A stretch of DNA of 64,000 nt from Bacteroidaceae bacterium (GTDB lineage Bacteria; Bacteroidota; Bacteroidia; Bacteroidales; Bacteroidaceae), in the NCBI GenBank assembly GCA_017416805.1, contig JAFQBB010000008.1:1-64000 (forward strand), given 5' to 3'. Under the pieces are notes generated by a model. The model was not told where the DNA came from. It saw nothing but the letters and a program-made list of their open reading frames with translations, and did not search any database. The position numbers and the translations under genes were made by a program. Numbering within the stretch: position 1 is the stretch's first letter; each line of letters opens with the position of its first letter. Shown one piece after another: positions 1 through 64,000 of the stretch.

Positions 1-1722
1 ATATTCACCTTCAACTATAAGCCGCGCCTGAAGTGGACCATCGGTCTGTTCGGCGGACTGGCGGCTACGGCCATCATCTACTTCATGCTCATCAAGGGAC
101 TGAAGGACTCTTCCTTCATGACGAAGGAGAACAAGCTGTGGGTGGCCGAGAATACGTGGATGATTGTCACCTGTTGCTTCATCGGCTTCACCATCCTGAT
201 GCAGGTGCTGCACTGGTGCCGCGTGAATGTATTCAAGGTCATCGTGATGATGGGAACCTTTGCCTTGGCGATGGCCTTTGCGGGCAACGACCTGGTGAAC
301 TTCATCGGTGTGCCCTTGGCGGGACTGGATGCTTACAATGATTTCGTGGCCAACGGTGGCGGCAATCCGAACGGTTTCCTGATGGAGTCGCTCAACGGCC
401 CGGCCAAGACCCCTATGATATTCCTTGTTGCAGCCGGTGCCATCATGGTGTTCTCCTTGGCCACCAGCAAGAAGGCACAAAACGTCATCAAGACCTCTGT
501 CAACCTGAGCCGTCAGGACGAGGGTGAGGAGATGTTCGGCTCGTCGGCCGTGGCACGCAGCATGGTGCGCTCGACCACCAATGCAGCCAATGCCATCATC
601 CGCATCATCCCCCAAAGCGTCCGCACGTGGATTAACAGCCGCTTCAATCAGGACGAGGCCATCATGGCCGACGGTGCCGCCTTCGACCTCGTGCGTGCAT
701 CGGTCAACCTCGTGCTGGCCGGATTGCTCATCGCCTTGGGTACTTCGTTGAAACTTCCCCTCTCCACCACCTACGTCACCTTCATGGTGGCCATGGGTAC
801 GTCGCTGGCCGACCGTGCCTGGAGCCGCGAGAGTGCCGTGTTCCGCATTACGGGTATGCTCAGTGTCATTGGCGGATGGTTCCTCACAGCCGGTGTGGCC
901 TTCGTGATGAGTGCCCTGGTGGTGACCATCATGTACTACGGCGGATTCGTGGCCATGGGTGCCATGATTGCCCTGGCCGTCTTCCTGCTGGTGCGCAGCA
1001 ACATTGCCTACCGCAAGAAGCAGCAGGAGCTGGCCGATGACGACCTCTTCAAGCGTCTGCAGAGCACACGCGACAAGGATGAGGCCTGGCAGTTGCTCAG
1101 CCGCCATGTGAAGCAGAACCTGAGCGGCAGCATCGACTTCGCCGTGAAGAACTACACCGCCATCACCGATGGCCTCATCGAGGAAAACCTGCGCACCCTG
1201 CGCAAGTCGCTCTCCAAGGTGGATGACGAACGCAAGCAGCACAAGCGTCTGCGCCGCCGCGAGCTGATAGGTATCCGCAAGATTGATCGCATACAGGCCA
1301 TGGAGAAGAACACATGGTTCCACCTCGGAAGCAACAGCAGCGCCCAGATGCTCTACTGCCTCAAGCGCATGGGCGAGCCATGTCTGGAGCATGTCGATAA
1401 CCATTTCCAGCCCCTGCCCTCCGTCTGCATCAAGGAGTTCCTGCCCCTGCGCGACACCCTGCTGGTGCTGATGACCCGTGCCGAAAACGTGATTGCCACT
1501 GGCGTGTATGACGACTCCGACCGCATCCGTCAGGAGTGCAGCGACCTGAAGCGCGAGTTCTCACGCTTGCGCCGTGCCCTCTTCGACCGTGTGCACGAAG
1601 GCGAAGCCGGAAGCATTGAGATTTCCCTCGTCTATCTCAACCTCCTGCAGGAGTCCGAGGAGCTGGCCAGCTCGCTCCGCCACATCCTGCGCGCCAACGG
1701 CAAGTTCCAAGGCATAAATTAA
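1..1722 (+). CDS. PiT-family inorganic phosphate transporter (5' truncated)
   Basis: The reading frame is open from base 1, so the gene starts before the window; 573 residues are visible. The visible part has several hydrophobic membrane segments, including the region around bases 660-1000 with the PiT-like stretch LGTSLKLPLSTTYVTFMVAMGT. This is followed by a charged, helical cytoplasmic tail of roughly 230 residues that resembles the PhoU-like C-terminal extension of Bacteroidetes PiT transporters. Expected role: low-affinity cation-coupled phosphate uptake across the inner membrane. No pho operon partner is visible. A hairpin plus T-run at 1795-1847 probably ends the transcript. The family call is firm; the substrate is inferred from the family. 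Confidence 0.88.
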   Translation: MFTFNYKPRLKWTIGLFGGLAATAIIYFMLIKGLKDSSFMTKENKLWVAENTWMIVTCCFIGFTILMQVLHWCRVNVFKVIVMMGTFALAMAFAGNDLVNFIGVPLAGLDAYNDFVANGGGNPNGFLMESLNGPAKTPMIFLVAAGAIMVFSLATSKKAQNVIKTSVNLSRQDEGEEMFGSSAVARSMVRSTTNAANAIIRIIPQSVRTWINSRFNQDEAIMADGAAFDLVRASVNLVLAGLLIALGTSLKLPLSTTYVTFMVAMGTSLADRAWSRESAVFRITGMLSVIGGWFLTAGVAFVMSALVVTIMYYGGFVAMGAMIALAVFLLVRSNIAYRKKQQELADDDLFKRLQSTRDKDEAWQLLSRHVKQNLSGSIDFAVKNYTAITDGLIEENLRTLRKSLSKVDDERKQHKRLRRRELIGIRKIDRIQAMEKNTWFHLGSNSSAQMLYCLKRMGEPCLEHVDNHFQPLPSVCIKEFLPLRDTLLVLMTRAENVIATGVYDDSDRIRQECSDLKREFSRLRRALFDRVHEGEAGSIEISLVYLNLLQESEELASSLRHILRANGKFQGIN

Positions 1723-1794
1723 GCAATATTCTTATACAATTTGAATTATTTTCGGACAAATGGTTAGTAAGTCCGGCTGTAATTCCCATTTAGT

Positions 1795-1847
1795 CCGGCA
1801 CTATCGCAAACTTCTATAAACAGAGGGGCAATAGTGTCGGGCTTTTT
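1795..1847 (+). terminator. Rho-independent terminator after the phosphate transporter
   Basis: The arms CCGGCACTATCGC (1795-1807) and GCAATAGTGTCGGG (1828-1841) pair with two G-U wobbles in RNA. They are followed at once by CTTTTT. It lies 73 bp after the transporter stop codon. The rest of the gap up to base 1966 shows nothing else recognisable. Confidence 0.75.
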
Positions 1848-1966
1848 AAAAAATAGTTCGTACGGATTCCTGTATCAAACTTCGTTTCCAAGGATTGCAA
1901 AATTGCATGAATGCAAACAATAGCCTCGTTGACTCAGCACTCAGCCCCCACTTTTTCCTGTCAATA

Positions 1967-1999
1967 TTTGGCATTTCCCACGGTTTGTACTACATTTGC
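1967..1999 (+). promoter_or_regulatory. Bacteroidetes-type promoter of the pectinase fusion gene
   Basis: A -33 TTTG at 1967-1970 and a -7 TACATTTGC at 1991-1999 are separated by 20 bp, matching the TTTG / TAnnTTTG consensus. It decides the start of the next gene: the in-frame ATG at 1911 lies upstream of this promoter and cannot be used from this transcript. Confidence 0.75.
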
Positions 2000-2039
2000 A
2001 CCGTTATTATTGACCATGCGAAACAAATACAAAACCAAT

Positions 2040-5000
2040 ATGAACAAATCAAAGAACTTGATGAAAGGAATCTGTTGCCTGCTGTGTGCATCGGTTTCCT
2101 ATGGAGTAATGGCCCAAAAGGCTACTTACGATCCTGCATCCGTCGTTGCAGAATGGAGCAGCGAAGCAAAGACCACACTGATAGTCGATGTAAACTTCTC
2201 GGATGCCACAATGCCCGACACCTGGACAGGCGAAACCGGACGCGACTGCCCGTCGTACAGCGATGGCGGATATGTGAACACCATTCTGGAAGTTCCCGTA
2301 GTGGGAGCCGAGAGTTGGCCCATGCTGTTCCACAACTGCACGTTTGCCAACAAGGAGAGCTACAACGGATTTGCCGGAGCTACAGCCGCCTTCTGCCGGC
2401 AGTATTACCTGGGCGAGGGAGTGACAGGAAGTGGCACTTATCCCAATAACTGGAGTGTGGAGGGACATAAAGTCTATCTGGAGGACAACATCACCTACGG
2501 CTCCAATGGCAAGCCCAACTATGGCGAAGCCGGATTCGTACAGATGTGTCGCGACGCTTCGCAGGACGGCAAGACCTCCATGCACGGATGGGTACAGATT
2601 GACCACCTTCCATACGTGGAGAAGGTGCAATGGTCATGGTCTTCCACCTCGTGGGGACGAGGCATCAAGTGCGACTACAAGATTGGAGACGGCGCATGGA
2701 AACCGCTCGTGTGGATGGGTTCGAACCGTCATAAGAACGGCTACACTTCATATAGCGACCAGGGGTATCTGATGGAAAATGTCATCGAAGCCGAAGATGT
2801 GTCACTGCGCTGGCGCGTGTGGGACGGCGATGATGCCACTACCCTGGTACAGACAAAGGAGGACGGCACATCCGTCTTCGGCGCAGCCATCAGCCCGCTC
2901 GGAGGTCAACAGGCTCCACGCGTACACAAGATAAAGATTTATGGCAATCCTGTAACCGAGGCCGATGCCACCTTTGCCCGCGAGAATCCATTGGCCGACG
3001 TGGGCGAGATAACCGAATTCGAAAAGCCCGGCGAAGAGACTGTCGAAGCACCCGATGCCCATGCAGAGCACATCTTCCTGACCGTGGCCAAAGACGGCAG
3101 TGCCGACCACACCACCATACAGGCGGCCATTGATGCCGTACCCGACGGCAAACGGGGAATCATCCTCATCAGGAACGGCGTCTATGAAGAAAACATCTAT
3201 GCCGGAACCAAGAGTGCCAAAGGCAAGTTCATAAGCCTCATTGGCGAAAGCCGCGAAGGTGTCATCCTTACTTCAAACGTAAACCGTGGGAGCGACAATG
3301 GCAAGAGCTACCTTGACTGTTCGGCCCTGAACGTCTTCGTTGACCGCTTCTATGCCGAAAACCTCACCATCCGAAACACATCGGGCAATGTGGGACAGGC
3401 CGAAGCCCTCTTTACTGCGGGCGACGGACACATCTTCAGAAACTGTACCATCACCGGATTCCAGGACACCTACAAGAGTGACAACAATGCCCGCGGATAC
3501 TTCACCGGTTGCTTCATCGAAGGGGCTACTGATTTCATTTATGGCGGCGGACTGGAATGGTTCGAGCAGTGCCAGATAAACTGCGTGAAGGGCGGACAAT
3601 ACATAACCGCAGCTGCCGAGTCGTGGACTCCGATGACAAAGATTCTCTATCCCGAGTTGGAGACAGCCGATGCCTTCTATCCCGGCCTGTTCTTCAACAA
3701 GTGCAACATTACTGCGTCCGAAGGTGTACCAGCCGGCTCATACTACCTGGGACGTCCATGGAAAGAGACTGCAGGAACCGCATTCATGCACTGCACGTTA
3801 GGAAATCACATCCAGCCTGCCGGATGGGCCACATGGAACGGCACAGAAACTACGGCATCCTATTACGAATACAAGAATGTTGACCCATCAGGCAATGCGG
3901 CAGATGTATCAAAACGTGTCGCCTTCGGCCATCAGGCTACCGACAAGGAATACACAGCCTATTTCAATACCGGTTTCCTCTACACCAATGCCTCCAAGGT
4001 GCCTTTCATGCCCACAGAGATATTGAGCGTAGGGACTCCCACCAATATCGAGACAGCAGGTCCCGTCATCACCTGGACAGCCGATGAGAGCCAGGTGGCA
4101 TGGTTCATATATGCTGACAACCGCTATGTGGCCACCGTCACCCAACCCTCTTACACCCGGCCGGCCACTGATGATGCCGCCACCTATTATATAAAAGGTA
4201 TCTCGCGCCACGGTGTCACTTCAGAGGCCGTCATGGCACAAGGCAAAGAACGCCTGAAAGCTTTCGCCACGGCCGAAGGTTTCGGCAAATATGCCACCGG
4301 CGGACGAGGCGGTGAAGTGGTTACGGTCACTTCATTAGCCGACGATGGTTCTGCCGGAACGCTCCGTTGGGCTTTCAGCCAGCACGCAGGCAAACCCATC
4401 ACCATAGTCTTTGCCGTTTCGGGCGAAATCAGATTGACATCAGCCCTGAAAGTCAAACGGACAGACTGGACACTGGCCGGACAGACAGCTCCGGGCGACG
4501 GTATCGTCATCACTCATCAGAAAGTGAATTTCGGAGGTTCTGAAAACTTCATTGTCCGCAACGTCCGTTTCCGTGTGGGACAAAAAGATGCTGCCGGAAA
4601 CCTGATAGCCGAGAATGCCTGTGGCGCAGAAAACTGCCAGAACTTCATCTTCGACCATTGCACCTTCGGTTGGTCGGTCGAGGAAAACATGAATGCCTTT
4701 GACAGCCACTTCCACACCGTGCAATACAGCATCGTACACGAAGGCCTCTATGATGCCGGACACAGCAAGGGCGTACGCGGATACGGTTGCCAATGGGGAG
4801 GCTCACCCGCCACTTACCACCACAACCTGCTGGCCCACAACAAGTCACGCAGCTGCCGTTTCAACGGAGCGCGGGGCGAAGACCATGTCGTATTCCTGGA
4901 ATACATCAACAATGTCAACTACAATTGGGGCAACTGGAATGCCTGCTACGGAGGCGAGAATACAGCCGAAATCAATGAATATAACGGGCTGAACTCTGCC

Positions 5001-5921
5001 CACGAATGCAACTTCATTGGCAACTACTACAAACCGGGACCGGCCACAGCCTCCGGCTCCAAGTTTGTCAGTTCCTCCTACGCACGCGATGGTGCCAAGT
5101 CATGGGCACCGGCCAAATGGTATCTCGAAGGCAACGTGATGGCAGGCAACTCCAGCATCAACACCAATAACTGGAATGGCATGAGTGCCGAGACCTACTC
5201 ACTCGCCCAAATCCGCTCCGATGTGAAGCTCACACCCTCCCTGCCCTATTACAAATATTCAGTAACAGGCAACATCGGCCAATACGATTACAACCTCTAT
5301 GCCCTGACCGATTATGAGACTGCAGAACAGGCATACGAGACGGTATTGGCCAAGGCCGGAACCGTAAAGCGTGACCGTGTGGAGCAACGCATCATCGAAG
5401 ATGTGCGCTCAGGCAAAGCCACCTACGGCGGTTCGTATGGAGCCAAGAAAGGAATCATCGACACCGAAAACGATGCTGAAGGCTTCTATGCCTACACTAC
5501 CAGCTACACAGTGGCCGCCGACACAGACAAGGACGGTATGCCCGACGAATGGGAAAAGGCCCACTACCTCAATCCCAACCTGGCCGACCACAACACCCCC
5601 AATGCCGAAGGCTACACCGCCTTGGAAGTATATCTCGGCAGCCTCATGGGCGAACAGCTGGCCACCTCCTTCCCCGAAGGAATCAGTGAAATCACACTAA
5701 GCCAAAGCACACTGAAATGGGACAAGGAATGCGCCTCCCTGTCGGTCGATGCCTCCGCCATCGGTTGCCATCTTGCCATTTACAGCGCAGCAGGAGGCTA
5801 CCTGATGAGCCTGCCCGTTGACACCACCCAGATTTCTTTGGCCTCCCTCCCCACCGGTGCTTACCTGATACAGCTGCATGGCACAGGCATCACCCCGCGT
5901 GTACTCAAGTGTATAAAATAG
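2040..5921 (+). CDS. Secreted pectin methylesterase (CE8) - pectate lyase (PL1-like) fusion with sorting-like tail
   Basis: Predicted 1293-residue exported enzyme that removes methyl esters from pectin and then cleaves the polygalacturonate backbone. The start at 2040 gives a short basic N-terminus and a hydrophobic signal peptide ending in GVMAQ; ATGs at 2016 and 2061 are alternatives. Domains: an unassigned beta-rich N-terminal region (about 30-330); a pectinesterase domain (about 340-610) with the motifs GFQDTY, DFIYG and LGRPW, supplying the catalytic Asp pair and Arg near residues 475, 498 and 570; an FN3-like linker; a pectate-lyase beta-helix (about 740-1090) starting FGKYATGGRGG and containing SRSCRFNGAR; a calcium-type DTDKDGMPDEWE stretch; and a C-terminal beta-sandwich tail resembling a type IX sorting domain. 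CE8 and PL1 are normally separate proteins. It stands alone between a terminator and a hairpin. Confidence 0.9.
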   Translation: MNKSKNLMKGICCLLCASVSYGVMAQKATYDPASVVAEWSSEAKTTLIVDVNFSDATMPDTWTGETGRDCPSYSDGGYVNTILEVPVVGAESWPMLFHNCTFANKESYNGFAGATAAFCRQYYLGEGVTGSGTYPNNWSVEGHKVYLEDNITYGSNGKPNYGEAGFVQMCRDASQDGKTSMHGWVQIDHLPYVEKVQWSWSSTSWGRGIKCDYKIGDGAWKPLVWMGSNRHKNGYTSYSDQGYLMENVIEAEDVSLRWRVWDGDDATTLVQTKEDGTSVFGAAISPLGGQQAPRVHKIKIYGNPVTEADATFARENPLADVGEITEFEKPGEETVEAPDAHAEHIFLTVAKDGSADHTTIQAAIDAVPDGKRGIILIRNGVYEENIYAGTKSAKGKFISLIGESREGVILTSNVNRGSDNGKSYLDCSALNVFVDRFYAENLTIRNTSGNVGQAEALFTAGDGHIFRNCTITGFQDTYKSDNNARGYFTGCFIEGATDFIYGGGLEWFEQCQINCVKGGQYITAAAESWTPMTKILYPELETADAFYPGLFFNKCNITASEGVPAGSYYLGRPWKETAGTAFMHCTLGNHIQPAGWATWNGTETTASYYEYKNVDPSGNAADVSKRVAFGHQATDKEYTAYFNTGFLYTNASKVPFMPTEILSVGTPTNIETAGPVITWTADESQVAWFIYADNRYVATVTQPSYTRPATDDAATYYIKGISRHGVTSEAVMAQGKERLKAFATAEGFGKYATGGRGGEVVTVTSLADDGSAGTLRWAFSQHAGKPITIVFAVSGEIRLTSALKVKRTDWTLAGQTAPGDGIVITHQKVNFGGSENFIVRNVRFRVGQKDAAGNLIAENACGAENCQNFIFDHCTFGWSVEENMNAFDSHFHTVQYSIVHEGLYDAGHSKGVRGYGCQWGGSPATYHHNLLAHNKSRSCRFNGARGEDHVVFLEYINNVNYNWGNWNACYGGENTAEINEYNGLNSAHECNFIGNYYKPGPATASGSKFVSSSYARDGAKSWAPAKWYLEGNVMAGNSSINTNNWNGMSAETYSLAQIRSDVKLTPSLPYYKYSVTGNIGQYDYNLYALTDYETAEQAYETVLAKAGTVKRDRVEQRIIEDVRSGKATYGGSYGAKKGIIDTENDAEGFYAYTTSYTVAADTDKDGMPDEWEKAHYLNPNLADHNTPNAEGYTALEVYLGSLMGEQLATSFPEGISEITLSQSTLKWDKECASLSVDASAIGCHLAIYSAAGGYLMSLPVDTTQISLASLPTGAYLIQLHGTGITPRVLKCIK

Positions 5922-5945
5922 CCTGAGCCGCCATCATACAGACAA

Positions 5946-6014
5946 GCGCAGATTCCGCAGACCGATACCCCCCCTCCTATCCGTATCATTCCTGCGAAAT
6001 CTGCGCCTTCTTTT
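5946..6014 (+). terminator. Terminator-like inverted repeat after the pectinase gene
   Basis: GCGCAGATTCCGCAG (5946-5960) and CTGCGAAATCTGCGC (5992-6006) form a 15-bp stem with a single mismatch around a 31-base loop, followed by CTTCTTTT. It begins 24 bp after the stop codon. Confidence 0.65.
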
Positions 6015-6162
6015 ACCCATTCCGAAATGTGACGCCACCACATAATCCAACCACAAGTATTCCCTAAGAAATTGCATTTTGTAGATGGCAAATACCACCT
6101 TGTCTTGTCCTAAAAAAGCGGTTCTACAATTTAGTTGAAATTAGGGAGAAATAAGGACATAA

Positions 6163-6232
6163 GTTCAAGTGCCAACGAACATATGTTCATTGGCACTTGA
6201 ACATATGTTCGTGGCCATTTGAACATATGTTC
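6163..6232. repeat. Three phased GAACATATGTTC palindromes within a larger inverted repeat
   Basis: The perfect 12-bp palindrome GAACATATGTTC occurs at 6177-6188, 6199-6210 and 6221-6232, exactly 22 bp apart. The first copy sits in the loop of a perfect 13-bp inverted repeat, GTTCAAGTGCCAA (6163-6175) and TTGGCACTTGAAC (6190-6202). No gene lies within. It could be a multi-site binding element, a cruciform or a complex terminator. Confidence 0.7.
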
Positions 6233-6275
6233 ATTTTTTAGGTCAACTTTCTCGTATTGTATGTTAACGATTTCC

Positions 6276-6378
6276 GTTGACTATTTTCTGTTCTATTTAT
6301 AGCCTTGGTTGACTGGGTTAAACATTATTTTTAATTAGAGTTGACTTGTTTTTTACTTAATCATAATATAGGTTTACT
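6276..6378 (+). repeat. GTTGACT motif repeated at exact 32-bp spacing beside the IS element
   Basis: GTTGACT occurs at 6276, 6308 and 6340, and a one-mismatch GTTTACT at 6372; each step is exactly 32 bp. The sequence between copies is AT-rich and not conserved. The inverted form AGTCAAC occurs at 7812-7818, at the other end of the IS3-type element. The motif may therefore be part of the terminal or sub-terminal recognition sequence, with extra phased copies on the left side. Confidence 0.5.
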
Positions 6379-6490
6379 CCCATCCGTTTTGAACAAGCAA
6401 GAGGAGAGCAAAGACCCCTCTCTTTGCCTGTTCTTGTTCTGTCATAAGCAGGAGATTCTATGTGGGGGATGCAAAGCTATGGCATTTTTC

Positions 6491-7378
6491 TCAGATTTGC
6501 TTCCCTTTGATGGCCATTTCTCTGAAACTTGTCCATTTTTTCTGTATTTCCCCTTTCATTTGGCGTGCTTGTACGGGTGTCATCCCGTCCAGACTCCAAT
6601 GGGGACGTTCGTTGTTATAGAAGTCCACAGCTGCTTTCAGGGCTTGCCGTACTTGTCCAATGGTGTGGAACTCCATGCCTTTGAAGAGTTCGTTCTTGAT
6701 GGTATTGTTCACTCTCTCGGCCACAGCATTGTCTTTCGGGTTTCCGCACTCTGTCATACTGATGCTCACACCGGCCTGTTTGAGCCTGCCCGTATATGCA
6801 TAACTGGCGTACTGCACTCCACGGTCGGAGTGGTGGATGAGGCTTGGAAGTTCTTCCTTGTTGCAATGGCTGAGCGCCATTTCCAAAGCCTCCAATGTGT
6901 GACAGGTTTCCAGAGTCTCCCCGACACTGTATCCGACAATCTCCTTTGTGTAACAATCCGTCACAAGGGAAAGATAGCAGAACTTGTATTCACCGTCTAT
7001 ATGATTGGTCCATAGGATAATGTAGGTTATGTCACTGACGAAAAGCTGGCGGGGACGTGTGGGGATCAGGTCCTTCACAAGGTTGGGATAGAGAGGAAGG
7101 CCGTGCCTTGAATCCGTTGTGGAGGCACGCCGGTTCCGCCTGCGGACTTTGAGTCCGTACTGTTCTATGATGTCATAAAAACGGTTGTAACCGACACGAT
7201 GCTCTTCACCGAAACATTGCTTGTACATCAGCCAGAGCTTGTTGCCTCCTATGCCCGGATCCTTCCTGCGGATATCTTTGATGAATTCAACCACAAAGGA
7301 TTCGTGTGCAAGACGCTGCATCTGGTGGTCATCGTACTTGTAGTAGGCTTGCTTGCTCACACCAAGTAGACGACACAT
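6491..7378 (-). CDS. IS3-family transposase OrfB (DDE catalytic subunit)
   Basis: The integrase-core transposase of the IS element. Visible DDE motifs: first Asp in FVSDITYI, second Asp in HHSDRGVQY, Glu in NAVAERVNNTIKNE. An HTH_21-like segment (GVSKQAYYKYD, then EEHRVGYNRFYDI) precedes the core. Length (295 residues from the internal ATG) is normal. The frame is open upstream to about 7444 and overlaps orfA. The native product is therefore probably an OrfAB fusion made by -1 frameshifting at the A6 run (7441-7446), with the internal ATG a minor or artificial start. The catalytic triad is intact. Confidence 0.9.
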   Translation of the reverse strand: MCRLLGVSKQAYYKYDDHQMQRLAHESFVVEFIKDIRRKDPGIGGNKLWLMYKQCFGEEHRVGYNRFYDIIEQYGLKVRRRNRRASTTDSRHGLPLYPNLVKDLIPTRPRQLFVSDITYIILWTNHIDGEYKFCYLSLVTDCYTKEIVGYSVGETLETCHTLEALEMALSHCNKEELPSLIHHSDRGVQYASYAYTGRLKQAGVSISMTECGNPKDNAVAERVNNTIKNELFKGMEFHTIGQVRQALKAAVDFYNNERPHWSLDGMTPVQARQMKGEIQKKWTSFREMAIKGKQI

Positions 7379-7425
7379 CGGGACGATGCCGTAACGCTTG
7401 ACATCCCGTGTGTGAAGCCTTCCTG

Positions 7426-7794
7426 CTACTTGGTGCCAGCTTTTTTAAAGTCTATACCATAGACTTCCTTGCCAAAGGCCACCATCTCTTCATAAAAGTC
7501 CGCACGAAGACGTTCCTGGGAGAGCTGCTTCTTCAATTCCGAGATTTCACGAAGAAGCTTCTGGTAATCATCAGGAGTGACTTCTTTACCTTGTTTTTTC
7601 ATCTGTTCACACATTTGAGGGTTTTCGGCCTCAAAGGTACGAATCCAATTGTAAAGTGTAATCTTTGAAATCCCTTTTTTTGCTGAAAATTCAGAAACCT
7701 TACCATGATTCACATAATAATGCTCCAATAATTCATGCAAAAGGGCATTCCGCTCCGAACGAGTCAGATTGATTTGCTTTTTTCTTGCTTTCAT
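7426..7794 (-). CDS. IS3-family transposase OrfA (DNA-binding subunit)
   Basis: A 122-residue protein with an N-terminal helix-turn-helix (FSAKKGISKITLYNWI) that recognises the element ends. It is followed by a leucine-zipper-like coiled coil (KLLREISELKKQLSQERLRADF) of the kind used for multimerisation. It ends just past the sequence TTT AAA AAA GCT in its own frame. Slipping back one base there enters the orfB frame, the usual arrangement in this family. Confidence 0.88.
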   Translation of the reverse strand: MKARKKQINLTRSERNALLHELLEHYYVNHGKVSEFSAKKGISKITLYNWIRTFEAENPQMCEQMKKQGKEVTPDDYQKLLREISELKKQLSQERLRADFYEEMVAFGKEVYGIDFKKAGTK

Positions 7795-7850
7795 TAGATT
7801 GAATCTTTAAGAGTCAACCTTTTCTACAAAAAGACACTTCACGAAGCGAA

Positions 7851-8189
7851 GTTTCTGTTTACATTCAGAACCTTGGCATTCATACCCTACAACCTAATGG
7901 TGAGGTTAATCCAATAGCCAGCATTATGGTAACGGTGCTTGCTGAAATGGCGAATATTGAACGCTCTAACATCGTTTACCGCTTGAATAGTGGTAGGGAT
8001 AGTTACATCAAGAACGGTGGAAAATTGGGCAGGAAACCAGGTTCAGTGAAGACTTCTGAACAGAAACGAGAGGAGTATAAGGAAGTGATTTCACTTTTGA
8101 AGAAAGGGTATTCAGTACGTAATATTGCTAAGTTGGGTGGTGTTAGTACCAGCACCGTTCAGAGAATAAAGAAAGAGTTTGCTCTTTGA
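7851..8189 (+). pseudogene. C-terminal remnant of a serine recombinase (resolvase/invertase)
   Basis: The open frame reads VSVYIQNLGIHTL..., then IMVTVLAEMANIERSNIV, the end of a resolvase catalytic domain with the start of its long E helix. It continues through a GRKPGS linker into a Hin-type helix-turn-helix (YSVRNIAKLGGVSTSTVQRIKK). The N-terminal half with the catalytic serine is absent: upstream sequence runs straight into the IS3 right end. A peptide could start at ATG 7926 (87 residues) and might still bind DNA, but it could not recombine. The adjacent inverted-repeat segment (8198-8404) could have been its target. Confidence 0.8.
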
Positions 8190-8197
8190 TATAAAAT

Positions 8198-8404
8198 AAC
8201 AGCTCACAAAGTACGTCCGTTTGCTAAAAACTTCCTATCTTTGCCACGTTGCAAATAGCAACAGACATATAAATGGAAGCGTTTAGCTTTATTCCATATC
8301 GATGAATCACCACATATCATCACTTGTAACTGGAATAAATAGGACGTTCTTCCTTTGGTGTGTTATATGTATTCCAACATATATAACCAAAGGTGTGAGC
8401 TGTT
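8198..8404. repeat. 25-bp inverted repeat flanking a promoter-bearing segment, right arm split by a hairpin
   Basis: The left arm is 8198-8222 (starts AACAGCTCACA, then AAGTACGTCC). The right arm is in two pieces: 8338-8351 (complement AAGAACGTCC...) and 8394-8404 (TGTGAGCTGTT). Between them sits a 42-bp hairpin, CCTTTGGT (8352-8359) with ACCAAAGG (8386-8393). With the hairpin removed the arms match at 22 of 25 positions. Inside are a -7 TATCTTTGC (8236-8244) and a small GTTGC/GCAAC hairpin. A further GCTCACA copy lies at 8464-8470. It could be an invertible promoter, a MITE-like element or a structured leader RNA; no coding frame is visible. Confidence 0.65.
8236..8244 (+). promoter_or_regulatory. 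-7 promoter element inside the inverted-repeat segment
   Basis: TATCTTTGC fits the Bacteroidetes -7 consensus and points toward the SHOCT gene. No TTTG lies at the expected 19-21 bp upstream, so the assignment rests on the -7 box alone. Transcript from here would carry a leader of nearly 300 bases containing the 8352-8393 hairpin and a TAGGCTC/GAGCCTA pair (8461-8467, 8514-8520). Confidence 0.45.
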
Positions 8405-8542
8405 TTCTATTATCCGTTGCAAAAGTTTGTGGTGAACCTATCGGTAGGATATAAGACTAATAGGCTCACACTTCTTTTATATGCTATTTGATAAAAATTA
8501 AAATATATGTTGAGAGCCTAAACATATAATTTTTTGATTACT

Positions 8543-9316
8543 ATGGAAGTGCTTATTATCGTGATTATTGTGTTTGGTATTATTAAAGCCGTTTCAGACA
8601 ATAATGAAAGAAATAAAAATATAGAGAAACGAGGGGAAAGCTTTAACCAAAAACTATACAAACAAGAAAATTTTAATACTACCAATAAAATTATTGGTGT
8701 AGAAAATACTTATGTGTTAGCTATAGACCAGAGTAAAAAAATGATTATGTTTATGACTGAACACACTAAAAAATCATTCCCATTCAATCAATTGTTAAGC
8801 GTTGAGGTGTTAGAAGACAATTTAATGCTTTTACAAAAATCGTCACTACGAACAATCGGAGGTGCAGTAGTTGGTGGTGCAATAGCAGGAGGAGCTGGTG
8901 CTATTGTTGGAGGATTATCAGGTGATTCTAAACAAAACAAAAAGGTTTCTAAAGTACAAGTGAAGATTAAATTAAGAGATATTAACAACCCTTCATTTAC
9001 AATTGATTGCTTTGATTGCAAAACAATGACTCTTGAAGGAAAACCTATCAAACCAACCAGTTTAGCAGACGGGGAAAAATATAAACAAGGATTAAAAGAC
9101 GCACAATTAATAGCTGATACTTTAAGTGTCATAATTGATGATGTAGACCGAGCTGAAAAAAAATCTCAGAACACATCAACAATTCCCAATAATATATCAA
9201 CAAACAGCATAGCCAATGAATTGGCAAAGTTAGCAGAGCTTAAAGAGAAAGGCATTCTTACAGAAGACGAGTTCAATGCTCAAAAAAAGATTTTGCTAAA
9301 CAATCAACACTCTTAA
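8543..9316 (+). CDS. SHOCT-domain protein with N-terminal membrane anchor and glycine zipper
   Basis: 257 residues, start at ATG 8543 (an in-frame TTG lies 9 bp upstream). The N-terminus (VLIIVIIVFGIIKAV) is a single membrane anchor. The middle carries an IgG/PH-like region, then a glycine-rich stretch (TIGGAVVGGAIAGGAGAIVGG) that could form a membrane hairpin. The C-terminus (ANELAKLAELKEKGILTEDEF) is a clear SHOCT motif, a short helical oligomerisation domain of unknown partner. The gene is AT-rich compared with the housekeeping genes and sits among mobile-element debris, which suggests acquisition. Function unknown. Confidence 0.75.
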   Translation: MEVLIIVIIVFGIIKAVSDNNERNKNIEKRGESFNQKLYKQENFNTTNKIIGVENTYVLAIDQSKKMIMFMTEHTKKSFPFNQLLSVEVLEDNLMLLQKSSLRTIGGAVVGGAIAGGAGAIVGGLSGDSKQNKKVSKVQVKIKLRDINNPSFTIDCFDCKTMTLEGKPIKPTSLADGEKYKQGLKDAQLIADTLSVIIDDVDRAEKKSQNTSTIPNNISTNSIANELAKLAELKEKGILTEDEFNAQKKILLNNQHS

Positions 9317-9382
9317 ATATAAAAGTTTGACACCAGTTTTTGACACCAGTTCGCTCATGTAATAACAAAAAAATAGAGTTAA

Positions 9383-9724
9383 AGTATTGATAATAAACTT
9401 AATATTTTTAACTTTTCGACATCAAATAAAATCGAGTGGGAAAGTTTCTTTGCAGATGCCCCCAAATTGTTTCAGAATTTCCAAAATGATATGCTCAGAC
9501 AAAGAGCCGTGGAAAGAAATGTTGAAATCATGGGAGAAGCCATAAATCGAATTTTGAAAGTTTACCCAACGTTTGAACTCCCCAATGCCAAAGCAATAGT
9601 GAACACTCGAAACAGAGTGATACATGGTTATGACAGCGTCACAACTGAATTTCTTTGGAGTCTTATCATAAAGCATATACCTGCACTAAAAAAAGATATT
9701 GAAAAAATATTGGAACTTTATTAG
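9383..9724 (+). pseudogene. HepT-like (DUF86) toxin fragment
   Basis: The open frame, with no good start codon, contains AVERNVEIMGEAINRIL and the RNxxxHxY motif (RNRVIHGY). Both are typical of HepT-family HEPN ribonuclease/toxin proteins. About the last 85 residues look intact, but the N-terminal helices are missing or degenerate (the first in-frame start is TTG at 9467). The usual nucleotidyltransferase antitoxin MntA is not adjacent. Best read as a remnant of a HepT-MntA module; a short active product cannot be excluded. Confidence 0.55.
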
Positions 9725-9760
9725 TGATGAGCTACGAGCTACAAGCTACAAGTGACTGAA
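9723..9760 (+). repeat. Interspersed GAGCTACGAGCTAC repeat, copy 1
   Basis: The run AGTGATGAGCTACGAGCTAC and the following ACAAGCTACAAGTGACTGA match the 21-bp unit amplified inside the ygiQ-like gene (22267-22443), and match an inverted copy at 13721-13765. It directly follows the HepT-like fragment. The bases from here to 9987 show no gene. Confidence 0.7.
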
Positions 9761-9987
9761 CTTATTGCCATGTTTCTTGTCTGAATAAAAAAGGACAAGA
9801 TATAGGAACAGACGCATTCAAGCAAGGGAAGACTCTACATAACATATTTTTTGGATTATGCAATAGCAGGTAAAAGACTGGTATCCAATCAATTTTGATA
9901 ATTCAAAGTTTCTACATAGCTTTGCACCATCGAAATCGATTCCGATTAAAGAAAATCCTATTGTTTAATTCCCAAAATTTATCTGTT

Positions 9988-10488
9988 ATGAGTAATCTAC
10001 AAACTTACTTCAAGAAAAGTGTGTCCGCATGTAAGAAAGGCTTTGCTTATGTGAGAGCCATTTCAGTCCTAGTCAAAGCTACCTTTCACAGGATGGTTGG
10101 CAATGGATTCTACGATGTTTCCTTTATCAAGATTGGCAGGAAATGGTATTGTGATGTCCCCGGCTTCCCCAAGGAATTGTTTGAACATACTCTGATGGTG
10201 GGTGGTGCGGCAAAGTTCCTTGAATACTATTCTCGCGGGGAAGATAAGATTGTGGCAACAATCAGAGCTACCACGGCAGAGGAAGAAAAATTCTTTTGCG
10301 GAAGCAGATGACACAAGGTCAGTTCAACTCTAACAGGTGGTGCTTTCTACAAAGACCCAAGCGGATACTTCAATGAAGAAATCTGGCTTTGCCCTGTCAC
10401 CTTGTTCGTATTGGGCAGATATCCCGAACGAATACTTATCTATAAGATTAATAAAAACTATTTGCATTGTCCGATATACTTTGAGTAA
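9988..10488 (+). pseudogene. Disrupted small Bacteroidales protein (possibly DUF6717 family)
   Basis: From ATG 9988 (MSNLQTYFKK) the frame encodes about 107 residues (VRAISVLVKATFHRMVGNGFYDVSF, KWYCDVPGFPKEL) and then stops at 10309-10311. Downstream, TGGAFYKDPSGYFNEEIWLCPVTLFVLGRYP continues to a stop at 10486-10488. Between about 10285 and 10330 the expected residues (AEADDTRSVQL) lie in another frame. Two small compensating indels therefore seem to have broken the gene. The family assignment is from memory and tentative; function unknown. Confidence 0.55.
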
Positions 10489-10509
10489 ATGCATATAAAA
10501 ATGGCATAC

Positions 10510-10528
10510 TTGTGTAATATTTACACAA
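10510..10528. promoter_or_regulatory. Operator 1 upstream of the Nudix-type regulator
   Basis: A perfect palindrome TTGTGTAA-N3-TTACACAA just upstream of the -33 box. A second site of identical geometry lies 56 bp downstream. Likely the autoregulatory binding site of the regulator encoded at 10601. Confidence 0.6.
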
Positions 10529-10533
10529 TTTTA

Positions 10534-10566
10534 TTTGCAAATTAAAAATACACCCCTTACCTTTGT
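10534..10566 (+). promoter_or_regulatory. Promoter of the Nudix-type regulator gene
   Basis: -33 TTTG (10534-10537) and -7 TACCTTTGT (10558-10566), spacing 20 bp. The promoter is bracketed by two copies of the TTGyGTAA-N3-TTACACA palindrome. Confidence 0.75.
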
Positions 10567-10584
10567 TGCGTAATTCTTACACAT
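10566..10584. promoter_or_regulatory. Operator 2 at the transcription start of the Nudix-type regulator
   Basis: TTGCGTAA-N3-TTACACAT, the same arms as operator 1 with small changes, overlapping the end of the -7 box and the start site. A bound repressor here would block initiation. The 56-bp centre-to-centre distance would allow a looped or paired complex. Confidence 0.55.
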
Positions 10585-10600
10585 GATGAATTAATTAATA

Positions 10601-11293
10601 ATGGAAGAAAACAAATATTGTTACAAATATCCTCACCCTGCCGTTACCACAGACTGTGTGATATTCGGTTTCAATGGTGAAAGATTGCAGGTGCTTCTCA
10701 TTGAGAGAGGCATCGAACCATTCAAAGGCCGTTGGGCATTTCCAGGCGGCTTCTTGAAAATGGATGAAACTGCAGAAGAGGGAGCAAAGAGAAAACTGAA
10801 AGAAGAAACAGGACTTGAAGATGCATACATTCAACAACTGCATACATTCAGTGCTCCAAATCGTGACCCTCGTGAACGTGTCATTACCATTGCTTATTAT
10901 GCCTTGGTTAAAATACAGGAAGTGAAAGGTGGTGACGATGCGGCTTCTGCCCGTTGGTTCCCATTGGATGAAATTCCACCATTAGCTTTTGATCATGATT
11001 ATATTCTTCGAATGGCTACCCAAAGATTGCGAGAACAAATCCACTTCCAACCTATCGGATTTGAACTTCTACCAGAAAAGTTTACCATTAAGGAACTGCA
11101 ATCACTTTACGAAGCCATATTGGGAATAAACTTTGACCGAAGAAACTTTGCAAAGAAAATGTTACATCTGGAAATTCTCACAGAATTGGATGAAACGATC
11201 TGGCCTACTCCTAAAAGGGAAGCAAGATTATACAAGTTCAATTCGGATAAATACGAAGAATTGAAACGGAAAGGATTTAGAATAGAGTTTTAA
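10601..11293 (+). CDS. Nudix-domain transcriptional regulator (NrtR/AraR-like) with degenerate catalytic box
   Basis: 230 residues: an N-terminal Nudix fold (about 1-135) and a C-terminal winged-helix region (about 150-230, FTIKELQSLYEAILGINFDRRNFAKKM). This is the architecture of the NrtR family and of the Nudix-type AraR described in Bacteroides thetaiotaomicron. The Nudix box runs G50-E56-R64-K65-L66-E68-E69-G71; Lys65 replaces the Glu of REUxEE that is a catalytic metal ligand in MutT. The protein therefore probably senses a ligand (ADP-ribose or a sugar derivative) without hydrolysing it. Two palindromes around its promoter suggest autoregulation. No arabinose or NAD biosynthesis genes are adjacent, so the effector is unknown. 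Confidence 0.82.
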   Translation: MEENKYCYKYPHPAVTTDCVIFGFNGERLQVLLIERGIEPFKGRWAFPGGFLKMDETAEEGAKRKLKEETGLEDAYIQQLHTFSAPNRDPRERVITIAYYALVKIQEVKGGDDAASARWFPLDEIPPLAFDHDYILRMATQRLREQIHFQPIGFELLPEKFTIKELQSLYEAILGINFDRRNFAKKMLHLEILTELDETIWPTPKREARLYKFNSDKYEELKRKGFRIEF

Positions 11294-11306
11294 TATAGTC
11301 ATTACC

Positions 11307-11453
11307 ATGAAAGTAAAAATCAATGTTATCAAGTTTGAAACCATTAACGGAAAGAAAGTAGGTAAGGCTTTTTCATTCCTGGTTGATGCTAAAAAAATGG
11401 CGAAGCATAAAACAGAAGCTACCGTAAAGAAAAAGGTGGAAGAATACATATGA
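11307..11453 (+). CDS. Small basic protein, 48 residues
   Basis: ATG 11307 opens a frame encoding MKVKINVIKFETINGKK... and ending KKKVEEYI. It is lysine-rich with a likely beta-hairpin then helix. Its stop codon overlaps the next gene's start (ATGA, 11450-11453), the usual sign of translational coupling. It lies 13 bp after the Nudix regulator and may share its transcript. No family recognised. Confidence 0.5.
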   Translation: MKVKINVIKFETINGKKVGKAFSFLVDAKKMAKHKTEATVKKKVEEYI

Positions 11454-11716
11454 CATACGAACAATTTAATGACATTTGTTTGTGCATTGCACATATATTC
11501 TTAAACATACTCTTTGTTTATGGTTTATATCATTTTTTAGGCATTTGGGGATGTATCTTGGGAATATTGGTATTGGCAATATTCTGGGGATTCATCATCT
11601 TCTTAGGAGTAGCATTTGTATATGGCTTCCGAAATAAATATAGCATATTTGATAACAAATTTCAAAAAAAAGAAGCCAAGATATTGAAGAATTCAAGCCG
11701 TAATTACCGGATTTGA
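11450..11716 (+). CDS. Small hydrophobic membrane protein
   Basis: 88 residues with two strongly hydrophobic stretches (HIFLNILFVYGLYHFLGIWG and ILGILVLAIFWGFIIFLGVAF). A lysine-rich tail (KKEAKILKNSSRNYR) is probably cytoplasmic. The start overlaps the stop of the 48-residue gene by four bases. The pair resembles small two-component membrane modules, but I recognise no family and infer no function. AT-rich like the rest of the island. Confidence 0.5.
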   Translation: MTYEQFNDICLCIAHIFLNILFVYGLYHFLGIWGCILGILVLAIFWGFIIFLGVAFVYGFRNKYSIFDNKFQKKEAKILKNSSRNYRI

Positions 11717-11812
11717 TATATAAAACGACACTTGATTAATCTGAAATATATTTTTTCCTCGTTGGAGAAAAAGTTTTCTCAGGCAGGGAAGAAAAAAAGT
11801 AAAGAGAATACA

Positions 11813-13029
11813 ATGGAAGACAAAGCAAAATCATTGGAGCGGTTTGTGGATGCACAGGCATTCGCATCGGTTTACGAACGGGCATTGGCCGAAGTGAAAA
11901 ACGGACAGAAGATTGGCCATTGGATATGGTACATCTTCCCGCAAATGAAGGGACTGGGCATGAGCGACAATTCCCACTACTACGGCATTGACGGATTGGA
12001 GGAGGCACGGGCATACCTGCAACATCCGATTCTTGGAAAACGATTGAGGGAGATAACCACGGCATTCTTGGAGTTGCAAGGAAAGAGCGCAGAAAATGTG
12101 TTCGGCCACTTGGATGCCATGAAAGTGCGCTCGTGCATGACGCTTTTCGACGAAGTGGCTGAAGATGAATTGTTCATGCAGGTATTGGAGAAGTACTACC
12201 AAGGCGAGAAGGATAAGACGACCATGAGGTTGCTATATCCATCTTCGGAGAAATTGCTATTGGGAGCCATTGCTGGGGATGTGATAGGCTCGGTGTATGA
12301 ATTCCGTCCGTGCAAAAATACCGATTTCGACCTCTTTTTGGATTATTCGGAATATACGGACGACACAGTAATGACCGTGGCCAACGCCGATTGGTTACTG
12401 ACGGGAGACAGCCTATTGGGCATCATGCAAGACTATGGAAACCGTTACCCAACGGCCGGGTATGGGGGGATGTTCAGAAGTTGGCTAAGGAGTGACAATC
12501 CCGAACCTTATAACAGTTTCGGAAATGGCTCGGCCATGCGTGTAAGTCCCGTCGGTTGGGCTTTCGACACGTTGGAGAGACGCTCGAAGCAGCCAAGCAG
12601 AGTGCGGAAGTGACACACAACCATCCCGAAGGCATCAAAGGCGCGCAAGCCACCGCGGCCTGCATCTGGATGGCCCGCATGGGCAAGAGCAAGCAAGAGA
12701 TTAAGGAGTATGTAGAAAACACCTTCGGCTATAATCTTTCACGGACATGCGATGAGATACGGCCTGCCTACAGATTTGATGTGACCTGCCAAGGCTCCGT
12801 CCCCGAATCAATCATCGCTTTCCTTGAAAGTACCGACTACGAGAGTGCCATCCGCCTGGCTGTCTCATTAGGAGGCGATGCCGACACCATGGGAGCCATC
12901 ACAGGCGGCATTGCCGAAGCCTTCTATGGCGGTGTGCCTGAACATATCCGCAGGGAGGTACTAAAGCGCCTGCCCAATGAATTCATTGAGGTGATGGAAT
13001 GCTTCTATCAGAAGTTTGTGGAGAGATAA
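11813..13029 (+). pseudogene. DUF1810 - ADP-ribosylglycohydrolase fusion split by a frameshift
   Basis: From ATG 11813, residues 1-140 are a complete DUF1810 domain (LERFVDAQ..., HWIWYIFPQMKGLGMS, VRSCMTLF). They continue into an ADP-ribosylglycohydrolase (ARH/DraG-like) domain with GAIAGDVIGSVYEF and the metal motif YTDDT. At 12571-12580 (GTTGGAGAGA) the frame is lost and a stop follows at 12613. The next frame resumes exactly with ETLEAAKQSAEVTHNHPEG and ends with the second metal motif GGDADTMGAI and a normal C-terminus at 13029. Loss of one G explains the break. ARH enzymes remove ADP-ribose from proteins or nucleic acids. All catalytic residues survive, so the mutation is recent, programmed, or a sequencing error. 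Fusion to DUF1810 is uncommon. Confidence 0.8.
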
Positions 13030-13575
13030 ACTATCATTTTGTCATTTTCAGGAACTGTATATAAAGGACGATTTTGCATAATTATGCAGAAACAAGAGGA
13101 GTTTTGGGGCAAAAAAGGAGGAAAATCGCATTTTTATGAGTCTCCGCAAGAAGCAAATTGCAGATTTCTACAGCCCACATCCGCACCTCCATTGCCCACC
13201 TTTCGCGCACCTTTGTAGCAATTCTGTATGGAAAAGCCAGAAATGCGCCTTGCATTTTTCCAAATGCGGCTCACAGTTGGTATGAATGTGACTTGCTTTT
13301 CAGAATATGTAAGGCGCATTTGAGAAAAAGCAAGGCGCATTTCCACATTCGACAGGAAGATAAGATTTTCTGAGAGCAACTATCACCCCAACAAGCCCAT
13401 TTTCCGAGCGTGGAATTCCCCCATTTTGCAAATTGTATATCTCACATCAGCCAAGATATCAATCACTTATCCCATTCAACAGCCTCAAAACTCGCGTATT
13501 TACGACCAAAATCCTTTTCGGACAGAAATACGCGATTCTCGTAGCCCCAATATACAATTTGACAAAATGATAGTT
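13029..13575. repeat. Non-coding segment bounded by a perfect 16-bp inverted repeat, with nested repeats
   Basis: AACTATCATTTTGTCA (13029-13044) is the exact complement of 13560-13575. Inside, CATTTTGCAAATTGTATAT (13422-13440) pairs with 13550-13569 with one bulged base. CGCGTATTT (13493-13501) pairs with AAATACGCG (13526-13534). AAATGCGCCTTGC (13241-13253) pairs with GCAAGGCGCATTT (13330-13342). No credible coding frame lies within. It could be a MITE-like or structured-RNA remnant. The left arm starts at the end of the ARH gene. Confidence 0.6.
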
Positions 13576-13720
13576 ATTAAAAGCACAAATGGAGATTTGA
13601 GATACAGTTCATAACTCAAAACCATAAAGTTTTTTTACGGTATAGAAATCTCAACATTTCAACCCTTCAACGAATACCCATCTACATCGAACAAATAAAT
13701 GCCTCTCGAACTTTAAACAG

Positions 13721-13765
13721 ACTCGCCACTCGTAGCTTGTAGCTCGTCACTCGTAACTGATTGAA
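13721..13765 (-). repeat. Interspersed GAGCTACGAGCTAC repeat, copy 2 (inverted)
   Basis: Read on the minus strand this is TCAGTTACGAGTGACGAGCT followed by ACAAGCTACGAGTGGCGAGT, the same units as 9723-9760 and the array in the ygiQ-like gene. Nearby, GGAGTTAA recurs at 13786, 13799, 13808 and 13835 (the third copy is partial), and CCCTAAACC-type sequence follows at 13861. The stretch 13576-14049 has no gene; it is low-complexity intergenic repeat DNA. Confidence 0.65.
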
Positions 13766-14000
13766 CCTTGAACCTTAAACCCAAAGGAGTTAAGCTAAGG
13801 AGTTAAAGGAGTTATCACTTCGCTTCGCTCGTTAGGAGTTAAAGCCAATAGTCTTGCAAACCCTAAACCTTAAACCCAACGCTATTACACTTCTTCCACC
13901 CTTTTTTTTGGGGGGGGTGAAGGAGGCTTCATTTGTCCCTAAATCTGTTCTTCAACACATCCATGAAATAATTCATAATTTATAATTCATAATTAATCCC

Positions 14001-14009
14001 TATCTTTGC
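14001..14009 (+). promoter_or_regulatory. -7 promoter element of the truncated ATPase gene
   Basis: TATCTTTGC matches the Bacteroidetes -7 consensus, 41 bp before the ATG. The -33 region holds only TTTA-like sequence. Confidence 0.5.
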
Positions 14010-14049
14010 CGTGTAAAATTTAAAGTCCAACTTTAAAATTGTCAGAAGC

Positions 14050-14433
14050 ATGAATAACCAATTGATTGAAAGAGATTTGTTGCAATCAATAAAGAAAGCA
14101 TTTCGCTACTTTTCAGTACTTACGTTGACAGGCCCACGACAATCTGGCAAAACGACCTTATGCCGGAAATTATTTGCAGAGCTTCCATATTATAACTTGG
14201 AAGATGCGGCCACGTTGGCAGCCATGCAACAAGATCCGAAAGCTTTTCTGAATAAGCATCGCGAGGGTATGGTTATTGATGAAGCACAACGTTTTCCCGA
14301 AGTGTTTTCGTATCTGCAAGTACAGGTAGATGAGCGGTTCCTGAACGGAGTTAATTCTGTTCTGCCAGAGGCTATAATAGTGCAAGGACATAACTCCTTC
14401 GCAGATTTTTACTTGCGAAACTTATTTTTTTAG
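14050..14433 (+). pseudogene. Truncated AAA_14/DUF4143-type ATPase
   Basis: Residues 1-100 are a normal AAA_14 P-loop start: Walker A GPRQSGKT, then YYNLEDAATLAAMQQDPKAFL and Walker B MVIDEAQRFPEVFSYLQ. After VDERFLNG the family sequence (strand with the sensor residues, then DUF4143) is missing. About 25 unrelated residues follow before the stop. Intact members have about 380 residues. The gene is thus a 127-residue remnant, probably cut by a deletion that fused it to the end of the PL9 gene region. Confidence 0.75.
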
Positions 14434-14440
14434 AGTAGGG

Positions 14441-17221
14441 TCAGAATATCATCTTGCGAGTGATGGTCTGGCCATTTATCTTTGCTTGAATCAGGTAAGC
14501 TCCTTTGGACAATTGAGCAGTGTTGATGGGAAAGTAGTACTCTACACCCGGTTCGAGAGGGGTGGTCTGCTGTGTACGGATAATCTGCCCGTTGATGCGA
14601 CAGAGGTATAGGGTGGCAACAGCAGGAGCTTCGCTACTGATGCGTACAACCACTTCTTCGCCATGTCTGCCAGGAAGGAGCGCAAAGGTGGTTTGCTGAT
14701 GATGGGTGGTGATGGATTGGGCACCGGTATTGATGCTCCCCTCTTGCAATTCGTAAGGGCCAAGGTCGCGCCCATTACCATAGATGGGTTGCAGAATGAA
14801 GGGGAATTCGTCGGTGAAAGGAAGCGGTTTGTCGATACCGGCATCGATCAATTTGCTGCCACTCTTGAGACGGGCAAAGCGGGTGGGAAGGGAGCCGTCT
14901 GTCCCACGAGGGGCAAGGGCATCTGCTTCGCTGAGGCTCTCATAATCAGTACGACTGAAGCCCGTCACCACGTGATTGTAGAACGTTTTTCCTTGTTCGG
15001 GAGTTCCCAAGAAGGCATTGTGACTCTCGGTGCCTACAAGTATCTCCTGACGTCCGAAACATACATTGTTGTAGAAGAGGGAATTGGCTCCACCACCAGA
15101 CTCGAACATATAGTCATAGCCATTGTCGAAAGCCAACCCGCCGATGATGACGTGCCCATCCTTGTGATGATTGCAATCGAAGCCTTTGGTAGAGCCCGAT
15201 TTGTCACACCCAAATGCTACACAGTTGTAGGCATAGTGTACGCCCATCGAACTGCCTCCTGTGCCATTGCCTCCGAGCTTGATGCCATTGCCATTGCCGG
15301 AGAAATTGGGACCTTGGTCGAAATACTCATATACCCACGTGTGGTCTTCGGCATTGCCTGACTCCCAAGCCCAGCATTCTATCATATAGACGCTGAAGTC
15401 TGTTTCGTAGAGGTCCCAAGCATCATCGCTATTGCGCCAGGCACGGCAACGGATAAAGCGGTTGCCCTTGCCGTTGTGCATCTTGCAGGCAAAGCCATCG
15501 GCATCGCTGCCATAGTTGGTGTCGAAATCGCAATTGTGGTGGCTGTCACAATCAATGATGTCATTGTAAGCACAGTAGGAACCATCATTCTTTGAGCCGA
15601 AACCGCTATCCGAGAAGTCGTGTCCGAAGCCAAGTTGCAGGCCGGTATCGAGATTGTAGCTGAACTCGCATCGCTCAATGCGGTTGTGACTTCCTTCCAA
15701 CTTGATGCCATTGTCTGCAGCATGGGTAATGTGCAGGCCGTAAAGATGCCAGTAGTTTCCTGTAAGGTGGATGCCGCGATCGCCAACCTTGCTACGGTCG
15801 CGACCGCAATCGAGCAACTGTTGTTCGAAATCAAAGATGGGAGTCTCGCCCTCATAATTGCGGATGGTGATAGGAGCATCGGCTGTGCCGGAGCTCTTGA
15901 TGCGTACGGTAAGCTTGCCGCTACCGTCACGTGTGGTAAAGTGATAACGGCCTCCGCGACAGATGATGGCATCGCCTGGTTTTGCCTGATTGACGGCATG
16001 TTGCAGATTCATCCATGGATGGTCGATGGAGCCATCGCCTGTCTCATCGTTTCCGTCAGGAGCAATATAGTAATCATAATTCTCGGTATCGGCTCCGATG
16101 CCTTGTATTGTCATGTTGGCAGAAGCACCTCCACCTTCTATATCGATGTGGTGCGAATAAGGCTGGTAGGCGGTGGGGGCAAAGCGGATGGTGAATACCG
16201 TATCCTGAACCGTAGCATGGCTATATTCCAATGTGGCAGATGAAGCAAATGAAGAGCCGTTGGTGCTGATGGTAATGTCCGCATGGGGGCTACGAATGGT
16301 TATTGTGCCTGATTCGGGAGTCAGGTATCGGGCACTGAATGTCACCTGTCTCTCTTTATAGCTTCCGACTTTTGTCTTCTTGAAATCAACGCTATTATTA
16401 TATAAAGTAATGGTGGGGATTGTCAGGGTGGTGATGGTTATTGGCCTGACACCCGTTGTCAGGTAGTTGCGTGTATCGCCATCACCGTTGTAGGCAAAGG
16501 TGGCAAAAGTGTAGGTCTGACCGGGTAGCAGGCCAGTTGCTTCCACGGATGTCCTGCCATCGGATGATACCAGTGTTACATTGTCCACCTTCTTAGGGAA
16601 ACTTCCGCTATAGGCCATTCCGTCTGTGGGTGCCCAGTCAAAACTGTCTCCTTCGGTATAGGCTACCAATTGGCCGGTGCCATCACCGGGAATGATATTC
16701 AGGTCTGCGGTGTTTCCTGTCACCTTTAAAATCTCCAATGCGGCTTGCCTGGTGGGTTCGGCGGAAAGGTTGACGTATGATATCTCGATGTCATCGATAT
16801 AGATGGTGGCACTTTTGCAAGTGAAACGTATCAGGACATCGGTTGAAGCGGATTCTCCAACGGTGTGGCCGCTTGACCCATAGCTTGATGATGAGGATAC
16901 TTTGGTGGAGCCTATCTCTGTCCATGTGCTTCCGCCATCGGTAGATTTTTCGACTATCAGCTCTTTGTTGTTACCACTACCGCGATGCTTGTAGCTGACT
17001 TGTGTAGGATTGTCAATGGCTGGTGAGAGCAGGGTGGCATTGCTACTCATGGCTGCCCTCATGCTGTTATTATCTTTCTTGACGGTAATGCCTGTAGCGG
17101 CCCATCCTGATGGGATTCCGTTTTCAAAATCCACACGGATAACGTTGTCTGCTTTGGAAACATTAGGAATAAAAGCAATGCATATAAAGGCTATAAACCA
17201 ACTATAAAGAATTCTTTTCAT
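14441..17221 (-). CDS. Secreted PL9-type pectate lyase with sorting-like tail
   Basis: 926 residues. Signal peptide 1-24 (ends VSKA), then a beta-sandwich module (VDFENGIPSGWAATG... IYIDDIEISY), then FN3-like/Ig-like repeats to about 380. A right-handed parallel beta-helix follows (about 385-820), with the PL9 hallmark opening YYIAPDGNDETGDGSIDHPWMNL and repeated N-x-I-x-x-C rungs (DGFACKMHNGKGNRFIRCRAWRNSDDAWDLY). PL9 enzymes cleave polygalacturonate by calcium-dependent elimination. The last about 75 residues (YLCRINGQIIRTQ ... LSKGAYLIQAKINGQTITRKMIF) form a type IX sorting-like domain. It is monocistronic and would act on the same substrate as the CE8-PL1 protein at 2040. Family call is strong; exact substrate is not proven. 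Confidence 0.85.
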   Translation of the reverse strand: MKRILYSWFIAFICIAFIPNVSKADNVIRVDFENGIPSGWAATGITVKKDNNSMRAAMSSNATLLSPAIDNPTQVSYKHRGSGNNKELIVEKSTDGGSTWTEIGSTKVSSSSSYGSSGHTVGESASTDVLIRFTCKSATIYIDDIEISYVNLSAEPTRQAALEILKVTGNTADLNIIPGDGTGQLVAYTEGDSFDWAPTDGMAYSGSFPKKVDNVTLVSSDGRTSVEATGLLPGQTYTFATFAYNGDGDTRNYLTTGVRPITITTLTIPTITLYNNSVDFKKTKVGSYKERQVTFSARYLTPESGTITIRSPHADITISTNGSSFASSATLEYSHATVQDTVFTIRFAPTAYQPYSHHIDIEGGGASANMTIQGIGADTENYDYYIAPDGNDETGDGSIDHPWMNLQHAVNQAKPGDAIICRGGRYHFTTRDGSGKLTVRIKSSGTADAPITIRNYEGETPIFDFEQQLLDCGRDRSKVGDRGIHLTGNYWHLYGLHITHAADNGIKLEGSHNRIERCEFSYNLDTGLQLGFGHDFSDSGFGSKNDGSYCAYNDIIDCDSHHNCDFDTNYGSDADGFACKMHNGKGNRFIRCRAWRNSDDAWDLYETDFSVYMIECWAWESGNAEDHTWVYEYFDQGPNFSGNGNGIKLGGNGTGGSSMGVHYAYNCVAFGCDKSGSTKGFDCNHHKDGHVIIGGLAFDNGYDYMFESGGGANSLFYNNVCFGRQEILVGTESHNAFLGTPEQGKTFYNHVVTGFSRTDYESLSEADALAPRGTDGSLPTRFARLKSGSKLIDAGIDKPLPFTDEFPFILQPIYGNGRDLGPYELQEGSINTGAQSITTHHQQTTFALLPGRHGEEVVVRISSEAPAVATLYLCRINGQIIRTQQTTPLEPGVEYYFPINTAQLSKGAYLIQAKINGQTITRKMIF

Positions 17222-17242
17222 CGAATGATATATTTTGTTACT

Positions 17243-17274
17243 GCAAATGTAGTAAAATATTCCATCCCAATAAA
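17243..17274 (-). promoter_or_regulatory. Promoter of the PL9 lyase gene
   Basis: Minus-strand -7 TACATTTGC (17251 to 17243). A weak -33 TTTA (17274 to 17271) lies 19 bp upstream. The start codon is 22 bp downstream. Confidence 0.6.
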
Positions 17275-17302
17275 GGCTTCTCCTAAAAAAAACACTCCTA
17301 TC

Positions 17303-17335
17303 TTTGTTCAGATAAAAATTCTATTGTAATTTTGC
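17303..17335 (+). promoter_or_regulatory. Promoter of tRNA-Ser
   Basis: -33 TTTG (17303-17306) and -7 TAATTTTGC (17327-17335), spacing exactly 20 bp. The tRNA begins 15 bp later. Confidence 0.75.
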
Positions 17336-17350
17336 ACTACCAAACGGAAA

Positions 17351-17437
17351 GGAAAGATGCCAGAGTGGTCGATTGGGCCGCACTCGAAATGCGGTGAACG
17401 GGCAACTGTTCCCAGGGTTCGAATCCCTGTCTTTCCG
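17351..17437 (+). tRNA. tRNA-Ser(CGA)
   Basis: An 87-base class II tRNA. The acceptor arm GGAAAGA (17351-17357) pairs with TCTTTCC (17430-17436). The anticodon stem CCGCA/TGCGG encloses the loop CTCGAAA, giving anticodon CGA, which reads UCG serine codons. A long variable arm (GAACGGGCAACTGTTC) and a T arm with GGTTCGAATC follow. The 3' CCA is not encoded. Confidence 0.95.
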
Positions 17438-17439
17438 CG

Positions 17440-17550
17440 ATGGTTGAAGGTGTAGGGTTGAAGGTGTAGGGTTTAGGGCTTAGAGTGTAGAGATTAGGAA
17501 TAACAACCCCCAAAACAAAAACCCTAAACCCTAAACATTAAACCCTAAAC
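17440..17550. repeat. Telomere-like GGGTTTAGGG / CCCTAAACCC inverted low-complexity DNA
   Basis: The left half is rich in GTAGGGTTGAAGGTGTAGGG and TTTAGGG units. The right half (17519-17550) has ACCCTAAACCCTAAAC repeated, which can fold back on it. Similar CCCTAAACC sequence occurs at 13860. It lies between the tRNA and the phosphatase start codon. It is an intergenic simple repeat, not evidence of a chromosome end. Confidence 0.6.
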
Positions 17551-18030
17551 ATGAAGAATAAGAAAAAAATACTTTTTATTTGCCTCGGAAACATTTGCCG
17601 CTCATGCACGGCAGAGGAGATTATGCGCCAACTGGTGATTCGCGAAGGATGCGAGAAGGAGTTTGTTCTTGACTCGGCCGGAATATTGAGCTATCATCAA
17701 GGGGAATTGCCTGATAGCCGGATGAGGATGCATGCAGCCCGAAGAGGATATAACCTGACACATCGTTCGCGCCCCGTAACGACAGAAGATTTTTATGATT
17801 TCGACCTGATAGTAGCCATGGACGAACGCAATGTGGATGACTTGCGTGAACGTGCGCCCGGCTTGGAGGAGGAAAAGAAGATTGTACGCATGACGGACTA
17901 CCTGCAAAACCGTGTGGCCGACCATGTGCCCGACCCCTACTACGGAGGAGCATCGGGGTTCGAAAATGTCTTGGACATCCTCGAAGATGCATGCGAAGGG
18001 CTGTTGGCAGAAGTCACCACCGACCGTTAG
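17551..18030 (+). CDS. Low-molecular-weight protein-tyrosine phosphatase
   Basis: 159 residues, normal length for the family. The P-loop CLGNICRS places the nucleophile Cys at residue 11 and the phosphate-binding Arg at 17. The general acid Asp lies in DPYYGG near residue 130, and the DSAG motif follows the first helix. Such enzymes dephosphorylate tyrosine on bacterial proteins, often BY-kinases controlling polysaccharide export, but no kinase gene is adjacent. It lies 113 bp after tRNA-Ser and 70 bp before the amidase-like gene, which has its own -7 box. Confidence 0.92.
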   Translation: MKNKKKILFICLGNICRSCTAEEIMRQLVIREGCEKEFVLDSAGILSYHQGELPDSRMRMHAARRGYNLTHRSRPVTTEDFYDFDLIVAMDERNVDDLRERAPGLEEEKKIVRMTDYLQNRVADHVPDPYYGGASGFENVLDILEDACEGLLAEVTTDR

Positions 18031-18073
18031 TGAATTTAACTGAATAATTGAGGATTATTACAAACATTCTTTG

Positions 18074-18082
18074 TACATTTGC
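18074..18082 (+). promoter_or_regulatory. -7 promoter element of the amidase-like gene
   Basis: TACATTTGC, a full -7 match 19 bp before the ATG at 18101. The best upstream TTG is 23 bp away, so the -33 box is weak. It rules out the in-frame TTG at 18071 as a start. Confidence 0.6.
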
Positions 18083-18100
18083 ACAAACAAGAATCAAAGA

Positions 18101-21085
18101 ATGAAAAGACTTCTATATATCATATTTCTGCTATGCTGTGCTCTGACAGCCAAAAGCCAAAGTGTAGAGCGCGTTATAGAAGAACGTCTCCAGCACTACT
18201 TCAAAGAATACAAGACCATTCAAGCCAATATAGGGACATGCGAACTTGACTCGTTCCGCATTGACCATGAAAAGCGTACACTACAGGTTTATGCCAATGC
18301 CACTTTTGGCTACCAGCCTTTCACGCCTGAAAACGTCCAGGCCATCCACCGCGAACTGAGACAATCCATGCCGGGGCCGGTAAACTATTACGACATAACT
18401 GTACATGCCGATGGAAAGCCTATCAACGAACTGGTGCCCAATATCTTATTAAGGAATAACGAACGCGATAAAGAGCGGCTTTGGAGTGGAATCCAACATA
18501 AAGGAGAAGCATGGGTAAGGTGCACATCGCGTCCTTACGAGATAACAAAAGGCCTTGACGGACACCATCTGGCTGTATGGCAAAGCCATGGAAACCACTT
18601 CAAGAACAAGACAGGACAGTGGACATGGCAACGCCCACAACTGTTTTGTACTACTGAAGACCTGTTCACCCAATCGTTTGTCGTACCATTCATCATTCCG
18701 ATGTTACAAAATGCCGGAGCTGTTGTCTTTACTCCCCGCGAACGGGATACGCAACGGTATGAGGTCATTGTTGACAACGATGCAAGTACGCAAGGAAGCA
18801 TTTACTACGAGGAAGAAAGCAAAAAAAGTCCTTGGAAAACAAGTCCAGTGAAGGGTTTTTCGCATAGGAGGAAGTATTATAGCGACGGTGAAGCTCCCTT
18901 CGTCACAGGAACAGCACGCTATGCACCAACCGCTGGAAAGAAGAAGAAAACCCACACACTGGCCACATGGATTCCTGATATACCCCAAACGGGAGAATAT
19001 GCCGTGTACGTGTCGTACCAATCACTGCCCGGAGCTGTACCTGATGCCCGATATACCGTGTTTCACAAAGGAGGAGCTACAGAATTCACTGTCAACCAGC
19101 AGATGGGAGGAGGAACATGGGTCTATTTAGGGACTTTTGAGTTCGACAAAGGACAAAACGATTATGGGTTCGTGGCATTGAGCAACGAAAGCGGCCACAC
19201 GGGTATCGTCAGTGCTGATGCCGTGCGTTTCGGTGGTGGGATGGGAAATATTACCCGAGGCGGGAATATCAGCGGACAACCACGCTATCTCGAAGGGGCA
19301 CGTTACTATGCACAATGGGCAGGAATGCCTTATACCGTATATGGAGGATATAAAGGAGAAAATGACTACGCCGATGACATCAACACACGCAGCCATACCT
19401 GCAACCATCTGTCAGGAGGATCGGCCTACAATCCTGACCAAAAGGGATTAAGAGTGCCATTGGAACTGACGTTGGGCATACATAGTGATGCCGGTTTCAG
19501 TCGTGAAGATGAACTGACAGGCTCATTGGGCATCTACACCACAGGATTCAATGAAGGGCGCTTGGGTGCCGGCTTGTCACGCTACACAAGTCGCGACCTG
19601 AACGACCTGGTCCTGACAGGTCTGAAACGGGACCTTTCGGCCTACATCGGATATGACTGGATACGACGCGGCATGTGGAACCGCAATTATAGTGAATCAC
19701 GCCTGCCTGCCGTCCCATCCATGATTCTGGAGACATTATCACATCAGAACTTTGCAGACATGAAATTAGGACACGACCCTAATTTCAAGTTCACCCTTGG
19801 GCGCTCTGTCTATAAGTCCATTCTGAAATATGTTGCCACGACACACGGCAACGACTATACCGTACAACCACTTCCTGTGAGCAATTTCGCTATCAGATTC
19901 ACCGACGAGGAGAAGGGAAAATCCAGGAAAAGGAGAAAGAACCGACAAGTTGAATTGAGATGGACCCCTACGCCTGACCCTATGGAACCTTCAGCCAAAG
20001 CTACGGGATATATTGTCTATACCCGTATCGGATACGGCGGATTCGACAATGGTGTCTATACTGACAAGCCATCGGCAATCATGGAACTGGAACCAGGATT
20101 GGTGTACAGCTTCAAGATTACAGCTGTCAACGAAGGTGGCGAAAGCTTTCCCAGCGAGATACTGGCTGCTTACCAATCGCCACAGACTGACTCGCCGACA
20201 GTGCTTATTGTCAACGGTTTTGACCGTTTGAGCGGGCCTGCCACTATCGAGAATCCCGTAGAACAAGGATTTGACCTTCGCACCGACGCCGGCATCCCTT
20301 ATATGTACAGCACCTCATTCTGTGGAGAACAAACAGGATTCGACCGAAGAAACATCGGCATTGAAACAGAAGGAGGATTAGGCTATAGCAATGACGGCCT
20401 GACAGGCATGAAGATTGCCGGAAACACATTTGACTATCCCTTCATTCATGGCAAAGCTATCCAGGCTACTGGCGGATATTCTTTCACATCGTGCAGTGAC
20501 GAAGCTGTAGAGGGAGGATACGTGACACTATCCGCCTACCCCATCGTGGACTTTATTGCCGGTATGGAAAAGACCGGCGGACGTTCTGCCATGAATGGCG
20601 AGAAATATCAGGTATTCTCCACTGAAATGCAGCAGTTACTGACCGACTATCTCAAACAGGGGGGCAGCCTGATGGCCAGCGGTCCATTCATTGGGAGCGA
20701 CCCGATACAGCACACGGCTACGGGAAAAGAGTTCATAACCTCCATACTGAAATTCACACCCGGCACTTCACTACCCTTACCGCACACCGCAGGAAACAAA
20801 TCGGTAGTATATACATCGGCCATCACAAACGGACGACTGACCATCACCATCCCGCGCACACTGAACGAAACGCAACTGGCAGTCCCCTCACCTGCAACCC
20901 TGCACCCCAACAGCCCCGCATTTGCTGCATTGGCATACGAAGACGGACATCCGGCCTCTGTCTGCTATCCCGGCACAGACTATCGCACATTCGTTCTTGG
21001 ATTCCCCTTTGAAAGTATCCGGGAGGCTGACGGACGAGCCAACCTGATGGCTATGATACTGAACTTCCTGTCAAAGAAAAGATGA
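18101..21085 (+). CDS. Secreted N-acetylmuramoyl-L-alanine amidase-like protein with golvesin-like and FN3 domains
   Basis: 994 residues with a signal peptide (MKRLLYIIFLLCCALTAKSQ). The amidase_3-like zinc-hydrolase parts are split by insertion. HG in WQSHGNHF (about 161), His in LGIHSDAG (about 460) and Glu in SMILETLSHQNFAD (about 541) look like the metal ligands and catalytic acid. Between the first and second parts lies a golvesin C-terminal-like beta domain (YAVYVSYQSLPGAVPDARYTV). After the amidase come an FN3 domain (about 620-700) and a C-terminal region ending NLMAMILNFLSKK. Homologues in Bacteroidales are sometimes labelled xanthan lyase, which I do not support from the motifs. Likely role: peptidoglycan or envelope remodelling in periplasm or outside. 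Confidence 0.75.
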   Translation: MKRLLYIIFLLCCALTAKSQSVERVIEERLQHYFKEYKTIQANIGTCELDSFRIDHEKRTLQVYANATFGYQPFTPENVQAIHRELRQSMPGPVNYYDITVHADGKPINELVPNILLRNNERDKERLWSGIQHKGEAWVRCTSRPYEITKGLDGHHLAVWQSHGNHFKNKTGQWTWQRPQLFCTTEDLFTQSFVVPFIIPMLQNAGAVVFTPRERDTQRYEVIVDNDASTQGSIYYEEESKKSPWKTSPVKGFSHRRKYYSDGEAPFVTGTARYAPTAGKKKKTHTLATWIPDIPQTGEYAVYVSYQSLPGAVPDARYTVFHKGGATEFTVNQQMGGGTWVYLGTFEFDKGQNDYGFVALSNESGHTGIVSADAVRFGGGMGNITRGGNISGQPRYLEGARYYAQWAGMPYTVYGGYKGENDYADDINTRSHTCNHLSGGSAYNPDQKGLRVPLELTLGIHSDAGFSREDELTGSLGIYTTGFNEGRLGAGLSRYTSRDLNDLVLTGLKRDLSAYIGYDWIRRGMWNRNYSESRLPAVPSMILETLSHQNFADMKLGHDPNFKFTLGRSVYKSILKYVATTHGNDYTVQPLPVSNFAIRFTDEEKGKSRKRRKNRQVELRWTPTPDPMEPSAKATGYIVYTRIGYGGFDNGVYTDKPSAIMELEPGLVYSFKITAVNEGGESFPSEILAAYQSPQTDSPTVLIVNGFDRLSGPATIENPVEQGFDLRTDAGIPYMYSTSFCGEQTGFDRRNIGIETEGGLGYSNDGLTGMKIAGNTFDYPFIHGKAIQATGGYSFTSCSDEAVEGGYVTLSAYPIVDFIAGMEKTGGRSAMNGEKYQVFSTEMQQLLTDYLKQGGSLMASGPFIGSDPIQHTATGKEFITSILKFTPGTSLPLPHTAGNKSVVYTSAITNGRLTITIPRTLNETQLAVPSPATLHPNSPAFAALAYEDGHPASVCYPGTDYRTFVLGFPFESIREADGRANLMAMILNFLSKKR

Positions 21086-21140
21086 AAGGATGAAAAGAAT
21101 ATAGAGGACAAATCATAATTCATAAATCATAATTCAACAA

Positions 21141-21443
21141 ATGTACACCATTCAAGCAAACCCCTCGGGAACAAGAAGCATACAGATTTCGGAGAAAGAC
21201 TTGCAAACCATCCGGAAGTACAGCTTCTTCCAGCATCTGATTGACAGCAACGGAATTGTAGATGAAACCGTATTGGAGAAACTCCGTCTGAACATCCGTT
21301 CGCTCATAGCATCGGAGGAGAATGACCGCAAAGAGCTGTTGGACCTTTGCATTGACGTCATCTACCACAAGGATATGAAGGCTTTCGGCCTGCACCAACT
21401 GATTCTGCTCTACCTGAAGTGGGAAGAAGAAGCTGGGGAGTGA
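21141..21443 (+). CDS. Hypothetical protein, 100 residues
   Basis: Starts MYTIQANPSGTRSIQIS. Mostly helical and acidic, no signal peptide or membrane segment. 55 bp after the amidase-like gene and 238 bp before the ygiQ-like gene. I recognise no domain. The composition and codon use are like the neighbouring core genes, which supports it being real. Followed by the 24-bp hairpin array. Confidence 0.6.
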   Translation: MYTIQANPSGTRSIQISEKDLQTIRKYSFFQHLIDSNGIVDETVLEKLRLNIRSLIASEENDRKELLDLCIDVIYHKDMKAFGLHQLILLYLKWEEEAGE

Positions 21444-21528
21444 GAGTTGCTGCCCGTATCAGACTGATTGTCAGATACATCAAGACATAAAGATACTACA
21501 TCCCAAAGCCCTCCAATGTAAGCTGGAA

Positions 21529-21618
21529 TGAGACACGGGGTCTCATGAGTGGTGAGACACGGGGTCTCATTAATGGTGAGACACGGGGTCTCATTGGTGG
21601 TGAGACACGGGGTCTCAT
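21529..21618. repeat. Four 24-bp tandem repeats, each an 18-bp hairpin
   Basis: TGAGACACGGGGTCTCAT starts at 21529, 21553, 21577 and 21601, exactly 24 bp apart, with variable 6-base spacers (GAGTGG, TAATGG, TGGTGG, TTTGAG). Each copy can form a TGAGAC/GTCTCA stem. The core is identical in all four copies. Spacers are far too short for CRISPR. It lies 63 bp before the ygiQ-like start codon. Confidence 0.85.
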
Positions 21619-21681
21619 TTTGAGGCATCCAACGGATAGGAATCTGGCTCTTGAACTGAAGAAACAAAAAAGAAAGACAGA

Positions 21682-23724
21682 ATGAAGGAATTACAACTGA
21701 CTGATTGGTTACCCACCACACAAAAGGAGATGAAACTGCGTGGGTGGGACGAGGTGGACGTTGTCCTTTTCAGCGGCGACGCATACGTGGACCATCCGTC
21801 GTTTGGTGCTGCCGTAGTGGGGCGTCTGCTCGAAGCGGAAGGATTGCGCGTAGCCATTGTGCCACAACCCAATTGGCGCGACGACCTGCGCGACTTCAAG
21901 AAGATGGGACGCCCACGCCTCTTCTTTGCCATATCAGCCGGATGTATGGACTCGATGGTAAACAAATATACGGCCAACCGGCGCTTGCGGAGCGAAGACG
22001 CCTACACCCCCGACGGACGCCACGACATGCGCCCCGAACGGGCTACCATCGTGTATAGCCGCATATTGCGCGAGCTATACCCTGACACCCCCATCATCCT
22101 TGGCGGCATAGAGGCCTCGCTACGCCGGCTCACCCACTACGACTACTGGCAAGAGGAACTGCAGAAGTGCATCCTGTGCGACAGCGGTGCCGACCTCATC
22201 ATGTATGGCATGGGGGAAAAGCCACTGACAGACCTTTGCCAACGACTGAGACAGGCGGGCGGGACAGCTACGAGTGATGAGCTACGAGTTACGAGTGATG
22301 AGCTACGAGCTACGAGTGATAAGCTACAAGCTACGAGTGATGAGCTACGAGTTACGAGTGGTGAGCTACGAGTTACGAGCGGTGAGCTACGAGTTACGAG
22401 TGATGAGCTACGAGCTACGAGTGATGAGCTACGAGTTACGAGTGAGTGTGGGCGGATGACAAGGAGGAAGCTGCGCCAACTGGTGGCAGACATGCCCCAA
22501 ACGGTGCTTATATATAATAAGGTAGAGGAAGTCCCTGGCGGCATCGGCCAAGAGGATATCGTACTGCATACCCACGAGGAGTGCTTGAGCGACAAGCGGA
22601 AACAGGCCGAAAATTTCCGACACATCGAGGAGGAGAGCAACAAACTGCATGCCCAACGAATCATTCAGCAGGTGGACGGACGTTACACAGTGGTGAATCC
22701 ACCCTATCCGCCTATGACACAGGCCGAACTTGACCATTCGTTTGCCCTCCCTTACACACGCCTCCCCCACCCCAAATACAAAGGCAAGCGCATTCCGGCC
22801 TACGACATGATAAAGTTCTCAGTCAACCTGCACCGGGGATGTTTTGGCGGATGTGCATTCTGTACCATCAGTGCCCATCAGGGCAAATTCATTGTGAGCC
22901 GCAGCAAAGAGAGCATATTGCGCGAAGTGGAAGCCATCACCCGTATGCCCGACTTCAAAGGGTATCTGTCTGACCTTGGAGGCCCCAGTGCCAACATGTA
23001 TGCCATGCAGGGACGGGACCTGTCGCTTTGCCACCAATGCAAACGCCCCTCGTGCATACACCCCAAAATCTGCCCTAACCTGAATACCGACCATCGTCCC
23101 TTACTGGACATATACCGCAGTGTGGATGCCCTTCCCGGCATCAAGAAGAGCTTTATAGGAAGCGGAGTCCGCTACGACTTGTTGCTACACCAAAGCAAGG
23201 ACGAGGCCATCAACCACGCGGCCCGTGAATATACACACGAACTCATTACCCGCCACGTAAGCGGACGCCTGAAAGTGGCTCCCGAACACACCGCACCACG
23301 TGTGCTCAGCCTTATGCGGAAACCTCCTTTCGAACAATTCTACGAGTTCAAACGCATATTCGACCGCATAAACCGCGAAGAGGGACTGAAGCAACAACTC
23401 ATCCCGTACTTCATATCTTCCCACCCCGGATGTACAGAAGAAGATATGGCCGAACTGGCTGCCATTACCAAAGGACTCGACTTCCACCTGGAACAAGTGC
23501 AAGACTTCACTCCCACCCCAATGACCGTCAGTACCGAAGCATGGTACACCGGACTGCATCCCTATACCCTGCAACCCGTATTCTCTGCACGCACACCAAA
23601 CCAGAAACTGGCCCAGCGCATGTACTTCTTCTGGTACAAGCCTGAAGAGCGAAAAAACATCATCGCCGCTCTGCGCCGCATCAACCGTCCGGACCTGATA
23701 CGCAAGCTATATCCGACAAAATAA
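21682..23724 (+). CDS. ygiQ: YgiQ-family radical SAM protein with in-frame repeat insertion
   Basis: 680 residues. The N-terminal UPF0313 region (about 1-190: WDEVDVVLFSGDAYVDHPSFG, ISAGCMDSMVNKYTA, ILGGIEASLRR) leads to the radical SAM core with the 4Fe-4S motif CFGGCAFC. The typical SDLGGPSANMY, KVAPEHT and SSHPGC stretches follow. Function in bacteria is not well defined. Residues 196-254 consist of about 8.4 copies of a heptad such as VTSDELR/ATSDELR, encoded by a 21-bp DNA repeat that also occurs in intergenic DNA in this window. The insertion lies at the end of the N-terminal region, before MTRRKLRQLVADMPQTVLIYNKVEEVPGG. The frame is preserved, so the protein may still be active with a surface loop. 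It converges on mfd with a 6-bp gap. Confidence 0.88.
   Translation: MKELQLTDWLPTTQKEMKLRGWDEVDVVLFSGDAYVDHPSFGAAVVGRLLEAEGLRVAIVPQPNWRDDLRDFKKMGRPRLFFAISAGCMDSMVNKYTANRRLRSEDAYTPDGRHDMRPERATIVYSRILRELYPDTPIILGGIEASLRRLTHYDYWQEELQKCILCDSGADLIMYGMGEKPLTDLCQRLRQAGGTATSDELRVTSDELRATSDKLQATSDELRVTSGELRVTSGELRVTSDELRATSDELRVTSECGRMTRRKLRQLVADMPQTVLIYNKVEEVPGGIGQEDIVLHTHEECLSDKRKQAENFRHIEEESNKLHAQRIIQQVDGRYTVVNPPYPPMTQAELDHSFALPYTRLPHPKYKGKRIPAYDMIKFSVNLHRGCFGGCAFCTISAHQGKFIVSRSKESILREVEAITRMPDFKGYLSDLGGPSANMYAMQGRDLSLCHQCKRPSCIHPKICPNLNTDHRPLLDIYRSVDALPGIKKSFIGSGVRYDLLLHQSKDEAINHAAREYTHELITRHVSGRLKVAPEHTAPRVLSLMRKPPFEQFYEFKRIFDRINREEGLKQQLIPYFISSHPGCTEEDMAELAAITKGLDFHLEQVQDFTPTPMTVSTEAWYTGLHPYTLQPVFSARTPNQKLAQRMYFFWYKPEERKNIIAALRRINRPDLIRKLYPTK
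22267..22443 (+). repeat. 21-bp tandem repeat array inside the ygiQ-like gene
   Basis: Eight full units of the type GCTACGAGTGATGAGCTACG-A plus a partial ninth, with a few substitutions (GTT for GCT, GGT for GAT, AAG and CAA in one unit). The same sequence occurs at 9723-9760 and, inverted, at 13721-13765. The 21-bp unit is a multiple of three, so copy-number changes keep the frame. Confidence 0.9.
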
Positions 23725-23730
23725 GGGGAA

Positions 23731-26700
23731 TCAGCAACTCGTCACCTCTTGCAGAATGGCAACGGCGGTCTCTACCGTAGGTACATCACGGACCACCATA
23801 CTCCGCTTGCCGGCCTGCTCGCGCAGATTGCATTGGCGTGGATGCTGGGACATATAATTGATAATGTGGCCGAAAGCCTGACTCTGGTAGTAGGGACTGT
23901 CGGGGTTGCTGACAAAGAAAAGTGTCATACGCCCGGCCTTGAGGAATATTCTTTCTGCTCCAAGACGCTTGCCAAGGCGGCGCAGGGGGACTATACGCAT
24001 CAGTTCCTCACCTTCAGGAGGAACCTTGCCGAAGCGGTCTTCAAGTCGTAGTTTGTAGTCCATCAGCTCCTTGTCAAGCTGCAGGCCATCCAGTTCACGG
24101 TAAAGGAGCATACGCTCACTGCTACTGGGAATGTATTCATCGGGGAAAAGGAGTTCGAGGTCGCTCTCAATGTTACACTCGGCCACGAAATCGCCCCCAT
24201 CTATCAGTTCTTCACCATCAACCTGCACAGCACCGTCATCGGTGGCATACAGTTCGGCAAACTCATCATTCTTCAACTCAGTGACAGCCTCGGTCAGAAT
24301 CTTCTGATAGGTTTCATAGCCCAAATCGGCAATGAATCCGCTCTGTTCTGCCCCCAACATGTTTCCTGCCCCCCGAATGTCAAGATCCTGCATGGCAATA
24401 TGTATGCCACTGCCCAAATCACTGAAGTTCTCTATGGCCTGCAGACGTCGGCGTGCCTCAGGAGTAAGGAGCGTAAGAGGCGGCGCTATGAGGTAACAGA
24501 AAGCCTTACGATTGCCTCGCCCTACACGTCCGCGCAACTGGTGCAGGTCACTGAGCCCGAAGTTGTGTGCCTGATTGATGATGATAGTGTTCACATTAGG
24601 TATGTCTATACCACTCTCTATGATGGTAGTGGCAATGAGTACATCATAATCAAAATTCACAAAGTCAAAGATAACCTTTTCCAACTTCTCCGGTTCCATC
24701 TGTCCGTGACCTATGCAGATACGTGCATCGGGAATGTGCCGGTGTATCATATTGGCCAACTCTGCCAGGCTGCTGATGCGGTTGCTCACAATGAACACCT
24801 GTCCGCTACGGCTCATTTCAAAGTTGACAGCATCCACAATGACAGCCTCGTTGAAGGTATGGACCTCAGTCTGTATAGGATAGCGGTTAGGAGGCGGTGT
24901 CTGGATGACAGACAAATCTCTGGCCCCCATAAGCGAAAACTGCAAGGTGCGTGGTATGGGAGTGGCAGTAAGGGTCAGCGTATCAACATTGACCTTCAGT
25001 TGGCGCAGTTTCTCCTTGACAGAGACTCCGAACTTCTGTTCCTCATCAATGACGAGCAGCCCAAGGTCCTTGAACTGTACATCCTTGCCTACCAACCGAT
25101 GAGTACCCACAAGAATGTTCACCTCGCCCTCCTTCAGTTCCTTCAATATACGCTTCACATCGGATGCTTTGCGGGCACGACTCAAGTATTCCACCCGACA
25201 AGGAAAATCCTTCAACCGATCCTTGAAGGTCTGGTAATGCTGATAGGCCAACACGGTGGTGGGCACAAGAACTGCCACTTGTTTGTTGTCCGCAACGGCC
25301 TTAAAAGCTGCACGTACAGCCACTTCAGTCTTACCGAATCCCACATCACCACATACCAGGCGATCCATGGGGCGTTGACGTTCCATATCGGCTTTCACAT
25401 CTTGCGTAGCCTTCAACTGGTCAGGGGTATCTTCGTAAAGGAAACTGGCCTCCAGTTCGTGCTGCATAAAACTGTCCGGGCTATAGGCATAACCTTTTTC
25501 TTCTCGCCGACGTGCATAGAGCCGGATAAGGTCTCGGGCAATATCCTTGATTTTCGTTTTGGTTTTCTCCTTGATACGCTCCCAGGCTCCCGTACCCAGT
25601 TTGTTCATGCGGGGAGGTTCGCCATCCTTACCTTTATATTTGGCCACTTTGTGGAGGGCATGAATAGAAACAAAAACCACATCATCATTCTGATAATAGA
25701 GTTTGATAACCTCCTGCGTACTGCCATCACCATTCGGGATACGTACCAAGCCTCCGAATCGTCCCACACCATGATCAATGTGTACCACATAGTCGCCAGG
25801 TTCAAACTGCTGGAGCTCTTTCAAGGTGAGCGCCACCTTTCCACCCCGGGCACGCTCGCTACGCAAATTGTATTTATGGAAACGATCAAATATCTGATGG
25901 TCGGTAAAGAAACAGCATTTCAAGGTATTGTCTGCAAATCCTTCGTGCAGGGTATGGCTGACTGGGATAAAAGTAATGCGGGTATATTCCCCCTCCTTCT
26001 CGGCCCGTTCATCAAAAATGGTTTGCAGACGGGCACATTGCTTGGCACTGTCAGCCAGAATATAGAGGCGATATCCGCGTGCCAAATAGTCTGCAAACGT
26101 ACTGCTCACCAGGTCAAAGTTCTTGTGAAAAATCGGTTGTGCCGTCACATCATACGCCAATGTAGCATCAGGAACTCCGGTAGGTTTGTGCCCCAACTCT
26201 ATACGTCGAAAATTCAATGCACGTTCCACAAAGAGACCTCCATCAATAAGCGAAGGAGGCACCAAAGGTTTGCCCGAGGCCTCACTTTCCTGCACCATGA
26301 TAGCCTGATTGGTAAATGCTTCACCATGAATAGCATCAATACGTTCGCGAATCCAAAGAAAATCAGAAAAGACTAGCACCGAATCTGTCGGAAGGAAATC
26401 AAGAAATGAGACCTCTTCGCCTCCAAGACTTGCCAATTCGGGTACAACAGCCACTTCCTGCACCTGTTGGCGCGACAATTGGTTTTCTACTTCAAAGGTG
26501 CGGATGCTGTCTATCTCGTCGCCAAAGAAATCTATACGATAAGGATATTCCGAAGAAAAAGAGAATACATCCAGGATACTGCCGCGCATAGCAAATTGTC
26601 CCGGCTCATACACATAGTCCACCCGAGAAAATCCGAATGACTCCAAAGTTTCCAGTATTGTTGTTGATACCGTCTGCTGTCCCACATGAAGCTGCAACGT

Positions 26701-27138
26701 CTTATCGGAAAGTTCGCGATGCGACACTACACGTTCTGCCAAAGCTTCGGGCGAAGCAACAACATGCAATACCCCTTTGCTACCTTGCCCTCCATGCCGT
26801 TCCTGCAAACGGGCCAAGACTTCTGTACGCAATATCTCGTTGGCAGAATCCCGCTGGCCGTACTTGATAGCTCTCCGGTATGACGAAGGGAAAAAGAGCA
26901 CTTTTTCTTCTCCCAGCACTTGCATCAAGTCATGATAAAAGTACCCGGCTTGCTCCATGTCGTTCAGTACATAAAGGATAGTTAGCCCGCCTTCAAGACT
27001 TCCCAAGACCATCGAAGCCGACGATGCTGTCAGTCCGTTAAGATGCAGAATACGCACCGAAGCATCTCCCATCAGCCGTTCCAATGCTTTTGCATTCGGA
27101 TGACTCTTATATAACTGTTGCAACTCTTTCAGTTCCAT
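23731..27138 (-). CDS. mfd: Transcription-repair coupling factor Mfd
   Basis: 1135 residues, full length. The N-terminal UvrB-like region (YEPGQFAMRGSILDVFSF, DEIDSIRTF) would recruit UvrA. An RNA-polymerase-interacting CarD-like domain follows (FEPGDYVVHIDHGVGRFGGL). The RecG-type helicase motor has Walker A GDVGFGKT and the DEEQ box, and the C-terminal TRCF domain ends the protein. It displaces RNA polymerase stalled at DNA lesions and recruits nucleotide excision repair. Last gene of a minus-strand run: the Sua5-like gene ends 19 bp upstream. Confidence 0.97.
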   Translation of the reverse strand: MELKELQQLYKSHPNAKALERLMGDASVRILHLNGLTASSASMVLGSLEGGLTILYVLNDMEQAGYFYHDLMQVLGEEKVLFFPSSYRRAIKYGQRDSANEILRTEVLARLQERHGGQGSKGVLHVVASPEALAERVVSHRELSDKTLQLHVGQQTVSTTILETLESFGFSRVDYVYEPGQFAMRGSILDVFSFSSEYPYRIDFFGDEIDSIRTFEVENQLSRQQVQEVAVVPELASLGGEEVSFLDFLPTDSVLVFSDFLWIRERIDAIHGEAFTNQAIMVQESEASGKPLVPPSLIDGGLFVERALNFRRIELGHKPTGVPDATLAYDVTAQPIFHKNFDLVSSTFADYLARGYRLYILADSAKQCARLQTIFDERAEKEGEYTRITFIPVSHTLHEGFADNTLKCCFFTDHQIFDRFHKYNLRSERARGGKVALTLKELQQFEPGDYVVHIDHGVGRFGGLVRIPNGDGSTQEVIKLYYQNDDVVFVSIHALHKVAKYKGKDGEPPRMNKLGTGAWERIKEKTKTKIKDIARDLIRLYARRREEKGYAYSPDSFMQHELEASFLYEDTPDQLKATQDVKADMERQRPMDRLVCGDVGFGKTEVAVRAAFKAVADNKQVAVLVPTTVLAYQHYQTFKDRLKDFPCRVEYLSRARKASDVKRILKELKEGEVNILVGTHRLVGKDVQFKDLGLLVIDEEQKFGVSVKEKLRQLKVNVDTLTLTATPIPRTLQFSLMGARDLSVIQTPPPNRYPIQTEVHTFNEAVIVDAVNFEMSRSGQVFIVSNRISSLAELANMIHRHIPDARICIGHGQMEPEKLEKVIFDFVNFDYDVLIATTIIESGIDIPNVNTIIINQAHNFGLSDLHQLRGRVGRGNRKAFCYLIAPPLTLLTPEARRRLQAIENFSDLGSGIHIAMQDLDIRGAGNMLGAEQSGFIADLGYETYQKILTEAVTELKNDEFAELYATDDGAVQVDGEELIDGGDFVAECNIESDLELLFPDEYIPSSSERMLLYRELDGLQLDKELMDYKLRLEDRFGKVPPEGEELMRIVPLRRLGKRLGAERIFLKAGRMTLFFVSNPDSPYYQSQAFGHIINYMSQHPRQCNLREQAGKRSMVVRDVPTVETAVAILQEVTSC

Positions 27139-27157
27139 GATTCCTCCTATCCTCCAA

Positions 27158-27769
27158 TCATTCCATCAATTCCCCACATCCTTGTCTGATAATCTCAACT
27201 TCTCCATCCAACAGGTTCACAACCGTCCCTGGTTCAACACCTCCAATCCCGCAATCAATCACCATATCCACCTTTCCTCCAAACTTCTCGTCTATAAGTT
27301 CGGGAGTGGTCATGTATTCCAAATCATCGGCCTCATCATAAGGCAAAGAAGTCGTCATTATAGGTGCTCCTAACAGGCGGGACACTTCAAGAAGAATCGG
27401 ATTATCGGGCACACGGATACCTACCTCCTTACGATTACGGAAAATCTTAGGCAACCGATGGTTGGCAGGCAAAATGAAAGTGAACGGCCCCGGCAAATTC
27501 CGCTTCATCAGTTTGAAAGCAGAATCATCAACCTTGGCATATTCACTGACTTGTTTCAAATCGTGACAGATAATGGAAAGAAGATTTTTCTGCGGGTCAA
27601 GTCCCTTTAATTTACAGATACGTTCTACAGCGCGTTCTTTCAAAGCATGACACCCAACAGCATAAACCGTATCTGTAGGATACACCAGCAGTCCCCCGTC
27701 TTCCAACAGGCTGACCACCTCAGCGATATCGCGCGAAGAATTGTTTTTTTCGTATAATCTTTTCAGCAT
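27158..27769 (-). CDS. Sua5/YciO/YrdC-family protein, probable L-threonylcarbamoyladenylate synthase
   Basis: 203 residues spanning the YrdC fold (GGLLVYPTDTVYAVGCHA; CKLKGLDPQKNLLSIIC; LPGPFTFILPA; VGIRVPDNPI; MTTSLP). YrdC/Sua5 members make threonylcarbamoyl-AMP for the t6A37 tRNA modification. The substrate motif (KxR...SxN in canonical members) reads KLKG...LLSII here, closer to YciO-like versions. The biochemical call is therefore less certain than the fold. Sits 16 bp after the GNAT gene and 19 bp before mfd. Confidence 0.8.
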   Translation of the reverse strand: MLKRLYEKNNSSRDIAEVVSLLEDGGLLVYPTDTVYAVGCHALKERAVERICKLKGLDPQKNLLSIICHDLKQVSEYAKVDDSAFKLMKRNLPGPFTFILPANHRLPKIFRNRKEVGIRVPDNPILLEVSRLLGAPIMTTSLPYDEADDLEYMTTPELIDEKFGGKVDMVIDCGIGGVEPGTVVNLLDGEVEIIRQGCGELME

Positions 27770-27785
27770 ATCCTAAAACACTCTA

Positions 27786-28325
27786 TTACCTTAAACTTTC
27801 TTTAAATCTCACCATCAATACGGCATCACGATATCCGCCTCCATCCCGACGAAGCCAATCTTTCAACAAATGTTCCTCTGTAAATCCTTGACCACGAAAA
27901 AGTCTCAAACTGGCTTCATTGTCGGACGGCACATAGGCCACAAGCTGATGCAAATGAAGAAAATCAAAAGCATAGCAACACAGCATCTGCAAGACACGTC
28001 CACCAACACCCTCTTTTCTATGTTCCGGCACAATGGCTATACCCACTTCGGCCCTATCATGCAAAGGTTCAAAGTTCGTCAGATCCACACAACCCAGCAC
28101 CTTCCCATCAAGCAAATCCTCTACCATCAAACGCATCTGCTTATCGGCAAAGAAGTCATTGGTGGACTGCTCAATGTACTGTTTAAGAGTGAATCGGGAA
28201 TAGGGCATCGTACTACAACCCACCTTCCAATTTAGCGGTTCATTCTCCAGCTTGTACATCATCTCCAAATCTTCCGGTTCAGGAGCACGCAAGCGCAGAT
28301 TATTATCTTGCATATATTTTTTCAT
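27786..28325 (-). CDS. GNAT-family N-acetyltransferase (RimJ/RimL-like)
   Basis: 179 residues from MKKYMQDNNLRLRAPEPEDLEMMYKLENEP. The acetyl-CoA-binding motif A is VGIAIVPEHRKEGVGGRVL and motif B is LRLFRGQGFTEE. The start at 28325 is chosen because its ATG overlaps the stop of the upstream glycosyltransferase (ATGA on the minus strand, 28322-28325), showing translational coupling. A longer frame from 28376 would overlap by over 50 bp. Likely acetylates an N-terminus, amino sugar or polyamine; substrate not deducible. Confidence 0.85.
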   Translation of the reverse strand: MKKYMQDNNLRLRAPEPEDLEMMYKLENEPLNWKVGCSTMPYSRFTLKQYIEQSTNDFFADKQMRLMVEDLLDGKVLGCVDLTNFEPLHDRAEVGIAIVPEHRKEGVGGRVLQMLCCYAFDFLHLHQLVAYVPSDNEASLRLFRGQGFTEEHLLKDWLRRDGGGYRDAVLMVRFKESLR

Positions 28326-29536
28326 TTTTGAGGAAGTGAAAACGTAGATGAGGCGAAAACCAACGTTTTTGACCATACAGAATAAAGTCCAAGACGCATA
28401 CGCTTACGGTCTTTACGCAAATGTTCACGACGGATGAATGCCAGAATCTCGGAATAGCTGAACAATTCCGTATCAAACACGATGTAACCATACGAAGCCT
28501 TCTGTTTCTCTTCTGCTATCTGTTTCAATGGCAATGTACGTTCTTCCTCATCATGCGGATTCAGCGGTATGCAGAGACATTGCATGTTATTTGCATGACA
28601 AACAGACTGTACTTCTCCACACATCTCATGGCTTCCAATCACCAACATCCGGAAACGGTCACTATCGGCCAACACACGCGGACGTGCCATTTGACGCAAC
28701 AGATACTCCAAACCGCCACGAAGAAAGATTCCCAAGCGTATCAACCATGTGAGCCAGCGGCGTCCATTTCCACAGAAATGTTTGTTATAAAAAATCAGCA
28801 TCGCATTATAGAAGTTCTGCACATAGCGGAAAGAAGTTTTCTGTGTGCTTTCCCCCTTGTAATGGATGATGGATAAAGGCAAATAATAGTTGCTGTATCC
28901 GGCTTTCAGCAAGCGATAAGACAAATCAATATCCTCGCCATACATAAAAAAGGTTTCATCCAATAGTCCGATCTCTTCCAAGGCCGAACGGCGAAGCATC
29001 ATAAAAGCTCCCGAAACAATCTCTATACGTGCAGGCTCATTCTCGTCAAGGTATCGCATATAATAATGTCCCATAAGGTGCGACTTGGGGAATAACGTAC
29101 ACAATCCTATCATCTTGCAAAACGAAGTGAACGGAGTTGGCACCCCTCTGCGCGACTCCCAAGCAAAACTACCATTGGCTTTCAACATTTTCACTCCCAA
29201 AGCACCGGCATCGGCATGAGCATCCAGAAAAGAAACACACTCTTTCAGGACCTCCTCGCCCACCACCGTATCGGGATTGAGCAACAACACATATTCTCCA
29301 CGTGCCTCATGGATAGCCAGATTGTTTCCACGAGCAAAGCCCAGATTTTCCTTGGAAACTATAAATCTCACCCAAGGGAATAAGGGAGAAAGTTCTTCTA
29401 CAGAACCATCGGTCGAGGCATTATCTACGACCATCACTTCTGCATTCATCCCACTGATGGCACGCCCTACCGAGTGAAGGCACTGCCTCAAGTATTCCTT
29501 TACGTTATAATTTACAATTACAATTGTCAGTTTCAT
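28322..29536 (-). CDS. Family 2 glycosyltransferase (rhamnosyltransferase-like)
   Basis: 404 residues from MKLTIVIVNYNVKEYLRQCL. GT-A fold features: VDNASTDGSVE, the metal-binding LLNPDTVVGEE, a GAFMMLRRSALEEIG acceptor loop and GEDIDLSYRL. A C-terminal amphipathic/hydrophobic helix (WLTWLIRLGIFLRGGLEYLL) and an extra about 100-residue tail follow. Architecture matches WbbL-type transferases that extend surface polysaccharides at the inner membrane. It is an isolated glycosyltransferase in a recR-mfd operon, not within a capsule locus. The frame extends upstream to 29617, but MKLTIVIVNYN is the conserved start. Confidence 0.88.
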   Translation of the reverse strand: MKLTIVIVNYNVKEYLRQCLHSVGRAISGMNAEVMVVDNASTDGSVEELSPLFPWVRFIVSKENLGFARGNNLAIHEARGEYVLLLNPDTVVGEEVLKECVSFLDAHADAGALGVKMLKANGSFAWESRRGVPTPFTSFCKMIGLCTLFPKSHLMGHYYMRYLDENEPARIEIVSGAFMMLRRSALEEIGLLDETFFMYGEDIDLSYRLLKAGYSNYYLPLSIIHYKGESTQKTSFRYVQNFYNAMLIFYNKHFCGNGRRWLTWLIRLGIFLRGGLEYLLRQMARPRVLADSDRFRMLVIGSHEMCGEVQSVCHANNMQCLCIPLNPHDEEERTLPLKQIAEEKQKASYGYIVFDTELFSYSEILAFIRREHLRKDRKRMRLGLYSVWSKTLVFASSTFSLPQK

Positions 29537-29629
29537 AAATCCTATTTCATTGCAGGAGCGGATTAAAGGTGTGTAAAGTGCAAGAGAATACCCATCTGTC
29601 CATCCTCTGTCACCCATAATCTTTAAGCC

Positions 29630-30064
29630 TTAATCCATACACTTTATATTCTCTGGCCAGCAGAAAAGAGTGGCAGTCAATCCGACAACAGCACACAGCC
29701 CGCCAATGCTGCTGAGCGTGGTGTAGTAAACCGACAAGTCTATCAATATCACAATGGCCAGCAAAGCAAGGCGTATTTCACTCCATCGCTGATAACGTTT
29801 CAAGAACATATCGGTCTGTTCATTCTCTATACTCTTTCCCATAGCCTGCCCGAACATTTTTAATGAAGCGGGTATCAAACACAACGTCAGCAATATACTG
29901 GCTGTTTGCAGTATATAGCACACACGTCCGTCGTGCGCCAGTATTCCCTCTTCCAAAATTCCGGTCTCGTACAACCCGAACAAGCCTATGACCAATAACC
30001 ATACCACAATAAATTCGGCCTGCAGACGACGAAAAACTTTTTTGCTTGATTCTTCTTTATTCAT
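29630..30064 (-). CDS. Four-helix inner-membrane protein of unknown function
   Basis: 144 residues. Hydrophobic segments near 18-36 (FIVVWLLVIGLFGLYETGI), 50-68, 97-115 and 118-138, with a charged loop between helices two and three (GKSIENEQTDMFLKRYQRWSE). It is commonly found next to recR in Bacteroidales as far as I recall, but I know no function. 16 bp after recR, so probably co-transcribed. Confidence 0.7.
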   Translation of the reverse strand: MNKEESSKKVFRRLQAEFIVVWLLVIGLFGLYETGILEEGILAHDGRVCYILQTASILLTLCLIPASLKMFGQAMGKSIENEQTDMFLKRYQRWSEIRLALLAIVILIDLSVYYTTLSSIGGLCAVVGLTATLFCWPENIKCMD

Positions 30065-30080
30065 TTTTCCTCAAGTTTAA

Positions 30081-30689
30081 TCATTTGAATGGAACACGAG
30101 CCATGATGCTACGTCCCAACGTAACCTCATCAGTATATTCCAATTCATCACCAACCGAAATACCCCGTGCAATAACAGTCAATGCGACACCCGTATGTGC
30201 CAATTTGCGATAGATGTAGAAGTTTGTCGTATCGCCTTCCATCGTAGGACTAAGCGCCAGGATTATTTCATCAATCCCTCCAGCCTCGACCCGTTTCACT
30301 AAACTTTCTATTTGAAGGTCATTCGGGCCTATTCCATCCATGGGCGATATGACTCCGCCCAACACATGATACACTCCACGATACTGTTGTGTATTCTCCA
30401 CCGCCATGACATCCCTTATATTCTCAACCACACAGATAGTAGATTTGTCACGCGAAGGAGATGCACACAATTGGCATATATCCGTATCAGAAATATTATG
30501 GCACACCCGGCAATATTTCACCTCATGCTTCAACGTGATAAGAGACTGGCCAAAACTCTCCACCATCGCCGTGTCCTGACGAAGCAGATGAAGCACCAAC
30601 CGCATGGCTGTCTTCCTGCCTATACCCGGCAGCTTGGCAAATTCACTTACAGCCTTCTCCAACAAAGCCGAGGGATATTGTTGATTCAT
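30081..30689 (-). CDS. recR: Recombination mediator protein RecR
   Basis: 202 residues, normal length. N-terminal helix-hairpin-helix ([20 protein letters not shown] variant), a C4 zinc finger ([16 protein letters not shown]), and a Toprim domain ([16 protein letters not shown], then [18 protein letters not shown]). RecR works with RecO/RecF to load RecA at gaps. First gene of a probable six-gene minus-strand operon ending with mfd. Confidence 0.97.
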
Positions 30690-30710
30690 ACCTTAATATA
30701 TAATTAAGCC

Positions 30711-30719
30711 GCAAAGATA
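30711..30719 (-). promoter_or_regulatory. -7 promoter element of the recR operon
   Basis: The minus strand reads TATCTTTGC, 21 bp before the recR ATG. The expected -33 position holds TGTG rather than TTTG, so only the -7 box is clear. Confidence 0.55.
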
Positions 30720-30774
30720 GACAAAATCTTCCGTTTTACACACATATACTGACCATATTTCAAGGAATTTGTCG

Positions 30775-30783
30775 TAACTTTGC
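30775..30783 (+). promoter_or_regulatory. -7 promoter element of engB
   Basis: TAACTTTGC, 25 bp before the engB ATG. No good -33 TTTG at the right distance. Divergent from the recR promoter. Confidence 0.5.
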
Positions 30784-30808
30784 ACCATCACAAAAAAAAG
30801 AATCGGTT

Positions 30809-31405
30809 ATGGAAATAAAGAGCGCACGTTTCATCATCAGTAATACGCAAATAGAGAAATGTCCACAAGACGGACTCCCTGAATACGCATTCATCGGACG
30901 TTCCAATGTAGGCAAAAGCAGCCTCATCAATATGCTGACACGCAACAACAAGTTGGCCATGACCAGTGCGACCCCAGGAAAAACCCTACTAATCAACCAT
31001 TTCCTCATCAACGAAACCTGGTATCTGGTTGACCTTCCTGGCTACGGATATGCCCAACGAGGCAAGCAACAACAGGAAAAGATTACCCATATCATCGAAA
31101 ACTACATTCTGGAACGCGAACAAATGACCTGTTTGTTCGTACTCATAGACAGCCGGCACGAACCTCAAAAAATAGACCTAGAATTTATGGAATGGTTAGG
31201 GGAAAATGGTATCCCTTTTGCCATTGTCTTCACCAAGGCCGACAAACTCTCTGGAGGCAAATTGAAAACAAACATGGAGGCCTACAAGAACCGACTCCTG
31301 GAGCAATGGGAAGAACTCCCACCCATATTTGCGACCTCGTCAGAGAAACGTACTGGACGGGAAGAACTGTTGGCATATATCGACGGAATAAACAAGACTC
31401 TATAA
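30809..31405 (+). CDS. engB: Ribosome biogenesis GTPase EngB (YihA/YsxC)
   Basis: 198 residues with all GTPase motifs: G1 GRSNVGKS, G2 region TSATPGKT, G3 DLPGYG, G4 TKAD and G5 near ATSSEK. EngB is needed for assembly of the 50S subunit. Start at 30809 places the -7 box 25 bp upstream. Monocistronic, convergent with the RsmI-like gene. Confidence 0.96.
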
Positions 31406-31429
31406 TTACCTGACAATATAATTATATTC

Positions 31430-32137
31430 CTATCCTTTATATATAAGGAATATACAAGGACGTTTCTCCAAATTCGGAAAGTTCCCTTTCCATTCCTTGA
31501 CAGTGCGTGTACGAATATACTCATCCTCACATGTCACATTGCATGCAATACAAAGCCGCGTCTGCGGCCTGCAAGTCTGCAGCAACTCCTCCAGCAAACG
31601 ACGATTCCGATAAGGAGTTTCGATAAAAAGTTGTGTCTGGTCCTCGGCATAAGCGCGTTGTTCCAACTGCTTGATTTTACGAGTACGTTCTGCCTGGTCA
31701 ATAGGCAAATAGCCATGAAACGCAAAACTCTGTCCATTGAATCCCGACCCCATAACAGACAACAGGATTGACGAAGGCCCCACAAGAGGCACCACCTTCA
31801 GCCCACGCCGTTGGGCTATGGCAACCACGTCAGCTCCCGGATCGGCAATGGCAGGGCAACCAGCTTCAGAAATAACACCCATCGGTTCTCCTCCAACCAG
31901 CGGTTTCAAGTATCCGCTAATCTCAGTAGCCAAAGTATGTTTGTTAAGAGGATAAAACGTCAGCGAATCAATATCAATAGAAGGCTCGACCTTTTTAAGG
32001 AAACGTCGCGCAGTACGCACTTCTTCTACAATAAAATACTTGATTTGCAGAATAATCTCTTTGTTATACGAAGGAAGCACCTTTTCCAGCGATGTATCTC
32101 CCAATGTGACGGGAATAAGATATAGAGCAGAATCCAT
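31430..32137 (-). CDS. RsmI-like tetrapyrrole-methylase-fold SAM methyltransferase
   Basis: 235 residues. TP-methylase features: start LYLIPVTLGD, the SEAGCPAIADPG motif with GA(D/N), VPLVGPSSILLSVMGSG, and FIETPYRNRRLLEEL. These resemble RsmI, which 2'-O-methylates C1402 of 16S rRNA. The first loop differs from true RsmI (usually PIGNL at residues 9-13; here PVTLGD). It may be the shorter Bacteroidetes paralogue with an unverified target. Followed by gldB in the other direction of reading (gldB ends 40 bp away on the same strand, upstream). Confidence 0.82.
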   Translation of the reverse strand: MDSALYLIPVTLGDTSLEKVLPSYNKEIILQIKYFIVEEVRTARRFLKKVEPSIDIDSLTFYPLNKHTLATEISGYLKPLVGGEPMGVISEAGCPAIADPGADVVAIAQRRGLKVVPLVGPSSILLSVMGSGFNGQSFAFHGYLPIDQAERTRKIKQLEQRAYAEDQTQLFIETPYRNRRLLEELLQTCRPQTRLCIACNVTCEDEYIRTRTVKEWKGNFPNLEKRPCIFLIYKG

Positions 32138-32176
32138 TTCAGGAGGTTATTAAGTATAGGAGGGTTAAGGATTAGC

Positions 32177-33190
32177 TTAATAAGGCAACTGCAGATCTTT
32201 CAAGATAGCACGATAATCCGTGTCACGCAACAAATCTGCAATAGTGAGGTGCGAATTCTTGGCCATGTATTCATCAATGATATGACAGCCTATCCACACC
32301 CCTACCTCTCCCGGAGAGTCCTCACCTAAAGGATAGGTACACTCAGCAGGTTGCAGATAGATACGTACCAACATAGGATCGGTAGAATGCAATCGTCCGG
32401 ACTCAACAAAATGATTCCAGATTTCCTCACGATGCTGCTTGCACCATAGCCCCTCCTCTTCAGTGTATCCCATCTCTTCTTCCAACGTAGCAGCCTGCAT
32501 AAGCTGGGCCACCACCCAATGTATTTTCCCTCTGTGCAGGATATGGTCCAGAAGAGTGCGATGCCATTCCCAAGGGAAAGGATATTCACTGAGCAGGTAG
32601 AAAGCCATGCAATCAGGAACGATGCGTTGGGGCGACATACTGCGACATTGGTAAGAGTAATAGAACTGTTCGTAAAGAGGATAGTCAGCCCCCATGTATT
32701 TGTCAATACTGAATCCCAACACACTATCCCCCACCACCACCGATTGGTTAAGAGCAGATATTTGTGCATACACGCGAGGTATAGGCATATGCGGAAGTTC
32801 ACGTTTCAACCGGCGGAAGGCCCGTGTAAAATCACGTTCCAGCGCACTCATGTCGCTGAAGCGTCCCAATGCATCATGGCGCAATGTCTGCAATATGGTG
32901 TCAGTATAGTATTCGCGCAAACGGGTATTGATACCATCATCGCTCACAGATCCAATAGCCAGCACATCTTCAATAAGGAACTTGGTCTCTTGTGGATAGT
33001 CAGTACTCATCTTTTGCAGTGCCGAGAAACTGTTCAACTCCACATATTCGTCAATCAGTTTGTCATACCGATGAATCTTCACATCCGTCACGGCACGCCC
33101 ATCCTTACCAAAGTCCAATGACCATTGGCAAGCAACAAAAGCCAGACAGGCAAATATTGCCGTGTAAAGGAAATGAAGTCTGTTACGCAT
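32177..33190 (-). CDS. gldB: GldB-like lipoprotein
   Basis: 337 residues. Lipoprotein signal with Cys at residue 21 (FACLAFVAC). The family pattern YDKLIDEYVELNSFSALQKM, YPLYEQFYYSYQCRSMSPQRIVPDCMAFYLLSEYPFPWEWHRTLLDHIL and GEVGVWIGCHIIDEYM are characteristic. GldB is required for gliding in Flavobacterium but is also conserved in non-gliding Bacteroidales, where its role is unclear. Only 9 bp after fabI, so probably co-transcribed. No other gliding genes are visible in the window. Confidence 0.85.
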   Translation of the reverse strand: MRNRLHFLYTAIFACLAFVACQWSLDFGKDGRAVTDVKIHRYDKLIDEYVELNSFSALQKMSTDYPQETKFLIEDVLAIGSVSDDGINTRLREYYTDTILQTLRHDALGRFSDMSALERDFTRAFRRLKRELPHMPIPRVYAQISALNQSVVVGDSVLGFSIDKYMGADYPLYEQFYYSYQCRSMSPQRIVPDCMAFYLLSEYPFPWEWHRTLLDHILHRGKIHWVVAQLMQAATLEEEMGYTEEEGLWCKQHREEIWNHFVESGRLHSTDPMLVRIYLQPAECTYPLGEDSPGEVGVWIGCHIIDEYMAKNSHLTIADLLRDTDYRAILKDLQLPY

Positions 33191-33199
33191 ATTCTTTAT

Positions 33200-34057
33200 T
33201 TATCCATAAATGATTTTTCCATTCTCATCCTTATACTCATCCAGTCCACGCTCGTAAGTTGCCATAGCTCGAAGACTCATGCCCACGCTTGAGAAACCTC
33301 CATCGTGATAAAGGTTCTGCATAGTCACCTTACGCGTCAAGTCAGAGAACATAACAATACAGTAGTCCGCACACTCGTCAGCCGAAGCGTTACCCAAAGG
33401 AGACATGCGATTGGCAAAATCAAAGAGTTTGTCCATACCTTTCACCCCCGAACCTGCAGTAGTCATGGTGGGCGACTGGGAGATAGTATTCACACGCACA
33501 TTACTCTCCCGACCATAGATATAGCCGAAGCTACGGGCTATAGACTCCAAAAGTGCCTTGGCATCTGCCATATCGTTATAGCCATAAAAGGTTCGCTGTG
33601 CCGCCACATAACTCAAAGCCAGGATAGAGCCATAATCAGCAATAGCCTCCAGTTTCTTGGCTGCCTGTATCATTTTGTGGAAAGAAACAGCCGATACGTC
33701 CAGCGTTTTCTCCAACATACCATAGTCAAGGTCATCATAAGTGCGGCGTTTACGTACATTGGGAGACATTCCGATAGAGTGAAGCACAAAATCTATTTTT
33801 CCGCCCAGGATTTCCACCGAACGTTTGAACACATTCTCCAAATCGGCCACACTCGTAGCATCGGCAGGAATCACCTCACACCCCAATTTCTCACTCAAGG
33901 CATTGGTCTGCCCCATACGTACAGCCACCGGAGTATTTGACAATGTAATAACAGCACCCTCTTCAACAGCACGTTCAGCCACCTTCCAAGCAATAGACTG
34001 CTCATTCAAGGCTCCAAAAATAACACCCCGTTTTCCCTTCAACAAGTTATAACTCAT
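33200..34057 (-). CDS. fabI: Enoyl-[acyl-carrier-protein] reductase FabI
   Basis: 285 residues, short-chain dehydrogenase fold. NADH-binding start GKRGVIFGALNEQSIAWKVA. The catalytic pair is in the Tyr-x6-Lys-type stretch TFYGYNDMADAKALLES (Tyr and Lys). VNTISQSPTMTTAGSG forms the substrate loop. FabI carries out the last reduction step in each round of fatty acid elongation. Its promoter at 34090-34122 is a full match. gldB follows in the same transcript. Confidence 0.96.
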   Translation of the reverse strand: MSYNLLKGKRGVIFGALNEQSIAWKVAERAVEEGAVITLSNTPVAVRMGQTNALSEKLGCEVIPADATSVADLENVFKRSVEILGGKIDFVLHSIGMSPNVRKRRTYDDLDYGMLEKTLDVSAVSFHKMIQAAKKLEAIADYGSILALSYVAAQRTFYGYNDMADAKALLESIARSFGYIYGRESNVRVNTISQSPTMTTAGSGVKGMDKLFDFANRMSPLGNASADECADYCIVMFSDLTRKVTMQNLYHDGGFSSVGMSLRAMATYERGLDEYKDENGKIIYG

Positions 34058-34089
34058 ACCTATTTTTTACTTTGTTATGATTTCCGCTT

Positions 34090-34122
34090 GCAAAGATAAC
34101 ACCTTTTAAGGAATTAAACAAA
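34090..34122 (-). promoter_or_regulatory. fabI promoter
   Basis: Minus strand: -33 TTTG (34122 to 34119) and -7 TATCTTTGC (34098 to 34090), spacing 20 bp. The start codon is 32 bp downstream. Confidence 0.75.
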
Positions 34123-34278
34123 TTTTTAGTATTATTTCTTTAAAATCTCTTTATTCGGACAAATTGTTTTCTCTTCTTCTTCCGAATTCATAAAAAAAAA
34201 TGCTCCTGTTCTGTCAACAAGTTGAAAAGGAGAAAAAGAAGGAATACACAAAATGCTTTGTATAAAAAATATCTTTTT

Positions 34279-34311
34279 TTTGCCTAAACGCTCTTTTTGA
34301 GCTATATTTGC
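34279..34311 (+). promoter_or_regulatory. Promoter of the DUF4861 gene
   Basis: -33 TTTG (34279-34282) and -7 TATATTTGC (34303-34311), spacing 20 bp. It excludes the upstream in-frame start at 34297, leaving ATG 34345. Confidence 0.78.
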
Positions 34312-34344
34312 AGCCCATACATGATTATATATAACTTAAGAAAC

Positions 34345-35565
34345 ATGAAAAAAACTGGAATTTATGCTGCATCTATGCTTTTTATAACTGCGGCAATGGG
34401 ATTACAAGCTCAGGAGAAAGTGCTGACTGTGGAGGTCAGCAATACATGGAAAGAAGCCAAGAATTATGAACCTGTGGTTCTCAACCTGGACGAGTTGAAT
34501 CCGGGCTTTAAGGTGAAATCTGCCTTCATCATGGATGGGGCAACTGAAATCCCTTCGCAAATTGACGATTTAAACGGAGACGGACATGCCGACGAACTAG
34601 CTTTCCTTATTGATGTGGAAGCTAAAGAAAAACGGACACTCACTGTTACCCTGTCGGCCAAAGAGAGCGACAAACGCTATCCGCCACAGGTGCATGCACA
34701 GATGATGTTGAGCGATAAAAAGAAGAAATATCCACGGATACAATCGCTGACTGTGCCAGGAGAAAGTGATGTTTATAACTGCCTGCACCACCACGGACCG
34801 GCTTTCGAATCGGAATTGGTCGGTTACCGCATCTATTTTGACAAACGGCAGACTGTTGACACCTACGGAAAAAGCCGCAAAGGATTGGAACTGGCCGAGA
34901 CTCTCTTCTATCCTACCGATGAGCATAAAGCCAAAGGATATGGCGACGATGTATTGTGGGTAGGAAGCACTTGTGGAGGAGGAACCTTGAAAGGATGGGA
35001 CAACGACAAACCGGCTCCTATTATCCCCACACTGCGTACAGAATGCATCCGCGCTTATGGGCCTTTACGCACAGTTGTCGATGTCATCGATACAGACTGG
35101 AACTATCAGGGAAGCACGTTGACCATGACCACCCGCTACATCCTCTACGGAGGACACCGCGATGTTCGCGTGGAGGTTTCGTTTAAGGAGGCTCTAAAAG
35201 ATGAGACTTTCTGCGCTGGTGTCATCAATGTGAAAGATTCAGAAAACTATTCGGACCATAAGGGGCTGATAGGATGTTGGGGCAGTGATTGGCCGGCCGG
35301 AGCCAATGACACCATAGGACGCAAGATAGAGACTGTGGGATTGGCCGTTTGCATTCCAAACCAATACGTAAAAGAGGAACAACCCGTGACAGACAATCTT
35401 GCTTATACCGTAGGTGCTAAAGGAAAGAAAGGGTTAACTTACTACTTATCATTCGCCTCACTGCGCGAGAGTTTCGGTTTCAAAAATGCCCAAGAATGGT
35501 TTGCCTACATGAAACAGTGGAAGAAGGAGTTGGAGCATCCGTGTAAGGTGGAGGTGAAAAAATAA
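34345..35565 (+). CDS. Secreted DUF4861-family protein
   Basis: 406 residues with a signal peptide (MKKTGIYAASMLFITAAMGLQAQ). Family features: PSQIDDLNGDGHADELAFLIDVEAKEKRT, CLHHHGPAFESELVGYRIYFDKRQTVD, YGDDVLWVGSTCGGGTLKGWD and LIGCWGSDWPAG. DUF4861 proteins are common in Bacteroidetes polysaccharide utilisation loci, often pectin- or ulvan-related, and are suspected lyases or esterases; the reaction is not proven from sequence. The HAD gene begins 4 bp after its stop and GH43 follows, suggesting a short operon for a plant polysaccharide. Confidence 0.82.
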   Translation: MKKTGIYAASMLFITAAMGLQAQEKVLTVEVSNTWKEAKNYEPVVLNLDELNPGFKVKSAFIMDGATEIPSQIDDLNGDGHADELAFLIDVEAKEKRTLTVTLSAKESDKRYPPQVHAQMMLSDKKKKYPRIQSLTVPGESDVYNCLHHHGPAFESELVGYRIYFDKRQTVDTYGKSRKGLELAETLFYPTDEHKAKGYGDDVLWVGSTCGGGTLKGWDNDKPAPIIPTLRTECIRAYGPLRTVVDVIDTDWNYQGSTLTMTTRYILYGGHRDVRVEVSFKEALKDETFCAGVINVKDSENYSDHKGLIGCWGSDWPAGANDTIGRKIETVGLAVCIPNQYVKEEQPVTDNLAYTVGAKGKKGLTYYLSFASLRESFGFKNAQEWFAYMKQWKKELEHPCKVEVKK

Positions 35566-35568
35566 CTC

Positions 35569-36225
35569 ATGACCAAACGACTTGCCATATTCGACCTTGA
35601 CGGTACCTTGCTCAATACGATTGCGGACTTGGCTACCGGAACTAATCAGGCATTGGAAAAGTGTGGATTTCCCACACATCCGATAGAGGCTTACCCTATG
35701 TTTGTAGGCAACGGAATCAACAAACTCTTCGAACGTGTCCTACCTACAGAAGCACGCACGGAGGAGAATGTTTCACACATCCGTGCCTACTTTCTACCCT
35801 ATTACGATGAGCACAATGCTGATTTGAGCAGTCCATACCCTGGCATACCGGAACTATTGGAACACCTACAGGATAGAGGCATACGGATGGCTGTAGCTTC
35901 TAACAAATACCAACGAGCTACAGAAAAGCTTATCCGGCACTATTTCCCTACAATCAGGTTTGAAGCAATCTTCGGCCAACGGGAAGGCATCCCCATCAAG
36001 CCTCATCCACAGGTAGTTGAAGAGATACTAACCCTTGTCCCCGTCTGTAAAGAAGAGGTTATCTACATTGGAGACTCGGGAGTGGACATGCAGACCGCAC
36101 TCAATACTGGTGTAGAAAGCATTGGTGTCACTTGGGGATTCCGGCCACGAGAGGAGCTGCTACAGTACAAGCCTACCTATCTGGCAAATACTGCGATAGA
36201 AGTTGAAAATATAATTTTGCAATAA
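35569..36225 (+). CDS. HAD-family phosphatase (phosphoglycolate phosphatase-like)
   Basis: 218 residues. HAD motif I FDLDGTLLNT (nucleophile and acid Asp), motif II VASNKY, motif III Lys within GIPIKPHPQ, motif IV YIGDSGVDMQTA. A helical cap follows motif I (NTIADLATGTNQALEKCGF). The pattern matches Gph-like phosphatases acting on 2-phosphoglycolate or sugar phosphates. It starts 4 bp after the DUF4861 stop, so translation is likely coupled; it may dephosphorylate a sugar product, but that is inference. Confidence 0.88.
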   Translation: MTKRLAIFDLDGTLLNTIADLATGTNQALEKCGFPTHPIEAYPMFVGNGINKLFERVLPTEARTEENVSHIRAYFLPYYDEHNADLSSPYPGIPELLEHLQDRGIRMAVASNKYQRATEKLIRHYFPTIRFEAIFGQREGIPIKPHPQVVEEILTLVPVCKEEVIYIGDSGVDMQTALNTGVESIGVTWGFRPREELLQYKPTYLANTAIEVENIILQ

Positions 36226-36317
36226 CCCAATTCCTGCCGTGTAAAGATGTGGGAGGAGTTGAGAATTTGAAGGACTTGAATTAGAATAGAAACGTCATTT
36301 AAATTAACAAAAAGGAA

Positions 36318-38009
36318 ATGAACATCAAGAACATTAGCGCACTGGCTCTGCTGACTATTCTCGGAGCTAGCACAAACATGGCGCAAGAAACCACGAAAAA
36401 CTATGTATCTGACGTTTGGGTAGCAGACCTTGGCAACGGAAAGTATCACAACCCTATTCTCTGTGCCGATTATTCTGACCCTGACGTATGCCGTGTGGGA
36501 GAAGATTACTACATGACTGCAAGCAGTTTCAACTGTTTGCCCGGATTGCCCATACTGCACAGTAAGGACCTTGTAAACTGGACTATCATAGGACATGCTG
36601 TAGCCCACACATTGCCTCCCGTTGAAACTCCTGAACGACCGGAACACGGCAATCGGGTATGGGCTCCTGCCATACGCCACCACAACGGTACGTTCTATAT
36701 ATTCTGGGGAGACCCAGACCAAGGCGCATACATGGTGAGCAGTACCGATCCAAGCGGAACATGGACTGCACCCAAACTTATAAAACCAGCCAAAGGACTC
36801 ATTGACACTTGTCCGCTGTGGGATGAAGACGGAAAGGTCTATCTTTACCATGCGTATGCCGGAAGCCGCGCAGGATTGAAAAGCATATTGGCAGTGTGTG
36901 AACTTGACCCCGTAACGCTGGAAGCCACGACCCAAAGCCGAATTATCTTTGACGGACACATTGACCATCCAACTTGCGAAGGAGCCAAAATACACAAACA
37001 CGAAGGCAAGTATTACCTGTTTCATCCGGCTGGGGGTGTAGCTACAGGCTGGCAAGTGGTGGAACGGGCTGAAAACCCTTATGGACCCTTTGAGTGCAAA
37101 ACTGTGTTAGCACAAGGAAATACAACCATCAATGGTCCGCATCAAGGGGCATGGGTGGATACACCTACGGGTGAACACTGGTTCTTCCATTTTCAGGATG
37201 TAGGAGCTTACGGCCGACTGGTACACCTGCAACCTATGACCTGGAAAGACGGATGGCCCGTTATCGGTATCGATAAGGATGGAGATGGATGTGGGGAACC
37301 GGTACTGACCTACCGTAAACCTAATGTGGGTAAAACTTATCCCATACAAACACCACAAGAGAGTGACGAATTTGACGGCATGACATTGGGGAAACAGTGG
37401 CAATGGCATGCAAACATCAACGAACTATGGGCCTATTATGCGGGCGATAAAGGTTTCATGCGCCTGTATTCATATCCGGTAGTAAAGGAATACAAGAGCC
37501 TATGGGACGTAGCTAACCTATTGCTACAAAAGACTCCGGCTTTCAACTTTGCCGCTACTATGAAAATGACGTTCCATCCCAGTGAGAAATATACAGGCGA
37601 ACGTACCGGACTTGTTGTAATGGGACGCGATTATGCCGGACTTATTCTGGAAAACACCAAAGAGGGTTTGGTATTGAGCCAGGTGGAATGTAAAAAGGCT
37701 GACAAAGGAAAGGTTGAAGAGGTAAAAGCTACCACGACACTTACTGACGGGACTATCTATCTGAAAGCCAAATTCAGCACTGAGGCCACTGAAAAGAAGG
37801 CTTTTGCTGATAAAGGAGACCGTGTAGTCACATGTGATTTCTACTATAGCCTTGATGGCAAAAAGTTCCAAAAACTGGGAGAACCCTTCCGCGTACGCGA
37901 AGGACAATGGATAGGAGCTAAAATGGGAACATTCTGTACACGCCCATATATGGTAACCAACGATGGCGGATGGGTTGATGTGGACTGGTTCCGCGTAACA
38001 AAAAAATAA
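36318..38009 (+). CDS. Secreted family 43 glycoside hydrolase with C-terminal concanavalin-like domain
   Basis: 563 residues with a signal peptide (ends ASTNMAQE). The five-bladed propeller has the catalytic base Asp54 in YSDPDVCRVGEDYY, the pKa-tuning Asp in TCPLWDEDGKVYL and the general acid Glu in TCEGAKIHKHEGKYYLFHP. The C-terminal about 200 residues (ESDEFDGMTLGKQWQWHAN ... GGWVDVDWFRVTKK) are the DUF1349-like beta-sandwich common in xylosidase/arabinofuranosidase members. It is probably exo-acting on xylan or arabinan side chains. 92 bp after the HAD gene and 1-bp overlap with the DUF456 gene. Confidence 0.9.
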   Translation: MNIKNISALALLTILGASTNMAQETTKNYVSDVWVADLGNGKYHNPILCADYSDPDVCRVGEDYYMTASSFNCLPGLPILHSKDLVNWTIIGHAVAHTLPPVETPERPEHGNRVWAPAIRHHNGTFYIFWGDPDQGAYMVSSTDPSGTWTAPKLIKPAKGLIDTCPLWDEDGKVYLYHAYAGSRAGLKSILAVCELDPVTLEATTQSRIIFDGHIDHPTCEGAKIHKHEGKYYLFHPAGGVATGWQVVERAENPYGPFECKTVLAQGNTTINGPHQGAWVDTPTGEHWFFHFQDVGAYGRLVHLQPMTWKDGWPVIGIDKDGDGCGEPVLTYRKPNVGKTYPIQTPQESDEFDGMTLGKQWQWHANINELWAYYAGDKGFMRLYSYPVVKEYKSLWDVANLLLQKTPAFNFAATMKMTFHPSEKYTGERTGLVVMGRDYAGLILENTKEGLVLSQVECKKADKGKVEEVKATTTLTDGTIYLKAKFSTEATEKKAFADKGDRVVTCDFYYSLDGKKFQKLGEPFRVREGQWIGAKMGTFCTRPYMVTNDGGWVDVDWFRVTKK

Positions 38010-38491
38010 TGATAATAGATATCATTCTAATCTTTCTTGGAATCATCTGTCTCATCGTGGGATTGGCGGGTTGCATCATTCCGATGCTTCCCGGACCACC
38101 CATCGCATATGTGGGACTAATCCTGCTACACTTGACCGATCAGGCACAACTGAGCACGACAGAACTGCTTGTCTGCCTATTGCTGATGGTTGTGGTACAG
38201 GTATTGGATTACATAACCCCCATGTTGGGCACCAAATATTCGGGTGGAGGAGGAAAGTGGGCCAACCGAGGAACTCTGATTGGAACGGTATTGGGACTAT
38301 TCTTCCTACCGTGGGGCATTATTGTTGGTCCCTTTGCCGGAGCATTCTTGGGAGCTATCAAGGATGGCCAAAGTAATGAACAGGCTCTGAAAATCAGTTT
38401 CGGCTCTCTTTTGGGATTCCTTTTTGGAACATTCCTGAAGTTTGTTATTTGCGGATATTTCGTTTGGGTTTTTGTAAGAGAATTGATATGA
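38009..38491 (+). CDS. DUF456 membrane protein
   Basis: 160 residues, five hydrophobic helices with glycine-rich packing (LIVGLAGCIIPMLPGPPIAYVGLIL; LDYITPMLGTKYSGGG; GPFAGAFLGAI). The GGGGKWANRGTLIG and FLPWGIIVGPFAGAF stretches are family hallmarks. Function unknown. Its ATG shares one base with the GH43 stop, and its stop overlaps the folB start (ATGA, 38488-38491). The run is translationally linked despite unrelated functions. Confidence 0.85.
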   Translation: MIIDIILIFLGIICLIVGLAGCIIPMLPGPPIAYVGLILLHLTDQAQLSTTELLVCLLLMVVVQVLDYITPMLGTKYSGGGGKWANRGTLIGTVLGLFFLPWGIIVGPFAGAFLGAIKDGQSNEQALKISFGSLLGFLFGTFLKFVICGYFVWVFVRELI

Positions 38492-38883
38492 AAGGAATCA
38501 TGGTGATCAACAATTCATACATTCTTTTACCTCACATGCGGTTTCATGCCCATCACGGTGTCATGGAACAAGAAAGGGTTGTAGGCTGCACATTCACAGT
38601 CTCGCTGGAGGTAAAAGTACGTTTTGACAAAGCATTGTCAGATGACAAGTTAGAAAACACCATCAGCTATGCTGATATACATGCCGCAGTAAAGGAAGAA
38701 ATAAAAATCACATCTTCCTTATTGGAACATGTAGCCGGACGTATAGCCAAGCGCCTTTTTCTGGATTTCCCCTCTATAGAATCATTGAGGATAGAGGTAA
38801 TGAAACAAAACCCTCCTATGGGAGCCGATATAAAAGAGGCAGGTGTACGTATAGAAGCAGAAAGGGATTCACCTGTATTATAG
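38488..38883 (+). CDS. folB: Dihydroneopterin aldolase FolB
   Basis: 131 residues from MKGIMVINNSYILLPHMRFHAHHG. The catalytic Glu follows in GVMEQER, the Lys is in EVMKQNPPMGADI, and ISYADIHAAVKEEI matches the family dimer region. It cleaves dihydroneopterin in folate biosynthesis. The start is set by the ATGA overlap with the DUF456 stop; the longer frame from 38449 has no family support. Confidence 0.92.
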   Translation: MKGIMVINNSYILLPHMRFHAHHGVMEQERVVGCTFTVSLEVKVRFDKALSDDKLENTISYADIHAAVKEEIKITSSLLEHVAGRIAKRLFLDFPSIESLRIEVMKQNPPMGADIKEAGVRIEAERDSPVL

Positions 38884-38894
38884 GTGACAACTCA

Positions 38895-40370
38895 TCAAAA
38901 ATCAATCACTCCTTGCAGTTCTTCACCTGACACATAACCTGCAGTCTGGATTGAAGCCATCAATACACCAAGCATACCATGCAGGGTAAGATTCTGTCCG
39001 GTAAAGAACAGGTTAGGAACAGGAGACTTAGGTGTCAACACCGTCTGCATCAATGCATCCGAATCCTTACGGATACCATAAGCAGACCCGTTTACGGTCC
39101 CCGTATAATCACGATATGTCAAAGGGCTACTGGTATACACCTTTTCTATATTACCGGCCAACTCTGGCAAATAGCGAGTAGCCAAACGGATACACTCATT
39201 GGCCTTTTGCTCCTTAAACACTTTATAGGCTTCGGGACGACGCCCTACACGGCTGTCGCTCCACTCGGCAACCTGCTCCCAAAGCATGGGAGTAAGCAAA
39301 TCGACCGTAGTGGCATAACCATTTGTCTCGGCAGGCGGTAATGAGAAGTTGATGAACAGACTCTCTACTGGTGAGTTCTTTCCGTAATAGGCATGCCAAA
39401 GATCCTCCATCTCATGCACATAGATACCACGATTGCGATATTTAACAGTCCCAGGCTTCAGAACTAGCTGAGTGGTAAACATGCCATAGCTATTACGCAA
39501 ATTGTTAATACGACGACGATAAACATTACGTACTAAAGAACTTTCCTTGATAAGCGAAAGTGTTGTGGCCGGATGCACATTAGAGACTACCATACGGGCT
39601 CCATAAACATTGCCTTCAGTGGTATGTACTTCCGTAATACGTCCGTTCCGTTCTACCAGTTCGGAGACTTTGGAACGCGTAATGAGTGTTCCACCCATTT
39701 CCTTGAAACGATCGGCAATGTAGTGTACCAATGTACCTCCACCACCTTGCAAACGGTAGGAACCTTGTATGAAAGAATTGATAGATTGGGAAAATGCATA
39801 AAGGGGCAATTGCTCTGTTAATTCACTTTTAACGCACCCCCCAACAATAACCTGGCGAAGAACCGGATTCTGAAAATTCTCATTAAAGAAACGATAAGCC
39901 GAAGTTGTAAAACTATCGTTTTCAAAAATATTCCAATCCGGGCGGAGGGAATCATAAAGATGGTCACTGATTCCCTTAAATATATCAACTAAAGCATTAA
40001 TGCCCTGACGATCTTCAGGGAACTGTTCAATGAGAGTCTCAGCAAAACGATTGTATTCGTGAGCAAAACGGAAAGAATGACCGCGGTAGATAACCTCCTC
40101 GAAAGCATCATCATCAAGCCTATGCCAAGGCAACTTACCTAAATCGAAGTACTCCACCAATGGGTACATCATCTCTTTCTTCCCTACTCCACCAACATAA
40201 TGAAAACCTGTATCAAAACGATAACCTGCCCGACGAAACATTTGGAAAGCCCCTCCTATCTCCACTCCCTGTTCAAGGATGCAAACATTCATGCCCATTT
40301 TTGCCAAAGCATATCCACAACCAAGCCCACCAAGTCCGGCACCAATGATGATTACATCGTATTTCTGCAT
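38895..40370 (-). CDS. CrtI/RetSat-like FAD-dependent oxidoreductase
   Basis: 491 residues. Dinucleotide-binding motif VIIIGAGLGGLGCGYALAKMG, then GGAFQMFRRAGYRFDTGFHYVGG, and the C-terminal FAD-contact motif FFTGQNLTLHGMLGVLMAS. Related to carotenoid isomerases, phytoene desaturases and all-trans-retinol 13,14-reductase. In Bacteroidetes such genes also occur with aryl-polyene pigments, but no polyene genes are here. Substrate unknown. Lies after rsmA and the DUF349 gene on the same strand but is separated by 184 bp containing a long palindrome. Confidence 0.8.
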   Translation of the reverse strand: MQKYDVIIIGAGLGGLGCGYALAKMGMNVCILEQGVEIGGAFQMFRRAGYRFDTGFHYVGGVGKKEMMYPLVEYFDLGKLPWHRLDDDAFEEVIYRGHSFRFAHEYNRFAETLIEQFPEDRQGINALVDIFKGISDHLYDSLRPDWNIFENDSFTTSAYRFFNENFQNPVLRQVIVGGCVKSELTEQLPLYAFSQSINSFIQGSYRLQGGGGTLVHYIADRFKEMGGTLITRSKVSELVERNGRITEVHTTEGNVYGARMVVSNVHPATTLSLIKESSLVRNVYRRRINNLRNSYGMFTTQLVLKPGTVKYRNRGIYVHEMEDLWHAYYGKNSPVESLFINFSLPPAETNGYATTVDLLTPMLWEQVAEWSDSRVGRRPEAYKVFKEQKANECIRLATRYLPELAGNIEKVYTSSPLTYRDYTGTVNGSAYGIRKDSDALMQTVLTPKSPVPNLFFTGQNLTLHGMLGVLMASIQTAGYVSGEELQGVIDF

Positions 40371-40390
40371 AATTCGCCTTTATTTGTCTT

Positions 40391-40544
40391 TAGGCGCGGA
40401 TTACGAGGATTATATGGATTATTCAGCCCTAACTACCAATTCCAGTTTAAGCTACAGAGGAAAGGGATAGCGTAAATTTCCCATTTACAGCCAGCCACTC
40501 ACCACTTATCGAACAATCCGTACAATCCGCGTAATCCGCGCCTA
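40391..40544. repeat. Long imperfect palindrome with GCGGATTACG motifs
   Basis: Arms 40391-40420 (TAGGCGCGGATTACGAGGAT...) and 40515-40544 match at 27 of 30 positions around a 94-base loop. The ATCCGCGTxATCCGCG core is shared with the perfect palindrome at 50981-51063. It lies downstream of the DUF349 gene; could terminate its transcript or be a mobile palindromic element. Confidence 0.7.
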
Positions 40545-40554
40545 ATAAAAAGAT

Positions 40555-42414
40555 TTATGCCTCTTCCTGCTCGTTGATAACCTTTATCTTATCAACAATC
40601 AATTGAAGGTCTGCTTTCAACTTCTCTATCTTACGGTTCATTTCTGCCACCAAGCTGTTTCCTTTCTTGGATGAACTGGTAAGGAATCCTATATTATTCT
40701 CGTATGTCTGGATTTCGTTCTTCTTCATCTCGTATGAACGCATCAACTTTTCACGTTCGCGTGAAAGAGAACTACCTCCTCCTGCCAAGTTCGAACGGAA
40801 CTTATTCAGATTCTTTTGCGAAGCAGAGATATTGAATTTATCGAACAACGCATCCACGATGGTACGATATTCCTTATATATTTTATCCTTTTCCTTGAAG
40901 GGGACATGACCAATCTTATTCCACTCCTGCATCAAAACACGTACTTCGCGCTCGGCTCCATCGGCTACTTCATCTGTATTCAAGGCTGCCAACCGAGCAA
41001 TAACTTCTTTCTTCTTTGTAAGATTTTCCATCTCCTCAGAACGTTGCGAAGAGGTTGCCTTTCCCTTCTGCTCAAAGAAATAATCACATGCAGCGATAAA
41101 TCGTTTCCATACGGCATCTGACTGTTTGTGGGGCACAGCACCGATGGTCTTCCACTCTTTCTGCAACTTAGTAAGCTTATCGGCCGTCTCCTTCCAGTCT
41201 GTACTATCTTTCAAAGATTCAGCCTGCTCACATAAAGCTATCTTCTTCTCCAGATTCTCGGCCATATTTTCCTTGAACTGTTTGAAGTATTCAGCCTTAC
41301 GAGTAAAGAAATTATCGCATGCCTGACGGAAACGTTCGAAGATTTTCACATTCATCTTCTGCGGAGCATAGCCGATGGTTTTCCATTTAGCTTGCAGGGC
41401 CAATATCTCTTTAGTCTTTTCGTCCCACTGGGCGAAACCTGTCAACTGGTCAAGTTCTATGCCTTCTACAATCTCGCAAATAACTGTCTTTTGGTCAAGA
41501 TTGTTCTGTTCGGCTTCCTTAATGGCTTCAAAATGATTCTGATGACGTTTGTTGACCTCGGTTGAAGCATTTTTGAAACGTATCCACAATTCTTCACGCA
41601 AATCTTTAGCGACAGGACCTGTCTCACGATACTCTTGATGCAGTTTCTGTAATTGGCGGAAAGCTGATATTACATCTTCTTCTTCAGCCAACTTTTCAGC
41701 CTCTTCACACAAACGACTCTTTATTTCCAAATTCTTCTTGAAATCGTATTCACGGAATTCATTGTTCAGTTTCAACAAATCATAGAACTTCTCCATGTAG
41801 AGCTGATAACTCTTCCATACCTCATTTACTTTTCCTGCAGGAATATTCTTTATCTCTTTCCACTCCTGCTGGATTTGCTTCACTTCATTGTAAGCATTGT
41901 TATCAATAACCCCTTCACTGATAGTTCTCAGGCGTTCTATAATGGCAAGTTTCTTCTCTAAGTTCTCCTCACGTTCTGCCTCTTGTTGTTCAAGCAAGGC
42001 ATTGCGTTTTTGCTTGATGACTCCCATTACCTCCTTATATTCATCTTCCAAAGTTTCTCGTTCGGGAACAAAAGTCCCGGCCTCGTTACCAGCTTCAACC
42101 CATGCAGCCAAGGCTGCTTCATGTGCGGCCCGGTGCAACTTATAGAAGTTCAGTTTCAAAGCGTCCAATTCGGCTTTATCTGAAACATCTCCCTCTTCTG
42201 CAATCTCCTTCAGACGGGCTATCACCTCTTCACGGGTTTCACGCACTACATAAGTGAGGGGTTTTACTTCAGCATTCATTTCCTCAGTGTTCAGAGATAC
42301 CTCTGTCTCACTTGGCTGACCGTCCGTTACAGTCTCAGCCACTACTGTTTCGTTTTCTTCCAACTTTCCTTCTTCCAAGGGGAGGTTGGTTTCATTAGGA
42401 TCCATCATTGTCAA
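40555..42414 (-). CDS. DUF349-repeat protein
   Basis: 619 residues, strongly charged and helical. After an acidic N-terminus (about 1-75) come five DUF349 repeats of about 75 residues, each with a WKxIGxVP-like core: EWKEIKNIPAGK, EYRETGPVAKDL, KWKTIGYAPQKM, EWKTIGAVPHKQ and EWNKIGHVPFKE. A C-terminal coiled coil follows (EKLMRSYEMKKNEIQTYENNI ... IEKLKADLQLIVDKIK). No signal peptide, so cytoplasmic. Conserved in Bacteroidales; function unknown. 136 bp downstream of rsmA on the same strand. Confidence 0.85.
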   Translation of the reverse strand: MTMMDPNETNLPLEEGKLEENETVVAETVTDGQPSETEVSLNTEEMNAEVKPLTYVVRETREEVIARLKEIAEEGDVSDKAELDALKLNFYKLHRAAHEAALAAWVEAGNEAGTFVPERETLEDEYKEVMGVIKQKRNALLEQQEAEREENLEKKLAIIERLRTISEGVIDNNAYNEVKQIQQEWKEIKNIPAGKVNEVWKSYQLYMEKFYDLLKLNNEFREYDFKKNLEIKSRLCEEAEKLAEEEDVISAFRQLQKLHQEYRETGPVAKDLREELWIRFKNASTEVNKRHQNHFEAIKEAEQNNLDQKTVICEIVEGIELDQLTGFAQWDEKTKEILALQAKWKTIGYAPQKMNVKIFERFRQACDNFFTRKAEYFKQFKENMAENLEKKIALCEQAESLKDSTDWKETADKLTKLQKEWKTIGAVPHKQSDAVWKRFIAACDYFFEQKGKATSSQRSEEMENLTKKKEVIARLAALNTDEVADGAEREVRVLMQEWNKIGHVPFKEKDKIYKEYRTIVDALFDKFNISASQKNLNKFRSNLAGGGSSLSREREKLMRSYEMKKNEIQTYENNIGFLTSSSKKGNSLVAEMNRKIEKLKADLQLIVDKIKVINEQEEA

Positions 42415-42550
42415 TACATTAAAAATAAGTATAGTATTAGGTTCTCAAAACCTTATGAGTGGACAAAGTAACATAATAAATGTTTAAATACCACCTTTTT
42501 CGCCCACTTTTTTTGCTTTTAAAGTGTTTTTTCCTCTTTTTGGAGTCTCT

Positions 42551-43348
42551 TTATCCGTTTTCACAGCACTTTAAGTCGGCTTCTACCCGATTGGTCAACT
42601 CTACAAATTGCTCCACCGAAAGTTGTTCGGGACGTTTGTTGAAGATATCATCAGCCAACAAAGGGCTCTCTTTCCCCAATATGGGTTTGATTGAATTACG
42701 CAATGTCTTGCGTCGTTGGTTAAAGGTAGTTTTTACCACCTGCTTGAACAATTGCTCATTACACCCTAACTCTTTTGTATCATTACGGGTCATCCGAATG
42801 ACGGCACTTTTCACTTTGGGGGGCGGATTAAACACATGCTCATGAACAGTAAACAGATACTCGACCTTGTACCATGCTTGAACCAATACACTCAAGATAC
42901 CATACGTCTTACTTCCAGGTGAAGCAGCCATACGCTCGGCCACCTCCTTCTGAATCATACCCGTACAACAAGGTATCAATTCTTTATACTCCAACACTTT
43001 GAAGAATATCTGGCTCGATATGTTATAAGGATAGTTTCCTGTGAGGACAAAAGGCTGCCCGTCAAACAAACGGTCGAGATGCATTTTCAGGAAGTCATCC
43101 TCAATAATATTCTCCTCCAACGAAGAAAAATTCTCTCTCAGGTAGGCTACTGATTCATAATCAAGTTCCACTACCTTCAGAGCTCTCTCCTTAGGTATGA
43201 GAAATTGGGTAAGCACTCCCATACCCGGCCCGACCTCCAATACCGGCAATCCCGGGCAAGCATCTACCGTATCGGCAATATCTTGAGCTATCTTCAAATC
43301 TTTAAGGAAATGTTGTCCTAAAAATTTCTTAGGTTTTACAAGTCGCAT
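42551..43348 (-). CDS. rsmA: 16S rRNA (adenine1518/1519-N6)-dimethyltransferase
   Basis: 265 residues. Motif I VLEVGPGMGVLTQFL binds SAM, motif IV LTGNYPYNISS positions the target adenine, and NPPPKVKSAVIRM is the late conserved stretch. RsmA (KsgA) dimethylates two adjacent adenines in helix 45 of 16S rRNA during ribosome assembly. The start MRLVKPKKFLGQHFLKD is typical. Confidence 0.96.
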   Translation of the reverse strand: MRLVKPKKFLGQHFLKDLKIAQDIADTVDACPGLPVLEVGPGMGVLTQFLIPKERALKVVELDYESVAYLRENFSSLEENIIEDDFLKMHLDRLFDGQPFVLTGNYPYNISSQIFFKVLEYKELIPCCTGMIQKEVAERMAASPGSKTYGILSVLVQAWYKVEYLFTVHEHVFNPPPKVKSAVIRMTRNDTKELGCNEQLFKQVVKTTFNQRRKTLRNSIKPILGKESPLLADDIFNKRPEQLSVEQFVELTNRVEADLKCCENG

Positions 43349-43512
43349 TTATTTTACGTTTTTTGTCATTGTGTTCAAAACAAGGTCGTGGAAGATTTAA
43401 ATCTTAAGCCTTCAACATTTATATTTTCGAACAGGAAGATTGGTAATCTTAGCGGTTCTTCTACTATTTAGTTGAAAAACTGTTTGTCTTCAGCATTATA
43501 GATTCATCGGCC

Positions 43513-43574
43513 AAGTATCTTAAGATATTTGGCACTTTATCTTAACTTCTCGGGGCTTTTATCTTAAGATACTT
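43513..43574. repeat. TATCTTAAGATA palindrome pair, terminator-like
   Basis: AAGTATCTTAAGATA (43513-43527) is exactly complementary to TATCTTAAGATACTT (43560-43574), which runs into a T-run; each arm is itself palindromic. A half copy (TATCTTAA) lies between at 43538. It sits between the Cthe_2159-type gene (ends 43677, minus) and rsmA. The 43349-43676 gap holds nothing else recognisable. Confidence 0.6.
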
Positions 43575-43676
43575 TTTCCTTCCCTAATTTCAACCAAAAT
43601 GCAGAAGAACCATCTTTGCAAAGAAAGAATACCATTCTTCCATGCCTAAGATTAGCAATCTTCCGTATTTTCCAAA

Positions 43677-45500
43677 TCATTGTCCTATCACTGTAACAGG
43701 TTCGGAAAGGGTAAAGGCAGGTAGGTCCTCGCCATCGTCCCATATTCCTCCCTTGCCCCAGCCGTACCAATAGTCGGACTGTTCAGTGACAATTCCACCC
43801 AAAGAGAGTGTGTACTGTTGGCCGATGGATAACCTCGGTTCCGAAACCAATAAAGTCATATTCTCTATGGCTCGCGGCAAGCAATAGGTAAATAGAGGTG
43901 TCCCCTCTTCATCCAACAAAGCGAGATTATAGCCTTGGGAGGCTGTCAAACCGCTATATACAAAAGAGGGTTGGCTATTTCCCGAAACGGGCATCTGCTT
44001 CAACGGGCCACCGTATGCAATAATTGTCGCGCCTCTGACAGTGAAGTTCCCTATTTCAGGAGCCACATCGATGGCACTTTCCCCCACATTTTCAGACGAA
44101 GCCAAAATAAGGCAGGTATCGGCAACAAAATTCTCTGTAACATCAATACCATCGTTATTGACAGAGTAAGCATACAACTTTCCTGCATTGACGGTGAGGT
44201 TTTTAGTCACATTCACCGCATCATCGTATGCATAAATATAGACTGCGCCATCGTTGATAGTCAGTGATGAAGCACAATCCATACCCTCCGAACCATCGCT
44301 TTCGGCTGACGCAAGCACATTGAGCGCTCCACCTTCGATAGTAACATTACCATCGACCTTAACAGCTTTGGGCGAAGAAGAGATATTTAATTCTTTCAAA
44401 GTAGAAGTGCCTCCCGTTGTAATGACGGTAGTCTCTCCACCTTGTATATTCAGTGTCCCCGTGGCATTGATACCTTTACCACCGCCACCGCCACTCTTCA
44501 ATGTATGCTTGCCACTTTTAATCGTCACATTGCCATCGGCCTTGATGCAAGCGGCAGACGAGAGGTCGCCGTCTTCAGTATCATAAACTGCGCCTCCTTT
44601 GGTGTTGAGCAACAACTGTCCACCTTCGACTTCGATATGAAGATCTGTCTTTATGGCTCGTCCTCCAGGAGAATCCACATAAGCATAAATTAATCCTCCA
44701 CCCATATAGAAACCTATATTGTCATCTACATCACCCTTCACATGAATGGCATTGTTGGCCGCTTCGGTTACCGCCAACGTTACACCCGAACGCACCCGCA
44801 TATAGCCATCGGTAGCTATGGCATGGTTGTTTCTTCCTGCAACTTCGAGCAAACCTGAACCACTCATCAGGATGTGGCCCTCGCTGAAAAGACAGGCTTT
44901 ACGCTGCTCATTTGCCAAATCATCGTATCCCTGCATATCCGCCAAACGATTGGCCGTCCCATCAGCCAAATGCAGGAACATCCCTTTCTTACTTTGGTTA
45001 TTGATGGCAGGCCCCGTCTGTGAGGTCAATTCCAGATTGTCCAATGTAAGTTTGAATTTGCTGTCACCGACGAACTTCAAACTACCATTGTCGCTCTTTC
45101 CGCTGACAATAAAACTCATTCCATCCGTAAGGCTTACAATAACATTTGCACCGTTAGCCATTACCCACGGCGAGGAGGGGCTTACGGATACCGCATCACC
45201 ATTGAATGCGATATTGAATTCTTTTTCTTTTGTGAAGGTATTCGCTTCCCAATAGAATTTATTGTTCGTACCTGCCACATCCTGTGAATAATCATCAGCC
45301 CGCAAATCACCCGCCCACGAATGAATAATGGTATCAAATAATTGGACGTCTATATTGCCAATATTACCACCTTTACTTTCTTCACCAATCTGCCCTGCAT
45401 TAGGGTCAGGTTCTTCAAACGGCTTGTCCTCATCGCAAGCCGTCACGCCCCCCATCAAGGCGACAAGAAGCAGTGCCCGATAAATATATTTCAACTTCAT
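43677..45500 (-). CDS. Cthe_2159-type carbohydrate-binding beta-helix lipoprotein
   Basis: 607 residues. The lipobox ends at Cys22 (LMGGVTACDEDKP), so it is membrane anchored, likely surface exposed. Most of the protein is beta-helix rungs with alternating D/N-G turns (GNVTIKSGKHTLKSGGGGGKGINATG; SSLTINDGAVYIYAYDDAVNV; VNAGKLYAYSVNNDGIDV), the DUF4353/Cthe_2159 pattern. The Clostridium thermocellum member binds polygalacturonate-like acidic polymer and calcium. Last gene of the four-gene operon with the VTC-like, DUF4956 and DUF2490 genes; 14 bp after DUF2490. Confidence 0.85.
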   Translation of the reverse strand: MKLKYIYRALLLVALMGGVTACDEDKPFEEPDPNAGQIGEESKGGNIGNIDVQLFDTIIHSWAGDLRADDYSQDVAGTNNKFYWEANTFTKEKEFNIAFNGDAVSVSPSSPWVMANGANVIVSLTDGMSFIVSGKSDNGSLKFVGDSKFKLTLDNLELTSQTGPAINNQSKKGMFLHLADGTANRLADMQGYDDLANEQRKACLFSEGHILMSGSGLLEVAGRNNHAIATDGYMRVRSGVTLAVTEAANNAIHVKGDVDDNIGFYMGGGLIYAYVDSPGGRAIKTDLHIEVEGGQLLLNTKGGAVYDTEDGDLSSAACIKADGNVTIKSGKHTLKSGGGGGKGINATGTLNIQGGETTVITTGGTSTLKELNISSSPKAVKVDGNVTIEGGALNVLASAESDGSEGMDCASSLTINDGAVYIYAYDDAVNVTKNLTVNAGKLYAYSVNNDGIDVTENFVADTCLILASSENVGESAIDVAPEIGNFTVRGATIIAYGGPLKQMPVSGNSQPSFVYSGLTASQGYNLALLDEEGTPLFTYCLPRAIENMTLLVSEPRLSIGQQYTLSLGGIVTEQSDYWYGWGKGGIWDDGEDLPAFTLSEPVTVIGQ

Positions 45501-45514
45501 AGCATTGTCATTCG

Positions 45515-46264
45515 TTAAAGTTTAAAACTGTATCCTACACCTATCACATGGCCTCCCTCTTCATCATCGTCCGACTGGTCGATATAGCGGTAGTAGAGGT
45601 CAACGGAGTGTTTCTTGTTGATTTTGTACGAAGTACCCACTGTCCAACGAGTCTTCTCGATGCCAAAGTTCTCCTCTATCAGGTTATACATTTCGCACGA
45701 CACGTACGGAGAGAAAGGGCTTTTCTTGATGTCGTACTCCACTTCCAAACGTGAGCGGAGCACTTGTTTGCCCTCACCAGCATTCCATTCTTCCTCCAAT
45801 TTGGGAACTGGCCTTAAAACTCCGTCACCATCATACATGTCATATTTTTCCACGACCTTGGAAGTCCGGTAAGTGTATTGATAACGCTCACGCAGAGAGA
45901 AACTGAAACGTTTCCACTCCGCCTTACCCGTTACGGCAAAGAAACCACGGTGTTTGGGTTGCCAATGGGACAACTCGATATTCCCACCCTTCGTCAGTCT
46001 GTCCTCATTCTGCTGGTGTATATAACTATACCCTAACGTCAGTTCAAGGAATTTCCAAGGCTCATATTCCAGCCCAACAGAACCGCTCCATCGTTCGGTT
46101 GAAGAAAACTCATTGTGCGTACGATATTCCGCCTCAGCAAATGCTTTCACCCCTGTCGTCACTTTTGCTTTAATGTCCGCCGAAGTCCAAAGGCTTTGGG
46201 CTTTACAATGGCCAATACCGACAAACAGTAGGGCCACCGACATAACCAAATATCTGATTTTCAT
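45515..46264 (-). CDS. DUF2490 outer-membrane beta-barrel-like protein
   Basis: 249 residues with a signal peptide (ends GHCKAQ). It has about ten alternating amphipathic strands (EAEYRTHNEFSSTERWSGSVGLEY; RFSFSLRERYQYTYRTSK; HSVDLYYRYIDQSD), ending in the barrel-type VIGVGYSFKL with a terminal aromatic-x-Leu. DUF2490 proteins are presumed outer-membrane barrels of unknown cargo. 7 bp after DUF4956 and 14 bp before the Cthe_2159-type gene; it could provide the outer-membrane part of that system. Confidence 0.82.
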   Translation of the reverse strand: MKIRYLVMSVALLFVGIGHCKAQSLWTSADIKAKVTTGVKAFAEAEYRTHNEFSSTERWSGSVGLEYEPWKFLELTLGYSYIHQQNEDRLTKGGNIELSHWQPKHRGFFAVTGKAEWKRFSFSLRERYQYTYRTSKVVEKYDMYDGDGVLRPVPKLEEEWNAGEGKQVLRSRLEVEYDIKKSPFSPYVSCEMYNLIEENFGIEKTRWTVGTSYKINKKHSVDLYYRYIDQSDDDEEGGHVIGVGYSFKL

Positions 46265-46271
46265 AGTTTTA

Positions 46272-46928
46272 TCAGTTTATCTTAGGAAATTTCAACATTT
46301 GATTCACCGAATTACTATCCTCACCTTCATAAAAGACCTTTATCATCACCACATCACGCAAGAAATCCACAGCACCTACCTCTACCCGTTTAATAGAGAA
46401 GCCTAAACGAGTTTCCAAGTCTGCAATCAGTTCTTTACGTCGTTCGGGCTGAATCAGGTCGATACGATCATATAACACGAGTTTCTCTTGTACACTTTTC
46501 TTCAACCAAGGCACATCTTCGCCCAACCAGATACAAAGGATGAAAAGACAGTTTGTCATAATCAATTCTGCATAGGTGAGTGTTACCGCCAATGCATTGA
46601 TTACTGATACAGCAATAAGAACAAACAGATAAGTCATTTCGCGAACTGGCATCTGTTCGGTTCGGTATCGGATAATGCCAAATATAGCAAACAATCCCAA
46701 AGCAAAACCGACCTTAATCTTCACACTTCCCAAAAGGAATATCATCAAGAATATACTGATACTGATAAGAGCAAACGTAAAGTAATAGTCGCGCCGTTGA
46801 CTTTTAGGATAGTACAGTTTGTGGATTATGATACCCACAAAAAACAGGTTGACGATAAAATGCAGCAACAACTGTGTCATGTTAGTTGCATCAATCAACG
46901 GGGTTTCAAGAAATTCAAGTTCTTCCAT
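46272..46928 (-). CDS. DUF4956 inner-membrane protein
   Basis: 218 residues. Four to five transmembrane helices in the first 150 (LLHFIVNLFFVGIIIHKLYY; YYFTFALISISIFLMIFLLGSV; VGFALGLFAIFGIIRYRTEQMPVREMTYLFVLIAVSVINA). A cytoplasmic ferredoxin-like tail follows (LIQPERRKELIADLETRLGFSIKR ... MIKVFYEGED). The FGIIRYRT-E-P-REMTYLF signature is characteristic of DUF4956. Function unknown, but it recurs next to VTC-type polyphosphate polymerases. 26 bp after the VTC gene here. Confidence 0.88.
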   Translation of the reverse strand: MEELEFLETPLIDATNMTQLLLHFIVNLFFVGIIIHKLYYPKSQRRDYYFTFALISISIFLMIFLLGSVKIKVGFALGLFAIFGIIRYRTEQMPVREMTYLFVLIAVSVINALAVTLTYAELIMTNCLFILCIWLGEDVPWLKKSVQEKLVLYDRIDLIQPERRKELIADLETRLGFSIKRVEVGAVDFLRDVVMIKVFYEGEDSNSVNQMLKFPKIN

Positions 46929-46954
46929 TAGTTTTGTTTTATGGTTAGTAATTA

Positions 46955-47725
46955 TTATTTCTTCAAGAAAAGCTGGTCGTTGGTGTAATCGACCTTACAC
47001 ATTTTATTTATCATTCGCAATCGCGGTTTGAAGCGATTGTTCTTCAACCCTTCATCAGTCAGTGCCATACCCATACAATATTTGCTGAACTTGGCAGGTT
47101 GGATACGCAACTGGCGAAGCAATTCCAATATAGGAGAGAAGGTCTGTCCGTCACGTTTCAATTCAATAATGGCCAATCCTTCGAGCGAACAAGCCTTGTC
47201 TGTAGAGAAATTATGAAAACGAAGGCCGGTATCAATGGTCAACCGTTCTGTCATGTTTCGGTTCACAAGAGTAATGCGTGAAAAACGGTTCTCAATTCTG
47301 TCCATCAGTCTTTCGGGTGCATAGTGCAAATGTGAAGCTATAAAATCAGTGTGCTGGTCTTTCTCCCCAACAGCACATTCCACACGTTTCTTGGCTGTAC
47401 GTCCTTTATTATTCTTATTCTTTACTTCCAAGAACGAAACACCAGAATGTTCGTAAGCACGAATCCGGATTTTCTGTCTCGTCTTACGTCCGCGCAAATG
47501 CTCCAAATACATATCACACCGTTCGGTATCATAGTATAAGGTATAGTAAGGCATATTGCGCCGCCCATCGATCTCCTGCACCCAATATTGTTCACGTGCC
47601 AATTCCAACAAGCGTACAAGTTTGGACTGCGTTGTCACATACTTTGTGTCAATGCGGTTCATCAAGCGGACGCTCTTCATCTGCTCTAACGATACGGGAG
47701 TATAAGACTGCAACGTTTTTTTCAT
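46955..47725 (-). CDS. VTC-domain polyphosphate-polymerase-like protein
   Basis: 256 residues covering the VTC catalytic tunnel domain without the SPX domain of the yeast enzyme. Visible conserved elements: MNRIDTKYVTT, YYDTERCDMYLEHL, the basic cluster KTRQKIRIR, FLEVKNKNNKGRTAKKRV, VNRNMTERLTIDTGL and AIIELKRDG. These supply the Arg/Lys substrate lining and the metal-binding Glu. In yeast the domain makes polyphosphate from ATP while moving it across the membrane. Here it is soluble, so the neighbour DUF4956 is the obvious membrane partner. First gene of the operon. Confidence 0.88.
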   Translation of the reverse strand: MKKTLQSYTPVSLEQMKSVRLMNRIDTKYVTTQSKLVRLLELAREQYWVQEIDGRRNMPYYTLYYDTERCDMYLEHLRGRKTRQKIRIRAYEHSGVSFLEVKNKNNKGRTAKKRVECAVGEKDQHTDFIASHLHYAPERLMDRIENRFSRITLVNRNMTERLTIDTGLRFHNFSTDKACSLEGLAIIELKRDGQTFSPILELLRQLRIQPAKFSKYCMGMALTDEGLKNNRFKPRLRMINKMCKVDYTNDQLFLKK

Positions 47726-47853
47726 GATAGAAAGAAAAGACTTTTAAGGTCACAAAGAAACAAAAAAAAGGCAGAATAAAGAAATTTATTCAACAAATAA
47801 TCTCCTTTTCTTAAATAAATACACCGATATTGAAGGAAATGAGACATTTTCAC

Positions 47854-49683
47854 TCACTCCCAAACTTTCATCTGGCAATGTTTGCAATCAAACTCCAAAC
47901 GAAAACGGCGGCCATCGGCAGATACTATATAATAAGGTTCGCGGAAAGGAGAAGATTTACGATGGTGCACAGGACACCACCCCATGCTATAACGCAAACA
48001 ATGGCGGCAAGTCATCACAACCTGATCGCCTTCAGGTCTTACCACTTCAAAAGCCGGTTGAATATCTGTCACCCCATATGCATGATAAAAAGCCCTGGCT
48101 TCACGGTTCATCACATTTCCCATATAGTTCAATTTGGTTGTAGGAAATGGAGAAGTACCCTTCTTTACCCCTATCGGCAAACGGCGAAGATTGATACGAC
48201 GGGCACTCAAGAGCAACTCTACTACCCGACGACGCCATTCGGCTAATACCGATGAAGGAACAAACCAATTATCAGTCCATTCTATCTTCAGAGAGGTCAA
48301 TTCAAAAGGAGTATTACCCAATTTACCTAATTGAGTGTGCAAATTCTCGGATTGAGAAGAACGAGCCTGTTCCTTTTTATATTCACAGGAAATACTCACA
48401 CTAATACCATCTTCATCCTCCAATGTCAGCAAGAATCCAAAATGAGTTTCTCCCAGCAATGCCTCCACACCAATCTTGCGTTCTGCGGACTTACGGGAAA
48501 GCATTTGTTCAAACTTCTGGTCAAGATTGCGATAAATCCTCGTGCGGGAGATAAGTCGTGGGGGCATTTCATGTGGGAAAAGCCGGTTACCTTCCACACG
48601 GTTAACACGAAAGCCATGCAAACGGCCACCTTCATCCATATAACAGAGACCATCCCCATTATTGAAAGGTTTGAAGCCTGCAACTGTAAAACTGTTTCCA
48701 CGCACCTCCTTTACCGTTCCCATCTCTTCCCCTAATGATTTAGGAGTATCAAAAGAATGTATATCAGGAATTCTCCCTTCCAAGAAATAATGAGTAAAAC
48801 CGCGATTGAAACTTTTGTCAAGTTGGGGAATAAAGCCTAATCTAACTTTACCCGAAGAGGCTCGTCTATATTCTTTCCGACGTTTGATAATCTTATCAAG
48901 TTGGGTGCGATAAAATGCCACTACATTCTTTACATAAGTCACATCTTTCAGCCGTCCTTCTATTTTCAACGAAGAAGCACCTGCATCCAGCACCTGTTCA
49001 AGACGGGCACTCAAATTCAAGTCTTTCAACGAAAGCAAGTGCTTATTACGGGCTATAACCCGTCCTTCTGCATCTTCCATATTGAAAGCCAACCGACAGA
49101 ACTGGGCACATTCCCCCCGATTGGCACTACGCCCATAACAAGCTTCTGAAACATAACACTGACCACTATAACTCACGCAAAGAGCCCCATGTACAAAGAC
49201 TTCAAGCAGTATGTCCGGAACTGATTGGTGAATTCTATATATTTCATCCAGCGATAATTCGCGAGCCAATACAACCTGTGTAAAACCTATGTCTGCCAAG
49301 AATTTCACTTTTTCCACAGTACGGTTATCCATCTGTGTACTAGCATGTAGCGCTATAGGCGGCAAATTCATACGCATGACAGCCATATCCTGCACTATAA
49401 GGGCATCCACCCCTGCCTCGTAAAGTTGCCATATCATCTGCTCTGTATCGGCGAGCTCGTCATCGCGCAAAATTGTATTGACCGTCACATAAACGCGTGC
49501 CCGAAAGAGATGGGCATAGTCGGCCAGTGTCCGTATATCACTCACCGAGTTTCCAGCCGAAGCACGTGCTCCGAAACGAGGAGCACCAATATACACAGCA
49601 TCAGCACCATGGTCAATGGCAGCCATGCCACACTCCAGATTCTTGGCTGGAGCTAACAGTTCGATAGGGCGTTGGTGAATCAT
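47854..49683 (-). CDS. U32-family peptidase-like protein (RlhA/TrhP type)
   Basis: 609 residues from MIHQRPIELLAPAKNLECG; the ATG at 49698 would add five residues. The full U32 signature is present (EVFVHGALCVSYSGQCYVS), followed by CYGRSANRGECAQFCRL. A TIM-barrel front half and a DUF3656-like rear half with late cysteines (CRHCLRYSMGWCPVHH, FDCKHC) follow. Members described recently hydroxylate 23S rRNA or tRNA rather than cutting peptides. The substrate here is not deducible. Lies between metA and the VTC operon. Confidence 0.87.
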   Translation of the reverse strand: MIHQRPIELLAPAKNLECGMAAIDHGADAVYIGAPRFGARASAGNSVSDIRTLADYAHLFRARVYVTVNTILRDDELADTEQMIWQLYEAGVDALIVQDMAVMRMNLPPIALHASTQMDNRTVEKVKFLADIGFTQVVLARELSLDEIYRIHQSVPDILLEVFVHGALCVSYSGQCYVSEACYGRSANRGECAQFCRLAFNMEDAEGRVIARNKHLLSLKDLNLSARLEQVLDAGASSLKIEGRLKDVTYVKNVVAFYRTQLDKIIKRRKEYRRASSGKVRLGFIPQLDKSFNRGFTHYFLEGRIPDIHSFDTPKSLGEEMGTVKEVRGNSFTVAGFKPFNNGDGLCYMDEGGRLHGFRVNRVEGNRLFPHEMPPRLISRTRIYRNLDQKFEQMLSRKSAERKIGVEALLGETHFGFLLTLEDEDGISVSISCEYKKEQARSSQSENLHTQLGKLGNTPFELTSLKIEWTDNWFVPSSVLAEWRRRVVELLLSARRINLRRLPIGVKKGTSPFPTTKLNYMGNVMNREARAFYHAYGVTDIQPAFEVVRPEGDQVVMTCRHCLRYSMGWCPVHHRKSSPFREPYYIVSADGRRFRLEFDCKHCQMKVWE

Positions 49684-49792
49684 ATTATTCCAACCCATCC
49701 CTTAACTTCCACAGAATGGGAAGGAGCAAATGCTATTTGAGACATTTCACTCCCCTCCATACAGGGAGGGGTAAGGGAGAGGCGTTTCGTTA

Positions 49793-50710
49793 TCATTTTA
49801 TCTCATTAATATCAAATGGGGTTTCTTGATATACATAGTAGTTCAACCAATTCTGGAAGAACAAGTTAGCATGAGCACGCCAACGAACCAACGGTCCCTT
49901 CAGTGGATCATTGTCACGATAATAATTGACAGGCATATCTATCGGTAAGCCTTTGTCAAGATCACGACGATACTCTGTATCAAGAGTCAGAGGAGAATAC
50001 TCCGAATGACCGGTAACAAAGATTTCTCTTCCACCACGCGCCATCACCATATAAACACCAGATTCATCAGACTCTGATATCAAGTCCAACTCCTTCACTT
50101 TCAATATATCTTCCCGACGTACCTCTGTATGGCGGCTATGCGGAACATAAAAGACATCATCAAATCCACGGAAAATAGGCAACAAAGGATTATTGGTACG
50201 ATGTTCGAAGATGCCGAACATCTTTTTATCCAACTTGTATTTAGGTACTCCATAATGATAATAGAGTCCGGCTTGAGCAGCCCAACATATATATAAGGTA
50301 GAGGTAACATGTGTACGTGCCCAATTGAAGATATCTGAAATCTCATCCCAATAAGCCACATCTTCAAAGTCCATATGTTCCACAGGGGCTCCAGTTATAA
50401 TCATGCCATCAAACTTTTCATTACGCATCAGTTCAAAATCACGATAAAACGCCTTCATATGTTCCACCGGTGTATTCTTTGAAGTATGACTCTTCACCTT
50501 CATGAAGGAGATCTCCAATTGCAACGGGGTATTCGAAAGCAACCGGATAAGATCTGTTTCTGTCGTAATTTTCAACGGCATCAAGTTGAGCACTACAATC
50601 CGCAACGGACGAATGTCCTGCTGAGTGGCACGCGAGTTGTCTATTACAAAAATGTTCTCCTGCTTCAACAGTTCAATAGCAGGCAATTTATCTGGTAAAT
50701 TCAGTGGCAT
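49793..50710 (-). CDS. metA: Homoserine O-acyltransferase MetA, predicted acetyl-CoA-dependent
   Basis: 305 residues, class-I glutamine-amidotransferase-like fold. Nucleophile Cys in YICWAAQAG, His/Glu pair in TGHSEYSPLTL, catalytic Lys/Arg in the NLMPLKITTE region. It activates homoserine at the first committed step of methionine synthesis. Position 111 is Glu (GAPVEHMDF), where E. coli has Gly (GAPLGLVEF); in characterised MetA proteins Glu at this place gives acetyl-CoA instead of succinyl-CoA use. Preceded by two tandem complete promoters. Confidence 0.95.
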   Translation of the reverse strand: MPLNLPDKLPAIELLKQENIFVIDNSRATQQDIRPLRIVVLNLMPLKITTETDLIRLLSNTPLQLEISFMKVKSHTSKNTPVEHMKAFYRDFELMRNEKFDGMIITGAPVEHMDFEDVAYWDEISDIFNWARTHVTSTLYICWAAQAGLYYHYGVPKYKLDKKMFGIFEHRTNNPLLPIFRGFDDVFYVPHSRHTEVRREDILKVKELDLISESDESGVYMVMARGGREIFVTGHSEYSPLTLDTEYRRDLDKGLPIDMPVNYYRDNDPLKGPLVRWRAHANLFFQNWLNYYVYQETPFDINEIK

Positions 50711-50736
50711 GTATCTACTCCTTTTTTATTAGTGCC

Positions 50737-50768
50737 GCAAAGATAACGCAAACCGAGAGAAGAACAAA
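50737..50768 (-). promoter_or_regulatory. metA promoter, proximal copy
   Basis: Minus strand: -33 TTTG (50768 to 50765) and -7 TATCTTTGC (50745 to 50737), spacing 19 bp; 27 bp before the ATG. Confidence 0.75.
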
Positions 50769-50916
50769 ATAAAAGTATTTATTTTTTCTTCCGAGGTGCA
50801 GCCAATCTTCGTGAAACAAAGATAACGCAAACCGAGAGAAGAACAAAATAAAAGTATTTATTTTTTCTTCCGAGGTCAGCCAATTTTCGTGAAACAAAGA
50901 TTGTTCAAACCGGGAA
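50738..50916. repeat. 79-bp tandem duplication of the metA promoter region (two full copies, one partial)
   Basis: CAAAGATAACGCAAACCGAG starts copies at 50738 and 50817. The two units (79 and 78 bp) are nearly identical, differing by one deletion (AGGTGCAGCC to AGGTCAGCC) and one C/T change. A degenerate third start (CAAAGATTGTTCAAACCG) lies at 50895. Confidence 0.9.
50816..50847 (-). promoter_or_regulatory. metA promoter, distal copy
   Basis: Minus strand: -33 TTTG (50847 to 50844) and -7 TATCTTTGT (50824 to 50816), spacing 19 bp. Same elements as the proximal copy, 79 bp further upstream. Confidence 0.7.
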
Positions 50917-50980
50917 AAAGAGAAAATAAACCTCGCTTATTTTTATCAATAAAGGGCGCTTCAAAATGCCCTCTTCTCAT

Positions 50981-51063
50981 TTTTTAGACGCGGATGACGC
51001 GGATTTATCCAAGTTATTATACCCGACAGGTTATAATTTATCCGCGTCATCCGCGTCTAAAAA
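50981..51063. repeat. Perfect 24-bp inverted repeat with GCGGATGACG motifs
   Basis: TTTTTAGACGCGGATGACGC-GGAT (50981-51004) is exactly complementary to 51040-51063; the spacer is 35 bases. It lies between the metA promoters and the end of the GH95 gene and may stop GH95 transcription. The flanks (TCAAAATGCC... and TAAAAAGTTAATCATGACAC) are shared with 60392-60440, where the palindrome is missing. Confidence 0.85.
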
Positions 51064-51112
51064 GTTAATCATGACACCCCCTCACTCCAATTTAAGCATG
51101 AAGGGGGATAGC

Positions 51113-53554
51113 TTACCTGCTTACTCTATAAGATTTTCCAGGTTTAGTCAGGATGTCATATTCATAGACTTGACGCAGGGGAATAGTCTGGAAGTCTTTG
51201 AGTTCTTCAGATTGCAAGGGTTTCTTAATGCTGGCAGGTACCAACAAGCCATTAGGACATCCGCCTTCGGCCGCTTGAAGGTCTTTGCCTCTCAAAGGAA
51301 CGTATGAACGGATACGCAATGTACCACCAATAGTTGAATGGATAACCGCCTCAGAAATCGCACCCTCACTCCAAACCATATCTACCTCGAAACCACCACG
51401 GGCACGGAGTCCTTTCACTTCGCCTTCTCCCCAAGCATCGGGAAGGGCAGGAAGCAAATGTACAGCACCGTCATGACTTTGAAGAAGCATTTCGCACACA
51501 CCTGCCGAACATCCAAAATTTCCATCAATCTGGAAGGGAGGATGAGCATCAAACAGATTGGGATAAGTTCTTCCATCGGGATAGTTACGTGCCTGAGCAT
51601 CATCGGGAAGCAAGTGCAACATGTTTTTAATGATCTGGAAAGCATGGTTGCCGTCAAGCATACGTGCCCAAAAATTGATTTTCCAACCAAGGCTCCAACC
51701 CGTGGCCATATCACCACGCTGGTTCAAGGTATTAGCCGATGCTGTAAACAGTTCAGGATTAGTGTAAGGAGAAATTTGGTTGGAGGGATAAAGTCCATAA
51801 AGATGTGAAATATGGCGATGCTGATCACGTGGATCGTCAGCATCGATAAGCCACTCCTGCAATTGGCCATAACGACCTATCTGCATCGGAGGAAGTTGGT
51901 CAATGGCCTTACGCAAACGAGCAATGTAAATTTCGTTATCTTTGTCCAAAATTTCGGTTGCCTGCAAAGCTGTATTGAGCACATCAAACACAATCTGATT
52001 ATCCATTGTTGAACCAGCTGTTACATTAGTACCCTTTCCTTTAGGACCATGTTCGGGAGATACGGTAGGCAACGTCATCAGCCATCCGTATTGGGGATGC
52101 ACTTGCATGTAGTCGAGCAAGAAGTCGGCTGCGCCCTTCAATATCTCGTAATTATCGGCCAAGAAATTCTTATCGCCAGTGTAAAGGTAGTGTTGCCACA
52201 AATGAGTGCTCAACCAAGCACCACCTGTAGGGAACATGCCCCATTGCGTACCATCTACAGGACCTGCAATACGCCACAAATCGGTGTTATGATGAGCCAT
52301 CCATCCGGTACACCCATACATCTGACGAGCCGTCTGGGCACCCGACACACTGAGGTCACGTATCATAGAGAAGAGCGGTTCCTGAGTTTCGAACAAGTTA
52401 CCCACAAGTGCTGGCCAATAATTCATTTCGGCATTGATATTGATGGTATATTTCGAATCCCAAGGAGCATTCATCTTGTCATTCCATACACCTTGCAAGT
52501 TGGCGGGTTGTCCACCAGGTTGTGAACTGGAAATAAGCAAATAACGTCCGTATTGCATCATCAACGAAACCATATCCATGTCGCTTCCATCTGCAAAACT
52601 TGCCAATCGTTTGTCGGTCTCCAATGCCGAATTTTCCGACTTAGGGAGTGTAAGAGAAACACGATCATATTGTGCGCGATATTTGGCAATGTGCGCCTTC
52701 AGCAACTGGTCGTATTTCTTTTCTTCGAGTGATGTTAAAACGGATTCGTTATCGATTGAAGGATTATGGCTCACATTACGATAATTGACGAAGTTGGTTG
52801 CGACTACAATATAGAGAGTTGCCGTAGTAGCATCTTTCACTGAAAGAGTTGTACCATCCTCCTCCAATTGTCCATCGGTAAGCACACGAGTGCGACACTC
52901 AGCCGTCAACACACCTTGGACTCCCTCCTGCTCCACATTCTTCACACGGGCAACAAGTTGTCCGTTGCTTACCAGTTTCTCAGCTTGCAATTGTCCATCA
53001 AAGCCAACGGCGAAAGAGAGTGCACCTTTCTTATCGGCTTCAATACGTACAATGATTGCATCATCGGCCTGTGAAGCAAAAACAGTACGGGTGTATCTCA
53101 CACCATTATATATATAAGAGGTAGATGCAAGAGCATTACCCAAGTTCAATTCACGCTCGTAGCCCACTACTTGCCGATGGCCAAAGTTCAATTGTATGTT
53201 TCCAACGGGCAGATAACGCATCCCATGTGGTCCCTTGATGAAGTGTTTTTCTATCAATTGGTGAGCGTCCTTTTCACGACCTGCAAAGATAAGATTGCGC
53301 ACGTCGGGCAGATGTTCCAACGACTCACTGCTATTGTTCTCATGAGGTCCCCCTGACCAGAAAGTCTCTTCATTGAGTTGCAATGTCTCCACCTCAGTAC
53401 CTCCATACACCATGGCACCCAACTTTGAGTTTCCTATAGGTAAGGCTTCCAACCAATGTGAAGCTGGCTTACGATACCAAAGACGATGTTCTTGTGCCTG
53501 CAATACGATGCTTGCCACCATCAGGAGCATCGTTGTCATAATTCCTTTTTTCAT
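51113..53554 (-). CDS. Secreted GH95 alpha-L-fucosidase/L-galactosidase-type hydrolase
   Basis: 813 residues with a signal peptide (ends IVLQAQ). N-terminal GH95 beta domain (WYRKPASHWLEALPIGNSKLGAMVYGG; LQLNEETFWSGGP), linker, then an (alpha/alpha)6 barrel with WNDKMNAPWDSKYTININAEMNYWP, containing the paired Asn that activate water in this family. HISHLYGLYPSNQISP and FQIDGNFGCSAGVCEMLLQS follow. Family members release alpha-1,2-fucose from glycans or alpha-L-galactose from xylan/xyloglucan side chains. The hemicellulase neighbours favour a plant substrate. 25 bp after the GH5-GH43 gene, so same operon. Confidence 0.92.
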   Translation of the reverse strand: MKKGIMTTMLLMVASIVLQAQEHRLWYRKPASHWLEALPIGNSKLGAMVYGGTEVETLQLNEETFWSGGPHENNSSESLEHLPDVRNLIFAGREKDAHQLIEKHFIKGPHGMRYLPVGNIQLNFGHRQVVGYERELNLGNALASTSYIYNGVRYTRTVFASQADDAIIVRIEADKKGALSFAVGFDGQLQAEKLVSNGQLVARVKNVEQEGVQGVLTAECRTRVLTDGQLEEDGTTLSVKDATTATLYIVVATNFVNYRNVSHNPSIDNESVLTSLEEKKYDQLLKAHIAKYRAQYDRVSLTLPKSENSALETDKRLASFADGSDMDMVSLMMQYGRYLLISSSQPGGQPANLQGVWNDKMNAPWDSKYTININAEMNYWPALVGNLFETQEPLFSMIRDLSVSGAQTARQMYGCTGWMAHHNTDLWRIAGPVDGTQWGMFPTGGAWLSTHLWQHYLYTGDKNFLADNYEILKGAADFLLDYMQVHPQYGWLMTLPTVSPEHGPKGKGTNVTAGSTMDNQIVFDVLNTALQATEILDKDNEIYIARLRKAIDQLPPMQIGRYGQLQEWLIDADDPRDQHRHISHLYGLYPSNQISPYTNPELFTASANTLNQRGDMATGWSLGWKINFWARMLDGNHAFQIIKNMLHLLPDDAQARNYPDGRTYPNLFDAHPPFQIDGNFGCSAGVCEMLLQSHDGAVHLLPALPDAWGEGEVKGLRARGGFEVDMVWSEGAISEAVIHSTIGGTLRIRSYVPLRGKDLQAAEGGCPNGLLVPASIKKPLQSEELKDFQTIPLRQVYEYDILTKPGKSYRVSR

Positions 53555-53579
53555 GCTACTAAAAATACAATTGAGTTAA

Positions 53580-56500
53580 TTATCTTATCACAACCTTCTT
53601 TCCACTCCTTATATAGATACCCTTTGTAGGGTTCTTTACAGGTTGACCTAAAAGATTATAATAAATCCTGCTTTCCTGATTCACTGAGGTTTCTACCACA
53701 GTCTCTTCTATATTTGATGGGCGCGAATAGTCCGAATTATTGGTCAAATACATGTCATCAACAACTATTGTCCCATTACCGTTAGCCCAAAAACTGACAA
53801 TGCGAATATTCTTTGTATCAAGCAAGTTTCCTTTCGAATCTCCTGAAGTATATTTAGCAGTCTGAAGGTTAAACACAATTTGTTTCTTCGAGCCAAAAGC
53901 CGGTACTTCACAACAATCTCCCCAAATACTATTAGTAGTAAATAAATTAAGATGTGCATCACAATTCTGTGTTTGCTTAAGTTTGATAACCAAATACTTG
54001 TACCCAGACATATCAGCACCGTTGGGATATTCCCAGCCCATTTGCCCCCATTGTCCAGGTTTAAAAGTACGCGTGCTCTCGGAATAAATTCCATTGGCAA
54101 ATAATGACGTGTTTATAAATTCCTTGGCAAAGGGGAAGAAAGTCGAGCGCACTTTAAAAGAGGTTATCATTTCATTACCCATTAAGTCTGTATATGAAGC
54201 CTTTACTGTCGCAATACCTTCAGATACACCTCCGACTTGTCCATTCATTATATCAATCACGCCGTCACCATCAACAGTATATCGGGCCTGTGCGGCTACA
54301 TTTTCAGTATGCCCATCATGATAGGTTACCATCAATTCAATAGGAGTACGGTTTCCTATCATAATTTCTTGTTCCGAACCTCCTGCTAACGTCATCGATT
54401 CGGCTGTCAACATATCAGCGCTATATCCATTAAAGGTGGCAGGATAATAACTTGACTCATCAAAACTGTCTTCGGTTGAGAACCAATCAAAATCAGCATA
54501 TCCTTCACTTCCCTCCTGAGTGGCATAACAATAAAGGCCAAAGCGGGCTCCAACAAAGACACTAAGATTATACCCTAAAGTTGTCTCACCACCAAATGGC
54601 TGATAAGTCTGATTGTCTAACGAATAAAAGAAGTTTGTCTTACTTGTGGAATAATTTATTGACGCACGCAAATAGATGATACTATCCACATGTATTTCCA
54701 AACGTTCCTCAGCAGGAGTAAACAATGTAGAGGTACGCAATGTATCTTGTCGCCACACAAGATACTGCTTGCCCTCCTTCACTTGCACCGAAAGCATGGC
54801 ATAAGGATCTTGAAAGATACACACACCTGCCACATCACCATCTTGTAATTGACTGATATCCACCCGGACAGTACCAATAGAAGGCTTATTATCGAACGCA
54901 AAAATACGTTGGGTAAGCATATTTCGAGCTTGTGTCAGGCGATTAGCTGTACCCGATGTTATGAGTCTTAACCAGCCCGGACGCTCAAAGAGCGACCAAG
55001 CACCGTCATCAGGATGATGATTCCACTGCCATTGCATACCTAATGGATAAGAACGGAAATTATCATTAGTAGGCAAAGGCTCCCGAGGAGAAATAGCATT
55101 GGCTACCGGTTTTGTATATGTCTTATAAAGTATACCGTAATTGCCCAACACAGGCCAATTGCTTACCCATTTTACCGGTTGCATATTTGGAAAACGTCCC
55201 AATGCACCAAGGTCTTCCTGCATAATAGTCCACCAAGCACCTGCTTCAGTTTCAATGAGTGCTCCTTGATGAATAGTATTAGGCTTGCCATTGATGTATT
55301 TATTTATCAACATCTTCTCTTCGTAAGGGCCAAATATATCCTTGGAACGAAGGACTGTCTGTCCGGAAGGCCATCCGCCATAGGTTGCGTAAATATAATA
55401 GTAATCACCTTTTTTATACAAATGACATCCTTCAAGCATCTCTGTAGCAGTGAATACGGTCCTTTCTTGTACGAAATTGAAATCTTCATCCAACTCACAC
55501 ATCTTGATTTCCGTATTTCCGCAAGCCACATACACCTTTCCATTATCAAACAACATGCCCGGGTCGTAATACGAACGTGCCAATTTCTTCATCTGCCATT
55601 TGCCTTCAGGGTCATCAGTCGTCAGAAGCCATCCTCCTGCATCATTCCCATTGATGAGGATATAGAAAGTTCCTTCGTGATAAGCCATCGAGCAGGCCCA
55701 CATGCCTGCGGCATAAGCATTCTGTCCGTTTAGCAATTGATACCGGTCAGTTGTTGAAAGTTGGACTAATGGTTGGGCACAATAGCTCCAATTAACCAAA
55801 TCTTTCGATTTCAATATAGTAGCTCCTGGAAAATGATGCATAGTGGTGCTCACCATATAATAGGTATCCCCTACCCGAATGACATCCGGATCAGGAAAGT
55901 CTGCGGCAATCAACGGATTCTGGTATTTGCCATTACCCAAATCTCCGAACGACACATTCTTAAAGTCTGCGCGTGGCCAATTCTCCTCGTAATATCCGGC
56001 ATACCAATCCATACAGGCCTTTCCACAAGCTTCTTCCAATCCACCAAAAGCAGGAACCACCTTGCCTGTATTGATAAGTGTATCCACATCAATAAGGCAT
56101 CCTGTACCAGAAAGGGTCATCGATATGTTTTCATAGTGGTCAAGACAAGCCTTGAATGCTTTTCCCCATTTTGAGGTCGAACCCGTAGCCCATGTACCGT
56201 GGTTCGATTCCACCCATTCTCCATGTTCATTATAATGTCCTGTACCAGGTTTGGCCGGACTCCAATCAACCTCGGTAATAATAACTGGCGCAGTATGCAC
56301 AACAGGGACCTGTTTACCGAATTGCTCAATTTTGACAGATGGACTCGGAGTCTGATCACTACTTCCATACCATCCACAATAGTCATGCACGGCATAACCG
56401 ATATTATACCCCTCAATAGGATGGCTCACATAGCTTTGGTAATTGCTTTGCCACCCTGAACCAGGTGCCCAAATAATACCCGTAAAGCCATTGGCACGAA

Positions 56501-57185
56501 TCTTATCCACAACCGGTTGGAAATAGTCATGTAATGCAGCTGCATCATCCTGTCCGTTGGCATTCCTCAAGTTTACAGGTTCATTGGCCAATTCTATGCT
56601 TATCTGTCCTGCATACTTCTTTATAGAATCGTTTTGGGTAAAGATATCCCATACTGTCAACAGATAATCCTGATAATAATCACCTACCTGCAAATTCCCC
56701 GGACACACCCCTGGAGGACGTACAACGACATACATGCCATGATTCATGGCTCTCCGAATCAAAGGAAAATAGAGAGTCTTCAGATAAGTCTTCAACCGTG
56801 TTGAACTGAATCGTGAGATGTCAGCTTCGCCACTCTCTTTACCATCACTTTGTTTGTTGGGGTCATTTGTCCAAGCGGGTTCCAGATGCAAACGGAACAC
56901 ATTGCATTTGGCTTCTTCAAGACCGGTAAAGAGTTTCTCAAAATAGTCCAAGCAACGCAAACGTCCGGCTTCATCATAACTCCATCCCCACCGACCACTG
57001 TTGAACCAAGCACTTGGAGTGTCCATCACACCGTGCAACACCACTTTATTTCCGTGTGTATCCTTCAGCCATTTCCCTTCTACATGCAAGGTTGGCAAGG
57101 GTTTCACACCTTGTGCAGCCACTATGATTGCCACACACAGCATGGCGACTACTGTAATCAATCTTTTCATCTTCTCTTTCTTCAT
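53580..57185 (-). CDS. Secreted GH5 - GH43 fusion enzyme with sorting-like tail
   Basis: About 1201 residues; start at 57185 (MKKEKMKRLITVV) or 57170 (MKRLITVV), both giving a signal peptide ending IIVAAQ. The GH5 barrel (about 25-390) has acid/base Glu in SIELANEPVNLR and nucleophile Glu in VIITEVDWS. The GH43 propeller (about 425-720) opens AADFPDPDVIRVGDTYY with base Asp, and has Glu in EMLEGCHLYKKGDYYY. Then come a concanavalin-like xylosidase C-terminal domain (about 730-920), a Big_2-like domain, a CBM-like domain and a short tail YYNLLGQPVKNPTKGIYIR. An endo- and an exo-hydrolase in one chain suit processive xylan or arabinoxylan attack. The same tail ends the CotH protein. Confidence 0.88.
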   Translation of the reverse strand: MKKEKMKRLITVVAMLCVAIIVAAQGVKPLPTLHVEGKWLKDTHGNKVVLHGVMDTPSAWFNSGRWGWSYDEAGRLRCLDYFEKLFTGLEEAKCNVFRLHLEPAWTNDPNKQSDGKESGEADISRFSSTRLKTYLKTLYFPLIRRAMNHGMYVVVRPPGVCPGNLQVGDYYQDYLLTVWDIFTQNDSIKKYAGQISIELANEPVNLRNANGQDDAAALHDYFQPVVDKIRANGFTGIIWAPGSGWQSNYQSYVSHPIEGYNIGYAVHDYCGWYGSSDQTPSPSVKIEQFGKQVPVVHTAPVIITEVDWSPAKPGTGHYNEHGEWVESNHGTWATGSTSKWGKAFKACLDHYENISMTLSGTGCLIDVDTLINTGKVVPAFGGLEEACGKACMDWYAGYYEENWPRADFKNVSFGDLGNGKYQNPLIAADFPDPDVIRVGDTYYMVSTTMHHFPGATILKSKDLVNWSYCAQPLVQLSTTDRYQLLNGQNAYAAGMWACSMAYHEGTFYILINGNDAGGWLLTTDDPEGKWQMKKLARSYYDPGMLFDNGKVYVACGNTEIKMCELDEDFNFVQERTVFTATEMLEGCHLYKKGDYYYIYATYGGWPSGQTVLRSKDIFGPYEEKMLINKYINGKPNTIHQGALIETEAGAWWTIMQEDLGALGRFPNMQPVKWVSNWPVLGNYGILYKTYTKPVANAISPREPLPTNDNFRSYPLGMQWQWNHHPDDGAWSLFERPGWLRLITSGTANRLTQARNMLTQRIFAFDNKPSIGTVRVDISQLQDGDVAGVCIFQDPYAMLSVQVKEGKQYLVWRQDTLRTSTLFTPAEERLEIHVDSIIYLRASINYSTSKTNFFYSLDNQTYQPFGGETTLGYNLSVFVGARFGLYCYATQEGSEGYADFDWFSTEDSFDESSYYPATFNGYSADMLTAESMTLAGGSEQEIMIGNRTPIELMVTYHDGHTENVAAQARYTVDGDGVIDIMNGQVGGVSEGIATVKASYTDLMGNEMITSFKVRSTFFPFAKEFINTSLFANGIYSESTRTFKPGQWGQMGWEYPNGADMSGYKYLVIKLKQTQNCDAHLNLFTTNSIWGDCCEVPAFGSKKQIVFNLQTAKYTSGDSKGNLLDTKNIRIVSFWANGNGTIVVDDMYLTNNSDYSRPSNIEETVVETSVNQESRIYYNLLGQPVKNPTKGIYIRSGKKVVIR

Positions 57186-57206
57186 TATTAAGTTTTGCAA
57201 GCTCAA

Positions 57207-57476
57207 CTTCCTGTATGTCTTTTACTAAGGAGTCTGCGGATTCAGCACTTTGCTTTGTCCGTCAGAAGAGATGCCCCTGAGCGGAGTGTAAAAAGCTGAC
57301 AGGCTGCTCTTGGTTTTCTTCAGGAGTGTAGGAAACTGGGGGGCTTCGCTTAGGAGTGTAGAGAACAGTGCTGCAGACTTAAGCCCTACACCTTGAACCC
57401 TGTTTGCTCACTGTCCTCTCATTAGTAGCCAGTTACTCAGCAATTGTACATGGTAAATGGCAAACTGTAAATGTAA
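57207..57476. other. Non-coding gap with GGAGTGTA repeats
   Basis: GGAGTGTA occurs at 57283, 57323 and 57353 (steps of 40 and 30 bp), and CCCTACACC-type complements follow at 57384. No gene and no clear promoter for the GH5-GH43 gene. Confidence 0.5.
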
Positions 57477-59834
57477 CTACCTTACCACGACCTTCTTTCC
57501 ATTCCTTATATAGATACCCTTCGTGGGGTTCTTCACTGGCTGGCCAAGGAGGTTGTAGTAGAGGCCATCGCCTTCTCTCCTATCCTCTTCCACTTGGTTG
57601 ATGCGGTTTACTACACGGGGTATCAGATAAGCATTGCGCAAGGTGCAGGAGCCACTGGCCACCTTCAAAGCATTCACGTGTACAAATTCTTCCACCCGGT
57701 CTTCCCCCTTATTGGTAAGAGTCTTAGCCACATCGGCCAATGGCACGAGCAGAGCGCCCCATTCATCACTCCAATAAGGATCGCTATTGTTGAAGTTGAC
57801 CACAATCTGCTTATAGGAGCCGTGGTCTTCCAAGCGGTTGGTAATGATGCGCAGATTTCCACCTATCCCACGCAATACGAGGGTATCATAAGGCGTGAGG
57901 TCGGCAAACTGGTTGTAGATTACACTGGTGCTCATCATCACGGCACCTCCTCCACCAACGGCCTGATTCAGGTTCCAATCCACAACGAGTTCCTTGTCTT
58001 TCGGTTGGGCATCAATGCCTGTTCCGTCCCATTCGTGGAACATGGATGCAGTCATAGGCACCCAGTGTTCGGGCACTTCCCAGTCATCGAAGTATATGCC
58101 GGTGAGTTGCTCCACATAGCTGTTCACTTGAGAGAGGGTTGTTGCCGTACGGTAGGGGAAATACTGGCTTGCCAAGCGCTGACGTTCGGGGATGTAATAG
58201 CCATCGACCGTATAGAGCGGCCTGCGTGACTGATAGGGGTGCACGTCGCGCCTGTAGTCACCCCAACGGGCAGCCTCGGCATAGACAGCATAAGAGATTG
58301 TACTGTAAAGGCTGTCCCAGAGTTCCACAACTGACGCTTCGCCCAAAAGTCCATCCTCATCAAGCACTTGAGCCGCCCGCTTCAGGTAGCGGTTGACGAA
58401 CTTCGGGTTCTGCAACAAAGAGTGGAATATCCCTGTGGGACAGGCATGGTTCTGTACCTTCATCACATTGTCGCCGTCCCCTTCAAAAATCTGTTCCGTA
58501 TCCCAACAGAGGAAGTGGAATCCCTCAGAGTCTGCGCCCCGTTTACGGATGGCATACCAGTTGTGGTGATCCCAATCATTGTTGCCTCCATACTGGTTGA
58601 TGAGCATGTAGTCAATGAACCCGTCCACATCAAGCAGTGCGCCCAAGGTATCAGGCTCGCCCTGGCTGTCAAGTCCCTGCAAGCGGTAGTAATAGGCATC
58701 GTCTGCAGCTTTGCTCACTGTGGCTATCATCTCATTCCAAGCATCCAAGTTGCCCTCTGCCGCTTCGTGATGATTGCCGCCCGATTCCTCTATCTTGACC
58801 ACGTCATAATCACTTTTCTTGCCACCGAAATGCTGTTTGCCATACTCGTCGTCCACTCTCTCTGCAATGTTGTAGAGTCCCCAATACATGCCATTAAGGA
58901 ACAGGTGTACATGTATGCCGTTCACTGCCGGATGGCCCATCTTGCGCTGTATCTTTCGTGCCCACATATCACGTATGTACTGGGCTTTCGGGTTGCCTCC
59001 GCCAGACCAGTGCTGCCATGAATTGCCGAAGTGGCAACGCAATACCAGCTGGTTGAACTTGGCAGGTTCACCAACTCCGTAAAGGGGATATTTGAATGTG
59101 CCCGGACCATATTCGTCCTTAAACACCAGGCGGAACGAGTGTTTGGGATTCTTCTCTGCCAGACGGCCATGCCCGCCATGCAAGCGAAGGCCACAGTCCA
59201 CCTGTGCGCTATGACCTGCCGGACCGCCTATCAGCTCAGCACTGGCCGGACGTGTCCATCCATGTCCCGTAGCATCGCCCACCGGTGGTCCCGTATAGAT
59301 GTATATACCTCCCGTCTGTTCATCGTTCTCATGACTGAAAAGGTTCTCCTTGTCTGTCACCACAGAGAGTATAGGCAATTGGCGCAGTCCTTCCATAATC
59401 TTCGGTCTGAGCACCTCGTCGCCTGTCATCTCGGGGTCCATTTCATAGTCGGCCACGGCACGACCCGAGAACTGGGTATATTTGCCCCACTCTGCCGGAT
59501 AGCCCTCCGGATCGTTCGGCTGGCTCATCACAGACTTCATAAAGATATACGAAGCCGTCGTCACGGGCAGGGTTATCGTGTCTGCCCGGACCTCGCCTGC
59601 ACGCAGCAAGGTGGTCGAGGTAAGCTTCAACGGACCGGTATAACGGGGACTCTCCACCGTAGGGAAACTTCCATCGGTGGTATATCGGATTTCACTGCCG
59701 GCCTCTGTCGGGGTGATGGAGATGGTCAGTTCATCCACTTCATACAGCCCATGGGGTTGGCTGAACTGGAGTTGTGCCCAACCCGACAATGCTGTCAGCA
59801 GGAACAACTGGAATGTGTATAAATGCTTTTTCAT
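57477..59834 (-). CDS. Secreted CotH-kinase-family protein with chitobiase-like domain and sorting-like tail
   Basis: 785 residues from MKKHLYTFQLF with a signal peptide (ends LSGWAQ). An N-terminal chitobiase/hexosaminidase C-terminal-like domain (about 25-95, RYTTDGSFPTVESPRYTGPL) is followed by a CotH domain (about 120-560). Motifs: LRLHGGHGRLAEKNPKHSFRL, LNGMYWGLYNIAERVDDEYG, and the metal-type LINQYGGNNDWDHHNWYAIR ... WDTEQIF. A galactose-binding-like beta domain and the tail YYNLLGQPVKNPTKGIYIR complete it. CotH proteins are atypical secreted protein kinases in Bacillus; Bacteroidetes substrates are unknown. Lies between esterase and GH5-GH43 genes, so a role on surface enzymes is plausible but unproven. 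Confidence 0.85.
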   Translation of the reverse strand: MKKHLYTFQLFLLTALSGWAQLQFSQPHGLYEVDELTISITPTEAGSEIRYTTDGSFPTVESPRYTGPLKLTSTTLLRAGEVRADTITLPVTTASYIFMKSVMSQPNDPEGYPAEWGKYTQFSGRAVADYEMDPEMTGDEVLRPKIMEGLRQLPILSVVTDKENLFSHENDEQTGGIYIYTGPPVGDATGHGWTRPASAELIGGPAGHSAQVDCGLRLHGGHGRLAEKNPKHSFRLVFKDEYGPGTFKYPLYGVGEPAKFNQLVLRCHFGNSWQHWSGGGNPKAQYIRDMWARKIQRKMGHPAVNGIHVHLFLNGMYWGLYNIAERVDDEYGKQHFGGKKSDYDVVKIEESGGNHHEAAEGNLDAWNEMIATVSKAADDAYYYRLQGLDSQGEPDTLGALLDVDGFIDYMLINQYGGNNDWDHHNWYAIRKRGADSEGFHFLCWDTEQIFEGDGDNVMKVQNHACPTGIFHSLLQNPKFVNRYLKRAAQVLDEDGLLGEASVVELWDSLYSTISYAVYAEAARWGDYRRDVHPYQSRRPLYTVDGYYIPERQRLASQYFPYRTATTLSQVNSYVEQLTGIYFDDWEVPEHWVPMTASMFHEWDGTGIDAQPKDKELVVDWNLNQAVGGGGAVMMSTSVIYNQFADLTPYDTLVLRGIGGNLRIITNRLEDHGSYKQIVVNFNNSDPYWSDEWGALLVPLADVAKTLTNKGEDRVEEFVHVNALKVASGSCTLRNAYLIPRVVNRINQVEEDRREGDGLYYNLLGQPVKNPTKGIYIRNGKKVVVR

Positions 59835-59860
59835 TGGCATACCTTATTATATTTATGGTT

Positions 59861-59869
59861 GCAAATATA
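59861..59869 (-). promoter_or_regulatory. -7 promoter element of the CotH gene
   Basis: Minus strand TATATTTGC, 26 bp before the ATG at 59834. No TTTG at the -33 position. Confidence 0.5.
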
Positions 59870-60122
59870 CGAAAAGGATGGGACAGCACACCTATTTTGT
59901 GTAACAATTTCTTTTCTATACGTCTCAATAGGCCAAAGTGGACCTTACAGGGCAAGAGTGCGGACTCCCCCTACGGCTCTGCCATGCATCTGGACAGCGA
60001 AAAAAGCAGTTTACAAGATCGTCAAAATATCCTTACATAACAAAGCCTCTGCAAGTCTCTTGAAAAGACCAACCTGTGTCTCTGCACGAGACACAGGTGA
60101 GTCATGAGCAGAGAGATACCCA

Positions 60123-60168
60123 AGTCACCAGTGGCGAGCAGGCCGAGTCACCAGTGGCGAGCAGGCCG
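60123..60168. repeat. Two 23-bp tandem repeats in a repeat-rich gap
   Basis: AGTCACCAGTGGCGAGCAGG-CCG at 60123-60145 is repeated exactly at 60146-60168, with a third partial start (AGTTACCGAAGG) at 60169. Just before it, TGTGTCTCTGCACGAGACAC (60075-60094) forms a hairpin. The 59835-60459 gap otherwise holds no gene. Confidence 0.75.
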
Positions 60169-60291
60169 AGTTACCGAAGGGGAGATAGGCATCTCTTTCC
60201 GACAGACATAACACACTGATACACAAACAGTAGCCAATACGCCAAAAACTCCCCTAAAGAAGTCTCCCTCGCAATGTCACCCAAACAAAAA

Positions 60292-60358
60292 ACCAGCCCA
60301 TCCCTCGCCTGCCACCCTGCACAGCAAGATTGGGAGGAGAGAAATGGGCTGGTCATTT
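60292..60358 (-). terminator. Terminator of the esterase-fusion transcript
   Basis: ACCAGCCCAT (60292-60301) pairs with ATGGGCTGGT (60343-60352). On the minus strand the stem is followed by TTTTTTG, a good intrinsic terminator, about 100 bp beyond the stop codon of the CE6-CE1 gene. The plus strand also ends in CATTTTTC, so it may work both ways. Confidence 0.65.
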
Positions 60359-60384
60359 TTCTTTACACAAATAGATTTATTGAA

Positions 60385-60440
60385 GAAGGTTGTCAAAATG
60401 CCTTCTTTTCATCTGCGCCTAAAAAGTTAATTATGACACC
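60385..60440. repeat. Interspersed 3'-flanking repeat, copy B
   Basis: TCAAAATGCCTTCTTTTCAT (60392-60411) and CTAAAAAGTTAATTATGACA (60416 onward) match the flanks of the palindrome at 50961-51080 downstream of GH95. Here the GCGGATGACG palindrome is absent. AGAAGG/CCTTCT forms a hairpin around a TTGTCAAAATG loop. Copy A has GGGC/GCCC with a related loop, so the stem covaries. Confidence 0.65.
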
Positions 60441-60459
60441 CTCTTCTTGCCCAAGGAGC

Positions 60460-62514
<2,055 letters not shown>

Positions 62515-62516
62515 TC

Positions 62517-64000
62517 TCACTCAAACTTCCACCAGTCAAGACGGACATCGCCCTCGGCCTCATCAAAACAGAAGTAGAGGTCATGTACACCTTGGGCACC
62601 ACTGACCTTGGTCCTGAACGAGCGGTACTTCTCCACCTTACCGGTAGGCTTGATGGCTACAGTTCCCACCACAGGACCTTCAGGGCTATCAAGGCGGACT
62701 GTAAGTTTGGCCGAACCTGTACCAGCAGTCGAAATGGTGAATCGCTTGGCCCCTTCGCCAAAGTCAACACCGCGCAGGCGGATATACTCATCCTTGTCTA
62801 TGTGGTAGATGTACATATTGCGCTTACCCTCGGAGAAGGGCATCTTTTCCACTACTCCGGTGTTGTCAAATCCCACCTTGGCGCTCTTCAAGCCATATCC
62901 CCAATTCATGGTCTCAGCCTCTACACGGCGATAAGGATTGAAGGTGTGGAGCTGTTCAGCCGGCTGCTGGTCGAGCCAATAAGGCAGTTCGGGAATCGTA
63001 CCATCTGCATTGTACTTCATCTCGGTGAAGGTGACAGAACGACGCTCGTAGTGGCGAAGGATATCAATGTTCTTCAAGTCGTAGTTCTGCCCAAAGAGGT
63101 AAGTGCGTCCCTTGAAGTCGGCAATACCGGGATGGTTACCACGATTACGCGGAGTGTGGTCCATGATGTGTCCCTTATACTCCCACGGTCCTGTAGGACT
63201 CTTGCTCATAGCATAACCGATACCCTCGGGGCAGCAGGTAGAGGCAAAGGCCATGTAGTAGTTGTCGCCACGCTTGTAGCACCATGGCCCTTCCTGATAG
63301 TCGGGAATACGGGGCAGCTTCACAATGTCACCACTGGTAGAAATCATATCCTCGTTCAGTTTCACATAATAGGTATTGGGATTTCCCCAGTACATGTAGG
63401 CCTGTCCGTCATCATCAATGAAGACAGTCGGGTCAATATCCTCCCAATGCTCGCGCTGCCATACCAGAGGTTTACCCAGAGGATCCTTATAAGGGCCGTA
63501 TGGAGAATCGGCAACCAGCACACCGATGCCATGACCATGCAGAGGTGCATAGAGATAATACTTGCCATTGCGTGTCACCGTCTGAATGGCCCAACCACCA
63601 TTATCACGGCTACGCCAAGCAAAGTCCTTGAGTGAGGCTACGGCACCATGTTCGGTCCAATTGACCATGTCGGTAGTGGAATAGAGCAACCAGTCGTACA
63701 TGAAGAATCCTGCCGAACTGCGTTCATTGGGGTCAGCAATATCTTCGGGCGAAGAGTCGTGCGAAGTGAAGAGGAAAAGTGTGTCGCCGACAACCAATGG
63801 TGAGGGGTCAGCGGTGAACTTGGTCTGGGTCATAGGCATATTGGCCTGCTCCACACCACGCATCTCCCACCAGTCAAAGTTCATCAAGTGGGGTCCCTTG
63901 CGGCCTGTGAAGCAGAGATAGAGGTCGTGTACACCTGTCACCTTCGCCTTGACATCGGCTACCAATGTCTGCCACTTTTCCCAACCTCCGGTACCACGTA
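62517..64000 (-). CDS. Secreted GH43 hydrolase with CBM6 modules (5' end outside the window)
   Basis: The frame is open to base 64000, so the N-terminus lies beyond. From the visible start (RGTGGWEKWQTLVADVKAKVTGVHDLYLCF) there is the end of one CBM6 domain. Then comes a GH43 propeller with base Asp in FTADPSPLVVGDTLFLF, DIDPTVFIDDDGQAYMYWG, and acid Glu in YQEGPWCYKRGDNYYM. A second CBM6 follows at the C-terminus (KSAKVGFDNTGVVEK ... VHDLYFCFDEAEGDVRLDWWKFE). CBM6 usually binds xylan or beta-glucan ends. Likely arabinofuranosidase or xylosidase. First gene seen of the minus-strand cluster; a promoter is not visible. Confidence 0.9.
   Translation of the reverse strand, partial: RGTGGWEKWQTLVADVKAKVTGVHDLYLCFTGRKGPHLMNFDWWEMRGVEQANMPMTQTKFTADPSPLVVGDTLFLFTSHDSSPEDIADPNERSSAGFFMYDWLLYSTTDMVNWTEHGAVASLKDFAWRSRDNGGWAIQTVTRNGKYYLYAPLHGHGIGVLVADSPYGPYKDPLGKPLVWQREHWEDIDPTVFIDDDGQAYMYWGNPNTYYVKLNEDMISTSGDIVKLPRIPDYQEGPWCYKRGDNYYMAFASTCCPEGIGYAMSKSPTGPWEYKGHIMDHTPRNRGNHPGIADFKGRTYLFGQNYDLKNIDILRHYERRSVTFTEMKYNADGTIPELPYWLDQQPAEQLHTFNPYRRVEAETMNWGYGLKSAKVGFDNTGVVEKMPFSEGKRNMYIYHIDKDEYIRLRGVDFGEGAKRFTISTAGTGSAKLTVRLDSPEGPVVGTVAIKPTGKVEKYRSFRTKVSGAQGVHDLYFCFDEAEGDVRLDWWKFE

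Follow-up and report, generated by a model that had tools for sequence, protein, structure and literature searches.

A heptanucleotide repeat array in frame within the ygiQ-like gene of a Bacteroidaceae bacterium, and its counterparts in other conserved genes of Bacteroidales

Introduction

How does a conserved enzyme come to hold a long run of seven-residue peptide repeats within its chain, and where does the DNA that encodes them come from? The question is raised by a ygiQ-like gene in a 64,000-nucleotide stretch (the window) of the draft genome of a Bacteroidaceae bacterium, here called G000 (64 contigs, completeness 91.34; its ygiQ locus is L031). An initial annotation, made from the window alone, proposed that an intergenic 21-bp repeat had been amplified inside the gene of a conserved radical SAM enzyme without breaking its frame. 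We compared the locus with homologues and with other genomes, and asked how far this reading holds and how general the phenomenon may be.

Results

The ygiQ-like gene (21682..23724, plus strand) encodes a 680-aa protein with a CxxxCxxC motif from residue 387. That the host is a conserved radical SAM enzyme is borne out by its match to TIGR03904 SAM_YgiQ (786.7 bits against a cut-off of 462.35, spanning profile positions 1-556 of 558) and by Pfam matches to Radical_SAM_N, Radical_SAM and DUF3362. We read the gene as intact because it shows the many positions that are invariant in a 33-sequence alignment (its own sequence included), those of the CxxxCxxC motif among them. The tandem array lies at 22269..22445 on the plus strand, in frame within this ORF; Tandem Repeats Finder (TRF) gives a period of 21, 8.4 copies, 92% matches and no indels, although the exact copy number could be off given that it comes from a draft assembly of 64 contigs. 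The 21-bp period and the copy number agree with the initial annotation, but the elementary unit is 7 bp, three to each 21-mer: the consensus is TACGAGT GATGAGC TACGAGY, read as (TSDELRV/A)n, so that the seven-residue peptide repeats of the insert are encoded by tandem DNA units. The consensus contains no GG and hence no quadruplex-type G-run, and the array is not palindromic, with 0 pairs of inverted repeats of at least 10 nt in 22180-22520. Directly upstream of the gene, at 21529-21619, stand 3.8 tandem copies of a different, 24-bp near-palindromic unit (GAGACACGGGGTCTC), which elsewhere in G000 has only seven matches, at C6:50736-50897 (at most 2 mismatches).

Comparison with relatives defines the insertion. 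Five relatives from the same genus (L032, L033, L034, L035 and L037) have a short loop at this place, for example YGMGEKPLTDLCQRLREAG-IKQLSRPALRQLVADMPQTV in L032, and DNA alignment with them shows both flanks conserved and 62 extra codons between, a clean 186-bp insertion at 22261..22446 (plus strand; residues 194-255) that has no counterpart in the five. The figure of about 59 added residues given earlier thus fits the array, which spans about 59 codons, and falls short of the whole insertion. An unsystematic look at this alignment revealed no target duplication. In a tree of 100 YgiQ sequences built with the loop removed, the G000 protein is nested with the insert-free L032, L033 and L034, so that the most parsimonious placement of the insertion is as a gain on the G000 branch. 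No second genome of the same species was present among the genomes searched. TSDELR heptads in homologues from distant genera would have spoken against the proposed entry; they occur in 0 of the 106 other YgiQ proteins read.

The DNA family to which the array belongs is abundant across the genome and mostly intergenic. If up to 3 mismatches are allowed, the 21-mer occurs 10 times in the window, compared with a mean of 0.00 in 100 shuffles; across G000 it occurs 142 times (67 forward, 75 reverse), and its reversed control 0 times, so the repeat is far from absent elsewhere. The two intergenic copies that had been pointed out do exist, at 9719-9739 (plus) and 13735-13755 (minus), but they are loose, with 3 mismatches each. 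They form part of intergenic TACGAGT-family arrays, one in sense orientation at 9719..9757 (plus) and one inverted at 13722..13765 (minus), beyond which period 7 extends to 13781 in the form of a TTGAACC/TAAACC-type heptamer. The window also holds an intergenic array of ATAATTC type at 13968..13994, two facing heptamer-period arrays at 17442-17473 and 17519-17552 (45 nt apart, inverted match score 16), which stand just before the ORF at 17551, and an array of TCATAAT type at 21110..21136, immediately before the ORF at 21141. Together with the five relatives that lack the insert, these data uphold the proposal that a repeat family had entered the gene with the frame kept.

Period 7 dominates the repeat spectrum of G000. 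At a score of at least 12, the window and contigs C46, C3 and C63 (758 kb in all) contain 54 arrays of period 7; periods 8 and 9 account for 10 and 15, and periods 6 and 10 for 4 and 1. When the window and C46 were each subjected to one Markov shuffle, no arrays appeared at periods 4-30. Several other heptamer types coexist in the genome, including GAAGAGT, TATGAAT, ACTAGTG, TAAACCC and TTTACAA. Intragenic counts are approximate since they rest on mechanical ORF calls: 5 of 85 arrays lie inside ORFs by a strict rule (at least 60 nt from both ORF ends), and 21 of 107 by a loose ORF caller. Units are locally homogenised. Among eight TACGAGT-family arrays of at least 3 units, they differ by 1.9 bases per 21-mer within an array and by 3.6 between arrays, a difference that fits growth in place.

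Arrays near genes may also follow a strand polarity, which we do not count among the main supports of our reading. Where classed arrays of G000 lie at most 150 nt from a gene edge, those at 3' ends are 25 sense to 3 antisense and those at 5' starts 3 to 15 (p about 1e-6), a count that depends on two motif classes of our own making, into which 58 of 107 arrays fall. Scored by purine content the polarity is weaker, with p 0.013 in G000 and 0.10 in the Prevotella genome G152. All the facing pairs inside genes that we inspected run sense, then antisense (L048, L066, L087, L094, L130, and the G000 proteins P0002 and that on C45, both described below). We also note an ORF on the minus strand of C56 (L167:1363-2010) that has an array of the TACGAGT family at each end, one forming its upstream end and the other, of TACGAGT type, entered by its C-terminus (SDELQATSD), as if arrays move gene ends. 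A longer repeat, a 79-bp unit present 2.1 to 2.5 times, lies at 50738-50930 in the window, between an ORF ending at 50710 and one starting at 50966.

Other Bacteroidales carry different heptamers in the same YgiQ loop. From 110 loci (L031-L140), three of which yielded no protein (L052, L085 and L093), removal of 7 near-copies left 100 distinct sequences, and 9 of these have a period-7 array (score at least 10) in the loop, of four heptamer kinds: TACGAGT in G000 (L031), AGTGAAG types in L066, L087, L091, L094 and L132, CAATTAT in L097, and GTGGAAA with a facing GATGAAA arm in L048 and L051. No loop array of period 5, 6, 8, 9, 10, 13 or 15 reaches a score of 10, and one of period 11 does. Two further sequences have arrays at other internal sites: GAGAAGT occupies a second site in L130, and CTCAAAC a third in L133, a site that L091 shares with a short array of its own. 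Some assignments were made by hand (to the loop, the L132 array and the second arms of L048 and L051; to the second site, L130), and the internal count leaves out an L135 array in the last ~34 residues, near the C-terminus, and arrays in the stop-to-stop N-terminal extensions of L090, L091, L094, L114 and L133.

The nine loop carriers do not represent nine events, since they share clades in the tree. A single clade of 13 rows (support 99) includes all five AGTGAAG carriers, and in the clade of L048, L051, L062 and L097 (support 100) the L097 heptamer differs from that of the L048/L051 pair. This distribution, read from the sequences and their tree, suggests about three to five independent gains in the loop, probably followed by heptamer turnover. 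A binomial test of loop enrichment was set aside, as it counted related sequences as independent.

Arrays are found inside other conserved genes as well. A ResB-CcsA fusion protein of G000 (P0002; PF05140 and PF01578 matches) has them at two places: within the ResB match, a TACGAGT-type array with a facing AGTGAAG-type array, and before the Cytochrom_C_asm match, a facing TACGAGT-type pair. Four relatives of this protein, L220 (G005), L221 (G012), L223 (G002) and L224 (G011), have GC-rich, palindromic-looking inserts at the first place, such as PSPRGRG...SLPSLGRGK, and other residues at the second; different repeat types therefore seem to share one permissive site. This comparison excludes L225 and L228 (wrong ORF picks) and L222 (which lacks the N-terminal half). 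Also in G000, the PF00703 match of a GH2 protein (C3) contains a TCATAAA-type array. A C32 protein (L244:1121-2803), which we take to be GH43-like, has two heptamer inserts that differ among G000, G005 and G002; G008 and G001 have shorter versions or none. A presumably GH2-like C45 protein (L245:1084-4365) has two tandem facing array pairs.

The 346 kb analysed from Prevotella G152 contain 61 arrays, 17 of them within ORFs. Of the 13 intragenic arrays examined, located in the 10 of 14 ORFs that were scanned, 10 lie inside Pfam matches, namely GH3 (four), cytochrome bd subunit I, ApbE, DUF6298, AAA_12, DUF6057 and Radical_SAM; the other three are in a C25 peptidase, a TPR protein and an ORF without a match. 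These are arrays located inside domain matches; the empty-site comparison was made for ygiQ of G000. One G152 gene, the GH3 glycosidase at L268:9064-11529, holds four separate period-7 arrays, all inside Pfam matches.

The reading strand of intragenic arrays is biased. Among 24 of them (7 in G000, 17 in G152), 21 are free of stops on one strand and not on the other; the open strand is the sense one in 16 cases and the antisense one in 5 (two-sided p 0.027). The test is conditioned on open ORFs, and several of the arrays share one gene. The five exceptions are kept open by units off consensus (for example TTA for TGA, at C2 42457 and C2 49955 of G152) or by shortness. The bias shows a filter, not a mechanism.

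Heptamer content varies widely among genomes. A degenerate form of the 21-mer matches in 27 of 150 genomes, with 364 hits in G000, 130 in G012 and 30 in G011; elsewhere in the genus there are 26 each in G005 and G006, 16 in G002, 12 in G014, 8 in G013, 3 in G007, 1 in G004, and 0 in G001, G003, G008, G009 and G010. The highest counts outside the genus are 34 (G088), 17 (G083) and 16 (G109), and the reversed control gives 0 in G000, 45 in G076, 38 in G030, 28 in G056 and 25 in G088. An AGTGAAG 21-mer has 17 to 195 hits in the eight genomes G150-G157, whose YgiQ loops are AGTGAAG-like or related, and 5 in G158, whose loop is of CAATTAT type; in the comparison genomes G159-G169 it has, in order, 0, 0, 0, 0, 0, 19, 2, 0, 11, 18 and 0. 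In G150-G157 its reversed control has 5 to 111 hits, more than the pattern itself in two of these genomes, G154 (31 to 17) and G157 (111 to 58). The reversed AGTGAAG 21-mer is itself a GAGAAGT-type array, the type in the L130 protein of G157, so this control is not blank, a remark made post hoc. We regard the link between a genome's own heptamer richness and its YgiQ loop insert as weak to moderate.

Period-7 density also differs among genomes. The Bacteroides genome G169 has 1 period-7 segment at score 12 in 320 kb; under a looser rule it has 6 arrays in those 320 kb, G000 has 85 and G152 has 61 in 346 kb. Across 80 YgiQ loci from named records (587 kb), score 10 retrieves 48 period-7 arrays in 23 loci, alongside 11 arrays at period 8 and 17 at period 9.

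Discussion

We consider it probable that the ygiQ insert is a recent, lineage-specific, in-frame heptanucleotide array in a length-variable loop of YgiQ, and that slippage enlarges heptamer arrays, which at times become established in permissive coding loops, the survivors being in frame and free of stops. Intergenic arrays would expand where they stand, often as 21-bp higher-order units, with replication slippage or unequal recombination as the probable means, and would start from a short founder that slippage, recombination or transfer may have seeded. Since 7 and 3 are coprime, the three frames of a pure heptamer array should all spell the same seven-residue cycle; one strand would usually be stop-free, and a pure array that holds a stop would hold one in every frame. 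With such a frame-neutral cycle, a coding array would be tolerated if its total length is divisible by three and it presents a stop-free strand. Survivors should then sit where the protein accepts extra residues, which would explain why the same loop has been hit repeatedly by the heptamers of other Bacteroidales lineages. The array is presumably translated into YgiQ protein, where it is probably near-neutral for the enzyme. The main reading of the initial annotation was right, if too narrow, in that the unit is a heptamer, several genes are affected and other heptamers occupy the loop.

Three other explanations deserve consideration. A mobile palindromic element of REP/RPE type might have transposed into ygiQ, and it is true that palindromic inserts in frame within ORFs are described in the excerpts of PMC3733652 and PMC3767692, and that facing sense and antisense heptamer arms occur in the YgiQ loop of L048, L066 and L094 and facing arrays in ResB-CcsA. 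However, heptamer sequences vary widely within one genome, and no target duplication stood out in our unsystematic look at the alignment. As 22180-22520 has no inverted repeats of at least 10 nt, we rejected a REP/RPE palindrome for the ygiQ array itself, and we rejected mobilisation by a RAYT on the basis of 0 matches to the Y1/RAYT transposase PF01797 in G000 (at 91.34 completeness), a profile whose control was detected in 5 of 14 genomes. Transposition of such an element is, in our judgement, unlikely. An assembly artefact, in which an intergenic array was wrongly joined into ygiQ, would be conceivable in a draft of 64 contigs for an array that belongs to a repeated family, but both flanks are conserved ygiQ, the reading frame is maintained across 186 bp, the units have diverged and similar inserts recur in other, separately deposited genomes, so that we give it hardly any credence.

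The heptads could also be a selected functional protein module, an oligomerisation or spacer helix of the kind found in the H. pylori fucosyltransferase FucT. Residues 7-59 of the insert do match the FucT heptads of 5zoi_A (phmmer E 7.8e-07), and FucT heptad number is known to vary, according to the excerpts of PMC5358919. The host proteins are unrelated, and we rejected homology and read the match as similarity of repeat to repeat. A module of this kind sits poorly with the presence of the same DNA units in intergenic regions on both strands, with the closest YgiQ homologues, which lack it, and with other lineages, which fill the loop with unrelated peptides; we think it improbable, even more so than a transposed palindrome. 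An array that grew as heptanucleotide DNA and was tolerated in a permissive loop thus remains our preferred account.

These results bear on how new protein segments arise. In the literature searched, in-frame entry of repeats into conserved genes is described for palindromic elements such as those of Rickettsia; here the entrant is a frame-neutral heptanucleotide repeat, which offers a testable route from non-coding DNA to protein and natural experiments on loop tolerance. There is also a practical warning: where heptapeptides such as TSDELRV, SSLFTLH or NSQLSI are met again in Bacteroidales proteins that are unrelated, the cause can be repeat DNA and need not be a homologous domain. A bolder possibility, which we put forward tentatively and which is more doubtful than not, is that in heptamer-rich Bacteroidales an active process, independent of sequence, writes arrays between coding blocks, often as facing pairs, including into protein loops, where they would be swapped over time, making them a source of new segments in core enzymes and a class distinct from transposons, REPs and RPEs. 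If this is true, frame-neutral heptapeptides would be a general source of such segments. We found no report of in-frame heptamer arrays entering core enzymes of Bacteroidales in the literature searched, most of it outside subscription journals.

Several known systems resemble parts of this picture. In Rickettsia palindromic elements (RPEs) and intragenic REPs, as in the ygiQ array, repeats lie within ORFs without breaking the frame, and the excerpts of PMC3767692 and PMC3733652 also discuss different elements in the same gene region and insertion hotspots. RPEs and REPs are, however, palindromes of defined sequence (100-150 bp for RPEs, in the excerpts of PMC3767692), whereas the ygiQ array is a direct tandem whose unit differs between lineages. 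The coding palindromes of Nematomorpha mitochondria, with their translated inverted-repeat arms (PMC6649704), recall the facing arms in L094, L066 and ResB-CcsA; they are long, perfect palindromes in conserved mitochondrial gene regions, whereas the arrays here are built of heptamers and lie in variable loops. The H. pylori alpha-1,3-fucosyltransferases FutA and FutB share with the ygiQ insert tandem peptides of seven residues, there of varying number: futB of PMSS1 has 12 heptads, and that of SS1, with a 168-bp deletion, has 4, as reported in the excerpts of PMC5358919. Those heptads are native to that enzyme; in the unrelated YgiQ they occupy an internal loop as a lineage-specific insertion, and the DNA that encodes them is found between genes as well.

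Close parallels are also the heptanucleotide repeats of Xanthomonas, Nostoc and Beggiatoaceae, which like those of G000 are seven-base tandem units, scattered through the genome on both strands and mostly intergenic. An earlier survey of prokaryotic simple repeats (PNAS, 2007) is reported, in the excerpts of PMC4679880 and PMC4692102, to have ranked heptanucleotides first in abundance among the longer simple repeats in most of the genomes covered, and polymerase slippage is proposed for them in the same two excerpts; TAACTGA repeats are described from Beggiatoaceae and some Bacteroidetes in that of PMC4679880. According to the PMC4692102 excerpts, the Xanthomonas GGGAATC and Nostoc GGGGATT repeats lie mostly on the coding strand shortly after stops and on the non-coding strand shortly before starts; G000 appears to follow the trend for classed heptamers and, more weakly, by purine content. 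The heptamers of these two genera can form quadruplexes, whereas TACGAGT has no G-run. What sets the present case apart from the known heptanucleotide systems is the coexistence of many heptamers and the in-frame position of arrays within conserved proteins, where one loop has been used repeatedly.
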